The notes under the pieces: model-generated | Database searches by the model: none | What the model saw: the letters and a program-made list of their open reading frames with translations, nothing else | What the model was told of the DNA's origin: nothing | In this document: one piece after another, positions 1 to 45,392 of the stretch | How positions within the stretch are numbered: the first letter of the stretch is position 1 | How the letters are laid out: each line of letters starts with the position of its first letter | Position numbers and translations under genes: made by a program | From: a virus | Direction: 5' to 3' (one strand) | IMG/VR virus record: IMGVR_UViG_3300036768_000657 | Span: 1-45,392 of that record | Length of the DNA stretch: 45,392 nt

Positions 1-254
1 AATCGTTCCCCAGAAATTCGACCCCCCCCGGCCGGCAGCCCTCTGCCGACGGTGATTCTTAGCCCTTAGCGTCGATGGAGTGGCGAAGCAGTCCCTGCGT
101 CAGCGGCTCGGTGACCCGCCGATCGACGACTCGCTCGCTGCGATCAGCTGGATGCAGCGCGCGCTCGCCGCGATGGCTGCCGACGTTCTCTCGAGCAACC
201 TCACCGAGCACGAGAAGCGCGAGGAAATGCTCAAGCTCGCCGACCGCATGGCGA
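1..254. repeat. Terminal direct repeat, left copy
   Basis: This stretch recurs at 45139-45392. The only difference I find is C at 127 versus T at 45265. It covers the region upstream of terS and its first 58 codons. Such a repeat is what assembly of a circular or circularly permuted genome leaves at contig ends. The mismatch falls in the third base of terS codon 16 (GAC/GAT, both Asp), so it looks like a real synonymous variant in the population. Confidence 0.97.
33..48. other. Hairpin upstream of terS
   Basis: CGGCAG and CTGCCG form a perfect 6-bp stem with a CCCT loop, directly after a run of eight C. No T-run follows, so it is not a classical intrinsic terminator. It sits 32 bp before the small terminase start, where pac sites of headful phages often lie. 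It could be a packaging recognition element, an mRNA structure or nothing; the sequence cannot decide. Confidence 0.35.
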
Positions 255-427
255 AGCTGCGCGATCCGGATCGCATCTACCAGGCCGAGCGCGCGCTGCG
301 GCAGTCGCGACAGCGACAGGAAGAGCCGCGCCCCGGCCCCGAGCTGAAGGATGCCCCGATCATCGATGGATCACCTGGTTCGGTCACAGCTCGACGCGGC
401 CGACCGCCAAAACGCTCGCTACTGTGA
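80..427 (+). CDS. Small terminase subunit (putative)
   Basis: This 115-residue product is largely helical and charged, and ends in a basic tail (RRGRPPKRSLL) that looks like an AT-hook-type GRP motif. It is called terS from size, its position immediately before and overlapping the large terminase, and its helical character; I see no diagnostic motif. In the family, the small subunit forms a ring, recognises the packaging site and feeds DNA to the ATPase. The start is GTG at 80; an ATG at 75 is in another frame. No well-spaced Shine-Dalgarno is visible. It overlaps the terL frame by about 77 bases. Confidence 0.65.
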   Translation: MAKQSLRQRLGDPPIDDSLAAISWMQRALAAMAADVLSSNLTEHEKREEMLKLADRMAKLRDPDRIYQAERALRQSRQRQEEPRPGPELKDAPIIDGSPGSVTARRGRPPKRSLL

Positions 428-2069
428 GCTGCAGATCGACTTCGTTCGGTACAAGAGCGGGACGCACATAGCTCGGTTCGGCGGGCTGTGGGACCGCGAA
501 GAGAAGCGCTATGTCGGCGACGCGAAGCGCTCGCGAATCATCGAGGTCCATGCCGCGCAGATCGAGGCGGTGACGCTATTCGACAAGTGGCTCGGCGATC
601 ACCTGCAGGGAGGTTCGACGGAGTTCGACAAGCGCATCCGCGAGATCATCGAGCAGGATCTCGACCTCGACCCCCAGCTCGGCGCGCTGATCGGAATGTC
701 GGAGATGTACCTGACCGGCGGCCGCCGCTCCGGCAAGAGCGTCATCATGGAGGGCATCCTGAACAGCTATGCGATCGCCGTCGACGGCTCGATCGTGTGG
801 ACAGTGACGCCGTCGGAGGCATTCCACGAGGAGCCGAGGCGGATCATCGAGGCGCTGCTGCCGAAGGATTGGTACGAGTACAACGGCGATCCGCAGTACA
901 CGTTCTTCCTCGCGAACGGCAGCGAGCACGTGCTACGCACCGGCCACAATCCGGGCTCGCTGAAGAAGGGTAAGGCGGCGCTCGTCGGCCTCAACGAGGC
1001 GCAGCAGATTCCCGCCGAGAGCTATCGCAACGCGCGCGGCGCGACTGTCGACGCCGGCGGCTTCGCGCTCGTCGCCGCGAACCCTCCGGTGCTCGGCGAC
1101 GTCGGCACGTGGGTGCTCGACGCGGTCACGGAGACCGAGAAGGGCGAGCGGCTCGGCGCCGAGCACTTCTTCTGCGACCCGCTCGACAACCCGCACATTC
1201 CGATCGGAAAGCTGCTCGCGCTCAAGAGCTCGATGACCGCGCACGACTGGGAGACGCAGGTCCGCGGTCGCATGCTGCAGTTGCCCGATCGCGTGCTCTA
1301 CACGTGGGACCGCTCGCTGAACGAGCGCAAGCCGCCCGACTTCGGCAGGATCACGCGCGAGTTTCTCACCGCGCATGAAGGCAATCGCGCGCAGTGGGAC
1401 GCGCTCGTGGTCGTCGACGTGCAGGGCTACCCGTGGGTCGCGACCGGCATCTTCGACATATACCGCGACCCGCGCGCACCGCAGGACCCGAAGCGCGGGC
1501 TGCTCTGGATGCACGACGAGATCGCCCTCGCCCAGGCTGATGAGGAGGACGTGTGCAACGAGCTCAAACGCCGCGGCTATCGCGGCGACAGCACGCTCGT
1601 CATCATCGACGCATCTTGCTTCTGGCAGCAGATGCAGCGCGATCCGCTGAAGCAGAAGCCGCGGTACCAAGGAAAGGGCTCGGCCGACATCTTCAAGGCG
1701 AACGGCTTCCCGCATGTCGTCCCGCCCGACCGGTACATGAAGGGGAACCCCGATGTGATGGAACGCATTCGCGCGACGAACGCATCGATCAAGCCGGCCG
1801 ACAACGTTCCGAGCTTCTTCATTGACTACACGAAGTGCCCGAATGCCGTCGAGAGCGCTCGCAAGTGGCGCATGAGAAACGGCAAGCCGTCGCGCAATCA
1901 GAAGGCCGCGCACTTTGGCGACGTGTTCGGCTATGCGGTCTGGCGGTTCTTCCCGCGTCGCGGATCCGCGAAGAAGCTGCTCGACAGCGAAGGGCTCAAT
2001 CGCGAGGACCGCCATGCGTCGCTCGAGCTCGGCAGGGGGTTGGCCGAGGGGGGGCTCGTTCTCGGGTAG
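351..2069 (+). CDS. terL: Terminase large subunit
   Basis: This is the packaging motor: an N-terminal ATPase and a C-terminal RNase H-like nuclease that translocate DNA into the prohead and cut it. A Walker A motif (GGRRSGKS) lies near residues 123-130. A Walker B-like segment (ALVGLNEAQQ) is near 210-219. The nuclease acidic residues are probably the Asp in VVVDVQ (about 355), IIDAS (about 420) and HFGDVFGY (about 524). At 572 residues the length is normal for the family. The start at 351 lies inside terS; an in-frame ATG at 366 is an alternative, and neither has a strong ribosome site. The order terL-portal-protease is as in Mu. Confidence 0.93.
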   Translation: MPRSSMDHLVRSQLDAADRQNARYCELQIDFVRYKSGTHIARFGGLWDREEKRYVGDAKRSRIIEVHAAQIEAVTLFDKWLGDHLQGGSTEFDKRIREIIEQDLDLDPQLGALIGMSEMYLTGGRRSGKSVIMEGILNSYAIAVDGSIVWTVTPSEAFHEEPRRIIEALLPKDWYEYNGDPQYTFFLANGSEHVLRTGHNPGSLKKGKAALVGLNEAQQIPAESYRNARGATVDAGGFALVAANPPVLGDVGTWVLDAVTETEKGERLGAEHFFCDPLDNPHIPIGKLLALKSSMTAHDWETQVRGRMLQLPDRVLYTWDRSLNERKPPDFGRITREFLTAHEGNRAQWDALVVVDVQGYPWVATGIFDIYRDPRAPQDPKRGLLWMHDEIALAQADEEDVCNELKRRGYRGDSTLVIIDASCFWQQMQRDPLKQKPRYQGKGSADIFKANGFPHVVPPDRYMKGNPDVMERIRATNASIKPADNVPSFFIDYTKCPNAVESARKWRMRNGKPSRNQKAAHFGDVFGYAVWRFFPRRGSAKKLLDSEGLNREDRHASLELGRGLAEGGLVLG

Positions 2070-2090
2070 CGGCGATCGGACAGTAGTCGC

Positions 2091-3455
2091 GTGAGCGACA
2101 TCGAGCTCGGACCGGCGGGGCGTTCCCTGCTCGCGGGTTACCTGCCCGATACGCAGCCTGCGGTGACGAAGCCCGCGCCCGCCGAGGGAACGATCGAGAT
2201 CGTCACGCAGCCGTCGGTGATGGACTATTCCGATTCGTGGGCTGGCTACAAGCTCACGCCCGACCGTGTCGCGTGGATCCTGCGCCTCGCCGACTCGGGC
2301 TCGCCGGTCCACATGTACGACGCCTTCGAGTCGACGGTGCTCACCGACGGCCATACGCGCGGCCTCTACGAGCAGCGGCTCGACGAGGTGTGCGTCGACT
2401 GGTCGTGGCGGCCTGGCGATGACCGTCCGGGCAGCAAGCAGGCCGCCGATGAGATCGACGCAGCGACCAGGCAGCTCGACATGGAAGGCGCGATCGAGCA
2501 CATCGCGCTGCAGATCATGTTCGGCTCGTCGTACGCCGAGGTCGCGTGGTGGACGCGCGCCGACGGCATGCAGATCCCCGCATCGATCGTATGCGTGCCG
2601 CACCGCCGCTTCGTGTTCGACGATCAATCGAACGCGCGCCTGACGAGCGAGAAGAACCCATGGCCGGGTGAGCCGCTCGAGCGGCGCCCGGGCAGCTCGT
2701 GGATGCGCGCCGAATCGCGCCGGTGGCGGAAGCAGGTGCAGGCCGGCATCCTGCGCACGTGCCTGTGGTGGTGCGTGTTCAAGCGCATGTCGGTGCGCGA
2801 CTGGCTTCTCTTCGCCGAGAAGTTCGGCATCCCGATGATCGTCGGCAAGCCTGGCGAGAACGACACGCCGGACACGCGCAAGGCCCTGAAGGCTGCGATC
2901 GCGGCGCTGGGCACCGAGGGCCGCGCGATCCTCGGCGGCGAAGCAACGATCGAGGTCCTCAACCAGGCGCTGCGCAGCGGTGGCAATGGTGATCACCTGC
3001 ATGCCGGGATCACCCAGCTTTGCAACTCGGAAATCTCGAAGATCATTACCGCGGGCACGCTGACGAGCGACGTCGGCGGACCTGGCAGCTTCGCGCTCGG
3101 CCAGGTGCACGCCGACCAGAAGCACAAGCTCTCGCTCGCCGACGCGCGTCGCATCGGCAAGGTGTTCCGCCGCGACCTTGGCCAGGAGTACATCGTCCGG
3201 AACAACCTCGTCGGCAAGGCGGCGCCGCCCTATCTGCACCTCCATGTCCAGAAGCTCTCGCTGCTGACGGACTCGCAGGTGGTGAAGAATCTCGTCAGCG
3301 TCGGCATGCCGATCTCGATCGCGCAGCTGCGCGAGAAGTTCGAATACCGCGCGCCGGCCGACGAGGCCGATACCCTCATGCCTCCCGCGACTGTCCAAGG
3401 AGCCGACAATGCCGACCCAGCGAAACCGAACGAGCCCGCGGATCCACCTTCGTAA
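2091..3455 (+). CDS. Portal protein, DUF935 / Mu gp29 type
   Basis: This 454-residue protein has the character of the Mu gp29-type DUF935 portals: a TPDRVAWILR segment, then VHMYDAFESTVLTDGHTRGL, a conserved Trp-rich core and a QVHADQKHKLSLADAR segment in the C-terminal half. The portal ring forms the DNA channel at the unique capsid vertex and is the docking point for terminase and neck. The start is GTG at 2091, 21 bases after terL. Its end overlaps the next gene by 47 bases. The Mu-type gp30 (MuF) minor head gene that usually follows the portal is absent here. Confidence 0.88.
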   Translation: MSDIELGPAGRSLLAGYLPDTQPAVTKPAPAEGTIEIVTQPSVMDYSDSWAGYKLTPDRVAWILRLADSGSPVHMYDAFESTVLTDGHTRGLYEQRLDEVCVDWSWRPGDDRPGSKQAADEIDAATRQLDMEGAIEHIALQIMFGSSYAEVAWWTRADGMQIPASIVCVPHRRFVFDDQSNARLTSEKNPWPGEPLERRPGSSWMRAESRRWRKQVQAGILRTCLWWCVFKRMSVRDWLLFAEKFGIPMIVGKPGENDTPDTRKALKAAIAALGTEGRAILGGEATIEVLNQALRSGGNGDHLHAGITQLCNSEISKIITAGTLTSDVGGPGSFALGQVHADQKHKLSLADARRIGKVFRRDLGQEYIVRNNLVGKAAPPYLHLHVQKLSLLTDSQVVKNLVSVGMPISIAQLREKFEYRAPADEADTLMPPATVQGADNADPAKPNEPADPPS

Positions 3456-4803
3456 CGGCGCGAGGCCGATGCTGATCGCCGACACGACCGGCGCGGTCGA
3501 GGCTGGCGGCGATCCGACGACGTTCCGCGCGATCGGCTACCGGCAGACGCTTCTGCCGGCGGCGAAGGGCGGCCAGCTGCTCAACATGAACGGCTGGCGC
3601 TTCCGCAACGGCTCGATGCGCGCGCTCGGGCGCTCGTTCCGCGGCAATCCGTTCATCACGGGCCATGACTGGGGCGACGTCCGCGCCCGCGGTGGCGTCA
3701 TCGCCGACGCGTACGCCGAAGAGATCGAGAACGACACCCAGTTCGGCATCTTCTTCGAGGTCAAGCTGCAGACCCAGTGGGCGATCGAGGCATTCGCAGC
3801 GGGCGCAATCGATCGCTTCTCGGTTGGCATCGTCGGCGCGGGAGAGATCACCTGCACCGTTCACGACGCTCCGGTGTTCACGGAGTGCTCGTGCTTCCCG
3901 GGCGAGACCGTGACGATAGAGGTCGTCGACGGCAAGGAGCGCAAGCTCGTCGACGTCGTCGCCGAATGGGAGTGGGAGAGCGGTACTGGCGTCGAGCTTT
4001 CGGCGGTGAACGTCCCTGCCGTCGAGGGCACGGAGGTGCTCGACGTGGCCGCCGGCCGCGAGCTCGATGTCGAGACGCTCGCATCGCTGTGCGGGCGTCC
4101 GATGCCACCCCGCCGTCACTCGCTCGCAGTGGGGGGTGCGCGAGAGGGGGGCTTCGCGCGAGCCCCCGCGCCGATCACCATGAGTGCATCCAGTCATGAG
4201 CAAGGGGAACAAATGGACCGCGCGCTGATCTGCAAGTCCCTCGGCCTCCCGGCGACCGCCACCGACGAGGAGATCAAGGCCAAGCTGGCGGCCGTTACCG
4301 ATGACGCCGCGCAGGTCGGCACGCTCCGCGCCCAGCTCGCAGAAGTCGCCGCGCGCGAGCAGGCCCTCGCCGCCGAGCGCGACGCCCAGCACGTCGAGTC
4401 GGAGATCACCCGGCTCCGCGCGTCGCGTCGCGTTGGCGAGAAGGTCGTCGCCAGCCTGCGCGAGGCTGCCAAGCAGAGCCGCGCCGCGTTCGACCAGGCG
4501 CTTCGCCTCGTCGAGGAGTCCGCGCCCGAGCTCGCGCCGGGTGCGCTGACCGCGGCCACGACGGCGACGGGCGTCGCGTCGGCGCTGCAGTCGAGCTCGC
4601 CGCCGGCCCAGAACCCGGGGGTGCCCGCCGGCGAGGACGCCCCGGACGCCTACGAGGCAAACCGGACCAACGCCGAGCTACCGCGCTTCATGCGCATGGC
4701 GCGGATCACCGCCGACGACGTGCGCAAGCACGGCTCTCGGCAGTTCAACGTCCTCCCCAACCTCCGCGAGCTCGCGGATGCGACCGCCGCGCGCGGCGAG
4801 TAA
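3409..4803 (+). CDS. Prohead protease with scaffold domain
   Basis: Residues 1 to about 250 look like an assemblin-type serine protease: His86 in the TGHDWGD segment and Ser138 in DRFSVG have the HK97/S78-style spacing and context, though I cannot confirm the fold. Residues 258-464 form a separate part: a charged coiled coil (about 275-360) followed by an Ala/Ser/Pro linker and a conserved-looking end. That is a protease fused in frame to the scaffold, as in Mu I/Z or lambda C/Nu3. The start ATG at 3409 has AAGGAG at 3398-3403. It lies within the end of the portal gene, so the two are translationally coupled. Confidence 0.82.
   Translation: MPTQRNRTSPRIHLRNGARPMLIADTTGAVEAGGDPTTFRAIGYRQTLLPAAKGGQLLNMNGWRFRNGSMRALGRSFRGNPFITGHDWGDVRARGGVIADAYAEEIENDTQFGIFFEVKLQTQWAIEAFAAGAIDRFSVGIVGAGEITCTVHDAPVFTECSCFPGETVTIEVVDGKERKLVDVVAEWEWESGTGVELSAVNVPAVEGTEVLDVAAGRELDVETLASLCGRPMPPRRHSLAVGGAREGGFARAPAPITMSASSHEQGEQMDRALICKSLGLPATATDEEIKAKLAAVTDDAAQVGTLRAQLAEVAAREQALAAERDAQHVESEITRLRASRRVGEKVVASLREAAKQSRAAFDQALRLVEESAPELAPGALTAATTATGVASALQSSSPPAQNPGVPAGEDAPDAYEANRTNAELPRFMRMARITADDVRKHGSRQFNVLPNLRELADATAARGE
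4213..4803 (+). CDS. Nested scaffold protein (internal start)
   Basis: An in-frame ATG at 4213 inside the protease gene is preceded by AAGGGGA at 4202-4208, a good ribosome site about 4-5 bases away. Translation from here gives 196 residues beginning MDRALICKSLGLPA, carrying the coiled coil and C-terminus but no protease. The region just before it (about 4110-4200) is a Pro/Ala/Gly linker, a natural domain boundary. In Mu and lambda the scaffold is made exactly this way, in excess over the protease. A second in-frame ATG at 4180 has no matching ribosome site. Confidence 0.7.
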   Translation: MDRALICKSLGLPATATDEEIKAKLAAVTDDAAQVGTLRAQLAEVAAREQALAAERDAQHVESEITRLRASRRVGEKVVASLREAAKQSRAAFDQALRLVEESAPELAPGALTAATTATGVASALQSSSPPAQNPGVPAGEDAPDAYEANRTNAELPRFMRMARITADDVRKHGSRQFNVLPNLRELADATAARGE

Positions 4804-4815
4804 GGAGCCCAGGTC

Positions 4816-5250
4816 ATGACCGCTCTCGCCCAGGACCGCAACACCCAGCGCAAGTACGTCGAGCGCTTCCTCGCCGACGATGCGCTCATCGCCGCGAACA
4901 CGACCATCTACAACGGTGCGCTCGTCGCGGCCAACGCCAACGGCGAGCTGCGCCCGGCGGCCGACGTCGCCAACGTCACGGTCGTCGGCGTAGCGCAGCA
5001 GCAGATGGCGAACCCGACCGGCGCGGCCGCGCGTCCGTCCAACGGTCGCCGCGCGAAGGTCGCGGCCGGCTGCTTCAAGTTCGCCACGACCGGCGGCAAT
5101 GCGCTGACCGCCGCGGACATCGGCAAGAACGCCTATGTCCTCGACGATCAGACCGTCGTTCGCCAGGCCGGTACGACGAACAGCATCGTCGCCGGCGTCG
5201 TCGACTCCATCGACTCGGATGGCGGCATCTGGGTCAAGGTCAACTGCTAA
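4816..5250 (+). CDS. Capsid decoration protein (DUF2190-like)
   Basis: This 144-residue beta-rich protein starts with a short helical arm (MTALAQDRNTQRKYVERF), followed by Gly/Ala/Val-rich strands. It resembles small head decoration or DUF2190 proteins encoded next to the capsid gene. These sit on the capsid surface and stabilise the expanded head. The ATG at 4816 has TAAGGAG at 4801-4807, overlapping the stop of the preceding gene. It lies 21 bases before the major capsid gene. The assignment rests on size, composition and position rather than on a catalytic or unique motif. Confidence 0.7.
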   Translation: MTALAQDRNTQRKYVERFLADDALIAANTTIYNGALVAANANGELRPAADVANVTVVGVAQQQMANPTGAAARPSNGRRAKVAAGCFKFATTGGNALTAADIGKNAYVLDDQTVVRQAGTTNSIVAGVVDSIDSDGGIWVKVNC

Positions 5251-5271
5251 CCCCGCCAACGAGGTACTGAG

Positions 5272-6177
5272 ATGGGTGCAATGATGATCGATAGGGCGAA
5301 GGTCGAAGCGGCCTTCGTCGTCTTCTCGACGGTGTTCGACATGAAGCTGTCGAACACCCCGGTGATCTACCCGCAGATCGCGACGGTGATCCCCGGCGTC
5401 TCCGAACGCGTTGAGTTCAAGTGGCTGGGCTCGATCCCGACGCTGAAGCGCTGGATCGGCGACCGCACGCTGCAGCGCCTCCGCGGCGAAACGCAGGCGC
5501 TCACCACCGAGTGGTGGGCGAACGGCATCGAGGTCGATGTCGACGACCTGAACAACGAAGCCAAGTACGGGATGATCGTCAAGCGCATCCGCTCGATGGC
5601 GCAGGCGGCTGCCCGACGCATGGACGACCAGGTCGTCTCGTACTACGTGAACGGTTTCTCCGGCTCGCTGGGTGTCACGTACGACAACCAGTACCTGTAC
5701 GACACCGACCACACGGCCGCCGGCAACGGCACGGGCGTTCTGCAGAGCAACCTGGTCACGGGCGCATTCACGTCCGTCACTTTCAACACGATGCTGCAGA
5801 AGTCGATGCTGCTCGTCGACGACGAGGGCGAGCCGATCGGCGTGAACATCAAGCGCATCCTCGCCGGTCCGCAGAACCAGCTGGCGCTCCGCACGGTGCT
5901 CAAGCAGGAGTACCAGGCTGGCGGTGCGACGAACGTCGACGCCGGCATGGCGACGGGCGTGATCAGCCCGCGCATCACGGGCACGCACTGGTTCGGTCTG
6001 TCCGACGAGGAGATCGCGTCGGTCATCCTCGGGATCGAGGTCGAGCCGCAGTTCGTGTCGGCCGACGACCCGCGCATGTTCGAGATGTTCATGCGCCGCA
6101 ACGCGTTGTACGGCTCGCATACGAAGTTCGGCCTCTGCTACGGCCCGTGGCAGGCGTCGTTCGGCTCGCTGGGCTAA
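5272..6177 (+). CDS. Major capsid protein, Mu gpT type
   Basis: The protein has 301 residues, close to Mu gpT. Recognisable features are the early segment MIDRAKVEAAFVVFSTVFD, the stretch KWLGSIPTLKRWIGDR typical of Mu-like major head subunits, and the following EVDVDDLNNE region. It forms the icosahedral shell with an HK97-type fold, as established for the family. The ATG at 5272 has GAGGT at 5261-5265; in-frame ATGs at 5281 and 5284 are possible. It follows the scaffold and decoration genes, as expected of a head operon. Confidence 0.93.
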   Translation: MGAMMIDRAKVEAAFVVFSTVFDMKLSNTPVIYPQIATVIPGVSERVEFKWLGSIPTLKRWIGDRTLQRLRGETQALTTEWWANGIEVDVDDLNNEAKYGMIVKRIRSMAQAAARRMDDQVVSYYVNGFSGSLGVTYDNQYLYDTDHTAAGNGTGVLQSNLVTGAFTSVTFNTMLQKSMLLVDDEGEPIGVNIKRILAGPQNQLALRTVLKQEYQAGGATNVDAGMATGVISPRITGTHWFGLSDEEIASVILGIEVEPQFVSADDPRMFEMFMRRNALYGSHTKFGLCYGPWQASFGSLG

Positions 6178-6198
6178 GTGCCCGCTGATGCAAGGGAG

Positions 6199-6216
6199 CC
6201 GGCACCATGATGCCGG
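6199..6216. other. Hairpin after the capsid gene
   Basis: CCGGCA and TGCCGG make a perfect 6-bp stem with a six-base loop, 21 bases downstream of the capsid stop. There is no T-run, so it may protect the abundant capsid mRNA end or attenuate downstream reading rather than terminate. It contains the ATG at 6207, which argues that the next gene starts at 6267 instead. Confidence 0.4.
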
Positions 6217-6266
6217 AAGCCCCCGCCGAGGCGTCGTATCGGCCCCACTCCACTGAGGTCCTCCGA

Positions 6267-6692
6267 ATGGCTGATCCCAAGTTCGTGCTCGTCATGTCCG
6301 TCAACCCGCACCGAGATGGCGGGTTTTCCCGCGCCGGCCTGCGCTTCGATCGTTCGTGGCGTGCGCTCGAGCTCGGCGAAAACAAGGATCGCGACAGCGA
6401 AGGCGCAATCACGCCGGAGGGCCGCACGCGGCTCGACAACGGCGTGATCGGGCCGGACACCTACGCGATGCTGAAGGCCGAGCCGTTCCTCGCGCTTCGC
6501 CCCGCAACGGCCGAAGAGGTCGAGCAGCTCGCCGAGGACCGCGCGAAGTCCCCGGCCGACAAGGACAGCGAGCTCGCTGTGCTCCGCGCGAAGAACGCGG
6601 ACCTCGAGGCGCGCCTGATGAAGCTCGAGCTCGCCGCCCAGGGCGGCAAGGGCGGCGGCAAGCCGAAGGACGAGCAGCCCCCGAAGGGCTGA
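6267..6692 (+). CDS. Mu gp35/HI1506-like head-region protein
   Basis: This 141-residue protein has an N-terminal segment of the HI1506/gp35 kind (an HRDGGFSRAGLRFDRSW stretch), a middle helix and a charged coiled tail ending in a Gly/Lys-rich low-complexity end. In Mu-like genomes a protein of this family follows the capsid gene; its role is unknown. I chose ATG 6267 because GAGG at 6255-6258 is well spaced and the conserved-looking part begins there. An upstream in-frame ATG at 6207 lies inside a hairpin. It is followed 10 bases later by the gp36-type gene. Confidence 0.6.
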   Translation: MADPKFVLVMSVNPHRDGGFSRAGLRFDRSWRALELGENKDRDSEGAITPEGRTRLDNGVIGPDTYAMLKAEPFLALRPATAEEVEQLAEDRAKSPADKDSELAVLRAKNADLEARLMKLELAAQGGKGGGKPKDEQPPKG

Positions 6693-6702
6693 TCTTTAGC
6701 CC

Positions 6703-7164
6703 ATGGCGTACTCGTCCCAGACGGACGTGCAGAACGCGCTCGGCGGCGCTAAGCGGCTCGTCGAGGCGTTCGACTGGGACCGTGATACCGTCGCGGACGC
6801 CGCGGTGATCGCCGACTGCATCGCCGAGGCCGATGCGCTGATCGACAGCTTCGCGAGCAAGCGATATACGGTGCCGTTCTCGCCCGTGCCGGAGACGATC
6901 CGGCGCACGTCGGCGAAGCTCGCCATCCTGATCGGCGCGCGGCGCCGCGGCATGATGACCGACGCGCAGCAGACCGAGTGGGACCAGCTCGCCGGAACCG
7001 AGCGCGGCAAGGAGGGCTGGCTCTACCAGCTCGCGCGCGGCGTGGTGACGCCTGGCGGTGATCCCCTGCCCGCCGGCCACAGCCAGCTGCAGGACGATGC
7101 GACAGACGACGAGCTGCCCGACGATCGCGACGTCTCGCGCGAGAAGCTCAGCGGGTTCTGGTGA
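6703..7164 (+). CDS. Neck/connector protein, Mu gp36 (DUF1320) type
   Basis: The 153-residue product begins MAYSSQTDVQNALGG and has the helical head-completion pattern of DUF1320: an Asp-rich first third, then DALIDSFASKRYTVPFSP, then a long helix with ARRRGMMTDAQQ. Members sit between portal and tail as a connector. It begins shortly after a GATCTTTAGCCC stretch and ends two bases into a GTGATCCC segment; the next gene starts at 7169. Confidence 0.82.
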   Translation: MAYSSQTDVQNALGGAKRLVEAFDWDRDTVADAAVIADCIAEADALIDSFASKRYTVPFSPVPETIRRTSAKLAILIGARRRGMMTDAQQTEWDQLAGTERGKEGWLYQLARGVVTPGGDPLPAGHSQLQDDATDDELPDDRDVSREKLSGFW

Positions 7165-7168
7165 TCCC

Positions 7169-7675
7169 GTGGTCGGCGACGGCGCCTACATCGACCTGAC
7201 CGAGGTGGATCGCGCGCTCGCGGACCTCGAGGCGCGCGCGAAGCGGCTGGCACCGGCGTTCCGCGAGCTCCGCAAGCCGCTGCGGCTCGATCAGCGCGAC
7301 CATGCGCGCGGCGAGATGGGGCCCGGCGGCAAATGGCCGGCTCGTTCGCCGCTCACCGAGGAGCGGCGACGTGCAAAGAACCGCCGCGTTCGGCTCACGA
7401 AGGCGATGCAGACGATCGCGCCGAAGAAGCTGCGCCGCCGCTCGACGCCGAATCGCTTGCTCGGCCGGCTCCCGGCCGCGGTGATCTACAAGAGCGGCGA
7501 GCTGTTCGTTCGCGCGACGAGCCGCGTCGCGTGGTCCGGTGTCCACCAGGAGGGCGGCTCGGTCGGCCGCGGCTCGCGCATCCCCGCGCGCCCGTTCCTC
7601 TGGCTGTCGGACGCGATCATCGACAAGGCGAAGGAGACCCTCGCCGCCTTCGTCGTGAAGGGCTGGACGCGGTGA
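7169..7675 (+). CDS. Virion morphogenesis / tail completion protein (gpG/gpS-like)
   Basis: This 168-residue protein matches the phage virion morphogenesis (P2 gpS / Mu gpG) pattern: KWPARSPLTEERR, then a basic region, RLPAAVIYKSGELFVRA, the VHQEGG segment and the IPARPFLWLSD motif near the end. The family joins head to tail or completes the tail tube. The reading frame is open further upstream, but those codons overlap gp36 in an unlikely frame. GTG at 7169, four bases after the gp36 stop, is the best start. Its stop overlaps the next GTG (GTGA). Confidence 0.83.
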   Translation: MVGDGAYIDLTEVDRALADLEARAKRLAPAFRELRKPLRLDQRDHARGEMGPGGKWPARSPLTEERRRAKNRRVRLTKAMQTIAPKKLRRRSTPNRLLGRLPAAVIYKSGELFVRATSRVAWSGVHQEGGSVGRGSRIPARPFLWLSDAIIDKAKETLAAFVVKGWTR

Positions 7676-8337
7676 GCCATGTCCTCGACAGCGGGCTCGC
7701 TGATGCCCAGCGCACGCTGATCGCAAACGCGATCGCGACGAAGCTCGCCCCGCTGAAGCTTCAGACACTTGGCGGCTCTTCGACCGGCTTCCTCGAGGCG
7801 ATCGAGATCGTCTCGTTCGCGATCGACGGCAAGCACGACGACCACGGCATCGACATGCTGCTCGAGCTGCTCAAGGACCGCATGCCGGCGGTCGCGATCG
7901 CTCCGATCGGGCTGCGCAACAAGCCCGCCGGCGGCATCGGCAAGGGCCTCGCCGAGCTCGACGTCGACGTCTACTTCGTCAGCGCGCACCGCCGCGAGCT
8001 CGTCGAAGGCCGCGCCACGATGGATCCCGCGGCGATCGCGAATGACGCGCGCGATCCCGGCATCTTCGTGACCGTCGAGCTCGTGTGGGCGCTGTTGCAG
8101 GACCAGGACCTCGGCCTCGGCACGGGCATCCAGCAGCTGAAGCTGCAGCATGAGACCGAGCTGCTCACGTCGCGGCAGGAGACGGTCTGGAAGCAGGAAT
8201 GGAAGATCGCCGTCGCGCGCGACGTGAACCTCTACCGCGGTCTCACGGAGAAGTTCACGACCGCGCACACCACGCTGAAGCCGACCGGCGATGAACCGGC
8301 CGCGAAGCACATGGTCGAAGACACGCCAATCGGGTGA
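7672..8337 (+). CDS. Tail terminator-like protein, Mu gp37 (DUF1834) type
   Basis: The 221-residue protein starts with GTG at 7672, overlapping the previous stop as GTGA. Its pattern (an N-terminal helix, IEIVSFAIDG, repeated beta strands, then a long C-terminal beta-helical part) fits the gp37/DUF1834 family that follows gpG in Mu-like phages. That position and fold class suggest a tail terminator capping the tube at the head-proximal end. The last 60 residues are charged and probably flexible. A 68-base gap with a C8 run follows. Confidence 0.75.
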   Translation: MSHVLDSGLADAQRTLIANAIATKLAPLKLQTLGGSSTGFLEAIEIVSFAIDGKHDDHGIDMLLELLKDRMPAVAIAPIGLRNKPAGGIGKGLAELDVDVYFVSAHRRELVEGRATMDPAAIANDARDPGIFVTVELVWALLQDQDLGLGTGIQQLKLQHETELLTSRQETVWKQEWKIAVARDVNLYRGLTEKFTTAHTTLKPTGDEPAAKHMVEDTPIG

Positions 8338-8405
8338 TCTCGCGCGCCCCCCCCGAGTCCCGGGCCCTTCTTACGCCCCCGACGGGCGGCGGCGACCATG
8401 CGGCC

Positions 8406-8669
8406 ATGGCCACGATCAAGGTCACGGCGAGGGCGGGGCGCACGGTCCCGATCCACAAATCGATCGCGACCGCTCCCGGCGCGACGCAGCTCTACCTGCG
8501 CAATGGCGAGGAGCTCGAGGTCGACGAATCGAACGCGCTCGTGCAGCGCATGCTGCGGCCCGGTGGTGACCTCGTTCGCGTCGATGCGATCGAGCCGAAG
8601 GTTGCCGAGCCGCTGCCCGCGCGCGTCGATCCCGAGCCGTTTCCGCCCGCCACGTCGAAGGAGAGCTGA
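8406..8669 (+). CDS. Small DUF2635-like protein
   Basis: This 87-residue protein begins MATIKVTARAGRTVPIHKS and has a short beta-rich core with an EELEVDESNALVQRML stretch and GGDLVRVDA. That resembles the DUF2635 proteins encoded just before the sheath gene in Mu-like phages. Its function is unknown. The proline-rich C-terminus is likely flexible. ATG 8406 was chosen over further upstream codons because it gives the family-like N-terminus. It ends three bases before the sheath start. Confidence 0.6.
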   Translation: MATIKVTARAGRTVPIHKSIATAPGATQLYLRNGEELEVDESNALVQRMLRPGGDLVRVDAIEPKVAEPLPARVDPEPFPPATSKES

Positions 8670-8672
8670 TCC

Positions 8673-10130
8673 ATGCCTGTCAATACCGGCGTCCTGACTT
8701 CGCTGCGCCGCCCGCAGACCTTCCACACCTTCTCGTATCTGCAGGGCGGCCGCGCGCTCGTGCCGCTGCCGCAGCGCCTGCTGCTGATCGGCACGATGAA
8801 GGGCGGCACCGCCGTCGCGGGCACGATCTACCAGATCAACGACGCGCAGGAGACGGACGCGCTCTTCGGCGTGGGCACGCCGCTCGCGCTCATGTGCCGC
8901 ATGGCGTTCGCGACGGGCGCGCTGCTCGGCCAGGGGCCGCAGCTCTACGCGTGCGGCGTCGCCGAGCCTGGCTCGGGCGCAGCGCACACGCAGACGTTCA
9001 CCGTCACCGGCACGGCAACCGCAAGCGGTAACGTCGTGATCCGCATTGCGGGCCGCACGCTGACCATCGGTGTCGCCGTGGGCGACGTGCAGAACACGAT
9101 CGCGTCCGCGATCAACGCAGCGATCGGCGCGCAGAAGATCAACCTGCCCGTCACTTCGAGCGTCGCGGCGAACGTCGTCACGGCGACGCACACGGTGAAG
9201 GGTATCGGCGGCCAGGACGTGATCTACGAGGTCGTCTCGACGCCCGCCGGTGTCACGGTCACCACTGCGCAGGGCGTCGCGGGCTCGGGCGTCGCGGATG
9301 AGACTGCGGCGCTCGCGAACGCCTCGGGCCCGGACTACGACGCGATCGCGCTCGAGAACCACGCGGCCGCCGACATTGCGCTCGCGCTGTCGCACGTCAC
9401 GACGGCCTGGTCGTCGAGCGAGAAGAAGTGGCGCTGGATCTTCATCGGCGAGCCGGGGACCATCGGCGCCGCGACGACGCTCGCGAGCGCCGCGAACGAC
9501 CGCGCGATCGTCGTCGTCTGCTGCGAGCAGTGCCCGAACCTGCCCGGCGAGATCGCCACGGCGGCGGCCTTCGGCATGCTGTCGCGCTCGCGTCCGAACG
9601 GCAACTGGGACGGCATGCGCCTCCCGTTGTTCCCGCCATACGACGCGTACGACTTCACGAACAGCGAGGTCGAGACCGCGCTCGCGGCCGGCGTCACGCC
9701 CCTGAAGCCCGTCGTGGACCCGCAGACGCGCGTCCAGACGCCCGGCGTCGTGAAGATCGAGAAGCTCGTCACGACGTCCACGACGCAGAGCGGCCAGCCC
9801 TTCGAGGCGCTGCGCGACATCGCGGTACCGCGGACGGGCGCCTACATCGCGCGTCAGATCGACGCGGCGTTCGCGGCCCGCTTCGGCGCAGCGGCCAACC
9901 CCGACGGGGTGCTGCTCACCGACGACACGGTCCAGCAGGTTCGCGACATGGTCGCCAACATCCTCTACGCGGCGCAGGACAACAAGATCCTGACGAACGT
10001 CGACTCGGATCTGAAGCTGCTCGTCGTCGAAAAGGACTCGAGCGCGCCCGGTCGCATCAATGTCGACGTGACCTACACCGTCGTGCTCGGCCTGCACCAG
10101 GTCGCCTTCGTCCACCGCGTCACGATCTGA
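8673..10130 (+). CDS. Contractile tail sheath protein (Mu gpL type)
   Basis: At 485 residues it is close to Mu gpL. It opens with a short extended N-terminus, then a beta-rich insertion domain (about 110-200, Thr/Val/Ala-rich), and ends in the conserved sheath C-terminal domain with DDTVQQVRDMVANILYAAQDNKIL and a final VTYTVVLGLHQVAFVHRV strand. The C-terminal arm links subunits for contraction, as known for the family. GGAG lies upstream of ATG 8673. Its presence, with the tube gene next, establishes a myovirus morphology. Confidence 0.92.
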   Translation: MPVNTGVLTSLRRPQTFHTFSYLQGGRALVPLPQRLLLIGTMKGGTAVAGTIYQINDAQETDALFGVGTPLALMCRMAFATGALLGQGPQLYACGVAEPGSGAAHTQTFTVTGTATASGNVVIRIAGRTLTIGVAVGDVQNTIASAINAAIGAQKINLPVTSSVAANVVTATHTVKGIGGQDVIYEVVSTPAGVTVTTAQGVAGSGVADETAALANASGPDYDAIALENHAAADIALALSHVTTAWSSSEKKWRWIFIGEPGTIGAATTLASAANDRAIVVVCCEQCPNLPGEIATAAAFGMLSRSRPNGNWDGMRLPLFPPYDAYDFTNSEVETALAAGVTPLKPVVDPQTRVQTPGVVKIEKLVTTSTTQSGQPFEALRDIAVPRTGAYIARQIDAAFAARFGAAANPDGVLLTDDTVQQVRDMVANILYAAQDNKILTNVDSDLKLLVVEKDSSAPGRINVDVTYTVVLGLHQVAFVHRVTI

Positions 10131-10140
10131 GGAGTCGTCC

Positions 10141-10536
10141 ATGGGTGACATCCAGAGTCAGGCAAAGCTCTTCATCGATGGCCCGTTCGGGTCGTTTCAG
10201 CTCGTCCGCGTCAAGACCGCGGACTTCGACGACGAGCGCGACGGCGAGGTCGTCACGGCGATCGGCGTCCAGGGCGGCGCCGGAGCACGCTTCAAGGAGG
10301 GCGGCGGCGAGATCAAGCTCGAGGTCTACGGCGAGCAGGGCACGCCCGAGGTCGATTACCTCGACCTGAAGAACCGCAAGGTGTTCTTCGCATTGACCCG
10401 CCAGAAGGTCGGCGGCCAGCGGCACCAGTTCCGCGGCGTCTTCGTCGCGAAGTACAGCGAGAAGGCCGACGACCAGGGCAACCACATGCTGTCCGTCACG
10501 CTCAAGTACATGAGCGTGGTCCTCCTGCCGTCGTGA
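10141..10536 (+). CDS. Tail tube protein (Mu gpM type)
   Basis: This 131-residue, beta-rich protein begins MGDIQSQAKLFIDGPFG and contains the EVVTAIGVQGGAGARFKEGGGEIKLEV region typical of tube proteins, where an acidic strand is followed by a Gly-rich turn. It stacks as hexameric rings inside the sheath. GGAG at 10131-10134 precedes ATG 10141. Its stop overlaps the following GTG as GTGA, coupling it to the tail chaperone. Confidence 0.88.
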   Translation: MGDIQSQAKLFIDGPFGSFQLVRVKTADFDDERDGEVVTAIGVQGGAGARFKEGGGEIKLEVYGEQGTPEVDYLDLKNRKVFFALTRQKVGGQRHQFRGVFVAKYSEKADDQGNHMLSVTLKYMSVVLLPS

Positions 10537-11120
10537 CGAAGCTCGGCGAGACCCTAGCAGCGCAGCCGGCGACGCCGGCGGCGAAGGCGAGCCGCTTCAT
10601 GGCCGCGCTGACGAGCTCGCGCGTGCTCGAGCCGATCACGATCCCGCAGCTCGGGATCACCGCGCTGATGACCGTCGTCGGCGCCGAGCCGCTGCTCGCG
10701 ATCGAGGCCGATCTCGCGCGGTCGATGAAGCAACGCGGTCTCGAGGCGGGCATCCTCAACGAGGGCGTGTGGGAGCTCGAACGCGCGCTGCGGACGCTTT
10801 CCCAGGCCGTGCTCGACGACTCCGACCCGGCGCACCCGCCGCTCGGCACGTTGGCCGAGTGGGGTCAGGTGCCGAAGGAGATCATCGCGGACCTCTGGCG
10901 CATGTACGCCGACCTGTGCGAGCGCCATGATCCGGGCGAGGTGGCGCTCGACGAGGAGACGATCGCAGCGCTGCGCGATGCCGTCCAAAAAAAAAACGCT
11001 CCCTTGCTGCGGTCCTTCGGTGTTCGGAGGCTAGCCGCCTTTCTGACTACTACGGACGTCCAGCTATCGAGCTCGACGACACGCGGGTCCTCGCCTGGGG
11101 ATTCGTCTCCGGAGAGCTAA
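10533..11120 (+). CDS. Tail assembly chaperone, zero-frame product
   Basis: Helical protein of 195 residues in the zero frame, located between tube and tape-measure genes exactly where tail assembly chaperones lie. Residues 1 to about 154 look like a normal folded domain. After the A10 run the zero frame becomes Ser/Thr-rich (TTTDVQLSSSTTRGSSPG), unlike its neighbours, which suggests this tail is read only when no frameshift occurs. The start is GTG 10533, overlapping the tube stop. The chaperone coats the tape-measure protein during tail assembly. Confidence 0.82.
   Translation: MTKLGETLAAQPATPAAKASRFMAALTSSRVLEPITIPQLGITALMTVVGAEPLLAIEADLARSMKQRGLEAGILNEGVWELERALRTLSQAVLDDSDPAHPPLGTLAEWGQVPKEIIADLWRMYADLCERHDPGEVALDEETIAALRDAVQKKNAPLLRSFGVRRLAAFLTTTDVQLSSSTTRGSSPGDSSPES
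10987..10996 (+). other. A10 slippery site for -1 frameshift
   Basis: Ten consecutive A are read as part of CAA AAA AAA AAC in the zero frame. A one-base backward slip enters a frame that stays open to 11197, whereas the +1 frame stops at once (TAG about 40 bases on). Tail chaperone genes of many phages carry such a site. A run of ten could also promote transcriptional slippage by RNA polymerase. Confidence 0.85.
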
Positions 11121-11197
11121 CCTTCGGCGCCTCGGACTGGCCAGCCGGGCGCTACGTAAACGTCGACGCACGGCCGCCGGAGCGCGATGGCACGTGA
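10994..11197 (+). CDS. Tail chaperone -1 frame extension
   Basis: Entered by a -1 shift at the A10 tract, this frame adds 67 residues, starting KRSLAAVLRCSEASRLSDYYG and ending in PPERDGT. It contains SDYYGRPAIELDD, GELTFGASDWPAG and a normal amino-acid composition, unlike the zero frame. The fused product would have about 221 residues, analogous to gpGT of lambda. The extension typically recruits the tail tube to the chaperone-tape complex. It overlaps the tape-measure start by 11 bases. Confidence 0.8.
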   Translation, partial: KRSLAAVLRCSEASRLSDYYGRPAIELDDTRVLAWGFVSGELTFGASDWPAGRYVNVDARPPERDGT

Positions 11198-12902
11198 CCC
11201 CAAAGCCGAAGTAGAGATCTCCGCGCACAGTCGGAACCTGGGCGCGAAGCTCAGGGAGGCGCGCGCGAAGTTCGGCAAATGGGGCGCCGAGCTGAAGAAG
11301 GAAGTCTTCGGAGACCGCTTCTTCAGCAGGGCGGGCGCGCAGGCGGTCGGAAACCTCGCATCGAACGCGATCGGCATGGTCGGCGGCTTCTTGGCCGACC
11401 AGGCGAAGGAGGCCTTCAACTACGCCGACGCGCTCAACCGCCTGCAGATCGCGGCCGACGGCACGCCCGAGCAGATGGTGGCGCTCGACAAGGCGATTCG
11501 CAGCGCGAGCGACGAGACCGGCATCAGCAAGGCGCAGACCCTCGCGGCCGCGCGGCAGTACGTCGCGCTGACCGGCGATCTCGAGGGCGCAACGGCCGCG
11601 ATCCAGACGTGGGATCGCGTGGCGCAGGCGGCGGATGCGAACGTCGCCGACGTCGCATCGACGGCGCAGGCGCTGCGCGACAACCTGAAAATCCGGCCCG
11701 CCGAGATGGAGGCGGCGTTCTCGGCGCTGATCGTCCAGGGCAAGCAGGGAGCGGTCGAGCTGAAGGACCTCGCCGGCCAGCTCGCGGTGATCTCGCCGCT
11801 GATGGCGCAGTTTGGCGGCGGCACCGGCCTCAAGGGTCTGCGCGACCTCGGCGCGACCGTCCAGGTCGTCCGCAAGGGCTTCGGCGGGACCGAGGAGACG
11901 ATCACCGGCGTGCAGTCGCTGATGACGGCGCTGATCAAGAACGCGAAGCGGTTCCAAGCCGCTGGCATCCAGGTGTTCGACAAGGACCCGAAGACAGGCG
12001 TGAAGACGCTCAAGAGCTTCGTGTCGATCGTCGACGCGATCGCCAACTCGAAGCTGATGAAGGACCCGACGAAGCTCGAGAAGGCGTTCGGCCGCGTCGA
12101 GGCGTTCCGCGCGTTCCTGCAGCTAAAGGACAATAAGGACATGCTCGATCAGCTGATCGAGAAGTCCAACGACGTCAACGCCGTGCAGCGCGACCTCAGC
12201 AAGCGCATGACGTCGCCGGCGGCGCGCGTGAAGCAGGCGTGGGAACAGGCAAAGAACGTCATCATGGATGCGTTCACGCCCGCGCGGGCCGAGACGTTCG
12301 CGAAGGCGATCATCGGCGTCGCCCAGGGCCTCGCCGGCGTCGTGAAGGGGCTCGGTTCCGTGCTCGACAAGGCCGAGGCAGTCGGCAAGGGCTGGGCGAA
12401 GATCATCGGCGGCGAGAGCGAGGAGGACCGGATCTCGCATCTCCAGGCGAAGCGCCTCGACGAGCGTCGCGCAAGAATGGGGGCGGATTTCGATCGCCTG
12501 CACCCGAACGCCACGCCCGAGGAGCGCGCGAAGGCGGTCAGCTACGAGCTTGTGTTCGAGAACATGCTGATCGACCGCCTCCAGGCGCAGATCAAGGGCG
12601 AGGCGGTCGATCGCCAGATCTACTCGGAGCAGGAGGGGCGCGGCGTCTATCGCAACGCTGGCGAGTACTCGGTCCCCGAGCTCATCGCGCTGAAGAAGGT
12701 CGTACATGGCAGCTCCGATGAGGGCCGCACGCAGCAGCTGATCGACCAGGCGATCGCGAAGGCGATCGAGAAGCAGACGCAGGCGATTACGCTGATGGCG
12801 CAGGCGATGGCGAACAAGGCGGTGCACGTGAACGTCGACGGCAACAAGCTCGTGACCGCACACCGCAACGCGGCCGATCACGCACGGAGGCCCGGTGGCT
12901 GA
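11187..12902 (+). CDS. Tail tape measure protein
   Basis: This 571-residue, mostly helical protein has an Ala/Gly-rich hydrophobic stretch (VGNLASNAIGMVGGFLADQA, about 51-70), a TP901-type core with SASDETGISKAQTLAAARQY and VAQAADANVADVASTAQALR, and a long helical C-terminal half. In this family, length sets tail length; at roughly 0.15 nm per residue the tail would be about 85 nm, a calculation from general knowledge. It is followed by an overlapping GTG of the next gene. The final segment includes VHVNVDGNKLV, common at the ends of tape measures. Confidence 0.85.
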   Translation: MARDPKAEVEISAHSRNLGAKLREARAKFGKWGAELKKEVFGDRFFSRAGAQAVGNLASNAIGMVGGFLADQAKEAFNYADALNRLQIAADGTPEQMVALDKAIRSASDETGISKAQTLAAARQYVALTGDLEGATAAIQTWDRVAQAADANVADVASTAQALRDNLKIRPAEMEAAFSALIVQGKQGAVELKDLAGQLAVISPLMAQFGGGTGLKGLRDLGATVQVVRKGFGGTEETITGVQSLMTALIKNAKRFQAAGIQVFDKDPKTGVKTLKSFVSIVDAIANSKLMKDPTKLEKAFGRVEAFRAFLQLKDNKDMLDQLIEKSNDVNAVQRDLSKRMTSPAARVKQAWEQAKNVIMDAFTPARAETFAKAIIGVAQGLAGVVKGLGSVLDKAEAVGKGWAKIIGGESEEDRISHLQAKRLDERRARMGADFDRLHPNATPEERAKAVSYELVFENMLIDRLQAQIKGEAVDRQIYSEQEGRGVYRNAGEYSVPELIALKKVVHGSSDEGRTQQLIDQAIAKAIEKQTQAITLMAQAMANKAVHVNVDGNKLVTAHRNAADHARRPGG

Positions 12903-13782
12903 CTTCTACCGCTCGAGCTTCGGCGACCTGCCGCTGTGGATCTCGCGGATCTACACGGACAAGTCGCGCTCGCAGGTGATCCACGAGCTCTCGGCCGGCG
13001 ACGACTACGTCGTGCAAGACCGGGGGCAGGCTCCGCTCAAGTCGCGGGTGACGATTCTGTTCGACTGGATGAACGGCGACGACCTGGCGCCGCTCGACCG
13101 CCTGCGCAAGTTCACCGCGCTCGTCGATGACAAGCCGCGCCTGTTCACGCACCCCGTCGAGGGCACCTTTCCCGCGCGCGTGGGCTCGTGGAACTACGAC
13201 GTCGACAGCAATGGGGTGATCTCGGGCGAAGCCGAGCTGATTCGCGTCGGCGATGTCGTCGCGGTCTCGCCAGCGGGCGCTGGCAGCCTCCCCGCTGCCG
13301 GCGGCGGCGCGGTCGCGGCGGCCGCGGACGCGCTCGACATCGAACTCGAGGGCATCGGGCAGCCGAGCGTGCTCCCCGCGCAGGCGGCCGCAGCGGTAGA
13401 CGGATGGGCCGCGCAGGGCACGCCGAACCCGCGCGACGTCCTCGCGCAGACCGGCTCGCTCACCGAGCAGCTCGGCACGCAGGCCGCTGGCTTCGAGGCC
13501 GATCTCAGCGACTGGGCGGCCTTCAAGTCGACAATCCTGCTCGCCGAGGCCGTTCGCGCGGCCGCGGAGTCGGCGACGGCCGACACCGCCTCGACGTTCG
13601 TCGTGAAGATCGGCAGTACGATCGCGCTGCGCGCGCTGGTCGCGAGCATCTACGGCGCCGACGAGGCCGATCGCCGGTACGAACAGGCGATGCAGCTCAA
13701 CGACATCGCGAACCCAGCATGGATCGAGCCCGGCACCGAGCTCGTGCTGCCGCAGTCGCCGCCCCCGCCGAGGACCGCGTAA
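12895..13782 (+). CDS. Mu gp43-like (DNA circulation) N-domain with C-terminal LysM-like module
   Basis: Residues 1 to about 120 match the DNA-circularisation N-terminal domain of Mu gpN/gp43 (ADFYRSSFGDLPLWISRI, RVTILFDWMNGDD, HPVEGTFPARVGSW). The C-terminal 60 residues read like a LysM or tail-X module: FVVKIGSTIALRALVASIYG, QAMQLNDIANP, WIEPGTELVLP. At 295 residues it is shorter than Mu gp43, so it looks like a condensed fusion of two baseplate proteins. The start GTG 12895 overlaps the tape-measure stop by 8 bases. It is probably a tail-tip or hub component. Confidence 0.78.
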   Translation: MADFYRSSFGDLPLWISRIYTDKSRSQVIHELSAGDDYVVQDRGQAPLKSRVTILFDWMNGDDLAPLDRLRKFTALVDDKPRLFTHPVEGTFPARVGSWNYDVDSNGVISGEAELIRVGDVVAVSPAGAGSLPAAGGGAVAAAADALDIELEGIGQPSVLPAQAAAAVDGWAAQGTPNPRDVLAQTGSLTEQLGTQAAGFEADLSDWAAFKSTILLAEAVRAAAESATADTASTFVVKIGSTIALRALVASIYGADEADRRYEQAMQLNDIANPAWIEPGTELVLPQSPPPPRTA

Positions 13783-13783
13783 C

Positions 13784-14944
13784 GTGGCGGCACCGCTCCC
13801 CCAGGATGGCACGCGCGCGCACCGCGTGACCGTGACGATCGGCGGCAAGCAGATCGACAACTGGCTCGACTACGAGGTGATCTCGTCGATGGTCGAGCCC
13901 GCCGACGGCTTTCGCCTGACACGGCCATTCGACCTGGACGCGTGGAAGCTGTGCCGCACCGACGAAGAGGTGAAGGTCGCGATCGACGGCACCGTGATCC
14001 TGCACGGCTACATCGATGATCGTAGTCGCCGCGCGGCCGCGGGCACGATGCAGATCTCCGGTCGCGACAAGTCGGGGCGGCTCGTCCAAGAGTCGATCCC
14101 GACCACGGGCGGGTGGGACGGCTTGAAGCTCGACGAGGCCGTCCGGCGGCTCGCGGCGCCCTGGTACACGTCGATCACCGATAGCGACGCGCGCAACCGG
14201 CTCGTGCGGCGCGGCAAGGGCCATCGAGCATCGGCCGCCAGCGAGCCGGCCGTGTTCGAGGTGAAGGGCAAGCTCGACGAGGAGCACGCCGGGCGCGTCG
14301 ATCCGGGCGAGACGCGGTGGAACGTCATCGAACAGCTCGTCTCGAGCGTCGGGCTGCTCGTCTGGTCGTCGGCCGACGGGCGCGAGCTCATCATCGGCAA
14401 GCCCAACTACAAGCAGGACGTCCAGTACCTGCTGAGGCACAGCCGCGAGCTCGGCTCGACCGTGCTCGATCTGGCCTACGACGAGAGCGTGCGTGACAGC
14501 TACGCGCTGATCGAGGTCCATGGCTCGGGCAAAGGCGACGACGACGACTTCGGCGACAACGTGTCGAGCTACTTCGGCGTCTCGAGGCAGGGCCCGAACG
14601 CCGATGGGACGGGCGACGCGTTCCTTCGGCCGAAGCGCCTCGTGCTGTCGCACAGCGCGCTCGCCGACAACGCCGAGGCCGCGCGCGTCGCCCTGCGCGA
14701 GCGCCGGCGCCGTGACTTTCGCCGCCGGCATGTGACCGCCGATGTGCCCCTCCACGGCCAGATCGTCGCTGGCACGATCCCGACGCTGTTCGCGCCGAAC
14801 ACGCTCGCCAGGGTCATCGATGACGAGCTCGAGATGGATGAGACCTGGCTGATCTATGCCTGTCGCTACCGCTGCGCGGGCCGCAAGGCCGGCGAGACGA
14901 CCGAGCTGATGCTCGTGCCGCGGGGAACGGAGTTCGTCGCGTGA
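13784..14944 (+). CDS. Baseplate hub protein (Mu gp44 / gpP type)
   Basis: This 386-residue protein fits the gp44 hub family: an N-terminal beta domain with RVTVTIGGKQIDNWLDYEV, the GFRLTRPFD segment, ISGRDKSGRLVQESI, the WNVIEQLVSSVGLLVWSS domain, and a C-terminal IDDELEMDETWLIYACRY strand pair. The trimeric hub links the tube to the central spike. The GTG start at 13784 is one base after the previous stop. The stop overlaps the GTG of the spike gene. Confidence 0.85.
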   Translation: MAAPLPQDGTRAHRVTVTIGGKQIDNWLDYEVISSMVEPADGFRLTRPFDLDAWKLCRTDEEVKVAIDGTVILHGYIDDRSRRAAAGTMQISGRDKSGRLVQESIPTTGGWDGLKLDEAVRRLAAPWYTSITDSDARNRLVRRGKGHRASAASEPAVFEVKGKLDEEHAGRVDPGETRWNVIEQLVSSVGLLVWSSADGRELIIGKPNYKQDVQYLLRHSRELGSTVLDLAYDESVRDSYALIEVHGSGKGDDDDFGDNVSSYFGVSRQGPNADGTGDAFLRPKRLVLSHSALADNAEAARVALRERRRRDFRRRHVTADVPLHGQIVAGTIPTLFAPNTLARVIDDELEMDETWLIYACRYRCAGRKAGETTELMLVPRGTEFVA

Positions 14945-15510
14945 CCTGGCGTGGTTCGGAGGAGTTCGCCAAGCAGACCGGCGCTCTCGAGCGCTTCGTG
15001 CGCGGCATGAATCGCCGGATGGTCGTCACGCTGACGAACAGCGCGCGCTGGCAGCTGCTCGGGCAGCGCGGCGGCCAGGGCGGCGACGAGGTGATCGACG
15101 CCGAGGCCTTCACCGGGATCGGCTTCTACAGCCGGCCGCCGGCGTCGGGGAAGCCCGAGGTGATCACGACCGCGATCGGCGGCAGCAAGACCACGGTGAT
15201 CGTCGCGGCGCGCGACGAGGCCACGCGCAAGGCCGTCGCGCAGATCGCCCAGGGCGAGACCGCCGTCTACAACGACAAGGCGATCATCGTCGTGAAGGCC
15301 GACGGGACCGTCGAGATCCGCCTGGTCGGCGGCGTCGCGATCGCGCTTCCGACGCTGAAGACGCTGCAGGACCTGCGCGACTCGATCCTCAGCTGGACCC
15401 CGGTCGCAAACGACGGCGGTGCGGCCCTGAAGACGAAGCTCCAGGCGCTGTTCGGCACCGGGCCGAACTTCTCATGGCCGGTCGGCACGACGGTGCTCAA
15501 GGGGCAGTAG
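14941..15510 (+). CDS. Baseplate central spike protein (Mu gp45 type)
   Basis: The 189 residues match the gp45 family: an N-terminal helix (MNRRMVVTLTNSARW), an OB-like fold with EVIDAEAFTGIGFYSRPP, then AVYNDKAIIVVKADGTVEIRL and a beta-helical tip. It forms the membrane-piercing spike under the hub. The start is GTG 14941, overlapping the hub stop. It ends with a VLKGQ segment typical for the family. The apex His/metal-binding motif is not obvious. Confidence 0.85.
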   Translation: MTWRGSEEFAKQTGALERFVRGMNRRMVVTLTNSARWQLLGQRGGQGGDEVIDAEAFTGIGFYSRPPASGKPEVITTAIGGSKTTVIVAARDEATRKAVAQIAQGETAVYNDKAIIVVKADGTVEIRLVGGVAIALPTLKTLQDLRDSILSWTPVANDGGAALKTKLQALFGTGPNFSWPVGTTVLKGQ

Positions 15511-15525
15511 CCGACGCGCTTGGGC

Positions 15526-15561
15526 GGTGATCCCGGCTGCTCGCCTAGCCTGGGGGGCGAG
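15526..15561 (+). promoter_or_regulatory. Intergenic GGTGATCCCGG element and hairpin
   Basis: The 57-base gap before the glycine-rich gene holds GGTGATCCCGG at 15526 and a hairpin (CTCGCC at 15540-15545 with GGCGAG at 15556-15561). The hairpin includes the ribosome-site purines of the next gene, so it could reduce its translation. Similar GGTGATC-containing gaps occur at 23236 and 44633. The function is unknown. Confidence 0.3.
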
Positions 15562-15567
15562 GCGACG

Positions 15568-16872
15568 ATGCTGCTGCTCACGTCTACGTCCGACAAGCTC
15601 CAGGTGATCACATCGTCGACGGCCGCGCTCGACGTCAACGCGAGCTGGATCGACGCTCCGAATCCGATCGTTGCGGCGTCGACGTACACACCGGGCCGCA
15701 ATAACACGAAGATCACCACGGCGACGACGACCGACGTCGTTCCGGCGCCGGGCGCGAGCACCGCGCGCAACGTCAAGGCGCTGAGCGTCCGCAACGTCGA
15801 TCCGGCGAACGCAAACAACATTTCGATCGTGCACACAGATGGCACGACGACCGTCGTCAAGTGGACCGGCACATTGCAGCCAGGCGATGTCGTCGAGCTC
15901 GACGAGTTCGGCAGCTTCGGCGCGACATCGCCCGTGCCACGCGACGTGCAGACATTTGCCACGCCCGGCTCATTCACATGGACGAAGCCGACCAACTTCC
16001 CCGCAAAGTTCGTCGTCGTCGAATGCATCGGCGGTGGTGGTGGTGGTGGTGGCGGCGGCGTAGCGACAGGCGCCGTGGCTCGCAAAGGCGGCGGGGGCGG
16101 CGGGGGCGGCGGGTTCATTCGCAGGCAGTTCCTCGCAAGCGACCTCAATTCGACCGAGCCTGTCGTCGTCGGCGCGGGCGGCGTGGGCGGCGCGGGCTCG
16201 GTCGGAGCCGGCTCCGGCGCAAACGGAGGCATCGGTGGAGCTTCCTCGTTCGGCGCGACGCCCTATGTGCAGGCCGGCGGCGGTGGTGGCGGCGCGGGCG
16301 GCGCTAACTCGGGCGTGGTCACCGGCGGCGGCGGGGGTGGCGGGTGGGCCTCTGGTGGCACCGGATCGACGGCCGGCGGCACATCGGGCGGTCCGGGCAC
16401 GGCAGGGGCCAGCATCGCCGGGCAGACCGGATCGACCGGGTCGACGCCGGTCGTCGCCGAGGCCGGCGGCGGCGGAGGCGGAGGATCGACGGCCGCTGCC
16501 GCCACGGCGGCTGGCGGCGCGTCGCTTTTTGGCGGCGGCGGCGGTGGCGCGGGTGGCGGCGCGACATCGACTCCCACGGCGACGAACGGCAGCGCGGGCG
16601 GCGGCACGCTAACGATGGCATCCGGAACCGGTGGTGCGCTGGGAGCCGTGGGCAATCCCGGCGGCAACGGTCAGAACGGGAACTCGATCGCGGCAGGCGC
16701 AGGAGGAGGAGGAGGAGGAGGGACGATCACCGCGAACCAGAGCGGCTTCGCCGGCGGCAACGGCGGCAGCCCCGGCGGCGGTGGTGGTGGCGGCGGCGTC
16801 GGCGAGGGCAGCGGCACGGGTGGCAAGGGCGGCAACGGCGGCAACGGGATCGTGCGCGTCTACACGTACTGA
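15568..16872 (+). CDS. Glycine-rich tail/baseplate-associated protein
   Basis: This 434-residue protein has an N-terminal beta-rich domain of about 150 residues (LQVITSSTAALDVNASW; LQPGDVVELDEF). A typical Gly-rich-domain entry follows (TFATPGSFTWTKPTNFP, then VVVECIGGGGGG). The remaining 275 residues are mostly Gly, Ala, Ser and Asn with long G runs. Such domains occur in phage tail fibres and receptor-binding tips. The gene is inserted between the gp45 and gp46-type baseplate genes, a place where Mu has nothing comparable. ATG 15568 follows a GGGCGAGG ribosome site. It is probably a host-contacting tip or adhesin, which is inference. Confidence 0.62.
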   Translation: MLLLTSTSDKLQVITSSTAALDVNASWIDAPNPIVAASTYTPGRNNTKITTATTTDVVPAPGASTARNVKALSVRNVDPANANNISIVHTDGTTTVVKWTGTLQPGDVVELDEFGSFGATSPVPRDVQTFATPGSFTWTKPTNFPAKFVVVECIGGGGGGGGGGVATGAVARKGGGGGGGGGFIRRQFLASDLNSTEPVVVGAGGVGGAGSVGAGSGANGGIGGASSFGATPYVQAGGGGGGAGGANSGVVTGGGGGGGWASGGTGSTAGGTSGGPGTAGASIAGQTGSTGSTPVVAEAGGGGGGGSTAAAATAAGGASLFGGGGGGAGGGATSTPTATNGSAGGGTLTMASGTGGALGAVGNPGGNGQNGNSIAAGAGGGGGGGTITANQSGFAGGNGGSPGGGGGGGGVGEGSGTGGKGGNGGNGIVRVYTY

Positions 16873-16874
16873 TC

Positions 16875-17291
16875 ATGCCCAACTGGTTCGACGAGTACAT
16901 CGAGGACAACCTCGTCACCGGCAGCAGTGCCCCGCCGGATACGACGGCGCCTGTCATCACGATCGTCTCGCCGACGCCAGGCGCAAACCCGGGTGATCCC
17001 GGCGGCTTTCCTGCGGACTGGCTCAGCGCGCGGAACACGCCGATCGTCCTGCAGATCACCGACCTCGCGCCGGGGCTCCAATACGTCGCGCTCGTCGCGA
17101 CGCTGCCGGGTGGCGTCGAAGAAGTGGTCTACCGCCGAGGCGCGTTCCGCGGGCACTACCTGGCTTTCTCGACGGTCACGTCGATCGCGAACGGGCTGCA
17201 GTTCTCGGTGCGCCATGACCAGGGCTGGCCGCCAGGCAGCGTAACCTTTGCCGTCGATTCGCTCGACGCCGCGGGGAATCTCTCGCCGTGA
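16875..17291 (+). CDS. Ig-like domain protein in baseplate cluster
   Basis: The 138-residue protein starts two bases after the glycine-rich gene. After about 20 residues it shows an Ig-like opening (TTAPVITIVSPTPG), then alternating strands (TPIVLQITD, YVALVATLPGG, LQFSVRHDQ, GSVTFAVDSLDAAGN). DSLDAAGN is a common end of bacterial Ig-like repeats. No recognisable enzyme motif is present. Together with its neighbour it probably decorates the baseplate and binds host surface glycans; this is inference from fold and place. The stop overlaps the next GTG as GTGA. Confidence 0.55.
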   Translation: MPNWFDEYIEDNLVTGSSAPPDTTAPVITIVSPTPGANPGDPGGFPADWLSARNTPIVLQITDLAPGLQYVALVATLPGGVEEVVYRRGAFRGHYLAFSTVTSIANGLQFSVRHDQGWPPGSVTFAVDSLDAAGNLSP

Positions 17292-17767
17292 GCAGCTACA
17301 CGTGGGTGATCCCGAGCCTGCCCGCGTCGAGCTCGCCGAGCACCGGCTCGAGCTCGACCAGCGGACCGACCGGCGGCGGTTCGCTCGCGCAGGGCGCGCT
17401 GTCGCTCGTGATTGATCCGATCACGCGCGACCTGATCGACTCCGACGACGGGTGGTTCGTCGAGAGCACCGACTCGCGCACCGCCGTGTTGTGGCAGCTC
17501 GAGGCGACCTATCTCGCGTGGTGGGGCGATCCCACGTCGGGCAGCCGCCTGCGCGCGCTCATGCGCGGTGACGTCCCCGCGATCCCGCAAGATCTCCAGG
17601 ACGAGACGCTGCGTGCGCTGCAGCCGCTCGTCGACGACGGCATCATCACCGATCTCGCGCTGAAGCTCGACACCGACGAGGCGAGACGCAACGTCCTGAT
17701 CCTCACCTACCGCGATCGCGCGAGCGGTCGTCCGGTCGATCTGGCCTACGTGCCGTTCGGAGGCTGA
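17288..17767 (+). CDS. Baseplate wedge protein, GP46 type
   Basis: This 159-residue protein matches Mu gp46/P2 gpW-type wedge proteins: a low-complexity Ser/Gly N-terminus (about 1-35), then LSLVIDPITRDLIDSDDGW, the central LEATYLAWWGDPTSGSRL segment and the DARRNVLILTYRDRA strand pair. With the gp47 and gp48-type proteins it forms the baseplate wedges attached to the spike-hub. The N-terminal Ser-rich extension is not typical. GTG 17288 overlaps the previous stop. Confidence 0.83.
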   Translation: MSSYTWVIPSLPASSSPSTGSSSTSGPTGGGSLAQGALSLVIDPITRDLIDSDDGWFVESTDSRTAVLWQLEATYLAWWGDPTSGSRLRALMRGDVPAIPQDLQDETLRALQPLVDDGIITDLALKLDTDEARRNVLILTYRDRASGRPVDLAYVPFGG

Positions 17768-17769
17768 CC

Positions 17770-19296
17770 GTGGCGTACAAGGTTCCAACGCTCGAAGAAA
17801 TGCTCGCGTTCCTGGTGGCTCTGTTCAAGGGGCTGTTTCCGGATCGCGCGATCGGCTCGCGCTTCACGCCGGCGTGGAAGCTGATGAAGGTGATCGCGGG
17901 CGCTATCACCGACGTGCATGCGAACGTCGCGACGGGGCTCGACAACGTGATGCCCGACAAGGCGCGCAAGGAGTTCCTCGATCGCTGGATCGGGATCGTG
18001 CAGCCCGGCGGCATCGCGACGCGCAAGGGTGCGACGCCCGCACGCCGCGCGAAGGCCGGGCGCGTCACCGGCGCGGTCGGAGCGACCACTGTCGTCGGCG
18101 ATCAGCTCATCCACCGGGCGAGTGGGCTGCTCTTCCAGGTCAACTCGAACGGCACGATCCCGGCCGCCGGCTATGTCGACGTCGACATCGTCGCGATTGA
18201 TACCGGCTCAAAGACGCGGCTCGAGGCGGGCGAGATCCTCGAGTATCTGACCACGCCACCGGGCATCTCGACCCAGGTCGAGCTGCAGCTCGCGCTGACC
18301 GACGACGGCTATGACCAGGAGCAAGACGGCGCCGCGCGAAACCGCTTGCTCGATGCGATGTCGTCGCCGAGCTCGGGCGGCAATCAGGCCGACTACGTCG
18401 GGTGGGCGCTCGCGCAGCCCGGGATCGCGCACGCGTTCTGCTACCCGAATCGCGCCGGGCTCGGCACCGTCGACATCGCCGCGCTGCACGCGGGCAACGG
18501 CACCGCGCGCAAGCTGAACGCCGGCGAGATCGCGACGCTGCAGGCGGCGCTCGCGCAGCTCGTGCCAGCGACCGTCGGCGGGAGCGGTGGTGGCCTGCGC
18601 GTGCTCACGACCGTCGAGGAGACCGCCAACGTCGAGCTCACAATCACGCCCGACGGCACGCCGGCCTACGCGTTCGACTGGGACGACAGCTCCGCGCCTA
18701 CCGTACTCTCGTGGACGGCCGCGACGCGCACGCTGCAGTTCGCCGGCGGCGCTCGGCCCGGCACGCTACAGGCTGGCCACCGCCTCTGCATCAAGGGCGT
18801 GGCGAGCCAGCAGGACAGCGCGCCGCTCGTCGTGGAGTCGCTCAGCGGCCCCGACTCCGTCGTGCTACAGACCGTGCCGAAGAAGCCCGACGGCACGGAC
18901 GCGACGCCAACGAGCACCGACATCGTCTACGCCGGCGGTCCGATGACTGCGATCATCCGCGACGCGATCATCGCGCACATCAACGGCGACATCCTGTACG
19001 CCGGGCCGAGCGGACCGCTACCTGGCCAGACCGCCGAGAGCTCCGGCGTCAGCACCAGCGACCTGCAGGTGCTCGCGAGCGGCGTCGGCACGTCGAACCC
19101 GGCCGGCATCTATGGGACATGGGCCGGCGCGCTGACTCGGGCGACGCTCGCGAAGATCGCGATGTACACGCGCGGCGTGCGCAACCAGGCCGTGATCGTG
19201 CCCGCGGCCGACCAGGACTCGACCGACTACGCGTTCCCGAACGACAGCCAGATCGGCTTCCTCGTACCGGGCTACGTCCTCGTGCGGAGGGGCTGA
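17770..19296 (+). CDS. Baseplate J-like wedge protein (Mu gp47 type), enlarged
   Basis: This 508-residue protein carries the baseplate-J signature: a helical N-terminus (PTLEEMLAFLVALFKGLFPD), the GIVQPGGIATRKGATPARRAKAG linker region, then a VGWALAQPGIAHAFCYPN catalytic-free core. It is longer than Mu gp47. Residues of about 275-390 form an additional beta-rich segment (VELTITPDGTPAYAFDWDD and onward) that splits the usual C-terminal domain. GGAGG at 17759-17763 precedes GTG 17770. The final ATGA overlaps the next gene. Inserted domains here often vary between related phages. Confidence 0.83.
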   Translation: MAYKVPTLEEMLAFLVALFKGLFPDRAIGSRFTPAWKLMKVIAGAITDVHANVATGLDNVMPDKARKEFLDRWIGIVQPGGIATRKGATPARRAKAGRVTGAVGATTVVGDQLIHRASGLLFQVNSNGTIPAAGYVDVDIVAIDTGSKTRLEAGEILEYLTTPPGISTQVELQLALTDDGYDQEQDGAARNRLLDAMSSPSSGGNQADYVGWALAQPGIAHAFCYPNRAGLGTVDIAALHAGNGTARKLNAGEIATLQAALAQLVPATVGGSGGGLRVLTTVEETANVELTITPDGTPAYAFDWDDSSAPTVLSWTAATRTLQFAGGARPGTLQAGHRLCIKGVASQQDSAPLVVESLSGPDSVVLQTVPKKPDGTDATPTSTDIVYAGGPMTAIIRDAIIAHINGDILYAGPSGPLPGQTAESSGVSTSDLQVLASGVGTSNPAGIYGTWAGALTRATLAKIAMYTRGVRNQAVIVPAADQDSTDYAFPNDSQIGFLVPGYVLVRRG

Positions 19297-20003
19297 TGCC
19301 GCCGGTCGGGTACTTCGCGAGCGCGACAAGCACGTACGACGTGATGGCGGGGACGTGCACATTGCTGACGCCCTCGGCCGTGCGCACGAACGACGTGCTG
19401 CTCGCGCTGCTCGCGGCCCCGACGACATCAACGATCACGCCGCCTGCTGGGTGGGTCGAAATCGCGTCCGTGCCGGCGTCGGGACCGGTCCCGGTCAGCA
19501 TGACGCTGTACCGGCGGATCGCCGCCGCTGCCGAGCCCGCGCAGCACGTGTTCGCCGGCACGCCCGGCGTCACGCCCCACGTGCTCGGAATCCTGCTGCT
19601 GTATCGCGGCCTCGATCGCGGTGCCGCGATCGTCGACAACCAGTCGATCGACGTGAATCCCGGCAACACGGCGTACCCCGCACCATCGATCACGCTGCAG
19701 ACGTACAGCGACCTCGCGCTGTTCGTGTACTTCAACCAGGCCGCGACGCCACCCGATTGGACGCCAGCCGCAGGCACCACCGCGCGTGCAACGAACAAGG
19801 CGAGCTCGGGCACCGGGTCGCTGTTTGTCGCCGACCAGCTCGTCGAGGCGGTGGGTCCGACGGGCACGCGCACTGCGACGGCGTCGCAGTCCGGCATCGG
19901 CCACGCCGCGGCGTTCGCGTTGAAGGCCGAGCCAACCCTGCCCGCTCCATCGATCGTGCCGGACGTCGCAGGAGCGATCGGTTTGCCTACCGTCGGAGTC
20001 TGA
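19296..20003 (+). CDS. Putative receptor-binding / minor tail protein
   Basis: This 235-residue, beta-rich protein starts at ATG 19296, overlapping the gp47-type stop. It contains the recurring phage/secreted module TITPPAGWVEIAS, then SMTLYRRIAAAAEPAQH and LLYRGLDRG, followed by Thr/Ser-rich strands. This jelly-roll-like pattern is widespread in minor tail proteins of phages of high-GC hosts. In Mu the gp48 gene would follow gp47 directly, so this is an extra gene between wedge proteins. A sugar-binding role is inferred only from fold type and place. Confidence 0.55.
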   Translation: MPPVGYFASATSTYDVMAGTCTLLTPSAVRTNDVLLALLAAPTTSTITPPAGWVEIASVPASGPVPVSMTLYRRIAAAAEPAQHVFAGTPGVTPHVLGILLLYRGLDRGAAIVDNQSIDVNPGNTAYPAPSITLQTYSDLALFVYFNQAATPPDWTPAAGTTARATNKASSGTGSLFVADQLVEAVGPTGTRTATASQSGIGHAAAFALKAEPTLPAPSIVPDVAGAIGLPTVGV

Positions 20004-20006
20004 ACC

Positions 20007-22718
20007 ATGGCCAGCACGCCTTCGACCCTCGTGCATCTGCGGCTCGACGAGCCGAACGACGCCGTTCGGCCGAGCGACCTGATCGGGAGCCTGCAGGACC
20101 TGCTGCCCGCCGCAGGCGCGTACCCGACGACGGCCGCGCTCGCGGCGACGGCGTTCGGCTATGGCACATGGGTCGATGGCCTGCTCTGCGACGAGGCGAG
20201 CGGAAATCTCGTCGCCGCGTTCGGCGGCGGCATGAACGCGGTCGCGAGCGGTGGATCGCCGAGCTACGGCGCGGCGGGCCCGCTGCGCGGCACCGACAAG
20301 GCGGTGACGATCAGCGTCGCCGGGACGGGCTTCGAAGCGGCGTCGACAGCGACCGGCGACATCGGGACCGGCGAGAGCTACGCGCTGTTTGCAGTGATCC
20401 GGACGTCGGCAGTGACCGGCGCCGACTCCTATGTGTTCTCGAAGGTCGACTTCGTTGGCGGGCCCGGATTCTACGTTCGCATCGGCACGGACATGTCGAT
20501 CTTCGCCAAGTTCAGCGACACCGTGCACGACGCCGCGGCGAAAACCGCGGCGAACGCGGTCACGGCCAACGACTGGACGCTCGTCGGCGTCGCCTTCGAT
20601 CGCACCACGAATCGGATGCGCGTCGGCGCGCGATCGCTAACCACCGGCGCGACCGTCATCTCGAACGAGGTCGACATCTCCGCGATCGGCGCGCTCTCGA
20701 ACACGTCACCGTTCCGCATCTGCCGCAGCGGCACGCTCACTTCGACGATCTCGGTCGCCGCGCTATATCACACACATGGCGTCGGCTTCGCCGGCGGGCT
20801 CTCCGCGAACATGGCGACGGCGCTCGCGAACTTCGCGAAGCACGCGCTCGCGCTGATGCCGCCAGTCGTGGATGCCTTCACGGGGCGCGGCCGACAGTTC
20901 TCGGCCGGCTACGCCCTCGATGCGGCCGACGTCGTCGCGGGCGCCTCGCTGGCGACGCGCGACACGACGGTGCGTGCGATCCTTTCGTGGGACCTCACAA
21001 CGCAGGCGGCCTATGGGCTTCCTGGCACGATCGTCGCGCGGGGCAAGGGCGGATCCGCGGCCGAGTTCCTCGCGTATGGCCTTGAGCTGCGCGTCGTCAA
21101 TGCGACCACGCGCATCGGCGAGGTGCGCTTCATCTGGCAGGACACCGCGGGCAATTTGAAGACGCAGCTAGGCGGGCAGTTCATCGTCCCGAGCTCGGGC
21201 TTCTTCATGCTGACCGCGGTGCGGCGCTGGGTGTCGGCGACGCAGGTCGAGCTCCGCTACTACGCGGGCGGGCAGCTGATCGGCGAGTTCCTGTCGAGCG
21301 ACGGCGATATCGGCGGCGGCACGATGGGCACCTTCACGCTCGGCGCTCGCAGCGACACGAACGGCCTCGGACGCTACCTCTGCGGCGTCATCGACGAGCT
21401 GCAGGTGTTCAACTACGAGATCACCGCCGAGGAGACCGCGGCGACGTGGGATCGGATGGCGCGGCTGCAGCCCCGCGGCTACCGCGCCATCCGCGACCTG
21501 ATGCAGCCGGGCGCGCCGGTCTCGAACGATCCGACAAGCCGCATCCAGAAGCTGCTCCGCATCATCGGGCATGGCATCGGCTATGCGGCCGCGCAGGTCG
21601 AGAACTTCCGGCAGAACCTGCTGCCCGATCGGGCGTACGGCTCGGCGCTCGCGCGCTGGGAGGGCATCATGCGCGAATCGCCGAAGCCGACCGACTCGAT
21701 CGCTACGCGCCGCGAGCGGGTCGTCGCGCACTTCCGCCAACGCTCCGGCGCGGTGATCAACGGCGTGCGCGCCTCGGGCGTCTCGGTGCCGGCCGTGCAG
21801 AACGCCCTCGCCGGGTTGCTCGCACTCGCGCCGAGCCAGCTGCAGGTGATCGCGCTCGACCAGACGATCCGCGACGACTTCTCGGCGGGCCTCAAGACCA
21901 CGCGGTGGATGGTCAATCCGTCGCCGCAATGGACGATCGCCGCGAACGCGCTGCGTCTGCAGGCGGCCAGCGCCGCGTCGCTGCCCTTCGACGGCACGAA
22001 CCGTAGCTGGTACACGTGCCTTGCGAACGTCGGCGGTAACCGCGCGAATCCGAACCTCAACATCAGCACGGCGCGCTACGACGGCATCGGCGTGCGCTTC
22101 CTCGCGAAGCTCGCCCCTACGGCGATCCCGACGAACGGCGAGGTCGGCGTCGTCTTCTACGACCTGGCGCTCGGCAACGCGCTGCTGTTTGGCATTCGGA
22201 ACAACGGCGGGACATACCAGCTGATCACCGAGACGTTCCGCAAGTGGGTCAGCCAGGGCGTCACCGTTCAGGCGACGACTGCGCTCGTCGCGCACTGGCT
22301 GCAGCTGAAGCCGTCATCGACGGCGAACGCGCTCCTCCCGCAGGGCGACGCTCTGTTCGCGCCAGCGTGGTCGACCACGAGCTCGACCGCCGGCTACACG
22401 AACACGCCCGATATCCAGCACGCCCGAGAATTCCACTGGATGGGCATGTACGCGCGCAGCTGGGGCGGCGTCGCGCTCGGTGGCGCGCTCGACGTGTCCT
22501 TCGACGACGTGATCATGCGCTCGCCGAGCAGCGCGCGATCGCTGCGGTTCTACGCGTACCGCGATCCGACGCTGCCCGGCGCGCCCGACCTGGTCGCCGC
22601 CGAGCTCGCGCTGCAGCGGCTCAAGCAGGCGCACACCGAAGCGCACGTCACCCAGTCGCTCGCGTTCAAAGCGACCGACCCGTATAGCCAGGCCGGCCGC
22701 ACGCCGACCACCTACTAG
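20007..22718 (+). CDS. Large tail protein: LamG-like repeats fused to gp48-type wedge domain
   Basis: The product has 903 residues. About 1-255 and 286-485 read as two concanavalin/LamG-like domains: ESYALFAVIRTSAVTGADSY and WTLVGVAFDRTTNRMRV, then GFFMLTAVRRWVSATQVELR and FTLGARSDTNGLGRYLCG. About 487-610 has the DUF2313/gp48 character: YRAIRDLMQPGAPV, ENFRQNLLPDRAYGSALARW and the RRERVVAHFRQRSGA segment. A third beta-sandwich follows (625-850). It therefore joins a baseplate wedge domain to carbohydrate-binding-type domains. In Mu, gp48 is small and has no such domains. ATG 20007 is three bases after the preceding stop. Confidence 0.7.
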   Translation: MASTPSTLVHLRLDEPNDAVRPSDLIGSLQDLLPAAGAYPTTAALAATAFGYGTWVDGLLCDEASGNLVAAFGGGMNAVASGGSPSYGAAGPLRGTDKAVTISVAGTGFEAASTATGDIGTGESYALFAVIRTSAVTGADSYVFSKVDFVGGPGFYVRIGTDMSIFAKFSDTVHDAAAKTAANAVTANDWTLVGVAFDRTTNRMRVGARSLTTGATVISNEVDISAIGALSNTSPFRICRSGTLTSTISVAALYHTHGVGFAGGLSANMATALANFAKHALALMPPVVDAFTGRGRQFSAGYALDAADVVAGASLATRDTTVRAILSWDLTTQAAYGLPGTIVARGKGGSAAEFLAYGLELRVVNATTRIGEVRFIWQDTAGNLKTQLGGQFIVPSSGFFMLTAVRRWVSATQVELRYYAGGQLIGEFLSSDGDIGGGTMGTFTLGARSDTNGLGRYLCGVIDELQVFNYEITAEETAATWDRMARLQPRGYRAIRDLMQPGAPVSNDPTSRIQKLLRIIGHGIGYAAAQVENFRQNLLPDRAYGSALARWEGIMRESPKPTDSIATRRERVVAHFRQRSGAVINGVRASGVSVPAVQNALAGLLALAPSQLQVIALDQTIRDDFSAGLKTTRWMVNPSPQWTIAANALRLQAASAASLPFDGTNRSWYTCLANVGGNRANPNLNISTARYDGIGVRFLAKLAPTAIPTNGEVGVVFYDLALGNALLFGIRNNGGTYQLITETFRKWVSQGVTVQATTALVAHWLQLKPSSTANALLPQGDALFAPAWSTTSSTAGYTNTPDIQHAREFHWMGMYARSWGGVALGGALDVSFDDVIMRSPSSARSLRFYAYRDPTLPGAPDLVAAELALQRLKQAHTEAHVTQSLAFKATDPYSQAGRTPTTY

Positions 22719-22727
22719 GAGCACGCG

Positions 22728-23234
22728 ATGGGCCTTCCTACGTCACGCGACATCACGATCAACGACGGCGATCCGATCCCGGCCTGGATCATCAACAAGC
22801 TCGAAGACCAAGTGATCGGATCGAAGCACCCCGAGCTGAAACGCGGGTATGTCGCGACGCGTTTTGCATGGTCGTCGGGCTTCACGATCTCCAACGGCGC
22901 GCAGATCAACTCGACGGCGGCCGCCGCGGCGTACTGCGGCATCGACATCCCGGTGGGCGACCGGATCACCACGATCAAGTGGGGCTACATCGTCGGCACC
23001 GGCGGTCAGATCACGATGAGTCTGCGCCGCCGCCTCGTGGACGGATCGGCAGCCGACGAGGTGATCACCCCGTTCTCGGGCACGACGGTCGACAACTCCG
23101 GCACGACGTTCGAGACCAATACCGTCACCTACAACCACGTCGTGGCCGACGGGTACGTGTATTTCCTGCAGATCAACGTGACGAACAACGCGTCGAACTT
23201 CTTCGGCGCGATCGTCGCCCACGACAACCTCTGA
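22728..23234 (+). CDS. Putative tail fibre / appendage protein
   Basis: This 168-residue beta-rich protein begins MGLPTSRDITINDGDPIPAW and contains many Thr, Asn and Gly strands with no enzymatic motif. The pattern fits a trimeric fibre tip or a capping adhesin. It ends the tail gene block and directly precedes the lysis cassette. AGGAG overlapping the previous stop precedes ATG 22728. No collagen-like or beta-helical repeats are visible, so the call rests on position and composition. Confidence 0.5.
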   Translation: MGLPTSRDITINDGDPIPAWIINKLEDQVIGSKHPELKRGYVATRFAWSSGFTISNGAQINSTAAAAAYCGIDIPVGDRITTIKWGYIVGTGGQITMSLRRRLVDGSAADEVITPFSGTTVDNSGTTFETNTVTYNHVVADGYVYFLQINVTNNASNFFGAIVAHDNL

Positions 23235-23235
23235 C

Positions 23236-23262
23236 GGTGATCCCGGCATCACCCGGGTGATC
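23236..23262 (+). promoter_or_regulatory. GGTGATC repeats with 14-bp palindrome before lysis genes
   Basis: GGTGATC occurs at 23236 and 23256. The second copy is part of a perfect palindrome ATCACCCGGGTGAT at 23248-23261. This stands at the boundary between tail and lysis genes, where phages often place a control site. A protein-binding site or a structured RNA is possible. It is not a terminator of the usual kind because no T-run follows. Confidence 0.4.
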
Positions 23263-23311
23263 CGCAGGGGGTCTGTGCTCGCGGCGTGCGCCCGGCGAGC
23301 CTCGTTCGTGG

Positions 23312-23923
23312 GTGCCCAAGGATCCGGACGATACCAGCCGCCGCGCGCGGTCTCATTGGGGTGACGACGAGCGCGTAGCCGTCGGTCGCGATCGCCGGTC
23401 TACGCCGGCGCGCGGGATCCAGGCCGAGCGCGACCGCGACCAGGTCACGCCGGTGACGGATCTGCTCGACCTGATCGACGGCCTGGACATCATCGACGGC
23501 CCGCGTCTGAAGCGCATCGTGCGTCTGATCTGGGAGCACACGGCCAACGTCGAGATGCGCGCAGTACAGCGCATCCCGGACGAGCAGGACATCACGAAGC
23601 TGCGCGCCGACGTCGCCGCCATCGATGCGGACCTTCGCCGCGAGTTCCGCGAGCTGCAGTTCGAGCTCATGGGCCGCGACGGGACGAACGGCAAGATCGG
23701 CATGCTCCGCGGCGCTGTCGAGAAGCTGCTCAGCCGCGCGTGGTGGTTCTTCACGGTCGCGGTGGGTGGCATCGGCGCCGCGGCGATCAAGCTGATCGTC
23801 GTCGGCCGCACCTACGGCGAGCTCGAGATGCAGTGCCGCGCGAACACCGCGCGCGTGCAGCTGCTTGAGCAGGTCGTCTTCCTCAAGTCACAACCGGCTG
23901 CGGCCGGAAAGGTGGAACCATGA
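23312..23923 (+). CDS. Membrane protein with coiled coil (XhlA/holin-like)
   Basis: The 203-residue protein has a charged N-terminal half with a helical region (DLLDLIDGLDIIDGPRLKR, later ITKLRADVAAIDADLRREF), one hydrophobic segment about 148-168 (AWWFFTVAVGGIGAAAIKLI), and a short C-terminal helix. A soluble coiled coil followed by a single membrane span fits XhlA-type haemolysin or holin-associated proteins. GTG 23312 has no clear ribosome site; an in-frame GTG at 23453 would give about 156 residues. Its stop overlaps the next ATG. Confidence 0.5.
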   Translation: MPKDPDDTSRRARSHWGDDERVAVGRDRRSTPARGIQAERDRDQVTPVTDLLDLIDGLDIIDGPRLKRIVRLIWEHTANVEMRAVQRIPDEQDITKLRADVAAIDADLRREFRELQFELMGRDGTNGKIGMLRGAVEKLLSRAWWFFTVAVGGIGAAAIKLIVVGRTYGELEMQCRANTARVQLLEQVVFLKSQPAAAGKVEP

Positions 23924-24453
23924 ACTACGTCTCTCGAGGTCTCGCCGGCATTGCGCTTGGCATCCTGCTGATGTTCACATCCTTCCATGTCGGGGCGCAG
24001 CTCGCGCACGCCGACACGCCCCCGAGCCTGATCGCCGGCTCGGCGAGCTCGAGCAGTGGCAGCGCGATCGCATCGCCGGCCGACCAGCTGCATGACGCCA
24101 TCGCGCAACCGACCGCTGCGTTCGACGACGTGAAGGCAGCCGAGAAGCTCGGGTGGCCCGTCGCACTTCTCGCGGCGGTCATCTTGCTCGGGCGCGGCGC
24201 CGGGCAGCTCGGGCGCAAGCTGTCGTGGCTCGCCTGGCTCAACAAGGGAAAGGCCGCTGTGATCACGGCCGGCATCGTCACCGTCGCAATCGCCGCCTTC
24301 AACGCGATCGCGCTCGGAGGCACCTGGTTCGCCGCAGCGATGGCGGCGGCGAGCGCAGGCTTCGCGCTGCTGCATCCCGTCGCACCGCCGCAGCCCGCGC
24401 CACCGAGCGATGGATCGGCCGAGCTGCCGACCGCGCACGTCGCCAAATCCTGA
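23920..24453 (+). CDS. Putative holin
   Basis: The 177-residue protein has four hydrophobic stretches: 8-28 (LAGIALGILLMFTSFHVGA, possibly a signal or first span), about 78-97, about 113-131 and about 133-152. The C-terminal tail is Pro-rich (APPQPAPPSD). Multiple spans in the lysis cassette between a haemolysin-like protein and the spanins suggest the holin that releases the endolysin. GGAAAGGTGG precedes ATG 23920, which overlaps the previous stop as ATGA. The Ser/Ala-rich segment 36-60 looks like a periplasmic linker. Confidence 0.6.
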   Translation: MNYVSRGLAGIALGILLMFTSFHVGAQLAHADTPPSLIAGSASSSSGSAIASPADQLHDAIAQPTAAFDDVKAAEKLGWPVALLAAVILLGRGAGQLGRKLSWLAWLNKGKAAVITAGIVTVAIAAFNAIALGGTWFAAAMAAASAGFALLHPVAPPQPAPPSDGSAELPTAHVAKS

Positions 24454-24548
24454 TGTCGCTCGTGCGGTGGCTGGCAGCACTGCTTTTCGCCGGCATCGGG
24501 CTGGCGCTGCTATTCGCGCCCCCGCGGCGCGTGAGACGAGGGGACTGA
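24453..24548 (+). CDS. 31-residue membrane peptide
   Basis: A 31-residue peptide lies between holin and spanin genes, overlapping both (stop/start TGATG at each end). One hydrophobic helix of about 17 residues (RWLAALLFAGIGLALLF) is followed by a basic tail (PPRRVRRGD). This is the architecture of a small holin partner or pinholin. Overlapping starts on both sides support real translation, but there is no homology call to make. Confidence 0.55.
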   Translation: MSLVRWLAALLFAGIGLALLFAPPRRVRRGD

Positions 24549-24976
24549 TGGACATCGTCACCGGCATCCTGATCGGCACGATCGCGCTCGCGACGCTGGG
24601 TCTGCTCGGCTACCTCGTGCACGCCGCGATCGATCGCGCCGATCGCGCCGGCGACGCGCGGGTCGCCGAGGCCATGGCGAAGGGCGAGCTCGCGGTCGCG
24701 AACATGAAGATCGAGGCCGCGAACGCCTCGATCGCCCACATCGACGAAGCGCGTCGCCGGCAACAGGTCCGCGCCGACGCGCTCGAGAAGGAGCTCGAGG
24801 ATGCGGAGAGCAATCCAATCGCTGGTGATCCTGATCGTCCTGGTCGGGCCCGGCTGCGGGCAGCACTGCGCGAAGCCGCCGGCCGCGCCGACGCCGCAAC
24901 CGATCAAGGTGATCTCGGTGCCGGGGCCGGGCGTGTGCCTGGCGCAGCCCCCGCCGCAACCGTCGCCGCTGGCTAA
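24548..24976 (+). CDS. Inner-membrane spanin (Rz-like)
   Basis: This 142-residue protein has an N-terminal membrane span (DIVTGILIGTIALATLGLLG) followed by a long charged coiled coil (about 32-85: ARVAEAMAKGELAVANMKIE and onward). That is the i-spanin plan: anchored in the inner membrane, crossing the periplasm and pairing with the outer-membrane lipoprotein. The o-spanin gene lies in the +1 frame inside its end. ATG 24548 overlaps the previous stop. Spanins occur in phages of hosts with an outer membrane. Confidence 0.75.
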   Translation: MDIVTGILIGTIALATLGLLGYLVHAAIDRADRAGDARVAEAMAKGELAVANMKIEAANASIAHIDEARRRQQVRADALEKELEDAESNPIAGDPDRPGRARLRAALREAAGRADAATDQGDLGAGAGRVPGAAPAATVAAG

Positions 24977-25103
24977 GGCGGCGGTCGAATCTGACGTGCC
25001 GACGCCAGAACAGCTCGACGCCCTGATGGGCTGGGCCGACGACCTGCGCCGCTACAGCGCGCGCGCGTGGCTGCTGTGCGGCACGAAGGCGAGCTCGCCG
25101 TGA
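24801..25103 (+). CDS. Outer-membrane spanin lipoprotein (Rz1-like)
   Basis: The 100-residue product starts inside the i-spanin gene in another frame. It has a lipoprotein signal: MRRAIQ, a hydrophobic core (SLVILIVLVGPG) and Cys19 as the lipidation candidate. The mature part is Pro-rich (KPPAAPTPQP, PPPQPSPLAK), as in Rz1. The lipobox (GPGC) is not canonical. GGAG before ATG 24801 is well spaced. The stop overlaps the endolysin GTG. It should join the i-spanin to fuse inner and outer membranes. Confidence 0.72.
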   Translation: MRRAIQSLVILIVLVGPGCGQHCAKPPAAPTPQPIKVISVPGPGVCLAQPPPQPSPLAKAAVESDVPTPEQLDALMGWADDLRRYSARAWLLCGTKASSP

Positions 25104-25921
25104 CCGAGGCCGAGCAGCTCGAGGCGATCGCCGCGACCGAGATCGAGCGCCTGCACCGGCTCGCGACGATCGGCGAATGGGGCACCGCCGGGCCCGACGA
25201 TCACCGCGACGGGATCGTCGACGTCGTGCACGCCGATCACCCGTGCTTCGTCGACGGCTGGTGGTCGCACGCGAAGCAGATGAAGGCACATCCGGGTCGT
25301 ATCGGCGGTCCGATCAACCCGTACGCGTCCGTCGTGCACACGACCGACATGCTGCCCGATGAATGGGACGCGCTGATCAAGGCGTGGATCGAGCGCGGCG
25401 GCGATGGCTCCTGCGCGACGTTCCTGATCGGGCGCGACGAGGCGCACGGCGTGCTGCAGTTCTGTCCGGTGACGCGCAACGCGAACCACGCCGGCGGGTC
25501 GGGCCACGGCGTGTTCGATCACGCACGCGCGACGGGCGTTCATCCGAACCTCGTCGCCGTCGGCATCGAGCTCCACTGCGCCGGCGGCGTGCAGCGGGTC
25601 AACGGCCTGTGGCGGCTCGTCGAGCAGGGCAAGGCGCATGGGATGCCGCTCCCCGATGCGGACGTGATCGCCGATCCACACCGGCCGGGCCGCGGATGGC
25701 ACGTTGTCACCGACTACCAGCGCGAGCGCCTGACCTCGCTGCTCGCCGACCTCGAGGGCGTGCTCGCGCCGATGCCGGCGGGCTTGCGCGCGCGATCGAC
25801 CGGCGAGGCGTCGCCGGCCTGGGCGACACCGAAGACGCCGCGCGTCGTCACGCACGCGTGGCTCGATCCAGCGCACCGCGCCGATCCGTGGCCGCCGACG
25901 TGCGCATGGCTGCGCGGGTGA
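25100..25921 (+). CDS. Endolysin, N-acetylmuramoyl-L-alanine amidase (Amidase_2)
   Basis: The 273-residue enzyme has the zinc amidase pattern: SVVHTTDMLPDEWDAL (metal-binding His about 80), NHAGG (His about 130), the GIELHCAGG strand with Glu about 157, and DPHRPGRGW with a late His (about 194). It cleaves the amide bond between MurNAc and L-Ala of peptidoglycan. No signal peptide is visible, so release depends on the holin. GTG 25100 overlaps the o-spanin stop as GTGA. The C-terminal 60 residues (Pro/Thr/Arg-rich) may be a wall-binding or flexible tail. Confidence 0.83.
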   Translation: MTEAEQLEAIAATEIERLHRLATIGEWGTAGPDDHRDGIVDVVHADHPCFVDGWWSHAKQMKAHPGRIGGPINPYASVVHTTDMLPDEWDALIKAWIERGGDGSCATFLIGRDEAHGVLQFCPVTRNANHAGGSGHGVFDHARATGVHPNLVAVGIELHCAGGVQRVNGLWRLVEQGKAHGMPLPDADVIADPHRPGRGWHVVTDYQRERLTSLLADLEGVLAPMPAGLRARSTGEASPAWATPKTPRVVTHAWLDPAHRADPWPPTCAWLRG

Positions 25922-25981
25922 TCTCTCCCCTGCGCTGAGCCCGGGCTGTTCGCGAGCTCGGGCGCCGTCGATCCTCTCGAT

Positions 25982-26596
25982 ATGTACCCGCCGACCCAGC
26001 TCGCGACGCCCGTCGTCAACCACAACCGCGGCTACGGCTATGGCGTCGCCGGCGTCACCGGCACCATGGCGGCCGGTCTCGCGCAGGACTCGATCGTTTT
26101 CGCGCTGTTCAACGGCGCGCAGGGCAGCGTGAATGCGGCCGATCAGCTGCACCTCTACCTCGAGCGGCTGAGGCTCGCGTTCACGACGATCGCGGCATTC
26201 ACGACGGCCATCACCGCCGGGCGCCGCCTCGGCATCTACCGCGCGACTGGCGTGGCCGCGACTGGTGGCACGGCGCTCACCGTCGCGAAAAAGGACACCA
26301 ACGCGCCAGCGACCGTCGTCGCCGACGCTCGCATCGCAACGACCGCAGCGCTAGGCGTCGTCGGCATCACCCGCGAGGCCGCGCCGATCGCGCTGCTCGA
26401 CCTGGTGCATGTCGGCGCGGCCGGCGCGCGGCAGGATTTCCTGTTCGAGCTCGCGACGCCGCTGAACTGCGAAGAGGCGATCGCGCCCGGCGAGCTGCTC
26501 GTCGTGTCGAATCCCGTCGCGATGGACGCCGGCGGCACGTGGCAGCTCTCCGTCGACGAGTGCCACTGGGTCGAGGCGAAGCGGTTCGTGAAGTAG
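25982..26596 (+). CDS. Unknown beta-rich protein after the endolysin
   Basis: This 204-residue protein has no motif I recognise. The composition is Ala, Thr, Val and Gly-rich with strand-like segments (NRGYGYGVAGVTGTMAAGLA, RLGIYRATGVAATGGTALTV, RQDFLFELATPLNCEEAIAPGE, WQLSVDECHWVEAKRF). This suggests a structural or receptor-binding protein rather than an enzyme. It is the last rightward gene of the late block. ATG 25982 follows a 60-base gap with GGTGATCTCTCCCC at its start. It could be a virion appendage or a lysogenic cargo gene. Confidence 0.6.
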   Translation: MYPPTQLATPVVNHNRGYGYGVAGVTGTMAAGLAQDSIVFALFNGAQGSVNAADQLHLYLERLRLAFTTIAAFTTAITAGRRLGIYRATGVAATGGTALTVAKKDTNAPATVVADARIATTAALGVVGITREAAPIALLDLVHVGAAGARQDFLFELATPLNCEEAIAPGELLVVSNPVAMDAGGTWQLSVDECHWVEAKRFVK

Positions 26597-26613
26597 CAGG
26601 CGACGCCTGGAAC

Positions 26614-26763
26614 ATGGTCCGCGCGCGAGGTGGCAGTAGCAGCGAGACCGCGGCGTGCACGAGGCCCGACCCGCGGCTGCGCGCGCGGCTCCGCGACGAG
26701 CTCGTGGCGTGGGCCGAACGGCGGTGGGCTTCTACCGAGTTTCTACCGAACGGCCCCTCCTGA
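26614..26763 (+). CDS. Possible 49-residue ORF in integrase-proximal gap
   Basis: An ATG at 26614 opens a 49-codon frame with high third-position GC. It encodes a basic, helical peptide (RPDPRLRARLRDELVAWAERR) that ends EFLPNGPS. The gap otherwise has no larger gene. The ribosome site is weak, and its last codons coincide with the TTCTACCG repeats, so a chance ORF is quite possible. Confidence 0.3.
   Translation: MVRARGGSSSETAACTRPDPRLRARLRDELVAWAERRWASTEFLPNGPS
26730..26748 (+). repeat. TTCTACCG direct repeats near integrase
   Basis: TTCTACCGA occurs at 26730 and again at 26741, one helical turn (11 bp) apart. A third TTCTACCG lies at 26924-26931 inside the 3' end of the integrase gene, with GTTTCTACCG shared by copies two and three. 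Tandem, helically phased repeats next to an integrase gene resemble arm-type integrase binding sites. The surrounding 26760-26900 stretch is visibly richer in A and T than the genome. Confidence 0.45.
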
Positions 26764-26884
26764 CCTCGTTGCTCCGTCGGTGAGCTTGGTTGAAGTCGGT
26801 TGCTCATTCTTGGCGCAAGTTGTTGATTGTTGTCACCACGTCGAACAACCCATTCGTGAAGCTGGTTTCTAAGGACAGGAAATC

Positions 26885-27997
26885 CTAGGCAGATTCGGCC
26901 ACGAGTCCGAATTTCTTCCCAGTTTCTACCGGCACGTGGCCGCGACCGGGCACGAACTCGGTGACGCGACACTCGGTCGGCATCCGAAACGCGACGCGCC
27001 CGTAGTCGCCTTCGAAGGCGTCTTTCTTCAGGTGCGCGTAGGTCCGCTCCGTGACGAGCACCGAGTGATGCCCGAGGATGCGGCTCAGCTTGAAGATGTC
27101 GCCGCCGTCCGCCAGGAACAGCGAGGCGAACGTGTGGCGCAGGTCGTGGATGCGCAGTTCCTCGGGCAACCCGGCGCGCTCGACCGCAGCCTTGAACGGC
27201 TTCCGCACGGACGGCTGTGCGAGCTTCCCTTTGGGGCCCGGCCACAGCAGCGTCTCCTTGCCGCGCTGAAGCTTCATCTGCTTGAGCACGGGCAGCACCG
27301 AATCGAAGATCGGTACGCGCCTCGGCTTGCCAGCCTTGGTCTTGCGGAACGTCACGAGCCGATGCTCGAGGTCGACGTCGTCCCAGGTCAGGCGCAGTGC
27401 CTCGTCCAGCCGACAGCCGGTACCGACGATGAACGCGCACAGCGACTGCCACTTCCACGGAAGCTCGGCGAGCAGCCGCGTGATCGCCTCGGGTGACTCG
27501 AGCCACGGGAACACGCGCGGGTCAGATGGGAGCTGCTTGATGCCGCGGCACGGGTTCACGTCGAGCCAGCCGCGCTCGACGAAGTAGGTGAACGCCGAGG
27601 AGAGCGTCATCAGCACGGTGTTCGCCGTGTTGTTGTGGACGCTCTGCGCGAGCTCGTCGCGCCACGCGAGTACCCGCGCGCGGGTGACATCGACGATCGA
27701 CAGCGCGCCCAGCTTCGGCGTGATGTACAGCGCGCACCGGTTCTCGTACTCGTCGTGCGACTTCTGGCCCGCGTCCTTGAGCGATTTGAGCCACGCCGTG
27801 ATGCCGGTATCGACGGAGCGGCGCTGGTCGATGTCGGGCGGCAGCAGGCCATCCCGGATCTTGCGCGTCGTGACGCGGAAGTTCTCCTCGGCCTCGAAGG
27901 CTTCGTCCTTCGAGCGGTACGTGCCGACGTAGTGCTTTCGCCCCGCGCGATATCCGTACACCTGGTACTTCGAGCCCACCGGCTTGATCATCGTCAC
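26885..27997 (-). CDS. int: Tyrosine recombinase integrase
   Basis: This 370-residue site-specific recombinase inserts the phage chromosome into the host genome. The catalytic set is visible: Arg196 in VGTGCRLDEALRL, His284 and Arg287 in IHDLRHTF, His310 in GHHS, and the nucleophile Tyr320 in TERTYAHL; a Lys about 219-224 lies in the beta-hairpin. The N-terminus (residues 1-40) is a short arm-binding type (SKYQVYGYRAGRKHYVG), followed by a core-binding domain. The start is GTG at 27997: GGAGGT is six bases upstream and the stop of the next gene overlaps it (GTGA). An ATG at 27991 is less well spaced. Confidence 0.95.
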   Translation of the reverse strand: MTMIKPVGSKYQVYGYRAGRKHYVGTYRSKDEAFEAEENFRVTTRKIRDGLLPPDIDQRRSVDTGITAWLKSLKDAGQKSHDEYENRCALYITPKLGALSIVDVTRARVLAWRDELAQSVHNNTANTVLMTLSSAFTYFVERGWLDVNPCRGIKQLPSDPRVFPWLESPEAITRLLAELPWKWQSLCAFIVGTGCRLDEALRLTWDDVDLEHRLVTFRKTKAGKPRRVPIFDSVLPVLKQMKLQRGKETLLWPGPKGKLAQPSVRKPFKAAVERAGLPEELRIHDLRHTFASLFLADGGDIFKLSRILGHHSVLVTERTYAHLKKDAFEGDYGRVAFRMPTECRVTEFVPGRGHVPVETGKKFGLVAESA

Positions 27998-28224
27998 GGG
28001 CGTACCTCCGGATCGGCGGCTTCCTCTACTCGCGACGCGATGAACTTCTGCAAGAGCGTCCGCGTCACGAACACCCGACGCCCCATCCGGACGCAACCGA
28101 GCTTCTTCTCGCGGATCAGTTTCGCGGTGTACCAAGCCGAGAACGGCCACCACGGGACGGTCTTGCGGAGGGCAGCGAGGGCGATCAGCTCGTAGGCGCG
28201 ATCGGTGTCGAAGGCTACGGTCAC
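27994..28224 (-). CDS. Small DNA-binding protein, possible excisionase
   Basis: This 76-residue protein has a helix-turn-helix-like core (PFSAWYTAKLIREKKLGCVRMG, then VFVTRTLLQKFIASR). The segment CVRMGRRVFVTRTLL resembles the wing of MerR/HTH_17 excisionases. It overlaps integrase as GTGA and is therefore translated with it, as expected of a recombination directionality factor. GGAG lies seven bases before GTG 28224. A plain regulator is the alternative. Confidence 0.55.
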   Translation of the reverse strand: MTVAFDTDRAYELIALAALRKTVPWWPFSAWYTAKLIREKKLGCVRMGRRVFVTRTLLQKFIASRVEEAADPEVRP

Positions 28225-28319
28225 GACTTCGCTCCAAGTTTGTTGACGAAGGCCAGCGCGTCGAGCGCGCTCTGTGCCTTCTCTGCCGAGGTCTTGGTCA
28301 TCGGACAGACGGCGCCCAT
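28221..28319 (-). CDS. 32-residue peptide
   Basis: This short gene begins at ATG 28319 directly after the ASCH gene stop and ends overlapping the next GTG as GTGA. Its product starts MGAVCPMTKTSAEKAQSALD and is a single amphipathic helix. The overlap at its end and contact at its start suggest it is a real coupled micro-gene in this operon. The function is unknown. Confidence 0.5.
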   Translation of the reverse strand: MGAVCPMTKTSAEKAQSALDALAFVNKLGAKS

Positions 28320-28844
28320 CTAGAGCTGCTCCTTCACGCGCTGCTCGACGTCGGGCGGCAGCGTCCAGCATCCGAGCATTCCCTTGCAGTGCACCGGCGT
28401 CGGCAGCACGCGCGGGCCGGCGTCGAAGACGTAGCCGAATTTCCCGAACAGCCAGCGGCGCTGCTCGCCGATCTCGGCAAGCTCCTTCGCGTCGTACGAG
28501 TAGCCGATGCCATCGACCAGATCGACGGTCACGGTCGCGCGCACGACCCTTCGGGGTACGGAGACGCCGATCACCGCGCTCGTGATCCGCGAGAGCCGGT
28601 ACCACGGCGCGGTGACGTCGAACGTCGGGAAGCGCTTGCCGTCGCGAATGCCCCAGGTCGCTAGCTCGGGCGCGATGTCCGCGATCAGCTCGTAGACGCT
28701 CTCGTCGATCTCGCGGCTCGCGTGGATCGCGAGGGGCTCGCCGAACCGAGCCACCGAGATGATCGGGCGCTCGCGGTTTTCGATCAGCTTGATCCCGGCG
28801 GCGACCAGGCCAGCCCACGGCTGCGTAAGCGTGATCGCCTTCAT
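28320..28844 (-). CDS. ASCH-domain protein
   Basis: This 174-residue protein has the ASCH/PUA-like opening MKAITLTQPWAGLVAAGIKLIE and the strand AIHASREIDESVYE. The TWGIRDGKRFPTFDVTAPWY and ATVTVDLVDGIGYS segments complete a PUA-like barrel. Such proteins bind modified RNA or nucleobases in various contexts; several are found in phage early operons. A specific substrate cannot be read from the sequence. ATG 28844 overlaps the upstream gene's stop. Confidence 0.75.
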   Translation of the reverse strand: MKAITLTQPWAGLVAAGIKLIENRERPIISVARFGEPLAIHASREIDESVYELIADIAPELATWGIRDGKRFPTFDVTAPWYRLSRITSAVIGVSVPRRVVRATVTVDLVDGIGYSYDAKELAEIGEQRRWLFGKFGYVFDAGPRVLPTPVHCKGMLGCWTLPPDVEQRVKEQL

Positions 28845-29104
28845 CCGACCTCGAACACCTCGAACGCCCCGATCTTCAGGTCGGCAGCCATCTTCTGCAG
28901 CGTCGCGATCACGACCGCTCGGTCGAGCTCGAGCGCGTCGGCCGCGGCGAGCAGCGCGATCTGCAGCCCGACGATCTGCTCATCGGGCTCGCCGATGTTC
29001 ACGACCGCGTCGAGCGCGATCGTGCCGATGTCGATGGCGGCCTGTAGCTTCGCCTTCCCCGCGAGTCCGCGGACCTTATCGCGCTGGCGATCGAGGTCGT
29101 TCAC
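28841..29104 (-). CDS. Unknown 87-residue helical protein
   Basis: The protein is strongly helical and acidic (VRGLAGKAKLQAAIDIGTIA, GLQIALLAAADALELDRAVV). No motif is recognised. GTG 29104 overlaps the preceding gene's TGA and the stop overlaps the next ATG, so both ends are fixed by coupling. It sits between a zinc-ribbon-type protein and the ASCH gene in the leftward operon. Confidence 0.6.
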   Translation of the reverse strand: MNDLDRQRDKVRGLAGKAKLQAAIDIGTIALDAVVNIGEPDEQIVGLQIALLAAADALELDRAVVIATLQKMAADLKIGAFEVFEVG

Positions 29105-29316
29105 CGGCGCCTCCAGTTCTCGGCCTGCGGGCACGTCGCGAAGTGCGACTTGCGGCGCGGCCGGGTGTCGCCGAGCATGTGCTGATGCGCGACGCCGTCA
29201 ATCACGACGAGGTTGCCGTCCTCTGCAGGTTCAAGGTCGAGCGGCATCGCCTTGCCGGTTCGCGCATACTTCACCCATTCGATCGGCGCCGAGCAGCTCT
29301 TGCAGGCGTTAGCCAC
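29101..29316 (-). CDS. Zinc-binding conserved phage protein
   Basis: Product of 71 residues with CKSC near the start and a SHFATCPQA end, a Cys-Cys plus His-Cys arrangement that probably binds zinc. The KAMPLDLEP segment and closing HFATCP are familiar from small phage proteins of unknown function. GTG 29316 has GAGGT five bases upstream; an ATG at 29337 would add seven residues but lacks a ribosome site. It is transcribed with the recombination genes. Confidence 0.6.
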   Translation of the reverse strand: MANACKSCSAPIEWVKYARTGKAMPLDLEPAEDGNLVVIDGVAHQHMLGDTRPRRKSHFATCPQAENWRRR

Positions 29317-29413
29317 GGTCCACCTCGCAGCTAACATGCAGCAGCTCGTCGCTGCCGTCGTGCACCTGGAACACGGCGAGCAGGATGCGGTCGATGTTGG
29401 CGTCGGTGATCAC
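29309..29413 (-). CDS. 34-residue peptide
   Basis: This short ORF starts at GTG 29413, overlapping the ATPase stop as GTGA. It ends 8 bases into the next gene. The product begins VITDANIDRILLAVFQVHDG and ends CEVDRG. Coupling at both ends supports translation. The function is unknown. Confidence 0.45.
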   Translation of the reverse strand: MITDANIDRILLAVFQVHDGSDELLHVSCEVDRG

Positions 29414-30726
29414 GACACGACCTCGCCATCCTGGATCACGATCGCGCCCGGATCCTTCGTGCCGACGCGCTCGATCCACACGCGCTTGCCCGACGCGGCC
29501 GCGTGCTTCGCGACCAGCTCAAGCGACTCGTCGTCGAGCAGCGCGCCATCGCGGATCCACACGTCCCCGAGCTCGGGCGAGGCGGCCGCCGCGAGCGCGA
29601 GCGCGACGCGGAGCCGCTCGCTCGCCGAGGCCTGCGCGAACGGCACGCCGTTCAGAAGGATGCCATCGTCATCGATCGAGAGGCCGTCGACGGGCAGCTT
29701 CGCGGCCGCGAGGATCTCGGCCTTGCGCTCGTCGATCTTCGCGATCACCGCGGTGATCGAGTCGGTCTCGGCGCGCAGCTTCTCGACCTCGCCGGCGACC
29801 TCGGCGCGGCGCTTCCGCTGGGCGTCGGCCGCGTAGACCGCGCGGTTGTGCTCGTCCGCGCGGGCGAGCTCGGCGTCGAGCTCCGCGCGGCGCGGCGCGA
29901 CGGCCGTCCAGGCGGCGACCGCGTCGTCGAGCTTCTGCTTCGCGCGCGCGGTCTCCTGCTCGGCCTCGCCGATCTTCTCGTCCAGGTCCGCGAGCTGTTC
30001 GCGCGCCTCGGCGAGCCGGCGCTCGAGCGCCTCGACCTCGCGCTTCGCCGCGGCGCGGGACTCCTTCAGCATCTCGACGCCGCGCGCCGCTGCGTTGTAC
30101 GCGTGCCCGAGGCCATCGCCCTGGCGCTGCAGCTCGGCAAGCTTGCGCACCTCCTCGTTCAGCGCGGCGACGTCGATCGGTGCGCCGACCTGCACCTCGG
30201 GCAGCCGGGCGAGCTCGCCCTCGGCCTTCTTCAGGTCGCGGCCGACCTCGGTGCGGCGGTCGAACGCGCGCGCACGCTTCTCGTCGAGCTGCGCGATCCG
30301 GTCGGCGCCCTCGATCTGCCGCATGAGCTGCGCGCGCTGCTCCTTCGCCGGCAGTGCGAGGAACGCGAGCGGGTCTAGGAAGCGGGCACCGACGAGCTTG
30401 TCGAGGACGGCCTGGGGCGAGCGCACCATGCCGACCTCGTCGCGGACCTCAAGGCGGGTCTTGCCGTCGCTGGTGATCGTCCGCTCGATCGTCAGCTTGC
30501 CTCCATCGAGCTCGACGAAGATGGTCGCGACGTCGGCGCCGTGGCGCACAGGGTCGGAGGCGATCTGTTTCGCGCCGCCGAACGCTGCGGTCAGCGCGTC
30601 CAGCGTCGAGCTCTTGCCCTGGGCGTTCTTGCCGCCGAGCAGCACGAGGTGGCGGTCGGCTGGCGGGGTGATCGCAACCTTCCGGATGCGCTTGTAGTCA
30701 TTGATCTCGAGAGCGGTGATCAGCAC
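29410..30726 (-). CDS. SbcC/RecF-like AAA ATPase
   Basis: The 438-residue protein has an N-terminal ABC-type head with a P-loop (GGKNAQGKSS, about 31-40), a coiled coil of moderate length (about 150-330, ALERRLAEAREQLADLDEKI and similar), an ABC-signature-like segment (ASASERLRVALAL) and a Walker B-like end (DVWIRDGALLDDESLEL). The layout resembles SbcC/RecF-type DNA-repair ATPases or phage recombination ATPases but is shorter and lacks a zinc hook. It directly follows the PD-(D/E)XK nuclease, so the pair may act like SbcCD or gp46/47. GTG 30726 has GGAG. Confidence 0.78.
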   Translation of the reverse strand: MLITALEINDYKRIRKVAITPPADRHLVLLGGKNAQGKSSTLDALTAAFGGAKQIASDPVRHGADVATIFVELDGGKLTIERTITSDGKTRLEVRDEVGMVRSPQAVLDKLVGARFLDPLAFLALPAKEQRAQLMRQIEGADRIAQLDEKRARAFDRRTEVGRDLKKAEGELARLPEVQVGAPIDVAALNEEVRKLAELQRQGDGLGHAYNAAARGVEMLKESRAAAKREVEALERRLAEAREQLADLDEKIGEAEQETARAKQKLDDAVAAWTAVAPRRAELDAELARADEHNRAVYAADAQRKRRAEVAGEVEKLRAETDSITAVIAKIDERKAEILAAAKLPVDGLSIDDDGILLNGVPFAQASASERLRVALALAAAASPELGDVWIRDGALLDDESLELVAKHAAASGKRVWIERVGTKDPGAIVIQDGEVVS

Positions 30727-30741
30727 GGATAGTCTCCAGGG

Positions 30742-31686
30742 CTAGAGGTCGAGACCCAGCTCCATCGCGTCGAACAGCTCGCGATCGGGTATGCCGAAGG
30801 TGACAATGTCGGTCGCGTACTCGGGCCAATGGTCGGTGGCCTCGCACACCTGCAGGCGCTCGGCCCAGGCGGCGCAGATGCTCGCGCCGCGGGCGATCAG
30901 CTCGGGCGTCAGCTGCAGCACGGTGACCGGGAACGGCTCGGTCGATTCGACCGCGACGATATAGCCCTCCTCGGGCCGGTTGTCGTCGGCGTACTCGGCC
31001 GCGTCGGAGTAGAACGCGATCTGCGCGTGGTAGAAGCGGCGCAGGGCGTCGCGCTTGAACGTCTCGGGCTCGGCGCAGCGCGTGGTCTTCAGGTCGGTGA
31101 TCCACCGCTTGCTGCGAGCGTCAGGCGTCGACACGCAGTCGCGATCGCCGCGCTTCCACACGATCCGCTGCTCGCGAATCGTGCCGTCGAACAGCACGCG
31201 CATCGCGTCGCGGTTCGCACGGATCGCCGCGACGATCTTCGACGCGCGCCGCCACTCCGACGGCGACAGGATGACCTTCTCGGCGTGCTCGGCCTTGAAG
31301 GCTTCCCAGCGCTTGCCGTTGCGAACGTGCGGGTAGCAGACGACGGACTGCTCGAAGAGCATCGCATGCGTGCCAGTGCCGAGGCGCAGCGCGAGCGAGT
31401 CGTCGAGATCCTGCTGGCACGCATGGAGGTAGTGCGCCGGCGACAGCGCCATCTTCTTCAGGCGCGAGAACCGCCACGGCAGCGACTTCGGATCGACATA
31501 CGGGCACGGCTTCTCGGCCTCGGGCTCGGTGTGCTCGACCCGCTCGACCTCGGCTGCCCTGCCCTTGCGGGCCGCGCGTGCGGCGCGCGCGAGGCGCGGC
31601 TGCTCGCGCTTCGGCGGCGGCGCGATGGTCTCGCCGCGCACGACCTTACCGAGCATCGCGTCGATGTCGGCGTCGAGCTCATCCAT
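30742..31686 (-). CDS. PD-(D/E)XK exonuclease (RecE/ExoVIII-like)
   Basis: The 314-residue protein shows the RecB/YqaJ-type nuclease pattern: GTGTHAMLFE with its His, then TPDARSKRWITDLKTTRC giving D-(x)-DLK, and YHAQIAFYSDA (QxxxY). The first 75 residues are charged and likely flexible, including KREQPRLARAARAARKGR. It resembles the DUF3799/PDDEXK-like domain of phage exonuclease VIII. It would resect DNA ends for recombination. ATG 31686 overlaps the upstream gene's end. Confidence 0.8.
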   Translation of the reverse strand: MDELDADIDAMLGKVVRGETIAPPPKREQPRLARAARAARKGRAAEVERVEHTEPEAEKPCPYVDPKSLPWRFSRLKKMALSPAHYLHACQQDLDDSLALRLGTGTHAMLFEQSVVCYPHVRNGKRWEAFKAEHAEKVILSPSEWRRASKIVAAIRANRDAMRVLFDGTIREQRIVWKRGDRDCVSTPDARSKRWITDLKTTRCAEPETFKRDALRRFYHAQIAFYSDAAEYADDNRPEEGYIVAVESTEPFPVTVLQLTPELIARGASICAAWAERLQVCEATDHWPEYATDIVTFGIPDRELFDAMELGLDL

Positions 31687-32218
31687 GGAGATCCTCCGGC
31701 TGGACGTCGGTCGGGTCGAAGTCGTCGTGGTCGTCGTCATCCGGCGGGCCGTCCGCGGCGGGCGCGTCGGTCGCCGGCGGCGAGCTCGGCGGCGCCGCCT
31801 GCTCGGCGGGCTGCTGCTTCTGATCGCTCGCGCGCGGCCGCTGCGGCGCGATCCGGATCGCGTCGGTCTGCTCGTTCCTCTTCGTCTGCTGGTCGTAGTA
31901 GGTGATCCGGACGACGACGAGGGTGATCCAGCCGCGCCACCGCTGGACGATCGGCGTGCCGCAGATCGACTCCATGGTCTTGCAGTTGGTGATCCCGAGG
32001 CCGAGCTTCTTCTGCTTCCCGCGGAACGAGATCCACGGCATCTCTTTCTTGCCGTCGATGCTCGCGACCTCGGCCACACCGCTGTCGACGATCTCGACGT
32101 GAGCCTTCGTGCCCGGCGGCCCGAGGTCCTCCGCAAACAGCATGTTCGCGTTCTTCCGCTTGTGGACCTTGCGCCAGTGGATCTCGGCCACGGGCGGCGG
32201 TTGCTGCTGCCGTGACAT
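31679..32218 (-). CDS. Phage recombination-module protein with acidic tail
   Basis: This 179-residue protein has a globular part up to about 120, with LGLGITNCKTMESICG, RWRGWITLVVVRI and TDAIRIAPQ, a pattern of conserved proteins found beside phage exonucleases. Residues about 121-179 are Pro/Asp-rich and end with an acidic tail (PPDDDDHDDFDPTDVQPED), reminiscent of the C-termini of single-strand-binding proteins. I do not know its activity; ssDNA-binding or a partner of the nuclease is plausible. ATG 32218 lies just after the preceding stop. Confidence 0.6.
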   Translation of the reverse strand: MSRQQQPPPVAEIHWRKVHKRKNANMLFAEDLGPPGTKAHVEIVDSGVAEVASIDGKKEMPWISFRGKQKKLGLGITNCKTMESICGTPIVQRWRGWITLVVVRITYYDQQTKRNEQTDAIRIAPQRPRASDQKQQPAEQAAPPSSPPATDAPAADGPPDDDDHDDFDPTDVQPEDLHG

Positions 32219-32220
32219 GG

Positions 32221-33018
32221 CTACGCCTTCGCTTTCTCGGTGAGCGCGATGGCCTCCTCGAACGCGGCAATCGCGCGAGCTACCGTGTCCCGGCGAAGCT
32301 TCCGCCAGGCAGCGTCGTCGGCGGCGTCGAAGAGGGCAGCGGCACGGGTGGCAAGGGCGGCGTCGTCGGCGGCGGTGGTGGCGTCGCCGGCGGCGACGGC
32401 GGCGGCGCCGGCGGCGCCGGCGGCAGCCCCTGCGGTGGTGACGGCGGCGATGGCGGCGGCGGCGGCGGCGGCGCGGGCGGCGCCGGCGACGGCGGCGGCG
32501 ATGGCGGCGGCGGCGATGGCGGCGTAGGCGTCGGCGCGGGCGTCGTCGGCGCGGGCGTCGTCGGGCAGATCTTTGAGGATGTCAGCGCGCACCTCGCGCG
32601 CTAGATCGCGCGCTCGGTCCGCGCTGTTCCCGTCGACCATGGGCGGCAGCGCCTCGAACCGCTCTGCGAGATCCGGGCGCGGCTTGTTGGGCAGATCGCG
32701 GAGGAACGCGGGCATGTTCACGCGCATGTGGCGATCGACGAGCAGGTACGCGCGCCGCTGCATCAGAGCGTATGAGCCGACCGTACCGACGAGCCGCGGA
32801 ATCAGCGGCTTCAGGAGCTGCCGGTCGTCGTCGCGGAGGTGGTCGTTCAGCGCGCGTCCGTACGCCGCGAGCGCCGGATCGACACACTTCGGATGGTCGC
32901 TGTGCTTCTCGCCGGCGAACCACGCGACGGCCTCCATGAGGCAAACGCCTTGCTCGCGCTTGGAATGCGAACCGCGAGCAAGCCTGATGTTGTCGAGGTT
33001 GATGTCGATGTTTTTCAT
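32221..33018 (-). CDS. Conserved phage protein with Ala-rich C-terminal region
   Basis: This 265-residue protein has an N-terminal conserved part (CLMEAVAWFAGEKHSDHPKC, LKPLIPRLVGTVGSYALMQR, YLLVDRHMRVNMPAFLRDL) that I recognise as a family of unknown function in phages of high-GC bacteria. From about 155 to 245 it is almost all Ala with Asp, Thr and Gly (AYAAIAAAAIAAAVAGAARA and more), coded by repetitive GCN codons. The tail ends in a basic-acidic helix. ATG 33018 overlaps the previous stop as ATGA. The opposite strand of the repeat gives a false Gly-rich ORF. Confidence 0.7.
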   Translation of the reverse strand: MKNIDINLDNIRLARGSHSKREQGVCLMEAVAWFAGEKHSDHPKCVDPALAAYGRALNDHLRDDDRQLLKPLIPRLVGTVGSYALMQRRAYLLVDRHMRVNMPAFLRDLPNKPRPDLAERFEALPPMVDGNSADRARDLAREVRADILKDLPDDARADDARADAYAAIAAAAIAAAVAGAARAAAAAAAIAAVTTAGAAAGAAGAAAVAAGDATTAADDAALATRAAALFDAADDAAWRKLRRDTVARAIAAFEEAIALTEKAKA

Positions 33019-33251
33019 ACGAGAACCTTCCGCCAGGCAGAGGAGGCGGCGGTGGCAAGGCCGGCCGCGCTCCGCAGCGCCTCGCGGTTGCGGATCGTCT
33101 CGCGCACGTCGGCCTGGGCGCTGCGGATCTTGCCGCGCGTCCAGCCCTCGGCGATGAGCCGCCCGTTCGACCGAATCGCCCATTCGTGCCCGGGCTCTCC
33201 GCACATCTCGCGCGGCGTGTACGTGACGTTGTAGGCGACGGCGTTACGCAT
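33015..33251 (-). CDS. Unknown 78-residue protein
   Basis: Small protein with [20 protein letters not shown] and the segment [20 protein letters not shown], then a helix. No family is recognised. The start ATG 33251 overlaps the end of the 24-residue gene and its stop overlaps the next ATG. It lies in the leftward operon and is probably a regulator or small effector; neither role is shown. Confidence 0.55.
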
Positions 33252-33318
33252 GGCGCGCCTCCTCGAAGAACAGCGCGATCGAGACCGTAAAGACCTTCAC
33301 TCCGTTGAACTGCGACAC
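33244..33318 (-). CDS. 24-residue peptide
   Basis: A GTG at 33318 with GGAG five bases upstream opens 24 codons: [20 protein letters not shown] and ARHA. It ends overlapping the next ATG. The central stretch is hydrophobic. Good ribosome site and overlap favour translation, but it is too short for any functional statement. Confidence 0.4.
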
Positions 33319-33326
33319 GTGAGCTC

Positions 33327-33806
33327 CTACGAGTTGCTGAGGTCGCCGACCTTCGGCGACTGCTTGAGCGCGAGCAGCCCGCGCGCTTCCAGCTGGCGGA
33401 CGCGCTCGCGCGTGAGGTTGGTGACGAGGCCGATCTCCTCGAGGGTGATCGCGCCGCGATCGGCGACGTCGAGCGAGCAGCTCTCGGCGAGCTCCCACGG
33501 ATCGACGTCGGGGAAGTTGATCTTGATCGACCCGGTCGCCGGGTTGACGTCGAGATACAGGTGATGCTTGCACGCGACCCACGGGCATGGCCGCGTGGCG
33601 TCGACGCATTCGCCGCGGGTCTGCGGCCGCGGAATGTCGACGGGCGGATTGAGCAGCGCTCCCTGCCGCAGCTCGGCGCGCATGCGCTTGATCGCGAGCG
33701 TCTTCGCGCGCGGCTGCTCCGGGTTGCGGCGTCGCGCATATTGCCCGTTCACGAGCTCGCGGATCAACGCGGGGCGCTGCTTCGGCTTCGTCACGAGAAG
33801 CTCCAC
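33327..33806 (-). CDS. Sigma-region-4-like DNA-binding protein
   Basis: This 159-residue protein has a Cys/His segment ([17 protein letters not shown]) and a C-terminal helix-turn-helix ([20 protein letters not shown], then [10 protein letters not shown]) that closely follows sigma-70 region 4. Between them is [21 protein letters not shown]. From memory, this combination is typical of small sigma-4-like proteins of Myxococcota and relatives. In a phage it may redirect host RNA polymerase or act as an anti-sigma/activator; this is inference. ATG 33806 opens the gene. Confidence 0.68.
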
Positions 33807-33825
33807 AGGTCCTTCCTCCTCGTCG

Positions 33826-34377
33826 TCATCCGGCGAGCCCTTCGCGTCGCGCGCGGGCAGCGGCCTCGATGCGCGCGAACCGATCGAGCTTCGAGGCGGG
33901 GAGGGGGCTCGAGGTCTCGGGCTTCGTGTTCAGCGGCGGCGCCGTTTGTTCAGTCGGCGCGGGGTTCTGTTCAGCGTTCGGGCAGCGATCGGCGCGGTGG
34001 CCGAGCTCGCCGCACGCGCCGCACTTCCGCGGCTTCTTCACCGCGGCGGGCGCCGGCGACGCCTCGACCGCACGCGGGCTTTCCGCAACGCGTTCACGAT
34101 CGCGTCCTCCAGCGCGCGCAGGCTTGACCGCGTCATAAGCGCGCCCTCCGGCCCGACGAGGCCGACGTGCCTTCTTACGATCTACGCGGCTGCGTCGCGG
34201 TCCGGCGTCGTGCTCTTCGACATGCGTGCCCTCCAGCTGCTCGCGCAGCTTGCTGATCGCGCTCTCCCACGACGCCTCGGCCTGCTTCACAACGATCGCG
34301 ACGACCTGGTCGACGAGCTTGTCGGCGAGCGGTCGCACGATGCCGCGCAGGCGCTCGGTCATCACGTCGCGGTTCAC
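33826..34377 (-). CDS. CCHC zinc-knuckle protein
   Basis: The 183-residue protein has an N-terminal helical part (residues 1-50), a strongly basic middle ([19 protein letters not shown]), a single perfect CCHC knuckle near residue 118 ([16 protein letters not shown]2CX4HX4C), and a low-complexity Pro/Thr/Glu segment. Zinc knuckles of this kind bind single-stranded nucleic acid and are uncommon in phages. The start GTG 34377 overlaps the previous stop. An RNA- or ssDNA-binding role is likely; the target is unknown. Confidence 0.65.
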
Positions 34378-34706
34378 GAGCGAGCTCCCTTGGCGCGCTT
34401 CTCGTCGCGATCGCTGATCTGCGTCTTCGCGAGCAGCGCCTTCAGCTCGGTGCGGCCGGCATCGTTGATGCGGTACTCGTACGGCTGCGACGAACCGCGG
34501 CGGTCGAGCTTCCCTTCCTCGACCAGGCGGCCGATCGCGGCGAGCACCGGCGGCAGGTCGTGCTCACCGAGCTCGAGCGCGTTGGTGATCTCCATGCTGC
34601 TTGCCCAGTCGAACCAGCGCAGCGCTCGCAGGACGCGCACGCGCGGTAGCGCGAGCACCGTCTCCATCGGGATATACCGCGCGGCCGCGGCGCGCGTGCG
34701 CTTCAC
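34374..34706 (-). CDS. Winged-helix DNA-binding protein
   Basis: Product of 110 residues with a winged-helix pattern: [20 protein letters not shown], then [20 protein letters not shown], the wing [16 protein letters not shown] and [12 protein letters not shown]. This resembles MarR/DUF-type transcription regulators. It may control its own operon. GTG 34706 has GGAGG eight bases before it and overlaps the previous stop as GTGA. The C-terminus is basic. Confidence 0.65.
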
Positions 34707-34843
34707 TTGACCGACCTCCGCAACGCCCGCGTGATGTCGGCGCGCTCGTGGCTGCGCGCGCGATCGATCCCGGCGAACAGGCCGAGCGCGAAGAACATCG
34801 GCGCGGTGATCCCGAACCCAAGAAGGAAGCCCACGACGATCAC
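34703..34843 (-). CDS. 46-residue membrane protein
   Basis: Starting at GTG 34843, which overlaps the upstream TGA, this gene encodes 46 residues with one membrane helix ([20 protein letters not shown], continuing GLFAG) and a basic C-terminus ([19 protein letters not shown]). It could be a superinfection-exclusion or regulatory peptide. That is only a guess from its size and location. Confidence 0.5.
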
Positions 34844-35205
34844 GACGCGACCTCGCCGTAGATGTCGGCGAACAACTCGCGCCACGGAAGGCCAGCGAGA
34901 TTCGCGAGCGGCTCGAGACGCTCGACGTCGACGGCTTCGGCCTCGAAGCGCTCGAGGCGATCGATGGCGGCGATCTCTGCCGAGCTCGCGCCGCGTGAGG
35001 CCGCCGCGCGACGCAGCGACGCGATCCCGCTCCAGCCCAGCTCGTACCGCACGATCGACTTGCGATCGCTCGGCCGCCACTGCGGCTCGGCGGGCACGAT
35101 GTCGCGCAGCTTGCCGAACACAAGCACGCCGTGCTTCTTCAGCAGCTCGACGTAGCGCGCCGGGTTCCGGCCCGCCTCATCCCACAGCTCGATGGCCCGG
35201 TTCAC
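34840..35205 (-). CDS. Unknown protein, first gene of the leftward operon
   Basis: This 121-residue protein is helical and charged, beginning VNRAIELWDEAGRNPARYVE. No domain is recognised. It opens the run of leftward genes ending in integrase. GTG 35205 has only a weak GGTGG-like ribosome site. The stop overlaps the next GTG as GTGA. The intergenic region above it contains two operator-like palindromes, so it is probably expressed early under repressor control. Confidence 0.6.
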   Translation of the reverse strand: MNRAIELWDEAGRNPARYVELLKKHGVLVFGKLRDIVPAEPQWRPSDRKSIVRYELGWSGIASLRRAAASRGASSAEIAAIDRLERFEAEAVDVERLEPLANLAGLPWRELFADIYGEVAS

Positions 35206-35287
35206 CGGCCACCGCCGATCTTGACGGGCGGCTGCAGCACGCCAGCGTCGCAGCTCAGCCCCTTACGACCCCCGTGAATGTTCCGCA

Positions 35288-35304
35288 TGTGCACACAATG
35301 CACA
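35288..35304. promoter_or_regulatory. Operator-like site 1 (TGTGCA-N5-TGCACA)
   Basis: TGTGCACACAATGCACA is a 17-bp site with perfect TGTGCA/TGCACA arms. It lies in the 166-base gap between the leftward operon and the 68-residue gene. On the minus strand a weak TTGATT (35323-35318) and CATTGT (35300-35295) pair with a 17-bp spacer overlaps it. Repressor binding would block leftward transcription. Confidence 0.65.
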
Positions 35305-35323
35305 AGCGGTCTGACAAAATCAA
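35295..35323 (-). promoter_or_regulatory. Possible leftward early promoter
   Basis: On the minus strand TTGATT and CATTGT are separated by 17 bases. The -35 matches four of six consensus positions and the -10 three of six, so this is weak. Its location, upstream of the first leftward gene and covered by operator-like site 1, supports it. No other good promoter is seen in this gap. Confidence 0.35.
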
Positions 35324-35330
35324 CGAATCT

Positions 35331-35347
35331 TGTGCACTCAGTTCACA
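35331..35347. promoter_or_regulatory. Operator-like site 2 (TGTGCACT-C-AGTTCACA)
   Basis: TGTGCACTCAGTTCACA is a 17-bp near-palindrome fitting TGTGNACT-N-AGTNCACA with one break in symmetry. It is 43 bp from site 1 and matches site 4 at 36049 in 15 of 17 bases. Repeated operators with this spacing are typical of phage repressor binding regions. Confidence 0.68.
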
Positions 35348-35371
35348 GATGAGAGATCTCCACGCACAGAA

Positions 35372-35578
35372 CTACGCGCGAACCTTGGGCATCTTGGGCG
35401 AGATCTGCTCGAGGCGCGACAAGAAGACCTCTTCGTCTTCGTCCGGGCGTTCGTAAATCGCGACGTACGTACGGCAGAGCGCGAGCACCCGCTCGAAGCG
35501 CTCGGGGTCGAGCTCACGCAGGCGGCGTGCGGCGACGAGTAGCGCGTCCAGGCCGTCGATGTTGACCGGCTCCTTCAT
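35372..35578 (-). CDS. Unknown 68-residue protein downstream of the repressor
   Basis: The product starts MKEPVNIDGLDALLVAARRL and is helical and acidic (YERPDEDEEVFLSRLEQI). It overlaps the end of the repressor frame by 65 bases and ends close to operator site 2. No domain is recognised. It may be a repressor partner or antirepressor, being cotranscribed with the repressor. Confidence 0.5.
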   Translation of the reverse strand: MKEPVNIDGLDALLVAARRLRELDPERFERVLALCRTYVAIYERPDEDEEVFLSRLEQISPKMPKVRA

Positions 35579-35996
35579 CGGGTGACGTTACACCGTCGGT
35601 CTGATCCTGGGTCGTTTTGCGTTCGTGTTCAGCACGTTGGTCCGCGGCCGCAAGGCGCCGGTCCTTGTTGCTGTTTGCCGCCGGCCCGTCGTACTTGCGG
35701 GCGAGCCCCTGCATCGCCATCGCCTCATCGAGCGATCGCGCCTCGAAGAAGGGACTCGGGATCCCGTAGAGCCGCGCGAAGGCGTCGGTCAGCTGCCGCG
35801 TCGTGACCTTGTTGTTCAGGAAGCGCGACACCGTGCCGTGATCGAACGCGGTCGCACGGCCGACGACTTCCGCCAGCATTTTTCCTAGCTCGGTGATCGT
35901 GTCGCCGCGCAGCTGCTTCATTTCGTTGACCCGATCGAGCCACCAGCTCGGCAGATCTACGGCGTCCCCACGTTCATGGGACGAGTAGCGCGACAT
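35514..35996 (-). CDS. CI-like repressor (XRE-type HTH)
   Basis: The 160-residue protein has an XRE-like helix-turn-helix: GDTITELGKMLAEVVG, then HGTVSRFLNNKVTTRQLTDA and FARLYGIPSPFF. There is no LexA-type peptidase domain, so induction by RecA cleavage is not expected from sequence. The C-terminal 60 residues are Arg/Gln/Ala-rich and unstructured, and overlap the next gene. It is transcribed away from the Cro-like gene, with operators between them. ATG 35996 was chosen because the conserved part starts here; the frame is open further up from GTG 36071, over the operators. The ribosome site is poor. Confidence 0.68.
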   Translation of the reverse strand: MSRYSSHERGDAVDLPSWWLDRVNEMKQLRGDTITELGKMLAEVVGRATAFDHGTVSRFLNNKVTTRQLTDAFARLYGIPSPFFEARSLDEAMAMQGLARKYDGPAANSNKDRRLAAADQRAEHERKTTQDQTDGVTSPDEGAGQHRRPGRATRRRTPPA

Positions 35997-36031
35997 GGCC
36001 AGCGAAGTTAGCTGCACAGACCCCGGGATAG

Positions 36032-36048
36032 TGTGCACATACTTGACG
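36032..36048. promoter_or_regulatory. Operator-like half-site 3
   Basis: TGTGCACA at 36032-36039 begins a 17-bp block that directly abuts site 4, so the TGTGCAC arms repeat exactly 17 bp apart. Its right arm (ACTTGACG) is not symmetrical. It may be a lower-affinity site; the TTGACG within it is the -35 of the rightward promoter. Confidence 0.5.
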
Positions 36049-36071
36049 TGTGCACTGAGTACACAGTACAC
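36043..36071 (+). promoter_or_regulatory. Rightward promoter for the Cro-like gene
   Basis: TTGACG (36043-36048) and GTACAC (36066-36071) are separated by 17 bases, and those 17 bases are exactly operator site 4. The -35 matches five of six positions, the -10 three of six. A start of transcription about seven bases after the -10 would be at 36078-36080, coinciding with the GTG of the next gene, so the mRNA may be leaderless. Repressor bound in the spacer would block RNA polymerase. Confidence 0.55.
36049..36065. promoter_or_regulatory. Operator-like site 4 (TGTGCACT-G-AGTACACA)
   Basis: TGTGCACTGAGTACACA is a 17-bp near-palindrome (one mismatch in symmetry) fitting the TGTGNACT-N-AGTNCACA consensus. 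It fills the spacer of the rightward promoter and lies between the divergent repressor and Cro-like genes. Confidence 0.7.
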
Positions 36072-36079
36072 GGAAACGC

Positions 36080-36307
36080 GTGCGCCTTGTGGAGCAAATT
36101 CGAGCCGAGCAACAGCGCCAGGAGCTGTCCGTTCAGCAACTGCTCGATAAGAGCAAGCTTCCTATCGACCGCTCAACGCTCCATCGGAAGCTGAAGGGCG
36201 ACGTGCCGACGACGGACGCCGAGTGCGAAGCGCTCGCGAGGGCGCTGCGCGAGAAGGCGCCCGGCTTCGTCCTCGTCTGGCCGAAGCGATCCCGGGGCCG
36301 CCGATGA
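36080..36307 (+). CDS. Cro-like DNA-binding protein
   Basis: This 75-residue protein reads as a small HTH protein: VEQIRAEQQRQELSVQQLLD, then KLPIDRSTLHRKLKGDVPTT and a closing helix. The SVQQLLDKSKLPIDRSTLHRK stretch is the helix-turn-helix. Being divergent from the repressor and small, it is the Cro counterpart that would favour lytic growth. GTG 36080 lies at the predicted transcription start. An in-frame GTG at 36089 is an alternative. The C-terminus is basic (KRSRGRR). Confidence 0.65.
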   Translation: MRLVEQIRAEQQRQELSVQQLLDKSKLPIDRSTLHRKLKGDVPTTDAECEALARALREKAPGFVLVWPKRSRGRR

Positions 36308-36312
36308 CGCCC

Positions 36313-36516
36313 CTACTTCGCGATCACCACGTAGATGAACGCGGCGAACAACGCCAAGATCAAGAACGTCCCGAACACGCGCACCGGGTCGAAATGGCGC
36401 GCCGCGCGCAGCCGACCGATCTCCTTGATCGTCGCGCACTGCCGACACTTGCCCTTGCGGTGAAGCGTCGGCTTCTCGCACTTGGGGCAGTCACGCAGCT
36501 CGTCCTCGTCGGCCAT
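36313..36516 (-). CDS. Zinc-ribbon membrane protein
   Basis: This 67-residue protein has paired cysteines (CPKC and CRQC) forming a zinc ribbon at the N-terminus and one membrane span at the C-terminus (VFGTFLILALFAAFIYVVIA). It is convergent with the Cro-like gene and the only minus-strand gene in this part. ATG 36516 has a palindrome just upstream. Its independent orientation suggests a lysogeny-expressed cargo gene, possibly for superinfection exclusion; this is a guess. Confidence 0.6.
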   Translation of the reverse strand: MADEDELRDCPKCEKPTLHRKGKCRQCATIKEIGRLRAARHFDPVRVFGTFLILALFAAFIYVVIAK

Positions 36517-36518
36517 GC

Positions 36519-36533
36519 CGCGATCATATCGCG
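36519..36533. promoter_or_regulatory. Palindrome upstream of the zinc-ribbon gene
   Basis: CGCGAT-CAT-ATCGCG is a perfect 15-bp inverted repeat located three bases before the ATG of the minus-strand gene. It could be an operator or an RNA hairpin near the ribosome site. No partner protein can be named. Confidence 0.4.
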
Positions 36534-36623
36534 CGCTGTTGGAGGTGTGGCGCCGAGCTGACGGCTTTCGACTCTGGCCTCGCATGCGGAGGCCGGTCGT
36601 TCGTCGGGCCTCGCCTTGCCCGC

Positions 36624-36662
36624 GCCGATCGGCTGCAGGTTCGACTCCTGCCGGGGCCACCA
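36624..36662 (+). other. tRNA 3'-end-like sequence (possible attP)
   Basis: GCAGG-TTCGACT-CCTGC forms a perfect T-arm at 36635-36651, followed by CGGGGCC, the discriminator A and CCA ending at 36662. The minus-strand translation of this stretch, WWPRQESNLQP, is the peptide often seen where tRNA 3' ends are wrongly translated. A convincing 5' half is missing: GGCCTCG at 36576 could pair with the acceptor strand but D and anticodon arms do not fold normally. Phages integrating at tRNA genes carry such 3' ends as attP. It lies 8.6 kb from integrase, which is unusual. Confidence 0.6.
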
Positions 36663-36717
36663 CACGACGCAACTGGTGGATTTGACGCCCGGTGATCTCG
36701 GGCGAAGGAGACCGAAC

Positions 36718-37116
36718 TTGTCGAACCCGAATCCCGACCCGACGAACCCGACGCACTACAAGCGCCTGACGCCCGAACCGATCGACGTGATCGAGAAGTG
36801 GGGGCTCGGTTTCCACCTCGGCAACGCGCTCAAGTACATCGCGCGCGCCGGGCACAAGCTCGGCGTCGACGCGAAGGAGGACCTCGCGAAGGCCGCTTGG
36901 TACCTCGCGCGTGCGGGAGGAACGACCGAGTCATCGCTCGCGTTCGTCGAGCTGAACGACATGGTCAGCGAGCTCGAGGACGCTCGTCGCGACGCTGCGC
37001 AATGGAAGATCACCGCTCGGTTGATGGCCGAGCGCCTGCGAAACCTGAAGGGCATCTCGGATCCGGACATCGAGCTCGTGCTCCGCGGCGAGATCGTGGA
37101 GGGCGCGCGTGGGTAA
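36718..37116 (+). CDS. DUF3310 protein
   Basis: Product of 132 residues with the DUF3310 signature: HYKRLTPEPIDVIEKWGLGF, then HLGNALKYIARAGHK and KEDLAKAAWYLARAGG. The family is frequent in phage replication modules; its biochemical role is not settled. The start is TTG 36718, preceded by AAGGAG at 36705-36710 with seven-base spacing. The longer upstream frame runs through the tRNA-like sequence and is not credible. It overlaps the next gene by 8 bases. Confidence 0.78.
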   Translation: MSNPNPDPTNPTHYKRLTPEPIDVIEKWGLGFHLGNALKYIARAGHKLGVDAKEDLAKAAWYLARAGGTTESSLAFVELNDMVSELEDARRDAAQWKITARLMAERLRNLKGISDPDIELVLRGEIVEGARG

Positions 37117-37345
37117 GCCGAAGAAGTCCGCGCCGACGGTGCACGCTGCCGCGCTGCCGAGAAAAGGCTTCCTCTCGGTCAGCAAAGCGCTCTTCGCCAA
37201 GCTCGAGGCGACGTCCAGGCAGACCGGCGCGCCGATCGGCGTGCTCGTCGAGCTCGCGGTCGCGCCCGAGATCGGCCTCGACCTCTCCCCGATCGCCGTT
37301 GCATGGCGCGAGCGCCTCTTCGGCAAGGCGAAGTCGGTCTCGTAG
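37109..37345 (+). CDS. Unknown 78-residue protein
   Basis: A basic N-terminus (GKPKKSAPTVHAAALPRKG) is followed by helical segments (ALFAKLEATSRQTGAPIGVL). The ordering strand-helix-helix could be a ribbon-helix-helix, but the match is not clear. GTG 37109 overlaps the DUF3310 end. It precedes the replication ATPase gene by three bases. Confidence 0.55.
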   Translation: MGKPKKSAPTVHAAALPRKGFLSVSKALFAKLEATSRQTGAPIGVLVELAVAPEIGLDLSPIAVAWRERLFGKAKSVS

Positions 37346-37348
37346 CTC

Positions 37349-38974
37349 ATGGGATCTTCGGTGTCGACGAACGGCGCGGGATTGCGTCGTGCGAGGGGCA
37401 ACTCTTCGCGTGAGCTGCCGCATGACCTCGCATGCGAGCAGTCGATCCTCGGCGGCGTCATCCTGCGCAACGAGGTCCTCGGCGAGCTCACCGATCTCGA
37501 GACCGACGACTTCTACGAATTCAAGCACCGGGTGATCTGGGAGGCGATCCGCAACCTCCAGGCCCAAGGCAAGCCGATCGACGTCGTTACGATCGAGTCC
37601 GAGCTCCTGAAGATCGGCAAAGGCGACGCAGTCACCATTGCCTACCTGGGCGATCTGCTCCTGCGCGTGCCGACCGTCGACAACGTGCTCGCGTACGCCG
37701 ACACGGTAGCGACGCTGTCGAGAAACCGCCGCGCGCTGCTGCTGCTCGACTCCGTTCGCGAGCAAGCGTGGAATTGGCCGCACGACCCCGGCGAGATGAT
37801 CGCGGAGATCGCCGGCGAGCTCGGCCGGCTTGAGCACGAGGGCCGCGCGATCGCCGAGAGACATCGCGCGCGCTGGGTCGTCGACTTCGACAAGTTCCTC
37901 GGCGACGACGAGCCCGACGACGATGACGCGCAGGACTGGGTGATCCGCGACCTCGTGCCGCGCGGTGAGGCCGCGCTGTGGGGAGGTCCGATGAAGGGCG
38001 GCAAGACGTGGTCGGCGCTCGACCTGATGCTATCCGTCGCGCTCGGCGAGGACTGGCTCGGCACGTTCAAGAACACGCTGGGCAGGCCGGCACCCGTCGT
38101 CGGTCTCCTGCTCGAGGACAACGTCCGGCGCCTGCGGAAGCGCATCTGGGAGCTCACCCGCGCGCGCGGCATCACGCCGAACGACGACCGCCTGCGCGCG
38201 AACATGCACATCTCGCGTTCGCTGCTGCGGCTGCCCGACGCCGGCGACCAGAGGCGCCTCATCGCCGAACTGAAGGAGCGCAAGCCAGCGCTCGTCGTGA
38301 TCGACAACCTGACACGCGTGCTCGTCGGCGATCCGAACAGCACGCGCGACGCCGCGGCGTTCTCGCGGGCATGGACGGAGATATGCGAGGAGACCGGCGC
38401 CTGCGTGATGTTCTTGCACCACACGAAGAAGCAATTGGGCGACCCCAAGACGCAGCTCGATCCGTTTGAGCAGCTCCGCGGATCGAGCGACTTCGGCGCG
38501 GCCGCGCGAAACGTCATCGTCACGACGCCGATCCGCAACGAGCACGAGCACCTCTCGGAGATCCGCATGCGCGGCAACCTCGATCTCCGACGAGACAGCT
38601 TCGTGCTCGGGTTCGAGCGCAAGCAGCAGTTCGACCGCTGGCAGGCGCGCCTGAGCTATCGCGGCGAGGTCGCCGACGTGAAGGACGAGGCCGCGAAGCA
38701 GCAGAAGGAGCTCAAGGCTGAGCGGAAAAGGGTCGAGCAGCAGCGCGAGGCTAAGGAGCGCGAGAACCGCGCGATCGCGATCGCTCGAAACGAGGGCAGC
38801 GTCTCGTCGTCACGGCTCGCTCGCGAGCTCGGCCTCAAGCAGCCGCAGGGCACGCCGGCCGCAACGCTCCGCGAGCTGCACCGGAAGGGCATTCTGCGCA
38901 CCGATCGCATCCTCGGATACGTGCTCGCCGATGATCACATTCAGGGTGATCTCCCTGTCGAAGGGGGGAGGTGA
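37349..38974 (+). CDS. DnaB-N domain fused to RepA-type AAA ATPase
   Basis: This 541-residue protein has a DnaB N-terminal-like domain (CEQSILGGVILRNEVLGEL, IWEAIRNLQAQGKPIDVVTI) followed by a RepA/KaiC-like ATPase. Walker A (GGPMKGGKTWS) is about 211-221. Walker B (ALVVIDNLTRV) is about 313-323. LHHTKKQLGDPK follows as a motif-3-type segment. The end is a coiled coil and a winged helix (VSSSRLARELGLKQPQGTPA). It is likely the replicative helicase or helicase loader. The fusion of DnaB-N to a RepA-type motor is not the usual replicase arrangement. Confidence 0.78.
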   Translation: MGSSVSTNGAGLRRARGNSSRELPHDLACEQSILGGVILRNEVLGELTDLETDDFYEFKHRVIWEAIRNLQAQGKPIDVVTIESELLKIGKGDAVTIAYLGDLLLRVPTVDNVLAYADTVATLSRNRRALLLLDSVREQAWNWPHDPGEMIAEIAGELGRLEHEGRAIAERHRARWVVDFDKFLGDDEPDDDDAQDWVIRDLVPRGEAALWGGPMKGGKTWSALDLMLSVALGEDWLGTFKNTLGRPAPVVGLLLEDNVRRLRKRIWELTRARGITPNDDRLRANMHISRSLLRLPDAGDQRRLIAELKERKPALVVIDNLTRVLVGDPNSTRDAAAFSRAWTEICEETGACVMFLHHTKKQLGDPKTQLDPFEQLRGSSDFGAAARNVIVTTPIRNEHEHLSEIRMRGNLDLRRDSFVLGFERKQQFDRWQARLSYRGEVADVKDEAAKQQKELKAERKRVEQQREAKERENRAIAIARNEGSVSSSRLARELGLKQPQGTPAATLRELHRKGILRTDRILGYVLADDHIQGDLPVEGGR

Positions 38975-38979
38975 TCTCC

Positions 38980-40878
38980 ATGGCCGGCCGTCTTCAGAAC
39001 CCCGCTCAGGCCGATCTTTTCGCCTGGTCTAACCCCCCTCAATCGACCCCCCTCAATCGACCCCATGAATCACCGTTCGAGTCGATTGAGGACCCCTGTC
39101 GCACCCCCCCCCTCTCATCCCCCCCATACCCCCCCAGGTGTAGGAGTGAGGGGGTGGGAGGGGGCTCAACCGTTGGGTCCTCAACGGCTGGGTCTCGCGG
39201 CCTGGGAGACCTCGCTGGGAGCTCGGGGCCGCGGACCGCCGTTGAGGACCAGGGGGCGACACCTGGCGGAAATCTCCGCGCGGGTGATCCCCCCCCCCTG
39301 CGCCCGTACCAGCAGCAGGCGATCTCGGCTGTCGAGGCAGAGTGGGCACGTGGCAATCGCCGCACTCTGCTCGAGCTTCCGACCGGTACAGGCAAGACCG
39401 TCTGCTTCGCCGAGATCTCTCGGCGCGTCGTCGCGACTGGCAAGCGTGCTTTCGTCGTCGCTCACCGCAGCGAGCTGCTCAAGCAGGCGCGCAACAAGCT
39501 CGCCGACCTCGGCCTTCGCGCCGCGATCGAGCAGGCCGACCAGCGCGCCGGGCAAGCGCCCGTCGTCGTCGGCTCCGTGCAGAGCCTTCGTGGTGCTCGC
39601 CTCGCTGGCTTTGACCCTCGCGAGTTCGGCGTGCTCGTCATCGACGAGGGTCACCACGCCGTCTCGCCCGGCTACCGCGCGATCCTCGAGCACTTCGCTG
39701 GCGTTCCGACGCTGTTCGTCACCGCGACACCCGATCGCCTCGACGGCGTCGGGATGCGCGCCGTCTGTGACTCCGTCGCGTTCCGCTACTCGATGCGCGC
39801 CGCAATCGCCGACGAGTGGCTCGTGCCCGTGCTCGCTAAGCGCGTCACCGTCGGCGAGATCGACCTCAGCAGCGTGCGCGTTCACCACGGTGATCTCGAC
39901 CAGCGCGAGCTCGCCGCGGTCATGTCGCGCGAGAAGGCGCTGCACGCGACCGTCCGCCCGCTGCTCGAGCTCTCTCGCGGCCGCCGCACGATCGCGTTCG
40001 CCGTCGACGTTGCGCATGCGCACTCACTCGCCGAAATCGCGAATCGCTACGAGCCCGGCGTCGCGTGCGCCATCGACGGCAGCGCCGATGAGGACGAGCG
40101 CGAAGCCTGTCTAGCGGCGTTCCGGCGCGGCGACTTCCGCGTCCTGTTCAACTGCGCGCTGTTCACCGAGGGCTTCGACGATCCGGGGATCGCGTGCGTC
40201 GGCCTGCTCCGTCCGACGCAGTCGCGTGCGCTCAACACGCAGATGATCGGGCGCGGCACGCGCATCCTCGGCGCGAGCTACGCCGAGAGCGTCGCCAACG
40301 GCAAGCGCGATGTCCTCGTGCTCGATTTCGTCGGCAACGCGGGCAAGCACAAGCTCGTCGGGCCGGCCGATGCACTCGCAGGCCTCGACCTGCCCGAGGA
40401 TGTTCGCGCCGACGTCGAGAAGGCGCTCGACGAGGGGCAACTCGACCTCGAGGACGTGCTCGCGCACGCCGAGGAGCAGGCGAACGCTCGCCGCGAGCGC
40501 GTGAAGCTGATCGCGATGGCGCATTACCGCGCCGAGAACGTCGATCCGTTCTTTGGTCAGCTGCCGCCCAATCCGCAGGGCGCATGGACACAAGAGCCGG
40601 CGACGCCGATGCAGCTGCGCGCGCTCGCACAGGCGGGCTTCTCGAAGCTGCCGATGGAGCTCACCCGCGGTGAGGCCTCGCGCTACATCGAGGCGCTGCA
40701 GGACCGCCGCAGGCGCGGCCTCGCGAGCCTGAAGCAAGCGCGCCGCCTGCATGCGCTCGGCCTCGACGTGCGGAACATGACCGCCGTCCGCGCCGGGCAG
40801 CTGTTCGCGAAGCTGACGAAGCGCGGCTGGGGGCCGTGGACCGTCCGCGACGAGCCCGAATACCGGAGGGGCAAATGA
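38980..40878 (+). CDS. DEAD/DEAH-box helicase with origin-like N-terminal region
   Basis: The 632-residue protein has SF2 helicase motifs: LRPYQQQAI (Q-motif), PTGTGKT about 134-140, VIDEGHHA about 219-226, VTATPDRLDG and MIGRGTR about 421-427. About 25-105 is Pro/Ser/Gly-rich without predicted fold, coded by DNA full of repeats and C-runs (39031-39298). It could unwind the phage origin or aid replication restart. ATG 38980 has GGGGGGAGG nine bases before it; GTG 38971 overlaps the previous stop but has no usable spacing. The C-terminal 120 residues hold WTQEPATPMQLRALAQAGF. Confidence 0.85.
   Translation: MAGRLQNPAQADLFAWSNPPQSTPLNRPHESPFESIEDPCRTPPLSSPPYPPRCRSEGVGGGSTVGSSTAGSRGLGDLAGSSGPRTAVEDQGATPGGNLRAGDPPPLRPYQQQAISAVEAEWARGNRRTLLELPTGTGKTVCFAEISRRVVATGKRAFVVAHRSELLKQARNKLADLGLRAAIEQADQRAGQAPVVVGSVQSLRGARLAGFDPREFGVLVIDEGHHAVSPGYRAILEHFAGVPTLFVTATPDRLDGVGMRAVCDSVAFRYSMRAAIADEWLVPVLAKRVTVGEIDLSSVRVHHGDLDQRELAAVMSREKALHATVRPLLELSRGRRTIAFAVDVAHAHSLAEIANRYEPGVACAIDGSADEDEREACLAAFRRGDFRVLFNCALFTEGFDDPGIACVGLLRPTQSRALNTQMIGRGTRILGASYAESVANGKRDVLVLDFVGNAGKHKLVGPADALAGLDLPEDVRADVEKALDEGQLDLEDVLAHAEEQANARRERVKLIAMAHYRAENVDPFFGQLPPNPQGAWTQEPATPMQLRALAQAGFSKLPMELTRGEASRYIEALQDRRRRGLASLKQARRLHALGLDVRNMTAVRAGQLFAKLTKRGWGPWTVRDEPEYRRGK
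39033..39091. repeat. CCTCAATCGA iteron-like repeats
   Basis: Two perfect tandem 14-mers CCCCCCTCAATCGA lie at 39033-39046 and 39047-39060. A third CCCC start follows at once and an inverted TCGATTGAGG at 39082-39091. They are inside the helicase gene's non-conserved region. Tandem plus inverted elements of this size resemble replication-origin iterons embedded in a replication gene, as in lambda O. Confidence 0.5.
39150..39177 (+). other. G-quadruplex-forming run
   Basis: Four G-runs (GGGGG, GGG, GGGGG, GGG) occur within 28 bases on the plus strand, with loops of 1, 1 and 10 bases. They sit between the two sets of repeats. Such a sequence can fold as a G-quadruplex on a displaced strand near an origin. 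It is a composition observation; folding is not shown. Confidence 0.45.
39176..39250. repeat. 13-bp inverted repeat flanking a GC-rich loop
   Basis: GGTCCTCAACGGC at 39176-39188 is the exact inverse of GCCGTTGAGGACC at 39238-39250, separated by 49 bases. The arms contain CCTCAA, the same core as the upstream iteron-like repeats. In single-stranded form it would make a long cruciform or hairpin, which fits an origin or a replication-pausing element. Confidence 0.5.
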
Positions 40879-41483
40879 ACGCACAGCACAGCGCGAAGAC
40901 GGACCAGCACGGCACCCCGCCGTCGTTCCTGAAGCTCGCGCGCGCGACGATCGGCTCGTTCGACGTCGATCCGGCGAGCTCGGCGATGTGGAACGAGAAC
41001 GTCAGGGCGCGCCGGTTCATCACGAAGCAGCAGAACGGCCTGCGCACGCCGTGGTTCCCCGGCGCGCCTGCGCCGCTCGAGCTGCGCACGCAGGCCCGGT
41101 GCCCGAACCGCGACGGCGACGAGCCCGGCACCGTATTCCTCAACCCGCCGGGCGATCGCCGCGGTGCGCTGGTCGCGGCCTTCTGGTGGGCGCTCGCCGA
41201 ATATTTCGCATGGGGCTGGGCGACGTCGGCGGTGTACATCGGCTTCAGCGTCGAGCAGCTCGCTCGCCTGCAGCGCGTCGGCGCACGTAGCCATCCGCTG
41301 CTGCACGTCACCCTCGTGCCGGCCTGGCGCGAGAACTACGTCGACGCCGAGACCGGCGAGCTTCAGGAGGATGCGACGCACGCCAGCTTCGTGACGCTGC
41401 TATCTCGAAGCGGAGCCGAGATCGAAACCTTCGCCGGTCTCGGCAGCGAGCTCGGCTTCGTCATCAACGGAGATCGCCGATGA
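40875..41483 (+). CDS. DNA adenine methyltransferase (phage Dam type)
   Basis: This 202-residue protein matches phage Dam: KTDQHGTPPSFLKLARATIG, the FDVDPAS segment (Asp30, Asp32), and catalytic NPPG at about 90-93 in TVFLNPPGDRRG. It adds a methyl group to adenine N6 in a target that cannot be read from sequence. It may protect phage DNA from host restriction. The ATG 40875 overlaps the helicase stop as ATGA and has GGAGGG before it. The stop overlaps the next gene. Confidence 0.82.
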   Translation: MNAQHSAKTDQHGTPPSFLKLARATIGSFDVDPASSAMWNENVRARRFITKQQNGLRTPWFPGAPAPLELRTQARCPNRDGDEPGTVFLNPPGDRRGALVAAFWWALAEYFAWGWATSAVYIGFSVEQLARLQRVGARSHPLLHVTLVPAWRENYVDAETGELQEDATHASFVTLLSRSGAEIETFAGLGSELGFVINGDRR

Positions 41484-41662
41484 CCGAGTACGAAGCTCGT
41501 CGGCAGTACCTGGCGAACGCGCTCGCGAAGGCATGGTGCGCGAAGAACCCGCCGCGTGAGCGGCTGTTCGCCGAGATCGCGAAGTGCGATGTCGTGCGCG
41601 CGAACAGCCATCGGCTGCGCACAACTGCTCGTGGCATCGGCCGCAAGCGAGGTGCTCGATGA
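41480..41662 (+). CDS. Unknown 60-residue protein
   Basis: The protein is basic and helical (YLANALAKAWCAKNPPRERL, later RTTARGIGRKRGAR). ATGA overlaps at both ends show coupling with the Dam and the next small gene. No domain is recognised; a nucleic-acid-binding role is possible from charge alone. Confidence 0.5.
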   Translation: MTEYEARRQYLANALAKAWCAKNPPRERLFAEIAKCDVVRANSHRLRTTARGIGRKRGAR

Positions 41663-41895
41663 AACCGATCTCCGATCGAACGCTCGCCGAGCTGCTGTTC
41701 AAGCGGCTTCGCGGCGCGCGCGCATTCCAGCTGTTCGCAAGGAAGCTCGGACCGAGCGACGTCGTCTACATCTCCGCGCTCGCATGGGGCTCCGACGACA
41801 ACATCGTCGAGGCCAAGGCATCCGCCGACGATCCGGCGAGCGCACTTGTTCAACTGCTCTTGAACCTTGACACCGCAACTGCACCCGAGGACTGA
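41659..41895 (+). CDS. Unknown 78-residue protein
   Basis: The product begins MKPISDRTLAELLFKRLRGA and carries IVEAKASADDPASALVQLLL, an alpha/beta-like pattern. It has GAGGT before ATG 41659, which overlaps the previous stop. No function can be assigned. Confidence 0.5.
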   Translation: MKPISDRTLAELLFKRLRGARAFQLFARKLGPSDVVYISALAWGSDDNIVEAKASADDPASALVQLLLNLDTATAPED

Positions 41896-41897
41896 AC

Positions 41898-42545
41898 ATG
41901 GAAACGACCACGAACGAGAACACCCAGACCGACGGCACCGACGACGCGGCGCTCATGAGCGGCGACGGCATCAAGCGCAGCGTTCCCAAGCGCGGCGGGG
42001 ATGAGCTTCCCGAGCACAAGGTGATCGCGCAGGGCATCAAGCGCGAGCTGCCCTGCAGGCTAACGAACGACGAGCTGCTCGAGATCGCATTGAGCAAGGC
42101 GCGCCTCGAGGACGAGCGCGACCAGTTGCAGGACCAGTTCGCCGACGTGAAGCGCGAGTGGGGCGAACGGATCGCCGCAATCGAAAAGCACATCAACGCG
42201 ATGGGCCTCGAGCTGCGCACGCGCGAGCGCCGCCAGGTCGTGCTCTGTCACGAGCGTGTCGTCGCTGCGACCCGGATGGTCGAGCTCGTGCGCGAAGATA
42301 CGAACGAGATCGTCGAGCGCCGCGCCGCCAACCTGTTCGAGGTCGGCAAGATCCTGCCGCTGGCGAAGCGCAATGTGACCGACGCGATCGCCGAGGACCC
42401 GCCCGAAGTCGACGAGGCGCTGAAGGCCGCTGCCGAGGAGACCATGAGGGCCGCTGCCGCCGCGAACGTCGAGGAGACCGACGACGGCGACGTGACCGTG
42501 CCCGATACCGCGGCGCCGAAGAAGAAGCGGGGCCGGAAGTCGTGA
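41898..42545 (+). CDS. Coiled-coil protein of the replication operon
   Basis: This 215-residue protein has a low-complexity N-terminus, a long charged coiled coil (about 60-115: SKARLEDERDQLQDQFADVK), a compact middle and an acidic-then-basic end (VEETDDGDVTVPDTAAPKKK). Its function is unknown. ATG 41898 follows the previous stop by two bases. A structural or recruiting role in DNA metabolism is only suggested by the location. Confidence 0.55.
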   Translation: METTTNENTQTDGTDDAALMSGDGIKRSVPKRGGDELPEHKVIAQGIKRELPCRLTNDELLEIALSKARLEDERDQLQDQFADVKREWGERIAAIEKHINAMGLELRTRERRQVVLCHERVVAATRMVELVREDTNEIVERRAANLFEVGKILPLAKRNVTDAIAEDPPEVDEALKAAAEETMRAAAAANVEETDDGDVTVPDTAAPKKKRGRKS

Positions 42546-43048
42546 AGCCGAACGAGCAAGACGTCGGTCCGTATCGCATCGACGAGCTACTCGCGATCTG
42601 GTCGAAGGTCGCGCGCACGTCGGATGCGCTGCATGCCGTGCAGGCGATCTCCATGTCATCGATCGAGCTGAAGCGGCTCGTCGACGCCGCGCAGGAGCGC
42701 GGCCGCAAGGACATCGACCACCAGGACATCACGCGCACGCTGCGCGTGCTCGCCGCCCAGGACGGCATGCACGCCGGCGACTGGTTGCGGATGAAGGCGG
42801 TCGAGGCCTCGCTGCCGCGTCGCAAGCCACCGCCCGCGGTGGATTTGCAGCTGCGGCTGAAGGGCCTCAACTGCAAGCGCCTCGTCGCGCAGCTCGTCAA
42901 GGGCGAGACCGAGGACGACGAGGGCTTTCGCGTGACCATTGTGACGATGCGCGGCGACGTCGCCAGCGTCGAGAGTCCGAGCTTCGCGAACGCGCTCGAG
43001 GGCGCGATCAAGATGGCGGGGGCCCGCCGGGAAGATGACGACGAATGA
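42542..43048 (+). CDS. Unknown 168-residue protein
   Basis: GTG 42542 overlaps the previous stop as GTGA. The product has helices (RIDELLAIWSKVARTSDALH, ITRTLRVLAAQDGMHAGDWL) and a C-terminal alpha/beta segment (RVTIVTMRGDVASVESP). No family is recognised. It ends overlapping the next ATG, so it belongs to the same translational chain. Confidence 0.55.
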   Translation: MKPNEQDVGPYRIDELLAIWSKVARTSDALHAVQAISMSSIELKRLVDAAQERGRKDIDHQDITRTLRVLAAQDGMHAGDWLRMKAVEASLPRRKPPPAVDLQLRLKGLNCKRLVAQLVKGETEDDEGFRVTIVTMRGDVASVESPSFANALEGAIKMAGARREDDDE

Positions 43049-43608
43049 AGCTCTATGACGTGAACATCGAAGAGGCAGCGGCCGAATCCGACCAGGACCG
43101 TCGCGACCTCGCGCGGCTGAAGAGCGTGCTCGAGGAGCTGCTGAAGCACGAGGATGCGATGAAGGTGCCGCATGCCGTTCGTCGCCTTGTCGATGGCGGG
43201 GTCGATCCGGTCGTGGTAGCGAAGACGCTGCTGATCGGCGATCGCGACGGCGGCATGCTGTATCGGCTGACGTCGCGCGCGGCCGCGCTGCATCTCGACG
43301 AGCAGGCCGCCGAGCTGTGGATCTCGCTCGCGATCCGCGACATCGACGCAGGCGCCGCGGCGGCGATGCTCGTTGCCGGCGCGGTGTGGCTCGCGACGCA
43401 GTTCAAGCTCGAGCGCGCGATGCTGCGCGGCTTCGTCGAGCATGCTGCTCGGTGCGAGCGCAGGCTCGATCGCAAGGGATGCGGCGCCGTCGATATCGTC
43501 GACGGCTGGCACGTGGCGAACCGCGCGTGGCTCGTCGACGCGATCGATCACGCGCAGCTGCCGGCATTCGCGCCGCTGCAGTACGACCCGAAGGGCGGCT
43601 CGTCGTGA
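43045..43608 (+). CDS. Unknown 187-residue helical protein
   Basis: All-helical composition: ARLKSVLEELLKHEDAMKVP, LVDGGVDPVVVAKTLLIGDR, LWISLAIRDIDAGAAAAMLV. A hydrophobic patch (AAAAMLVAGAVWLATQF) is too polar at its edges to be a sure membrane span. ATG 43045 overlaps the previous stop. It might be a helical-repeat adaptor; there is no evidence for a specific function. Confidence 0.55.
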   Translation: MKLYDVNIEEAAAESDQDRRDLARLKSVLEELLKHEDAMKVPHAVRRLVDGGVDPVVVAKTLLIGDRDGGMLYRLTSRAAALHLDEQAAELWISLAIRDIDAGAAAAMLVAGAVWLATQFKLERAMLRGFVEHAARCERRLDRKGCGAVDIVDGWHVANRAWLVDAIDHAQLPAFAPLQYDPKGGSS

Positions 43609-44093
43609 AGGACCCGAAGGACGTCGAGCGCGATCTCGCAGCCAAGCTTTCGGAACATGCCGGCGAGGCGACGGCGCGCGTCGCAGCAGACGTCGCGGCG
43701 AAGCTCGCAGACGCGTTCGCCGAGACGTCAAACGCTGACTGGGCCTTCGACATCGTGGTCGCGGCCGCATGGCGGCATCAGATGGGCGCGCGCGAGTGCG
43801 TCGGCTGGACGATGACCAGCGCAGGACGCGCGTGGTGCGGGAAGTGCGGCTGGCAGCTCTCGGGGCGCATGGAGGACGCCGGCCAAGCACGCAGCGGCGC
43901 GTTTGCGCTGTGCGCGCTCGGTCGCGTCGGTCAGGCGTTCCAGTTCGCGCAGGACTTCGCGGTCGCATACGCGAAGTACCATCACGGGGACCAGTTCCGC
44001 GATGTGATGCTCGACGGCGCTGGCGGCCTCGTCGTCACGAGCGCGACGAAGGGGCTGCACAGCGATGCGTTCGTGCACACGGTGGACGTGTGA
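43605..44093 (+). CDS. Unknown protein with CxxC motif
   Basis: This 162-residue protein starts at GTG 43605 (GTGA overlap). It has an Ala-rich helix, then WAFDIVVAAAWRHQMGAREC and a lone WCGKCGW pair that may bind zinc with the nearby Cys of AREC. The C-terminal half is alpha/beta. It precedes RusA and shares its GTGA overlap. Confidence 0.55.
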   Translation: MKDPKDVERDLAAKLSEHAGEATARVAADVAAKLADAFAETSNADWAFDIVVAAAWRHQMGARECVGWTMTSAGRAWCGKCGWQLSGRMEDAGQARSGAFALCALGRVGQAFQFAQDFAVAYAKYHHGDQFRDVMLDGAGGLVVTSATKGLHSDAFVHTVDV

Positions 44094-44602
44094 TCAGCGT
44101 CGAGGTACATGGCGAGCCAGCGCCGAAGGGCTCGATGCGCGCGATGCTCGTGCGCGGCCGTCCCGTGGTGATCGCGAGCGGCTCTGCCGCCAACAAGCGC
44201 GCGCTCGCCGCGTGGACGAAAGCGATCCGCGAGCGCGTCGGTGCAGCGCTCGGTGATCCCGCCTCGCCGCTGCATGTCGAGCGGCCGCTCGAGCTCGGCT
44301 TGCTGTTCAAGCTCGTTCGACCGAAGAGCCACTGGGGAACGGGGCGCAACAGCAACAAGCTCAAGCCAGCGGCACCGCTGCATCCGATGGTGAAGCCCGA
44401 CATCGACAAGCTCGCACGCTCTACCCTCGACGCACTCACGGGCCTGCTCTACGACGACGATGCACGCATCGCCGTGCTCACCATGGTGAAGCAGTGGGTT
44501 GAGCAGGAGTCCCAGCAGGGGGTGGTGATCACCTGTCGCCCGCTGCCCACCAGCATGCAGGGCAGCCTCGACCAGGGGACCACAGTGGTTTCAAACCGTT
44601 AG
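44090..44602 (+). CDS. rusA: RusA-like Holliday junction resolvase
   Basis: The 170-residue enzyme has the RusA signature: EVHGEPAPKGSMRAM at the start, KPDIDKLARSTLDALTGLLY about 102-121 with the catalytic Asp residues (104, 106, 114), DDDARIAVL about 122-130, and a following Lys134. It resolves branched DNA produced by replication or recombination before packaging. GTG 44090 overlaps the previous stop. Its last codons lie in the repeat that recurs at 45083-45123. Confidence 0.87.
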   Translation: MISVEVHGEPAPKGSMRAMLVRGRPVVIASGSAANKRALAAWTKAIRERVGAALGDPASPLHVERPLELGLLFKLVRPKSHWGTGRNSNKLKPAAPLHPMVKPDIDKLARSTLDALTGLLYDDDARIAVLTMVKQWVEQESQQGVVITCRPLPTSMQGSLDQGTTVVSNR

Positions 44603-44627
44603 CCGATCGAAAAGGACGGCCCGGCGC
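44586..44627 (+). repeat. Direct repeat, copy 1 (RusA end)
   Basis: From TGGTTTCAAA through GTTAGCCGATCGAAAAGGACGG to CCGGCGC, 42 bases recur at 45083-45123 with a few changes and one base fewer. The stop codon TAG of RusA and of the 56-residue gene lie at the same place in each copy. The two repeats bracket a short cassette with an excisionase-like gene. Confidence 0.75.
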
Positions 44628-44632
44628 TCTCC

Positions 44633-44683
44633 GGTGATCCCGGGCAGCATCCCATGTTCTCGGGGGGGCTCCGGTGATCACCG
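44633..44683 (+). promoter_or_regulatory. GGTGATC elements and 12-bp palindrome
   Basis: GGTGATC at 44633 is followed 39 bases later by the perfect palindrome CGGTGATCACCG at 44672-44683, 21 bases before the excisionase-like ATG. The same heptamer forms a palindrome at 23256. This looks like a two-site operator or promoter region for the small cassette and perhaps the late genes. Confidence 0.45.
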
Positions 44684-44704
44684 CTGCTCGCGCAGCATGC
44701 GGGC

Positions 44705-44932
44705 ATGGAGAGCGATTACCTGGTCGAAGATCAGCTACTCACCGAGACCCAATTGATCGACCTTCTCGAGCGCGCAACGCAGCACCGATTCTCGGCGCCG
44801 ACGATCGCCCGCTGGCGCAGAGGTAAGGGGCTTCCGTTTGTCCGCATCGGCGGAGGCGTCATAATTCGATATCCGGCCTCTCGCGTGCGCGCGTGGCTCA
44901 ACAGCGGCTCGGCCGGAGGCTCGGGCCGATGA
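44705..44932 (+). CDS. Excisionase-type / HTH_17 DNA-binding protein
   Basis: Product of 75 residues matching MerR-like HTH_17 excisionases: LLTETQLIDLLERATQHR, then FSAPTIARWRRGKGLPFVRI and GVIIRYPASRVRAWLNS. The GLPFVRIGGGVIIRYP stretch is the wing. AlpA/Xis-type proteins of this shape control integrase or a late operon. It is far from int, so it may be a transcriptional regulator of terminase expression. The stop overlaps the next ATG as ATGA. Confidence 0.68.
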   Translation: MESDYLVEDQLLTETQLIDLLERATQHRFSAPTIARWRRGKGLPFVRIGGGVIIRYPASRVRAWLNSGSAGGSGR

Positions 44933-45099
44933 AAGACGCCCAGGACGCAGCCGGCGCGCTCGTGGAGCTCGTCCGCCGCGTGGTGCGCGACGTGGTGCGC
45001 GAGGAGCTCGTGCGCGAGCGCCCGGCCATGCTGGCGACCCGGCTCGTCTCGATCGCGGACCATACGGCCGGGGACCCCCCAATGGTTTCAAAATGTTAG
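44929..45099 (+). CDS. Unknown 56-residue protein before terS
   Basis: This helical charged peptide (ALVELVRRVVRDVVREELVR) is coupled to the HTH_17 gene by ATGA overlap. Its last codons form copy 2 of the repeat shared with rusA. It ends 118 bases before terS on the circle. A role in packaging or in late control is possible from location only. Confidence 0.45.
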   Translation: MKDAQDAAGALVELVRRVVRDVVREELVRERPAMLATRLVSIADHTAGDPPMVSKC

Positions 45100-45123
45100 C
45101 CGATCGAAAGGACAGCCCGGCGC
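45083..45123 (+). repeat. Direct repeat, copy 2
   Basis: This 41-base copy matches 44586-44627 apart from a few substitutions and one fewer A (GAAAGG versus GAAAAGG). It overlaps the end of the small ORF and lies upstream of terS on the circular map, in the usual pac neighbourhood. Confidence 0.75.
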
Positions 45124-45138
45124 AACCCCAAGGGAAAA

Positions 45139-45392
45139 AATCGTTCCCCAGAAATTCGACCCCCCCCGGCCGGCAGCCCTCTGCCGACGGTGATTCTTAG
45201 CCCTTAGCGTCGATGGAGTGGCGAAGCAGTCCCTGCGTCAGCGGCTCGGTGACCCGCCGATCGATGACTCGCTCGCTGCGATCAGCTGGATGCAGCGCGC
45301 GCTCGCCGCGATGGCTGCCGACGTTCTCTCGAGCAACCTCACCGAGCACGAGAAGCGCGAGGAAATGCTCAAGCTCGCCGACCGCATGGCGA
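45139..45392. repeat. Terminal direct repeat, right copy
   Basis: This is the same 254 bases as 1-254 except T at 45265 in place of C at 127. The sequence before it ends in AGGGAAAA. The repeat closes the circle and marks the genome as complete. Confidence 0.97.
45218..45392 (+). CDS. Small terminase, partial second copy (window end)
   Basis: GTG at 45218 begins the same frame as the complete gene at 80-427 and is cut by the window end after 58 codons. It is the redundant copy created by linearising the circular genome and not a second gene. The single difference is synonymous (Asp16). Confidence 0.9.
   Translation, partial: MAKQSLRQRLGDPPIDDSLAAISWMQRALAAMAADVLSSNLTEHEKREEMLKLADRMA

What the first reader, a model, noticed from the sequence alone, without database searches (positions are those of the whole stretch)
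39031..39298. Origin-like array inside the helicase gene
CCTCAA-type elements occur at least six times in both orientations (two tandem 14-mers, an inverted copy, GCTCAACCG, and a perfect 13-bp inverted repeat), together with a G-quadruplex-type run. The protein segment coded there is unstructured, as expected when DNA function dominates. Lambda places its origin inside gene O in the same way.
Basis: partly seen in the sequence, partly recalled or inferred. Interest (0 to 1): 0.7.

Follow-up and report, generated by a model that had tools for sequence, protein, structure and literature searches.

The report
Repeat array before phage helicase domain
A phage helicase gene carries, just before its conserved part, a 270-base stretch of repeated and self-complementary DNA that does not look like protein-coding sequence and could be a replication origin or a structured RNA, but nothing here shows which.

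Summary
The repeats are real and far beyond chance: six CTCAA(C/T)(C/G)G elements, in both orientations, lie within about 210 bp, against two in the other 45 kb. They form two strong hairpins, and six C-tracts of 6-10 bases lie among them. The segment (39031-39298) has no codon-position signature (GC at the three positions 0.69/0.71/0.69); none of 2359 same-sized windows from supported genes looks like that. The six copies encode six different peptides in shifting phases, so similarity is at DNA/RNA level. The gene is an SF2 (ResIII) helicase, not an initiator. Its domain starts at 39298; the ~100 residues before it are predicted disordered and absent from every relative examined. The 'origin' reading is only partly supported: the detrended GC-skew minimum is at 42.0 kb and weak, there is no AT-rich tract, no recognised initiator, and no relative sharing the element, so conservation could not be tested. 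Best reading: a DNA-level cis element, candidate origin, in a dispensable linker (0.4). Rivals: RNA leader structure, slippage-prone neutral linker, or intergenic DNA misread because of the C10 tract. Side finding: many related viral contigs carry a covarying pseudoknot, absent from Rfam, directly upstream of the same helicase.

The parts
37349..38974 (+). DnaB-type replicative helicase gene (DnaB N domain + AAA_25), directly upstream, stop overlaps the next start
   Evidence: Pfam DnaB 1.4e-22, AAA_25 5e-35; phrog_19 DnaB-like helicase
38980..40878 (+). SF2 (ResIII/DEAD) helicase ORF, likely start ATG 38980 behind the strong Shine-Dalgarno GGGAGGTGATC; conserved domain from about 39298 (LRPYQQQ)
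   Evidence: Pfam ResIII 1.6e-29, domain from residue 107-110 of the GTG 38971 reading; sequence
38980..39027 (+). N-terminal peptide MAGRLQNPAQADLFAW with QADLF, a match to the beta-clamp binding motif QL(S/D)LF
   Evidence: only such match among the supported window proteins scanned; consensus and QADMF of Pol III alpha in PMC11139829
39031..39298 (.). repeat array; no codon-position signature; encodes a P/G/S-rich disordered linker if translated
   Evidence: GC per codon position 0.685/0.708/0.685 versus GC3 0.90 +/- 0.04 in supported genes, GC3<=GC2 in 0 of 2359 windows; pLDDT about 30
39032..39059 (+). two tandem 14-mers ACCCCCCTCAATCG (elements 1 and 2; a third partial copy to 39064)
39081..39091 (-). 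element 3, inverted copy GTCGATTGAGG; pairs with element 2 (39051-39061) as an 11-bp stem
39104..39135 (-). C9/C7/C7 tracts = canonical G-quadruplex-type run on the minus strand; also pairs partly with the G-run 39148-39164
   Evidence: G4Hunter -2.68, highest in genome; inverted pairs I1/I2
39163..39173 (+). element 4, GGCTCAACCGT
39175..39250 (.). 75-bp imperfect palindrome whose base is the perfect 13-bp inverted repeat (elements 5 and 6: GGTCCTCAACGGC / GCCGTTGAGGACC)
39289..39298 (+). C10 tract immediately before the helicase domain; GTG 39284 lies one frame off and would be in frame with one more C
   Evidence: arithmetic on coordinates

Best explanation
The segment is a cis-acting DNA element of the phage, most likely the array to which a replication initiator or regulator binds (a candidate origin), lying between the DnaB-type helicase gene and the SF2 helicase domain. 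If translated, it serves only as a flexible tether between an N-terminal clamp-binding-like peptide (QADLF) and the helicase domain, so its sequence is free to be set by DNA function. SHOWN: the repeat cluster, the predicted hairpins, the loss of codon signature, the differing peptides per copy, and the position in the replication module. INFERRED: that a protein binds the CTCAAYSG elements, that the hairpins or minus-strand G-quadruplex help strand opening, and that replication starts here.
For: Six elements in both orientations, in two groups each with a tandem pair (14- and 15-bp spacing) and an inverted copy downstream. No codon-position bias in the segment although both flanks have the normal one. 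The copies fall in codon phases 0, 2, 2, 0, 1, 0 and encode PQST, PLNRP, ESIED, GSTV, GSSTA, AVEDQ. Position directly after a DnaB-family gene and in front of a second helicase domain. The window holds the most exact inverted 10-mers and the most C/G-run bases of any 268-bp window in the genome. Origins inside a coding gene with a tolerant middle are known in lambdoid phages, where extra iterons simply add residues to O (PMC7466680).
Against: Skew minimum elsewhere and weak. No AT-rich unwinding tract. The gene is an SF2 helicase, and no initiator was recognised among the replication-module proteins I scanned. No relative shares the element, so conservation is untested. Long hairpins suit RNA or single-stranded DNA as well as a duplex binding array.
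Confidence: 0.4

Rival explanations
1. A structured RNA leader: the transcript folds into successive hairpins before the helicase domain and controls its translation or the stability of the DnaB-helicase message.
For: RNA fold z -4.9; related helicase genes in many viral contigs are directly preceded by an RNA-like covarying pseudoknot, so a structured element in this position has a parallel.
Against: No evident sequence similarity to that pseudoknot; no Rfam match above chance; the structure lies behind a strong ribosome site and start (ATG 38980), inside the apparent reading frame; no terminator-like hairpin.
Confidence: 0.2
2. A neutral, slippage-prone linker: the disordered tether is under little selection, and C-tract slippage, tandem duplication and template-switched palindromes built the repeats; they bind nothing.
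For: Six C-tracts of 6-10, a perfect tandem 14-mer, P/G/S-rich disordered product, no relative with the extension.
Against: The element core is kept in separated, inverted copies with different flanks and not only in tandem; the other P/G/S-rich windows tested, only three and from one gene, keep GC3 above 0.92, so disorder alone does not seem to erase codon bias here.
Confidence: 0.23
3. The segment is an ordinary intergenic region. The helicase really starts at GTG 39284 (reading M-I-P-P-P-L-R-P-Y-Q, as short as in relatives), and the long frame is an accident of the C10 tract, through an assembly error or phase-variable slippage.
For: GTG 39284 is exactly one frame off the domain across C10; relatives start 2-40 residues before LRPYQ; base composition at all three codon positions is close to intergenic GC; the other C-runs of 8 in the genome lie in intergenic blocks.
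Against: No good ribosome site before 39284; ATG 38980 has a near-perfect one, and its first residues hold a plausible clamp motif.
Confidence: 0.12
4. An inserted mobile palindromic element (REP/MITE-like, or like palindromic elements that insert in frame in genes).
For: Sharp change of character against the flanks; absent from all relatives examined.
Against: Single copy in the genome; no copy found in phage or plasmid collections or in viral contigs by exact paired patterns; no target-site duplication recognised.
Confidence: 0.05

Closest known systems
Lambdoid phage origin (ori-lambda inside gene O)
   Same: Repeated short elements inside the reading frame of a replication gene, in a segment where the protein tolerates change (PMC7466680).
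   Different: Here the gene is an SF2 helicase, not the initiator O; elements lie in both orientations in two groups; no AT-rich tract; binding not shown.
Iteron or palindrome origins linked to repA in plasmids and extrachromosomal prophages
   Same: Direct and inverted short repeats next to replication genes (PMC7157519).
   Different: No RepA-like protein was found by the family searches made; the neighbour is a DnaB-type helicase.
Beta-clamp binding motif proteins (for example Hda with the motif in a disordered N-terminus)
   Same: QADLF at residues 10-14 in a disordered N-terminus.
   Different: Motif match only; binding untested and the segment is absent from relatives.

Membership tests
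Lambdoid origin | repeated elements (iterons) inside a replication gene | tested here: met
   six elements in the helicase ORF
Lambdoid origin | the gene encodes the initiator that binds them | tested here: not met
   product is a ResIII/SF2 helicase with a predicted disordered N-terminus
Lambdoid origin | adjacent AT-rich unwinding tract | tested here: not met
   best 60 bp nearby is 45% AT; richer places elsewhere, up to 57% at 35297
Phage replication origin in general | GC-skew turn at the site (common, not universal) | tested here: not met
   detrended minimum 41,993, weak profile
Phage replication origin in general | replication starts there | not testable with these tools
   needs read depth or a replication assay
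Phage replication origin in general | elements conserved while the protein changes | tested here: inconclusive
   no relative covering this segment was found
Known structured RNA (Rfam) | match to a covariance model | tested here: not met
   no match at gathering score; only chance-level hits
Beta-clamp binding protein | QL(S/D)LF-type motif in an accessible segment | tested here: met
   QADLF, residues 10-14, predicted disordered
Beta-clamp binding protein | measured binding to the clamp | not testable with these tools
   needs a binding assay

The most novel reading that the evidence does not exclude
A replication origin of a new layout, GC-rich, without an AT tract and built of inverted CTCAAYSG groups and hairpins, embedded in the flexible tether of a clamp-linked SF2 helicase, so that the same stretch is both origin DNA and protein linker.
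Probability: 0.15. Interest if true: 0.65.

Novelty: new variant of a known kind. Interest (0 to 1): 0.4.

Why it matters
If the segment is the origin, it would be a case of origin DNA doubling as a protein linker outside the lambdoid initiator gene, in a GC-rich phage without an AT-rich unwinding tract, and it would name a 270-bp fragment to test. If it is not, it is still a useful example of an open frame in GC-rich DNA that composition shows to be behaving like non-coding sequence.

Tried and rejected
Close relatives of the helicase (best 41%), of the DnaB gene, of RusA, and in genomes: none covers the array. The best structural relatives (portal 68%, sheath 70-75%) are fragments; the longest one (G001, 36,437 bp) is alignable with the window only up to about 35.3 kb and has no match to either helicase. 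DNA searches for the array in phages and plasmids gave only chance hits, and exact paired patterns in viral contigs none. Transcription terminator or sigma-70 promoter: none. Group I intron, riboswitch and other Rfam families: none. Repeated GGTGATC around the gene was considered as an operator, but it occurs more than 50 times across the genome, mostly inside genes, so it was dropped. Low-GC3 windows in two other ORFs first looked like counter-examples, but I judged these to be overextended or wrong-frame ORF starts and trimmed or left them out.

Full report
What the window is. It is an IMG/VR virus record with a 254-bp direct terminal repeat, 1-254 = 45139-45392, so the unit is 45,138 bp and probably complete. 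GC is about 68%. Structural genes include a large terminase, a portal and a Mu-like tail sheath. The replication module lies at 36.6-44.6 kb: a DnaB-type helicase (37349-38974), an SF2/ResIII helicase (38971/38980-40878), a weak match to a Dam-type methyltransferase, and a RusA resolvase. The finding concerns the SF2 helicase.

Against the rest of the genome, CCTCAA/TTGAGG is enriched about 60-fold (5 found, 0.08 expected), and CTCAA[CT][CG]G occurs six times here and twice elsewhere (the second motif was defined after looking, so its P value overstates the case). The elements form two groups: 39037+, 39051+, 39081-91 inverted; and 39165+, 39180+, 39238-50 inverted. The region folds far better than shuffles as RNA (z -4.9) and as minus-strand DNA (z -5.4); 39176-39250 is a 75-bp imperfect palindrome. 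The quadruplex-type run is real but is strongest on the minus strand, where it is the top G4Hunter score of the genome.

DNA or RNA constraint, not protein. In supported genes of this phage GC3 averages 0.90 (sd 0.04) and exceeds GC2 in all 2359 windows of 89 codons. In 39031-39297 the three positions are 0.685/0.708/0.685, close to the intergenic 0.675. The six copies lie in different codon phases and encode different peptides. An open frame of this length means little in such DNA; all six frames are full of long ORFs. The model predicts residues 1-102 disordered (pLDDT about 30) and the helicase fold from about residue 103; the low confidence is partly because no relative covers that part. 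Relatives begin 2-40 residues before LRPYQ and none has the extension.

Where translation starts. ATG 38980 follows GGGAGGTGATC, an excellent Shine-Dalgarno sequence, and its product begins MAGRLQNPAQADLFAW. QADLF fits the beta-clamp motif QL(S/D)LF (Pol III alpha has QADMF, and Hda carries its motif in a disordered N-terminus; PMC11139829) and is the only such match in the supported proteins scanned. This favours translation through the array, with the array as tether. But GTG 39284 sits one frame off the domain across the C10 tract, and one extra C would give M-I-P-P-P-L-R-P-Y-Q, the short form seen in relatives. An assembly or slippage effect at C10 therefore remains possible, and it would turn the array into plain intergenic DNA.

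Is it an origin? For: repeat layout, position between two replication helicases, non-coding character. Against: the detrended GC-skew minimum is at 41,993, the raw one at 10,123, and the whole profile only just exceeds block shuffles (0.046); no AT-rich tract; the gene is not an initiator; no conservation test was possible. Two of those defining features were tested and not met, so it should not be filed as a lambda-type origin, though it may still work like one.

Side finding. In 65 of the 82 related helicase loci examined, G- and C-tracts occur in the stretch just before the helicase start. Closer reading shows an 80-90 nt element CTAGCGGCA..CCTGCTAGA-[stem]-GGGGGG-[stem']-GCCGC..CCCCCC..CTAGC that reads as an H-type pseudoknot. 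The stem changes in step (CCACGG/CCGTGG, CCTCTG/CAGAGG, CCAAGG/CCTTGG, CTCGC/GCGAG, ACTCTG/CAGAGT), and one G-tract change is matched (GGGGGAG/CTCCCCC). Among 170 copies in fetched loci (25 unique; some contigs were fetched twice), 143 are followed within 115 nt by M(x)LRPYQ. Rfam has no match, and the phage collection had no match to the one copy searched. It shows no evident similarity to the window's array, but it shows that a structured element directly before this helicase is common, which raises the RNA rival somewhat.

Verdict. Observation confirmed; origin plausible (0.4 for a DNA-level cis element that is a candidate origin) but unproven. Interest is moderate, because the evidence stops at sequence and no relative covering the array is available.

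Noticed in passing
   Followed up: partly
1-254 and 45139-45392: 254-bp exact direct terminal repeat, so the record is probably a complete 45,138-bp unit.
   Followed up: no
44590-44627 and 45087-45123: Near-identical direct repeat of about 37 bp (TTCAAA..GTTAGCCGATCGAAA.GGAC.GCCCGGCGC) flanking a small gene that reads like an excisionase-type HTH protein, next to the genome end; possible packaging or alternative origin site.
   Followed up: no
36020-36080: Repeated GTGTGCAC / GTACACAGTACAC palindromes in an apparent intergenic stretch; looks like a repressor operator region.
   Followed up: no
36576-36662: ARAGORN tRNA-like hit with a four-base anticodon (cgcc), identity unassigned.
   Followed up: no
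16000-16850 and 32300-32560: Long Gly-rich GGC-type repeat stretches, one in each of two modules.
   Followed up: no
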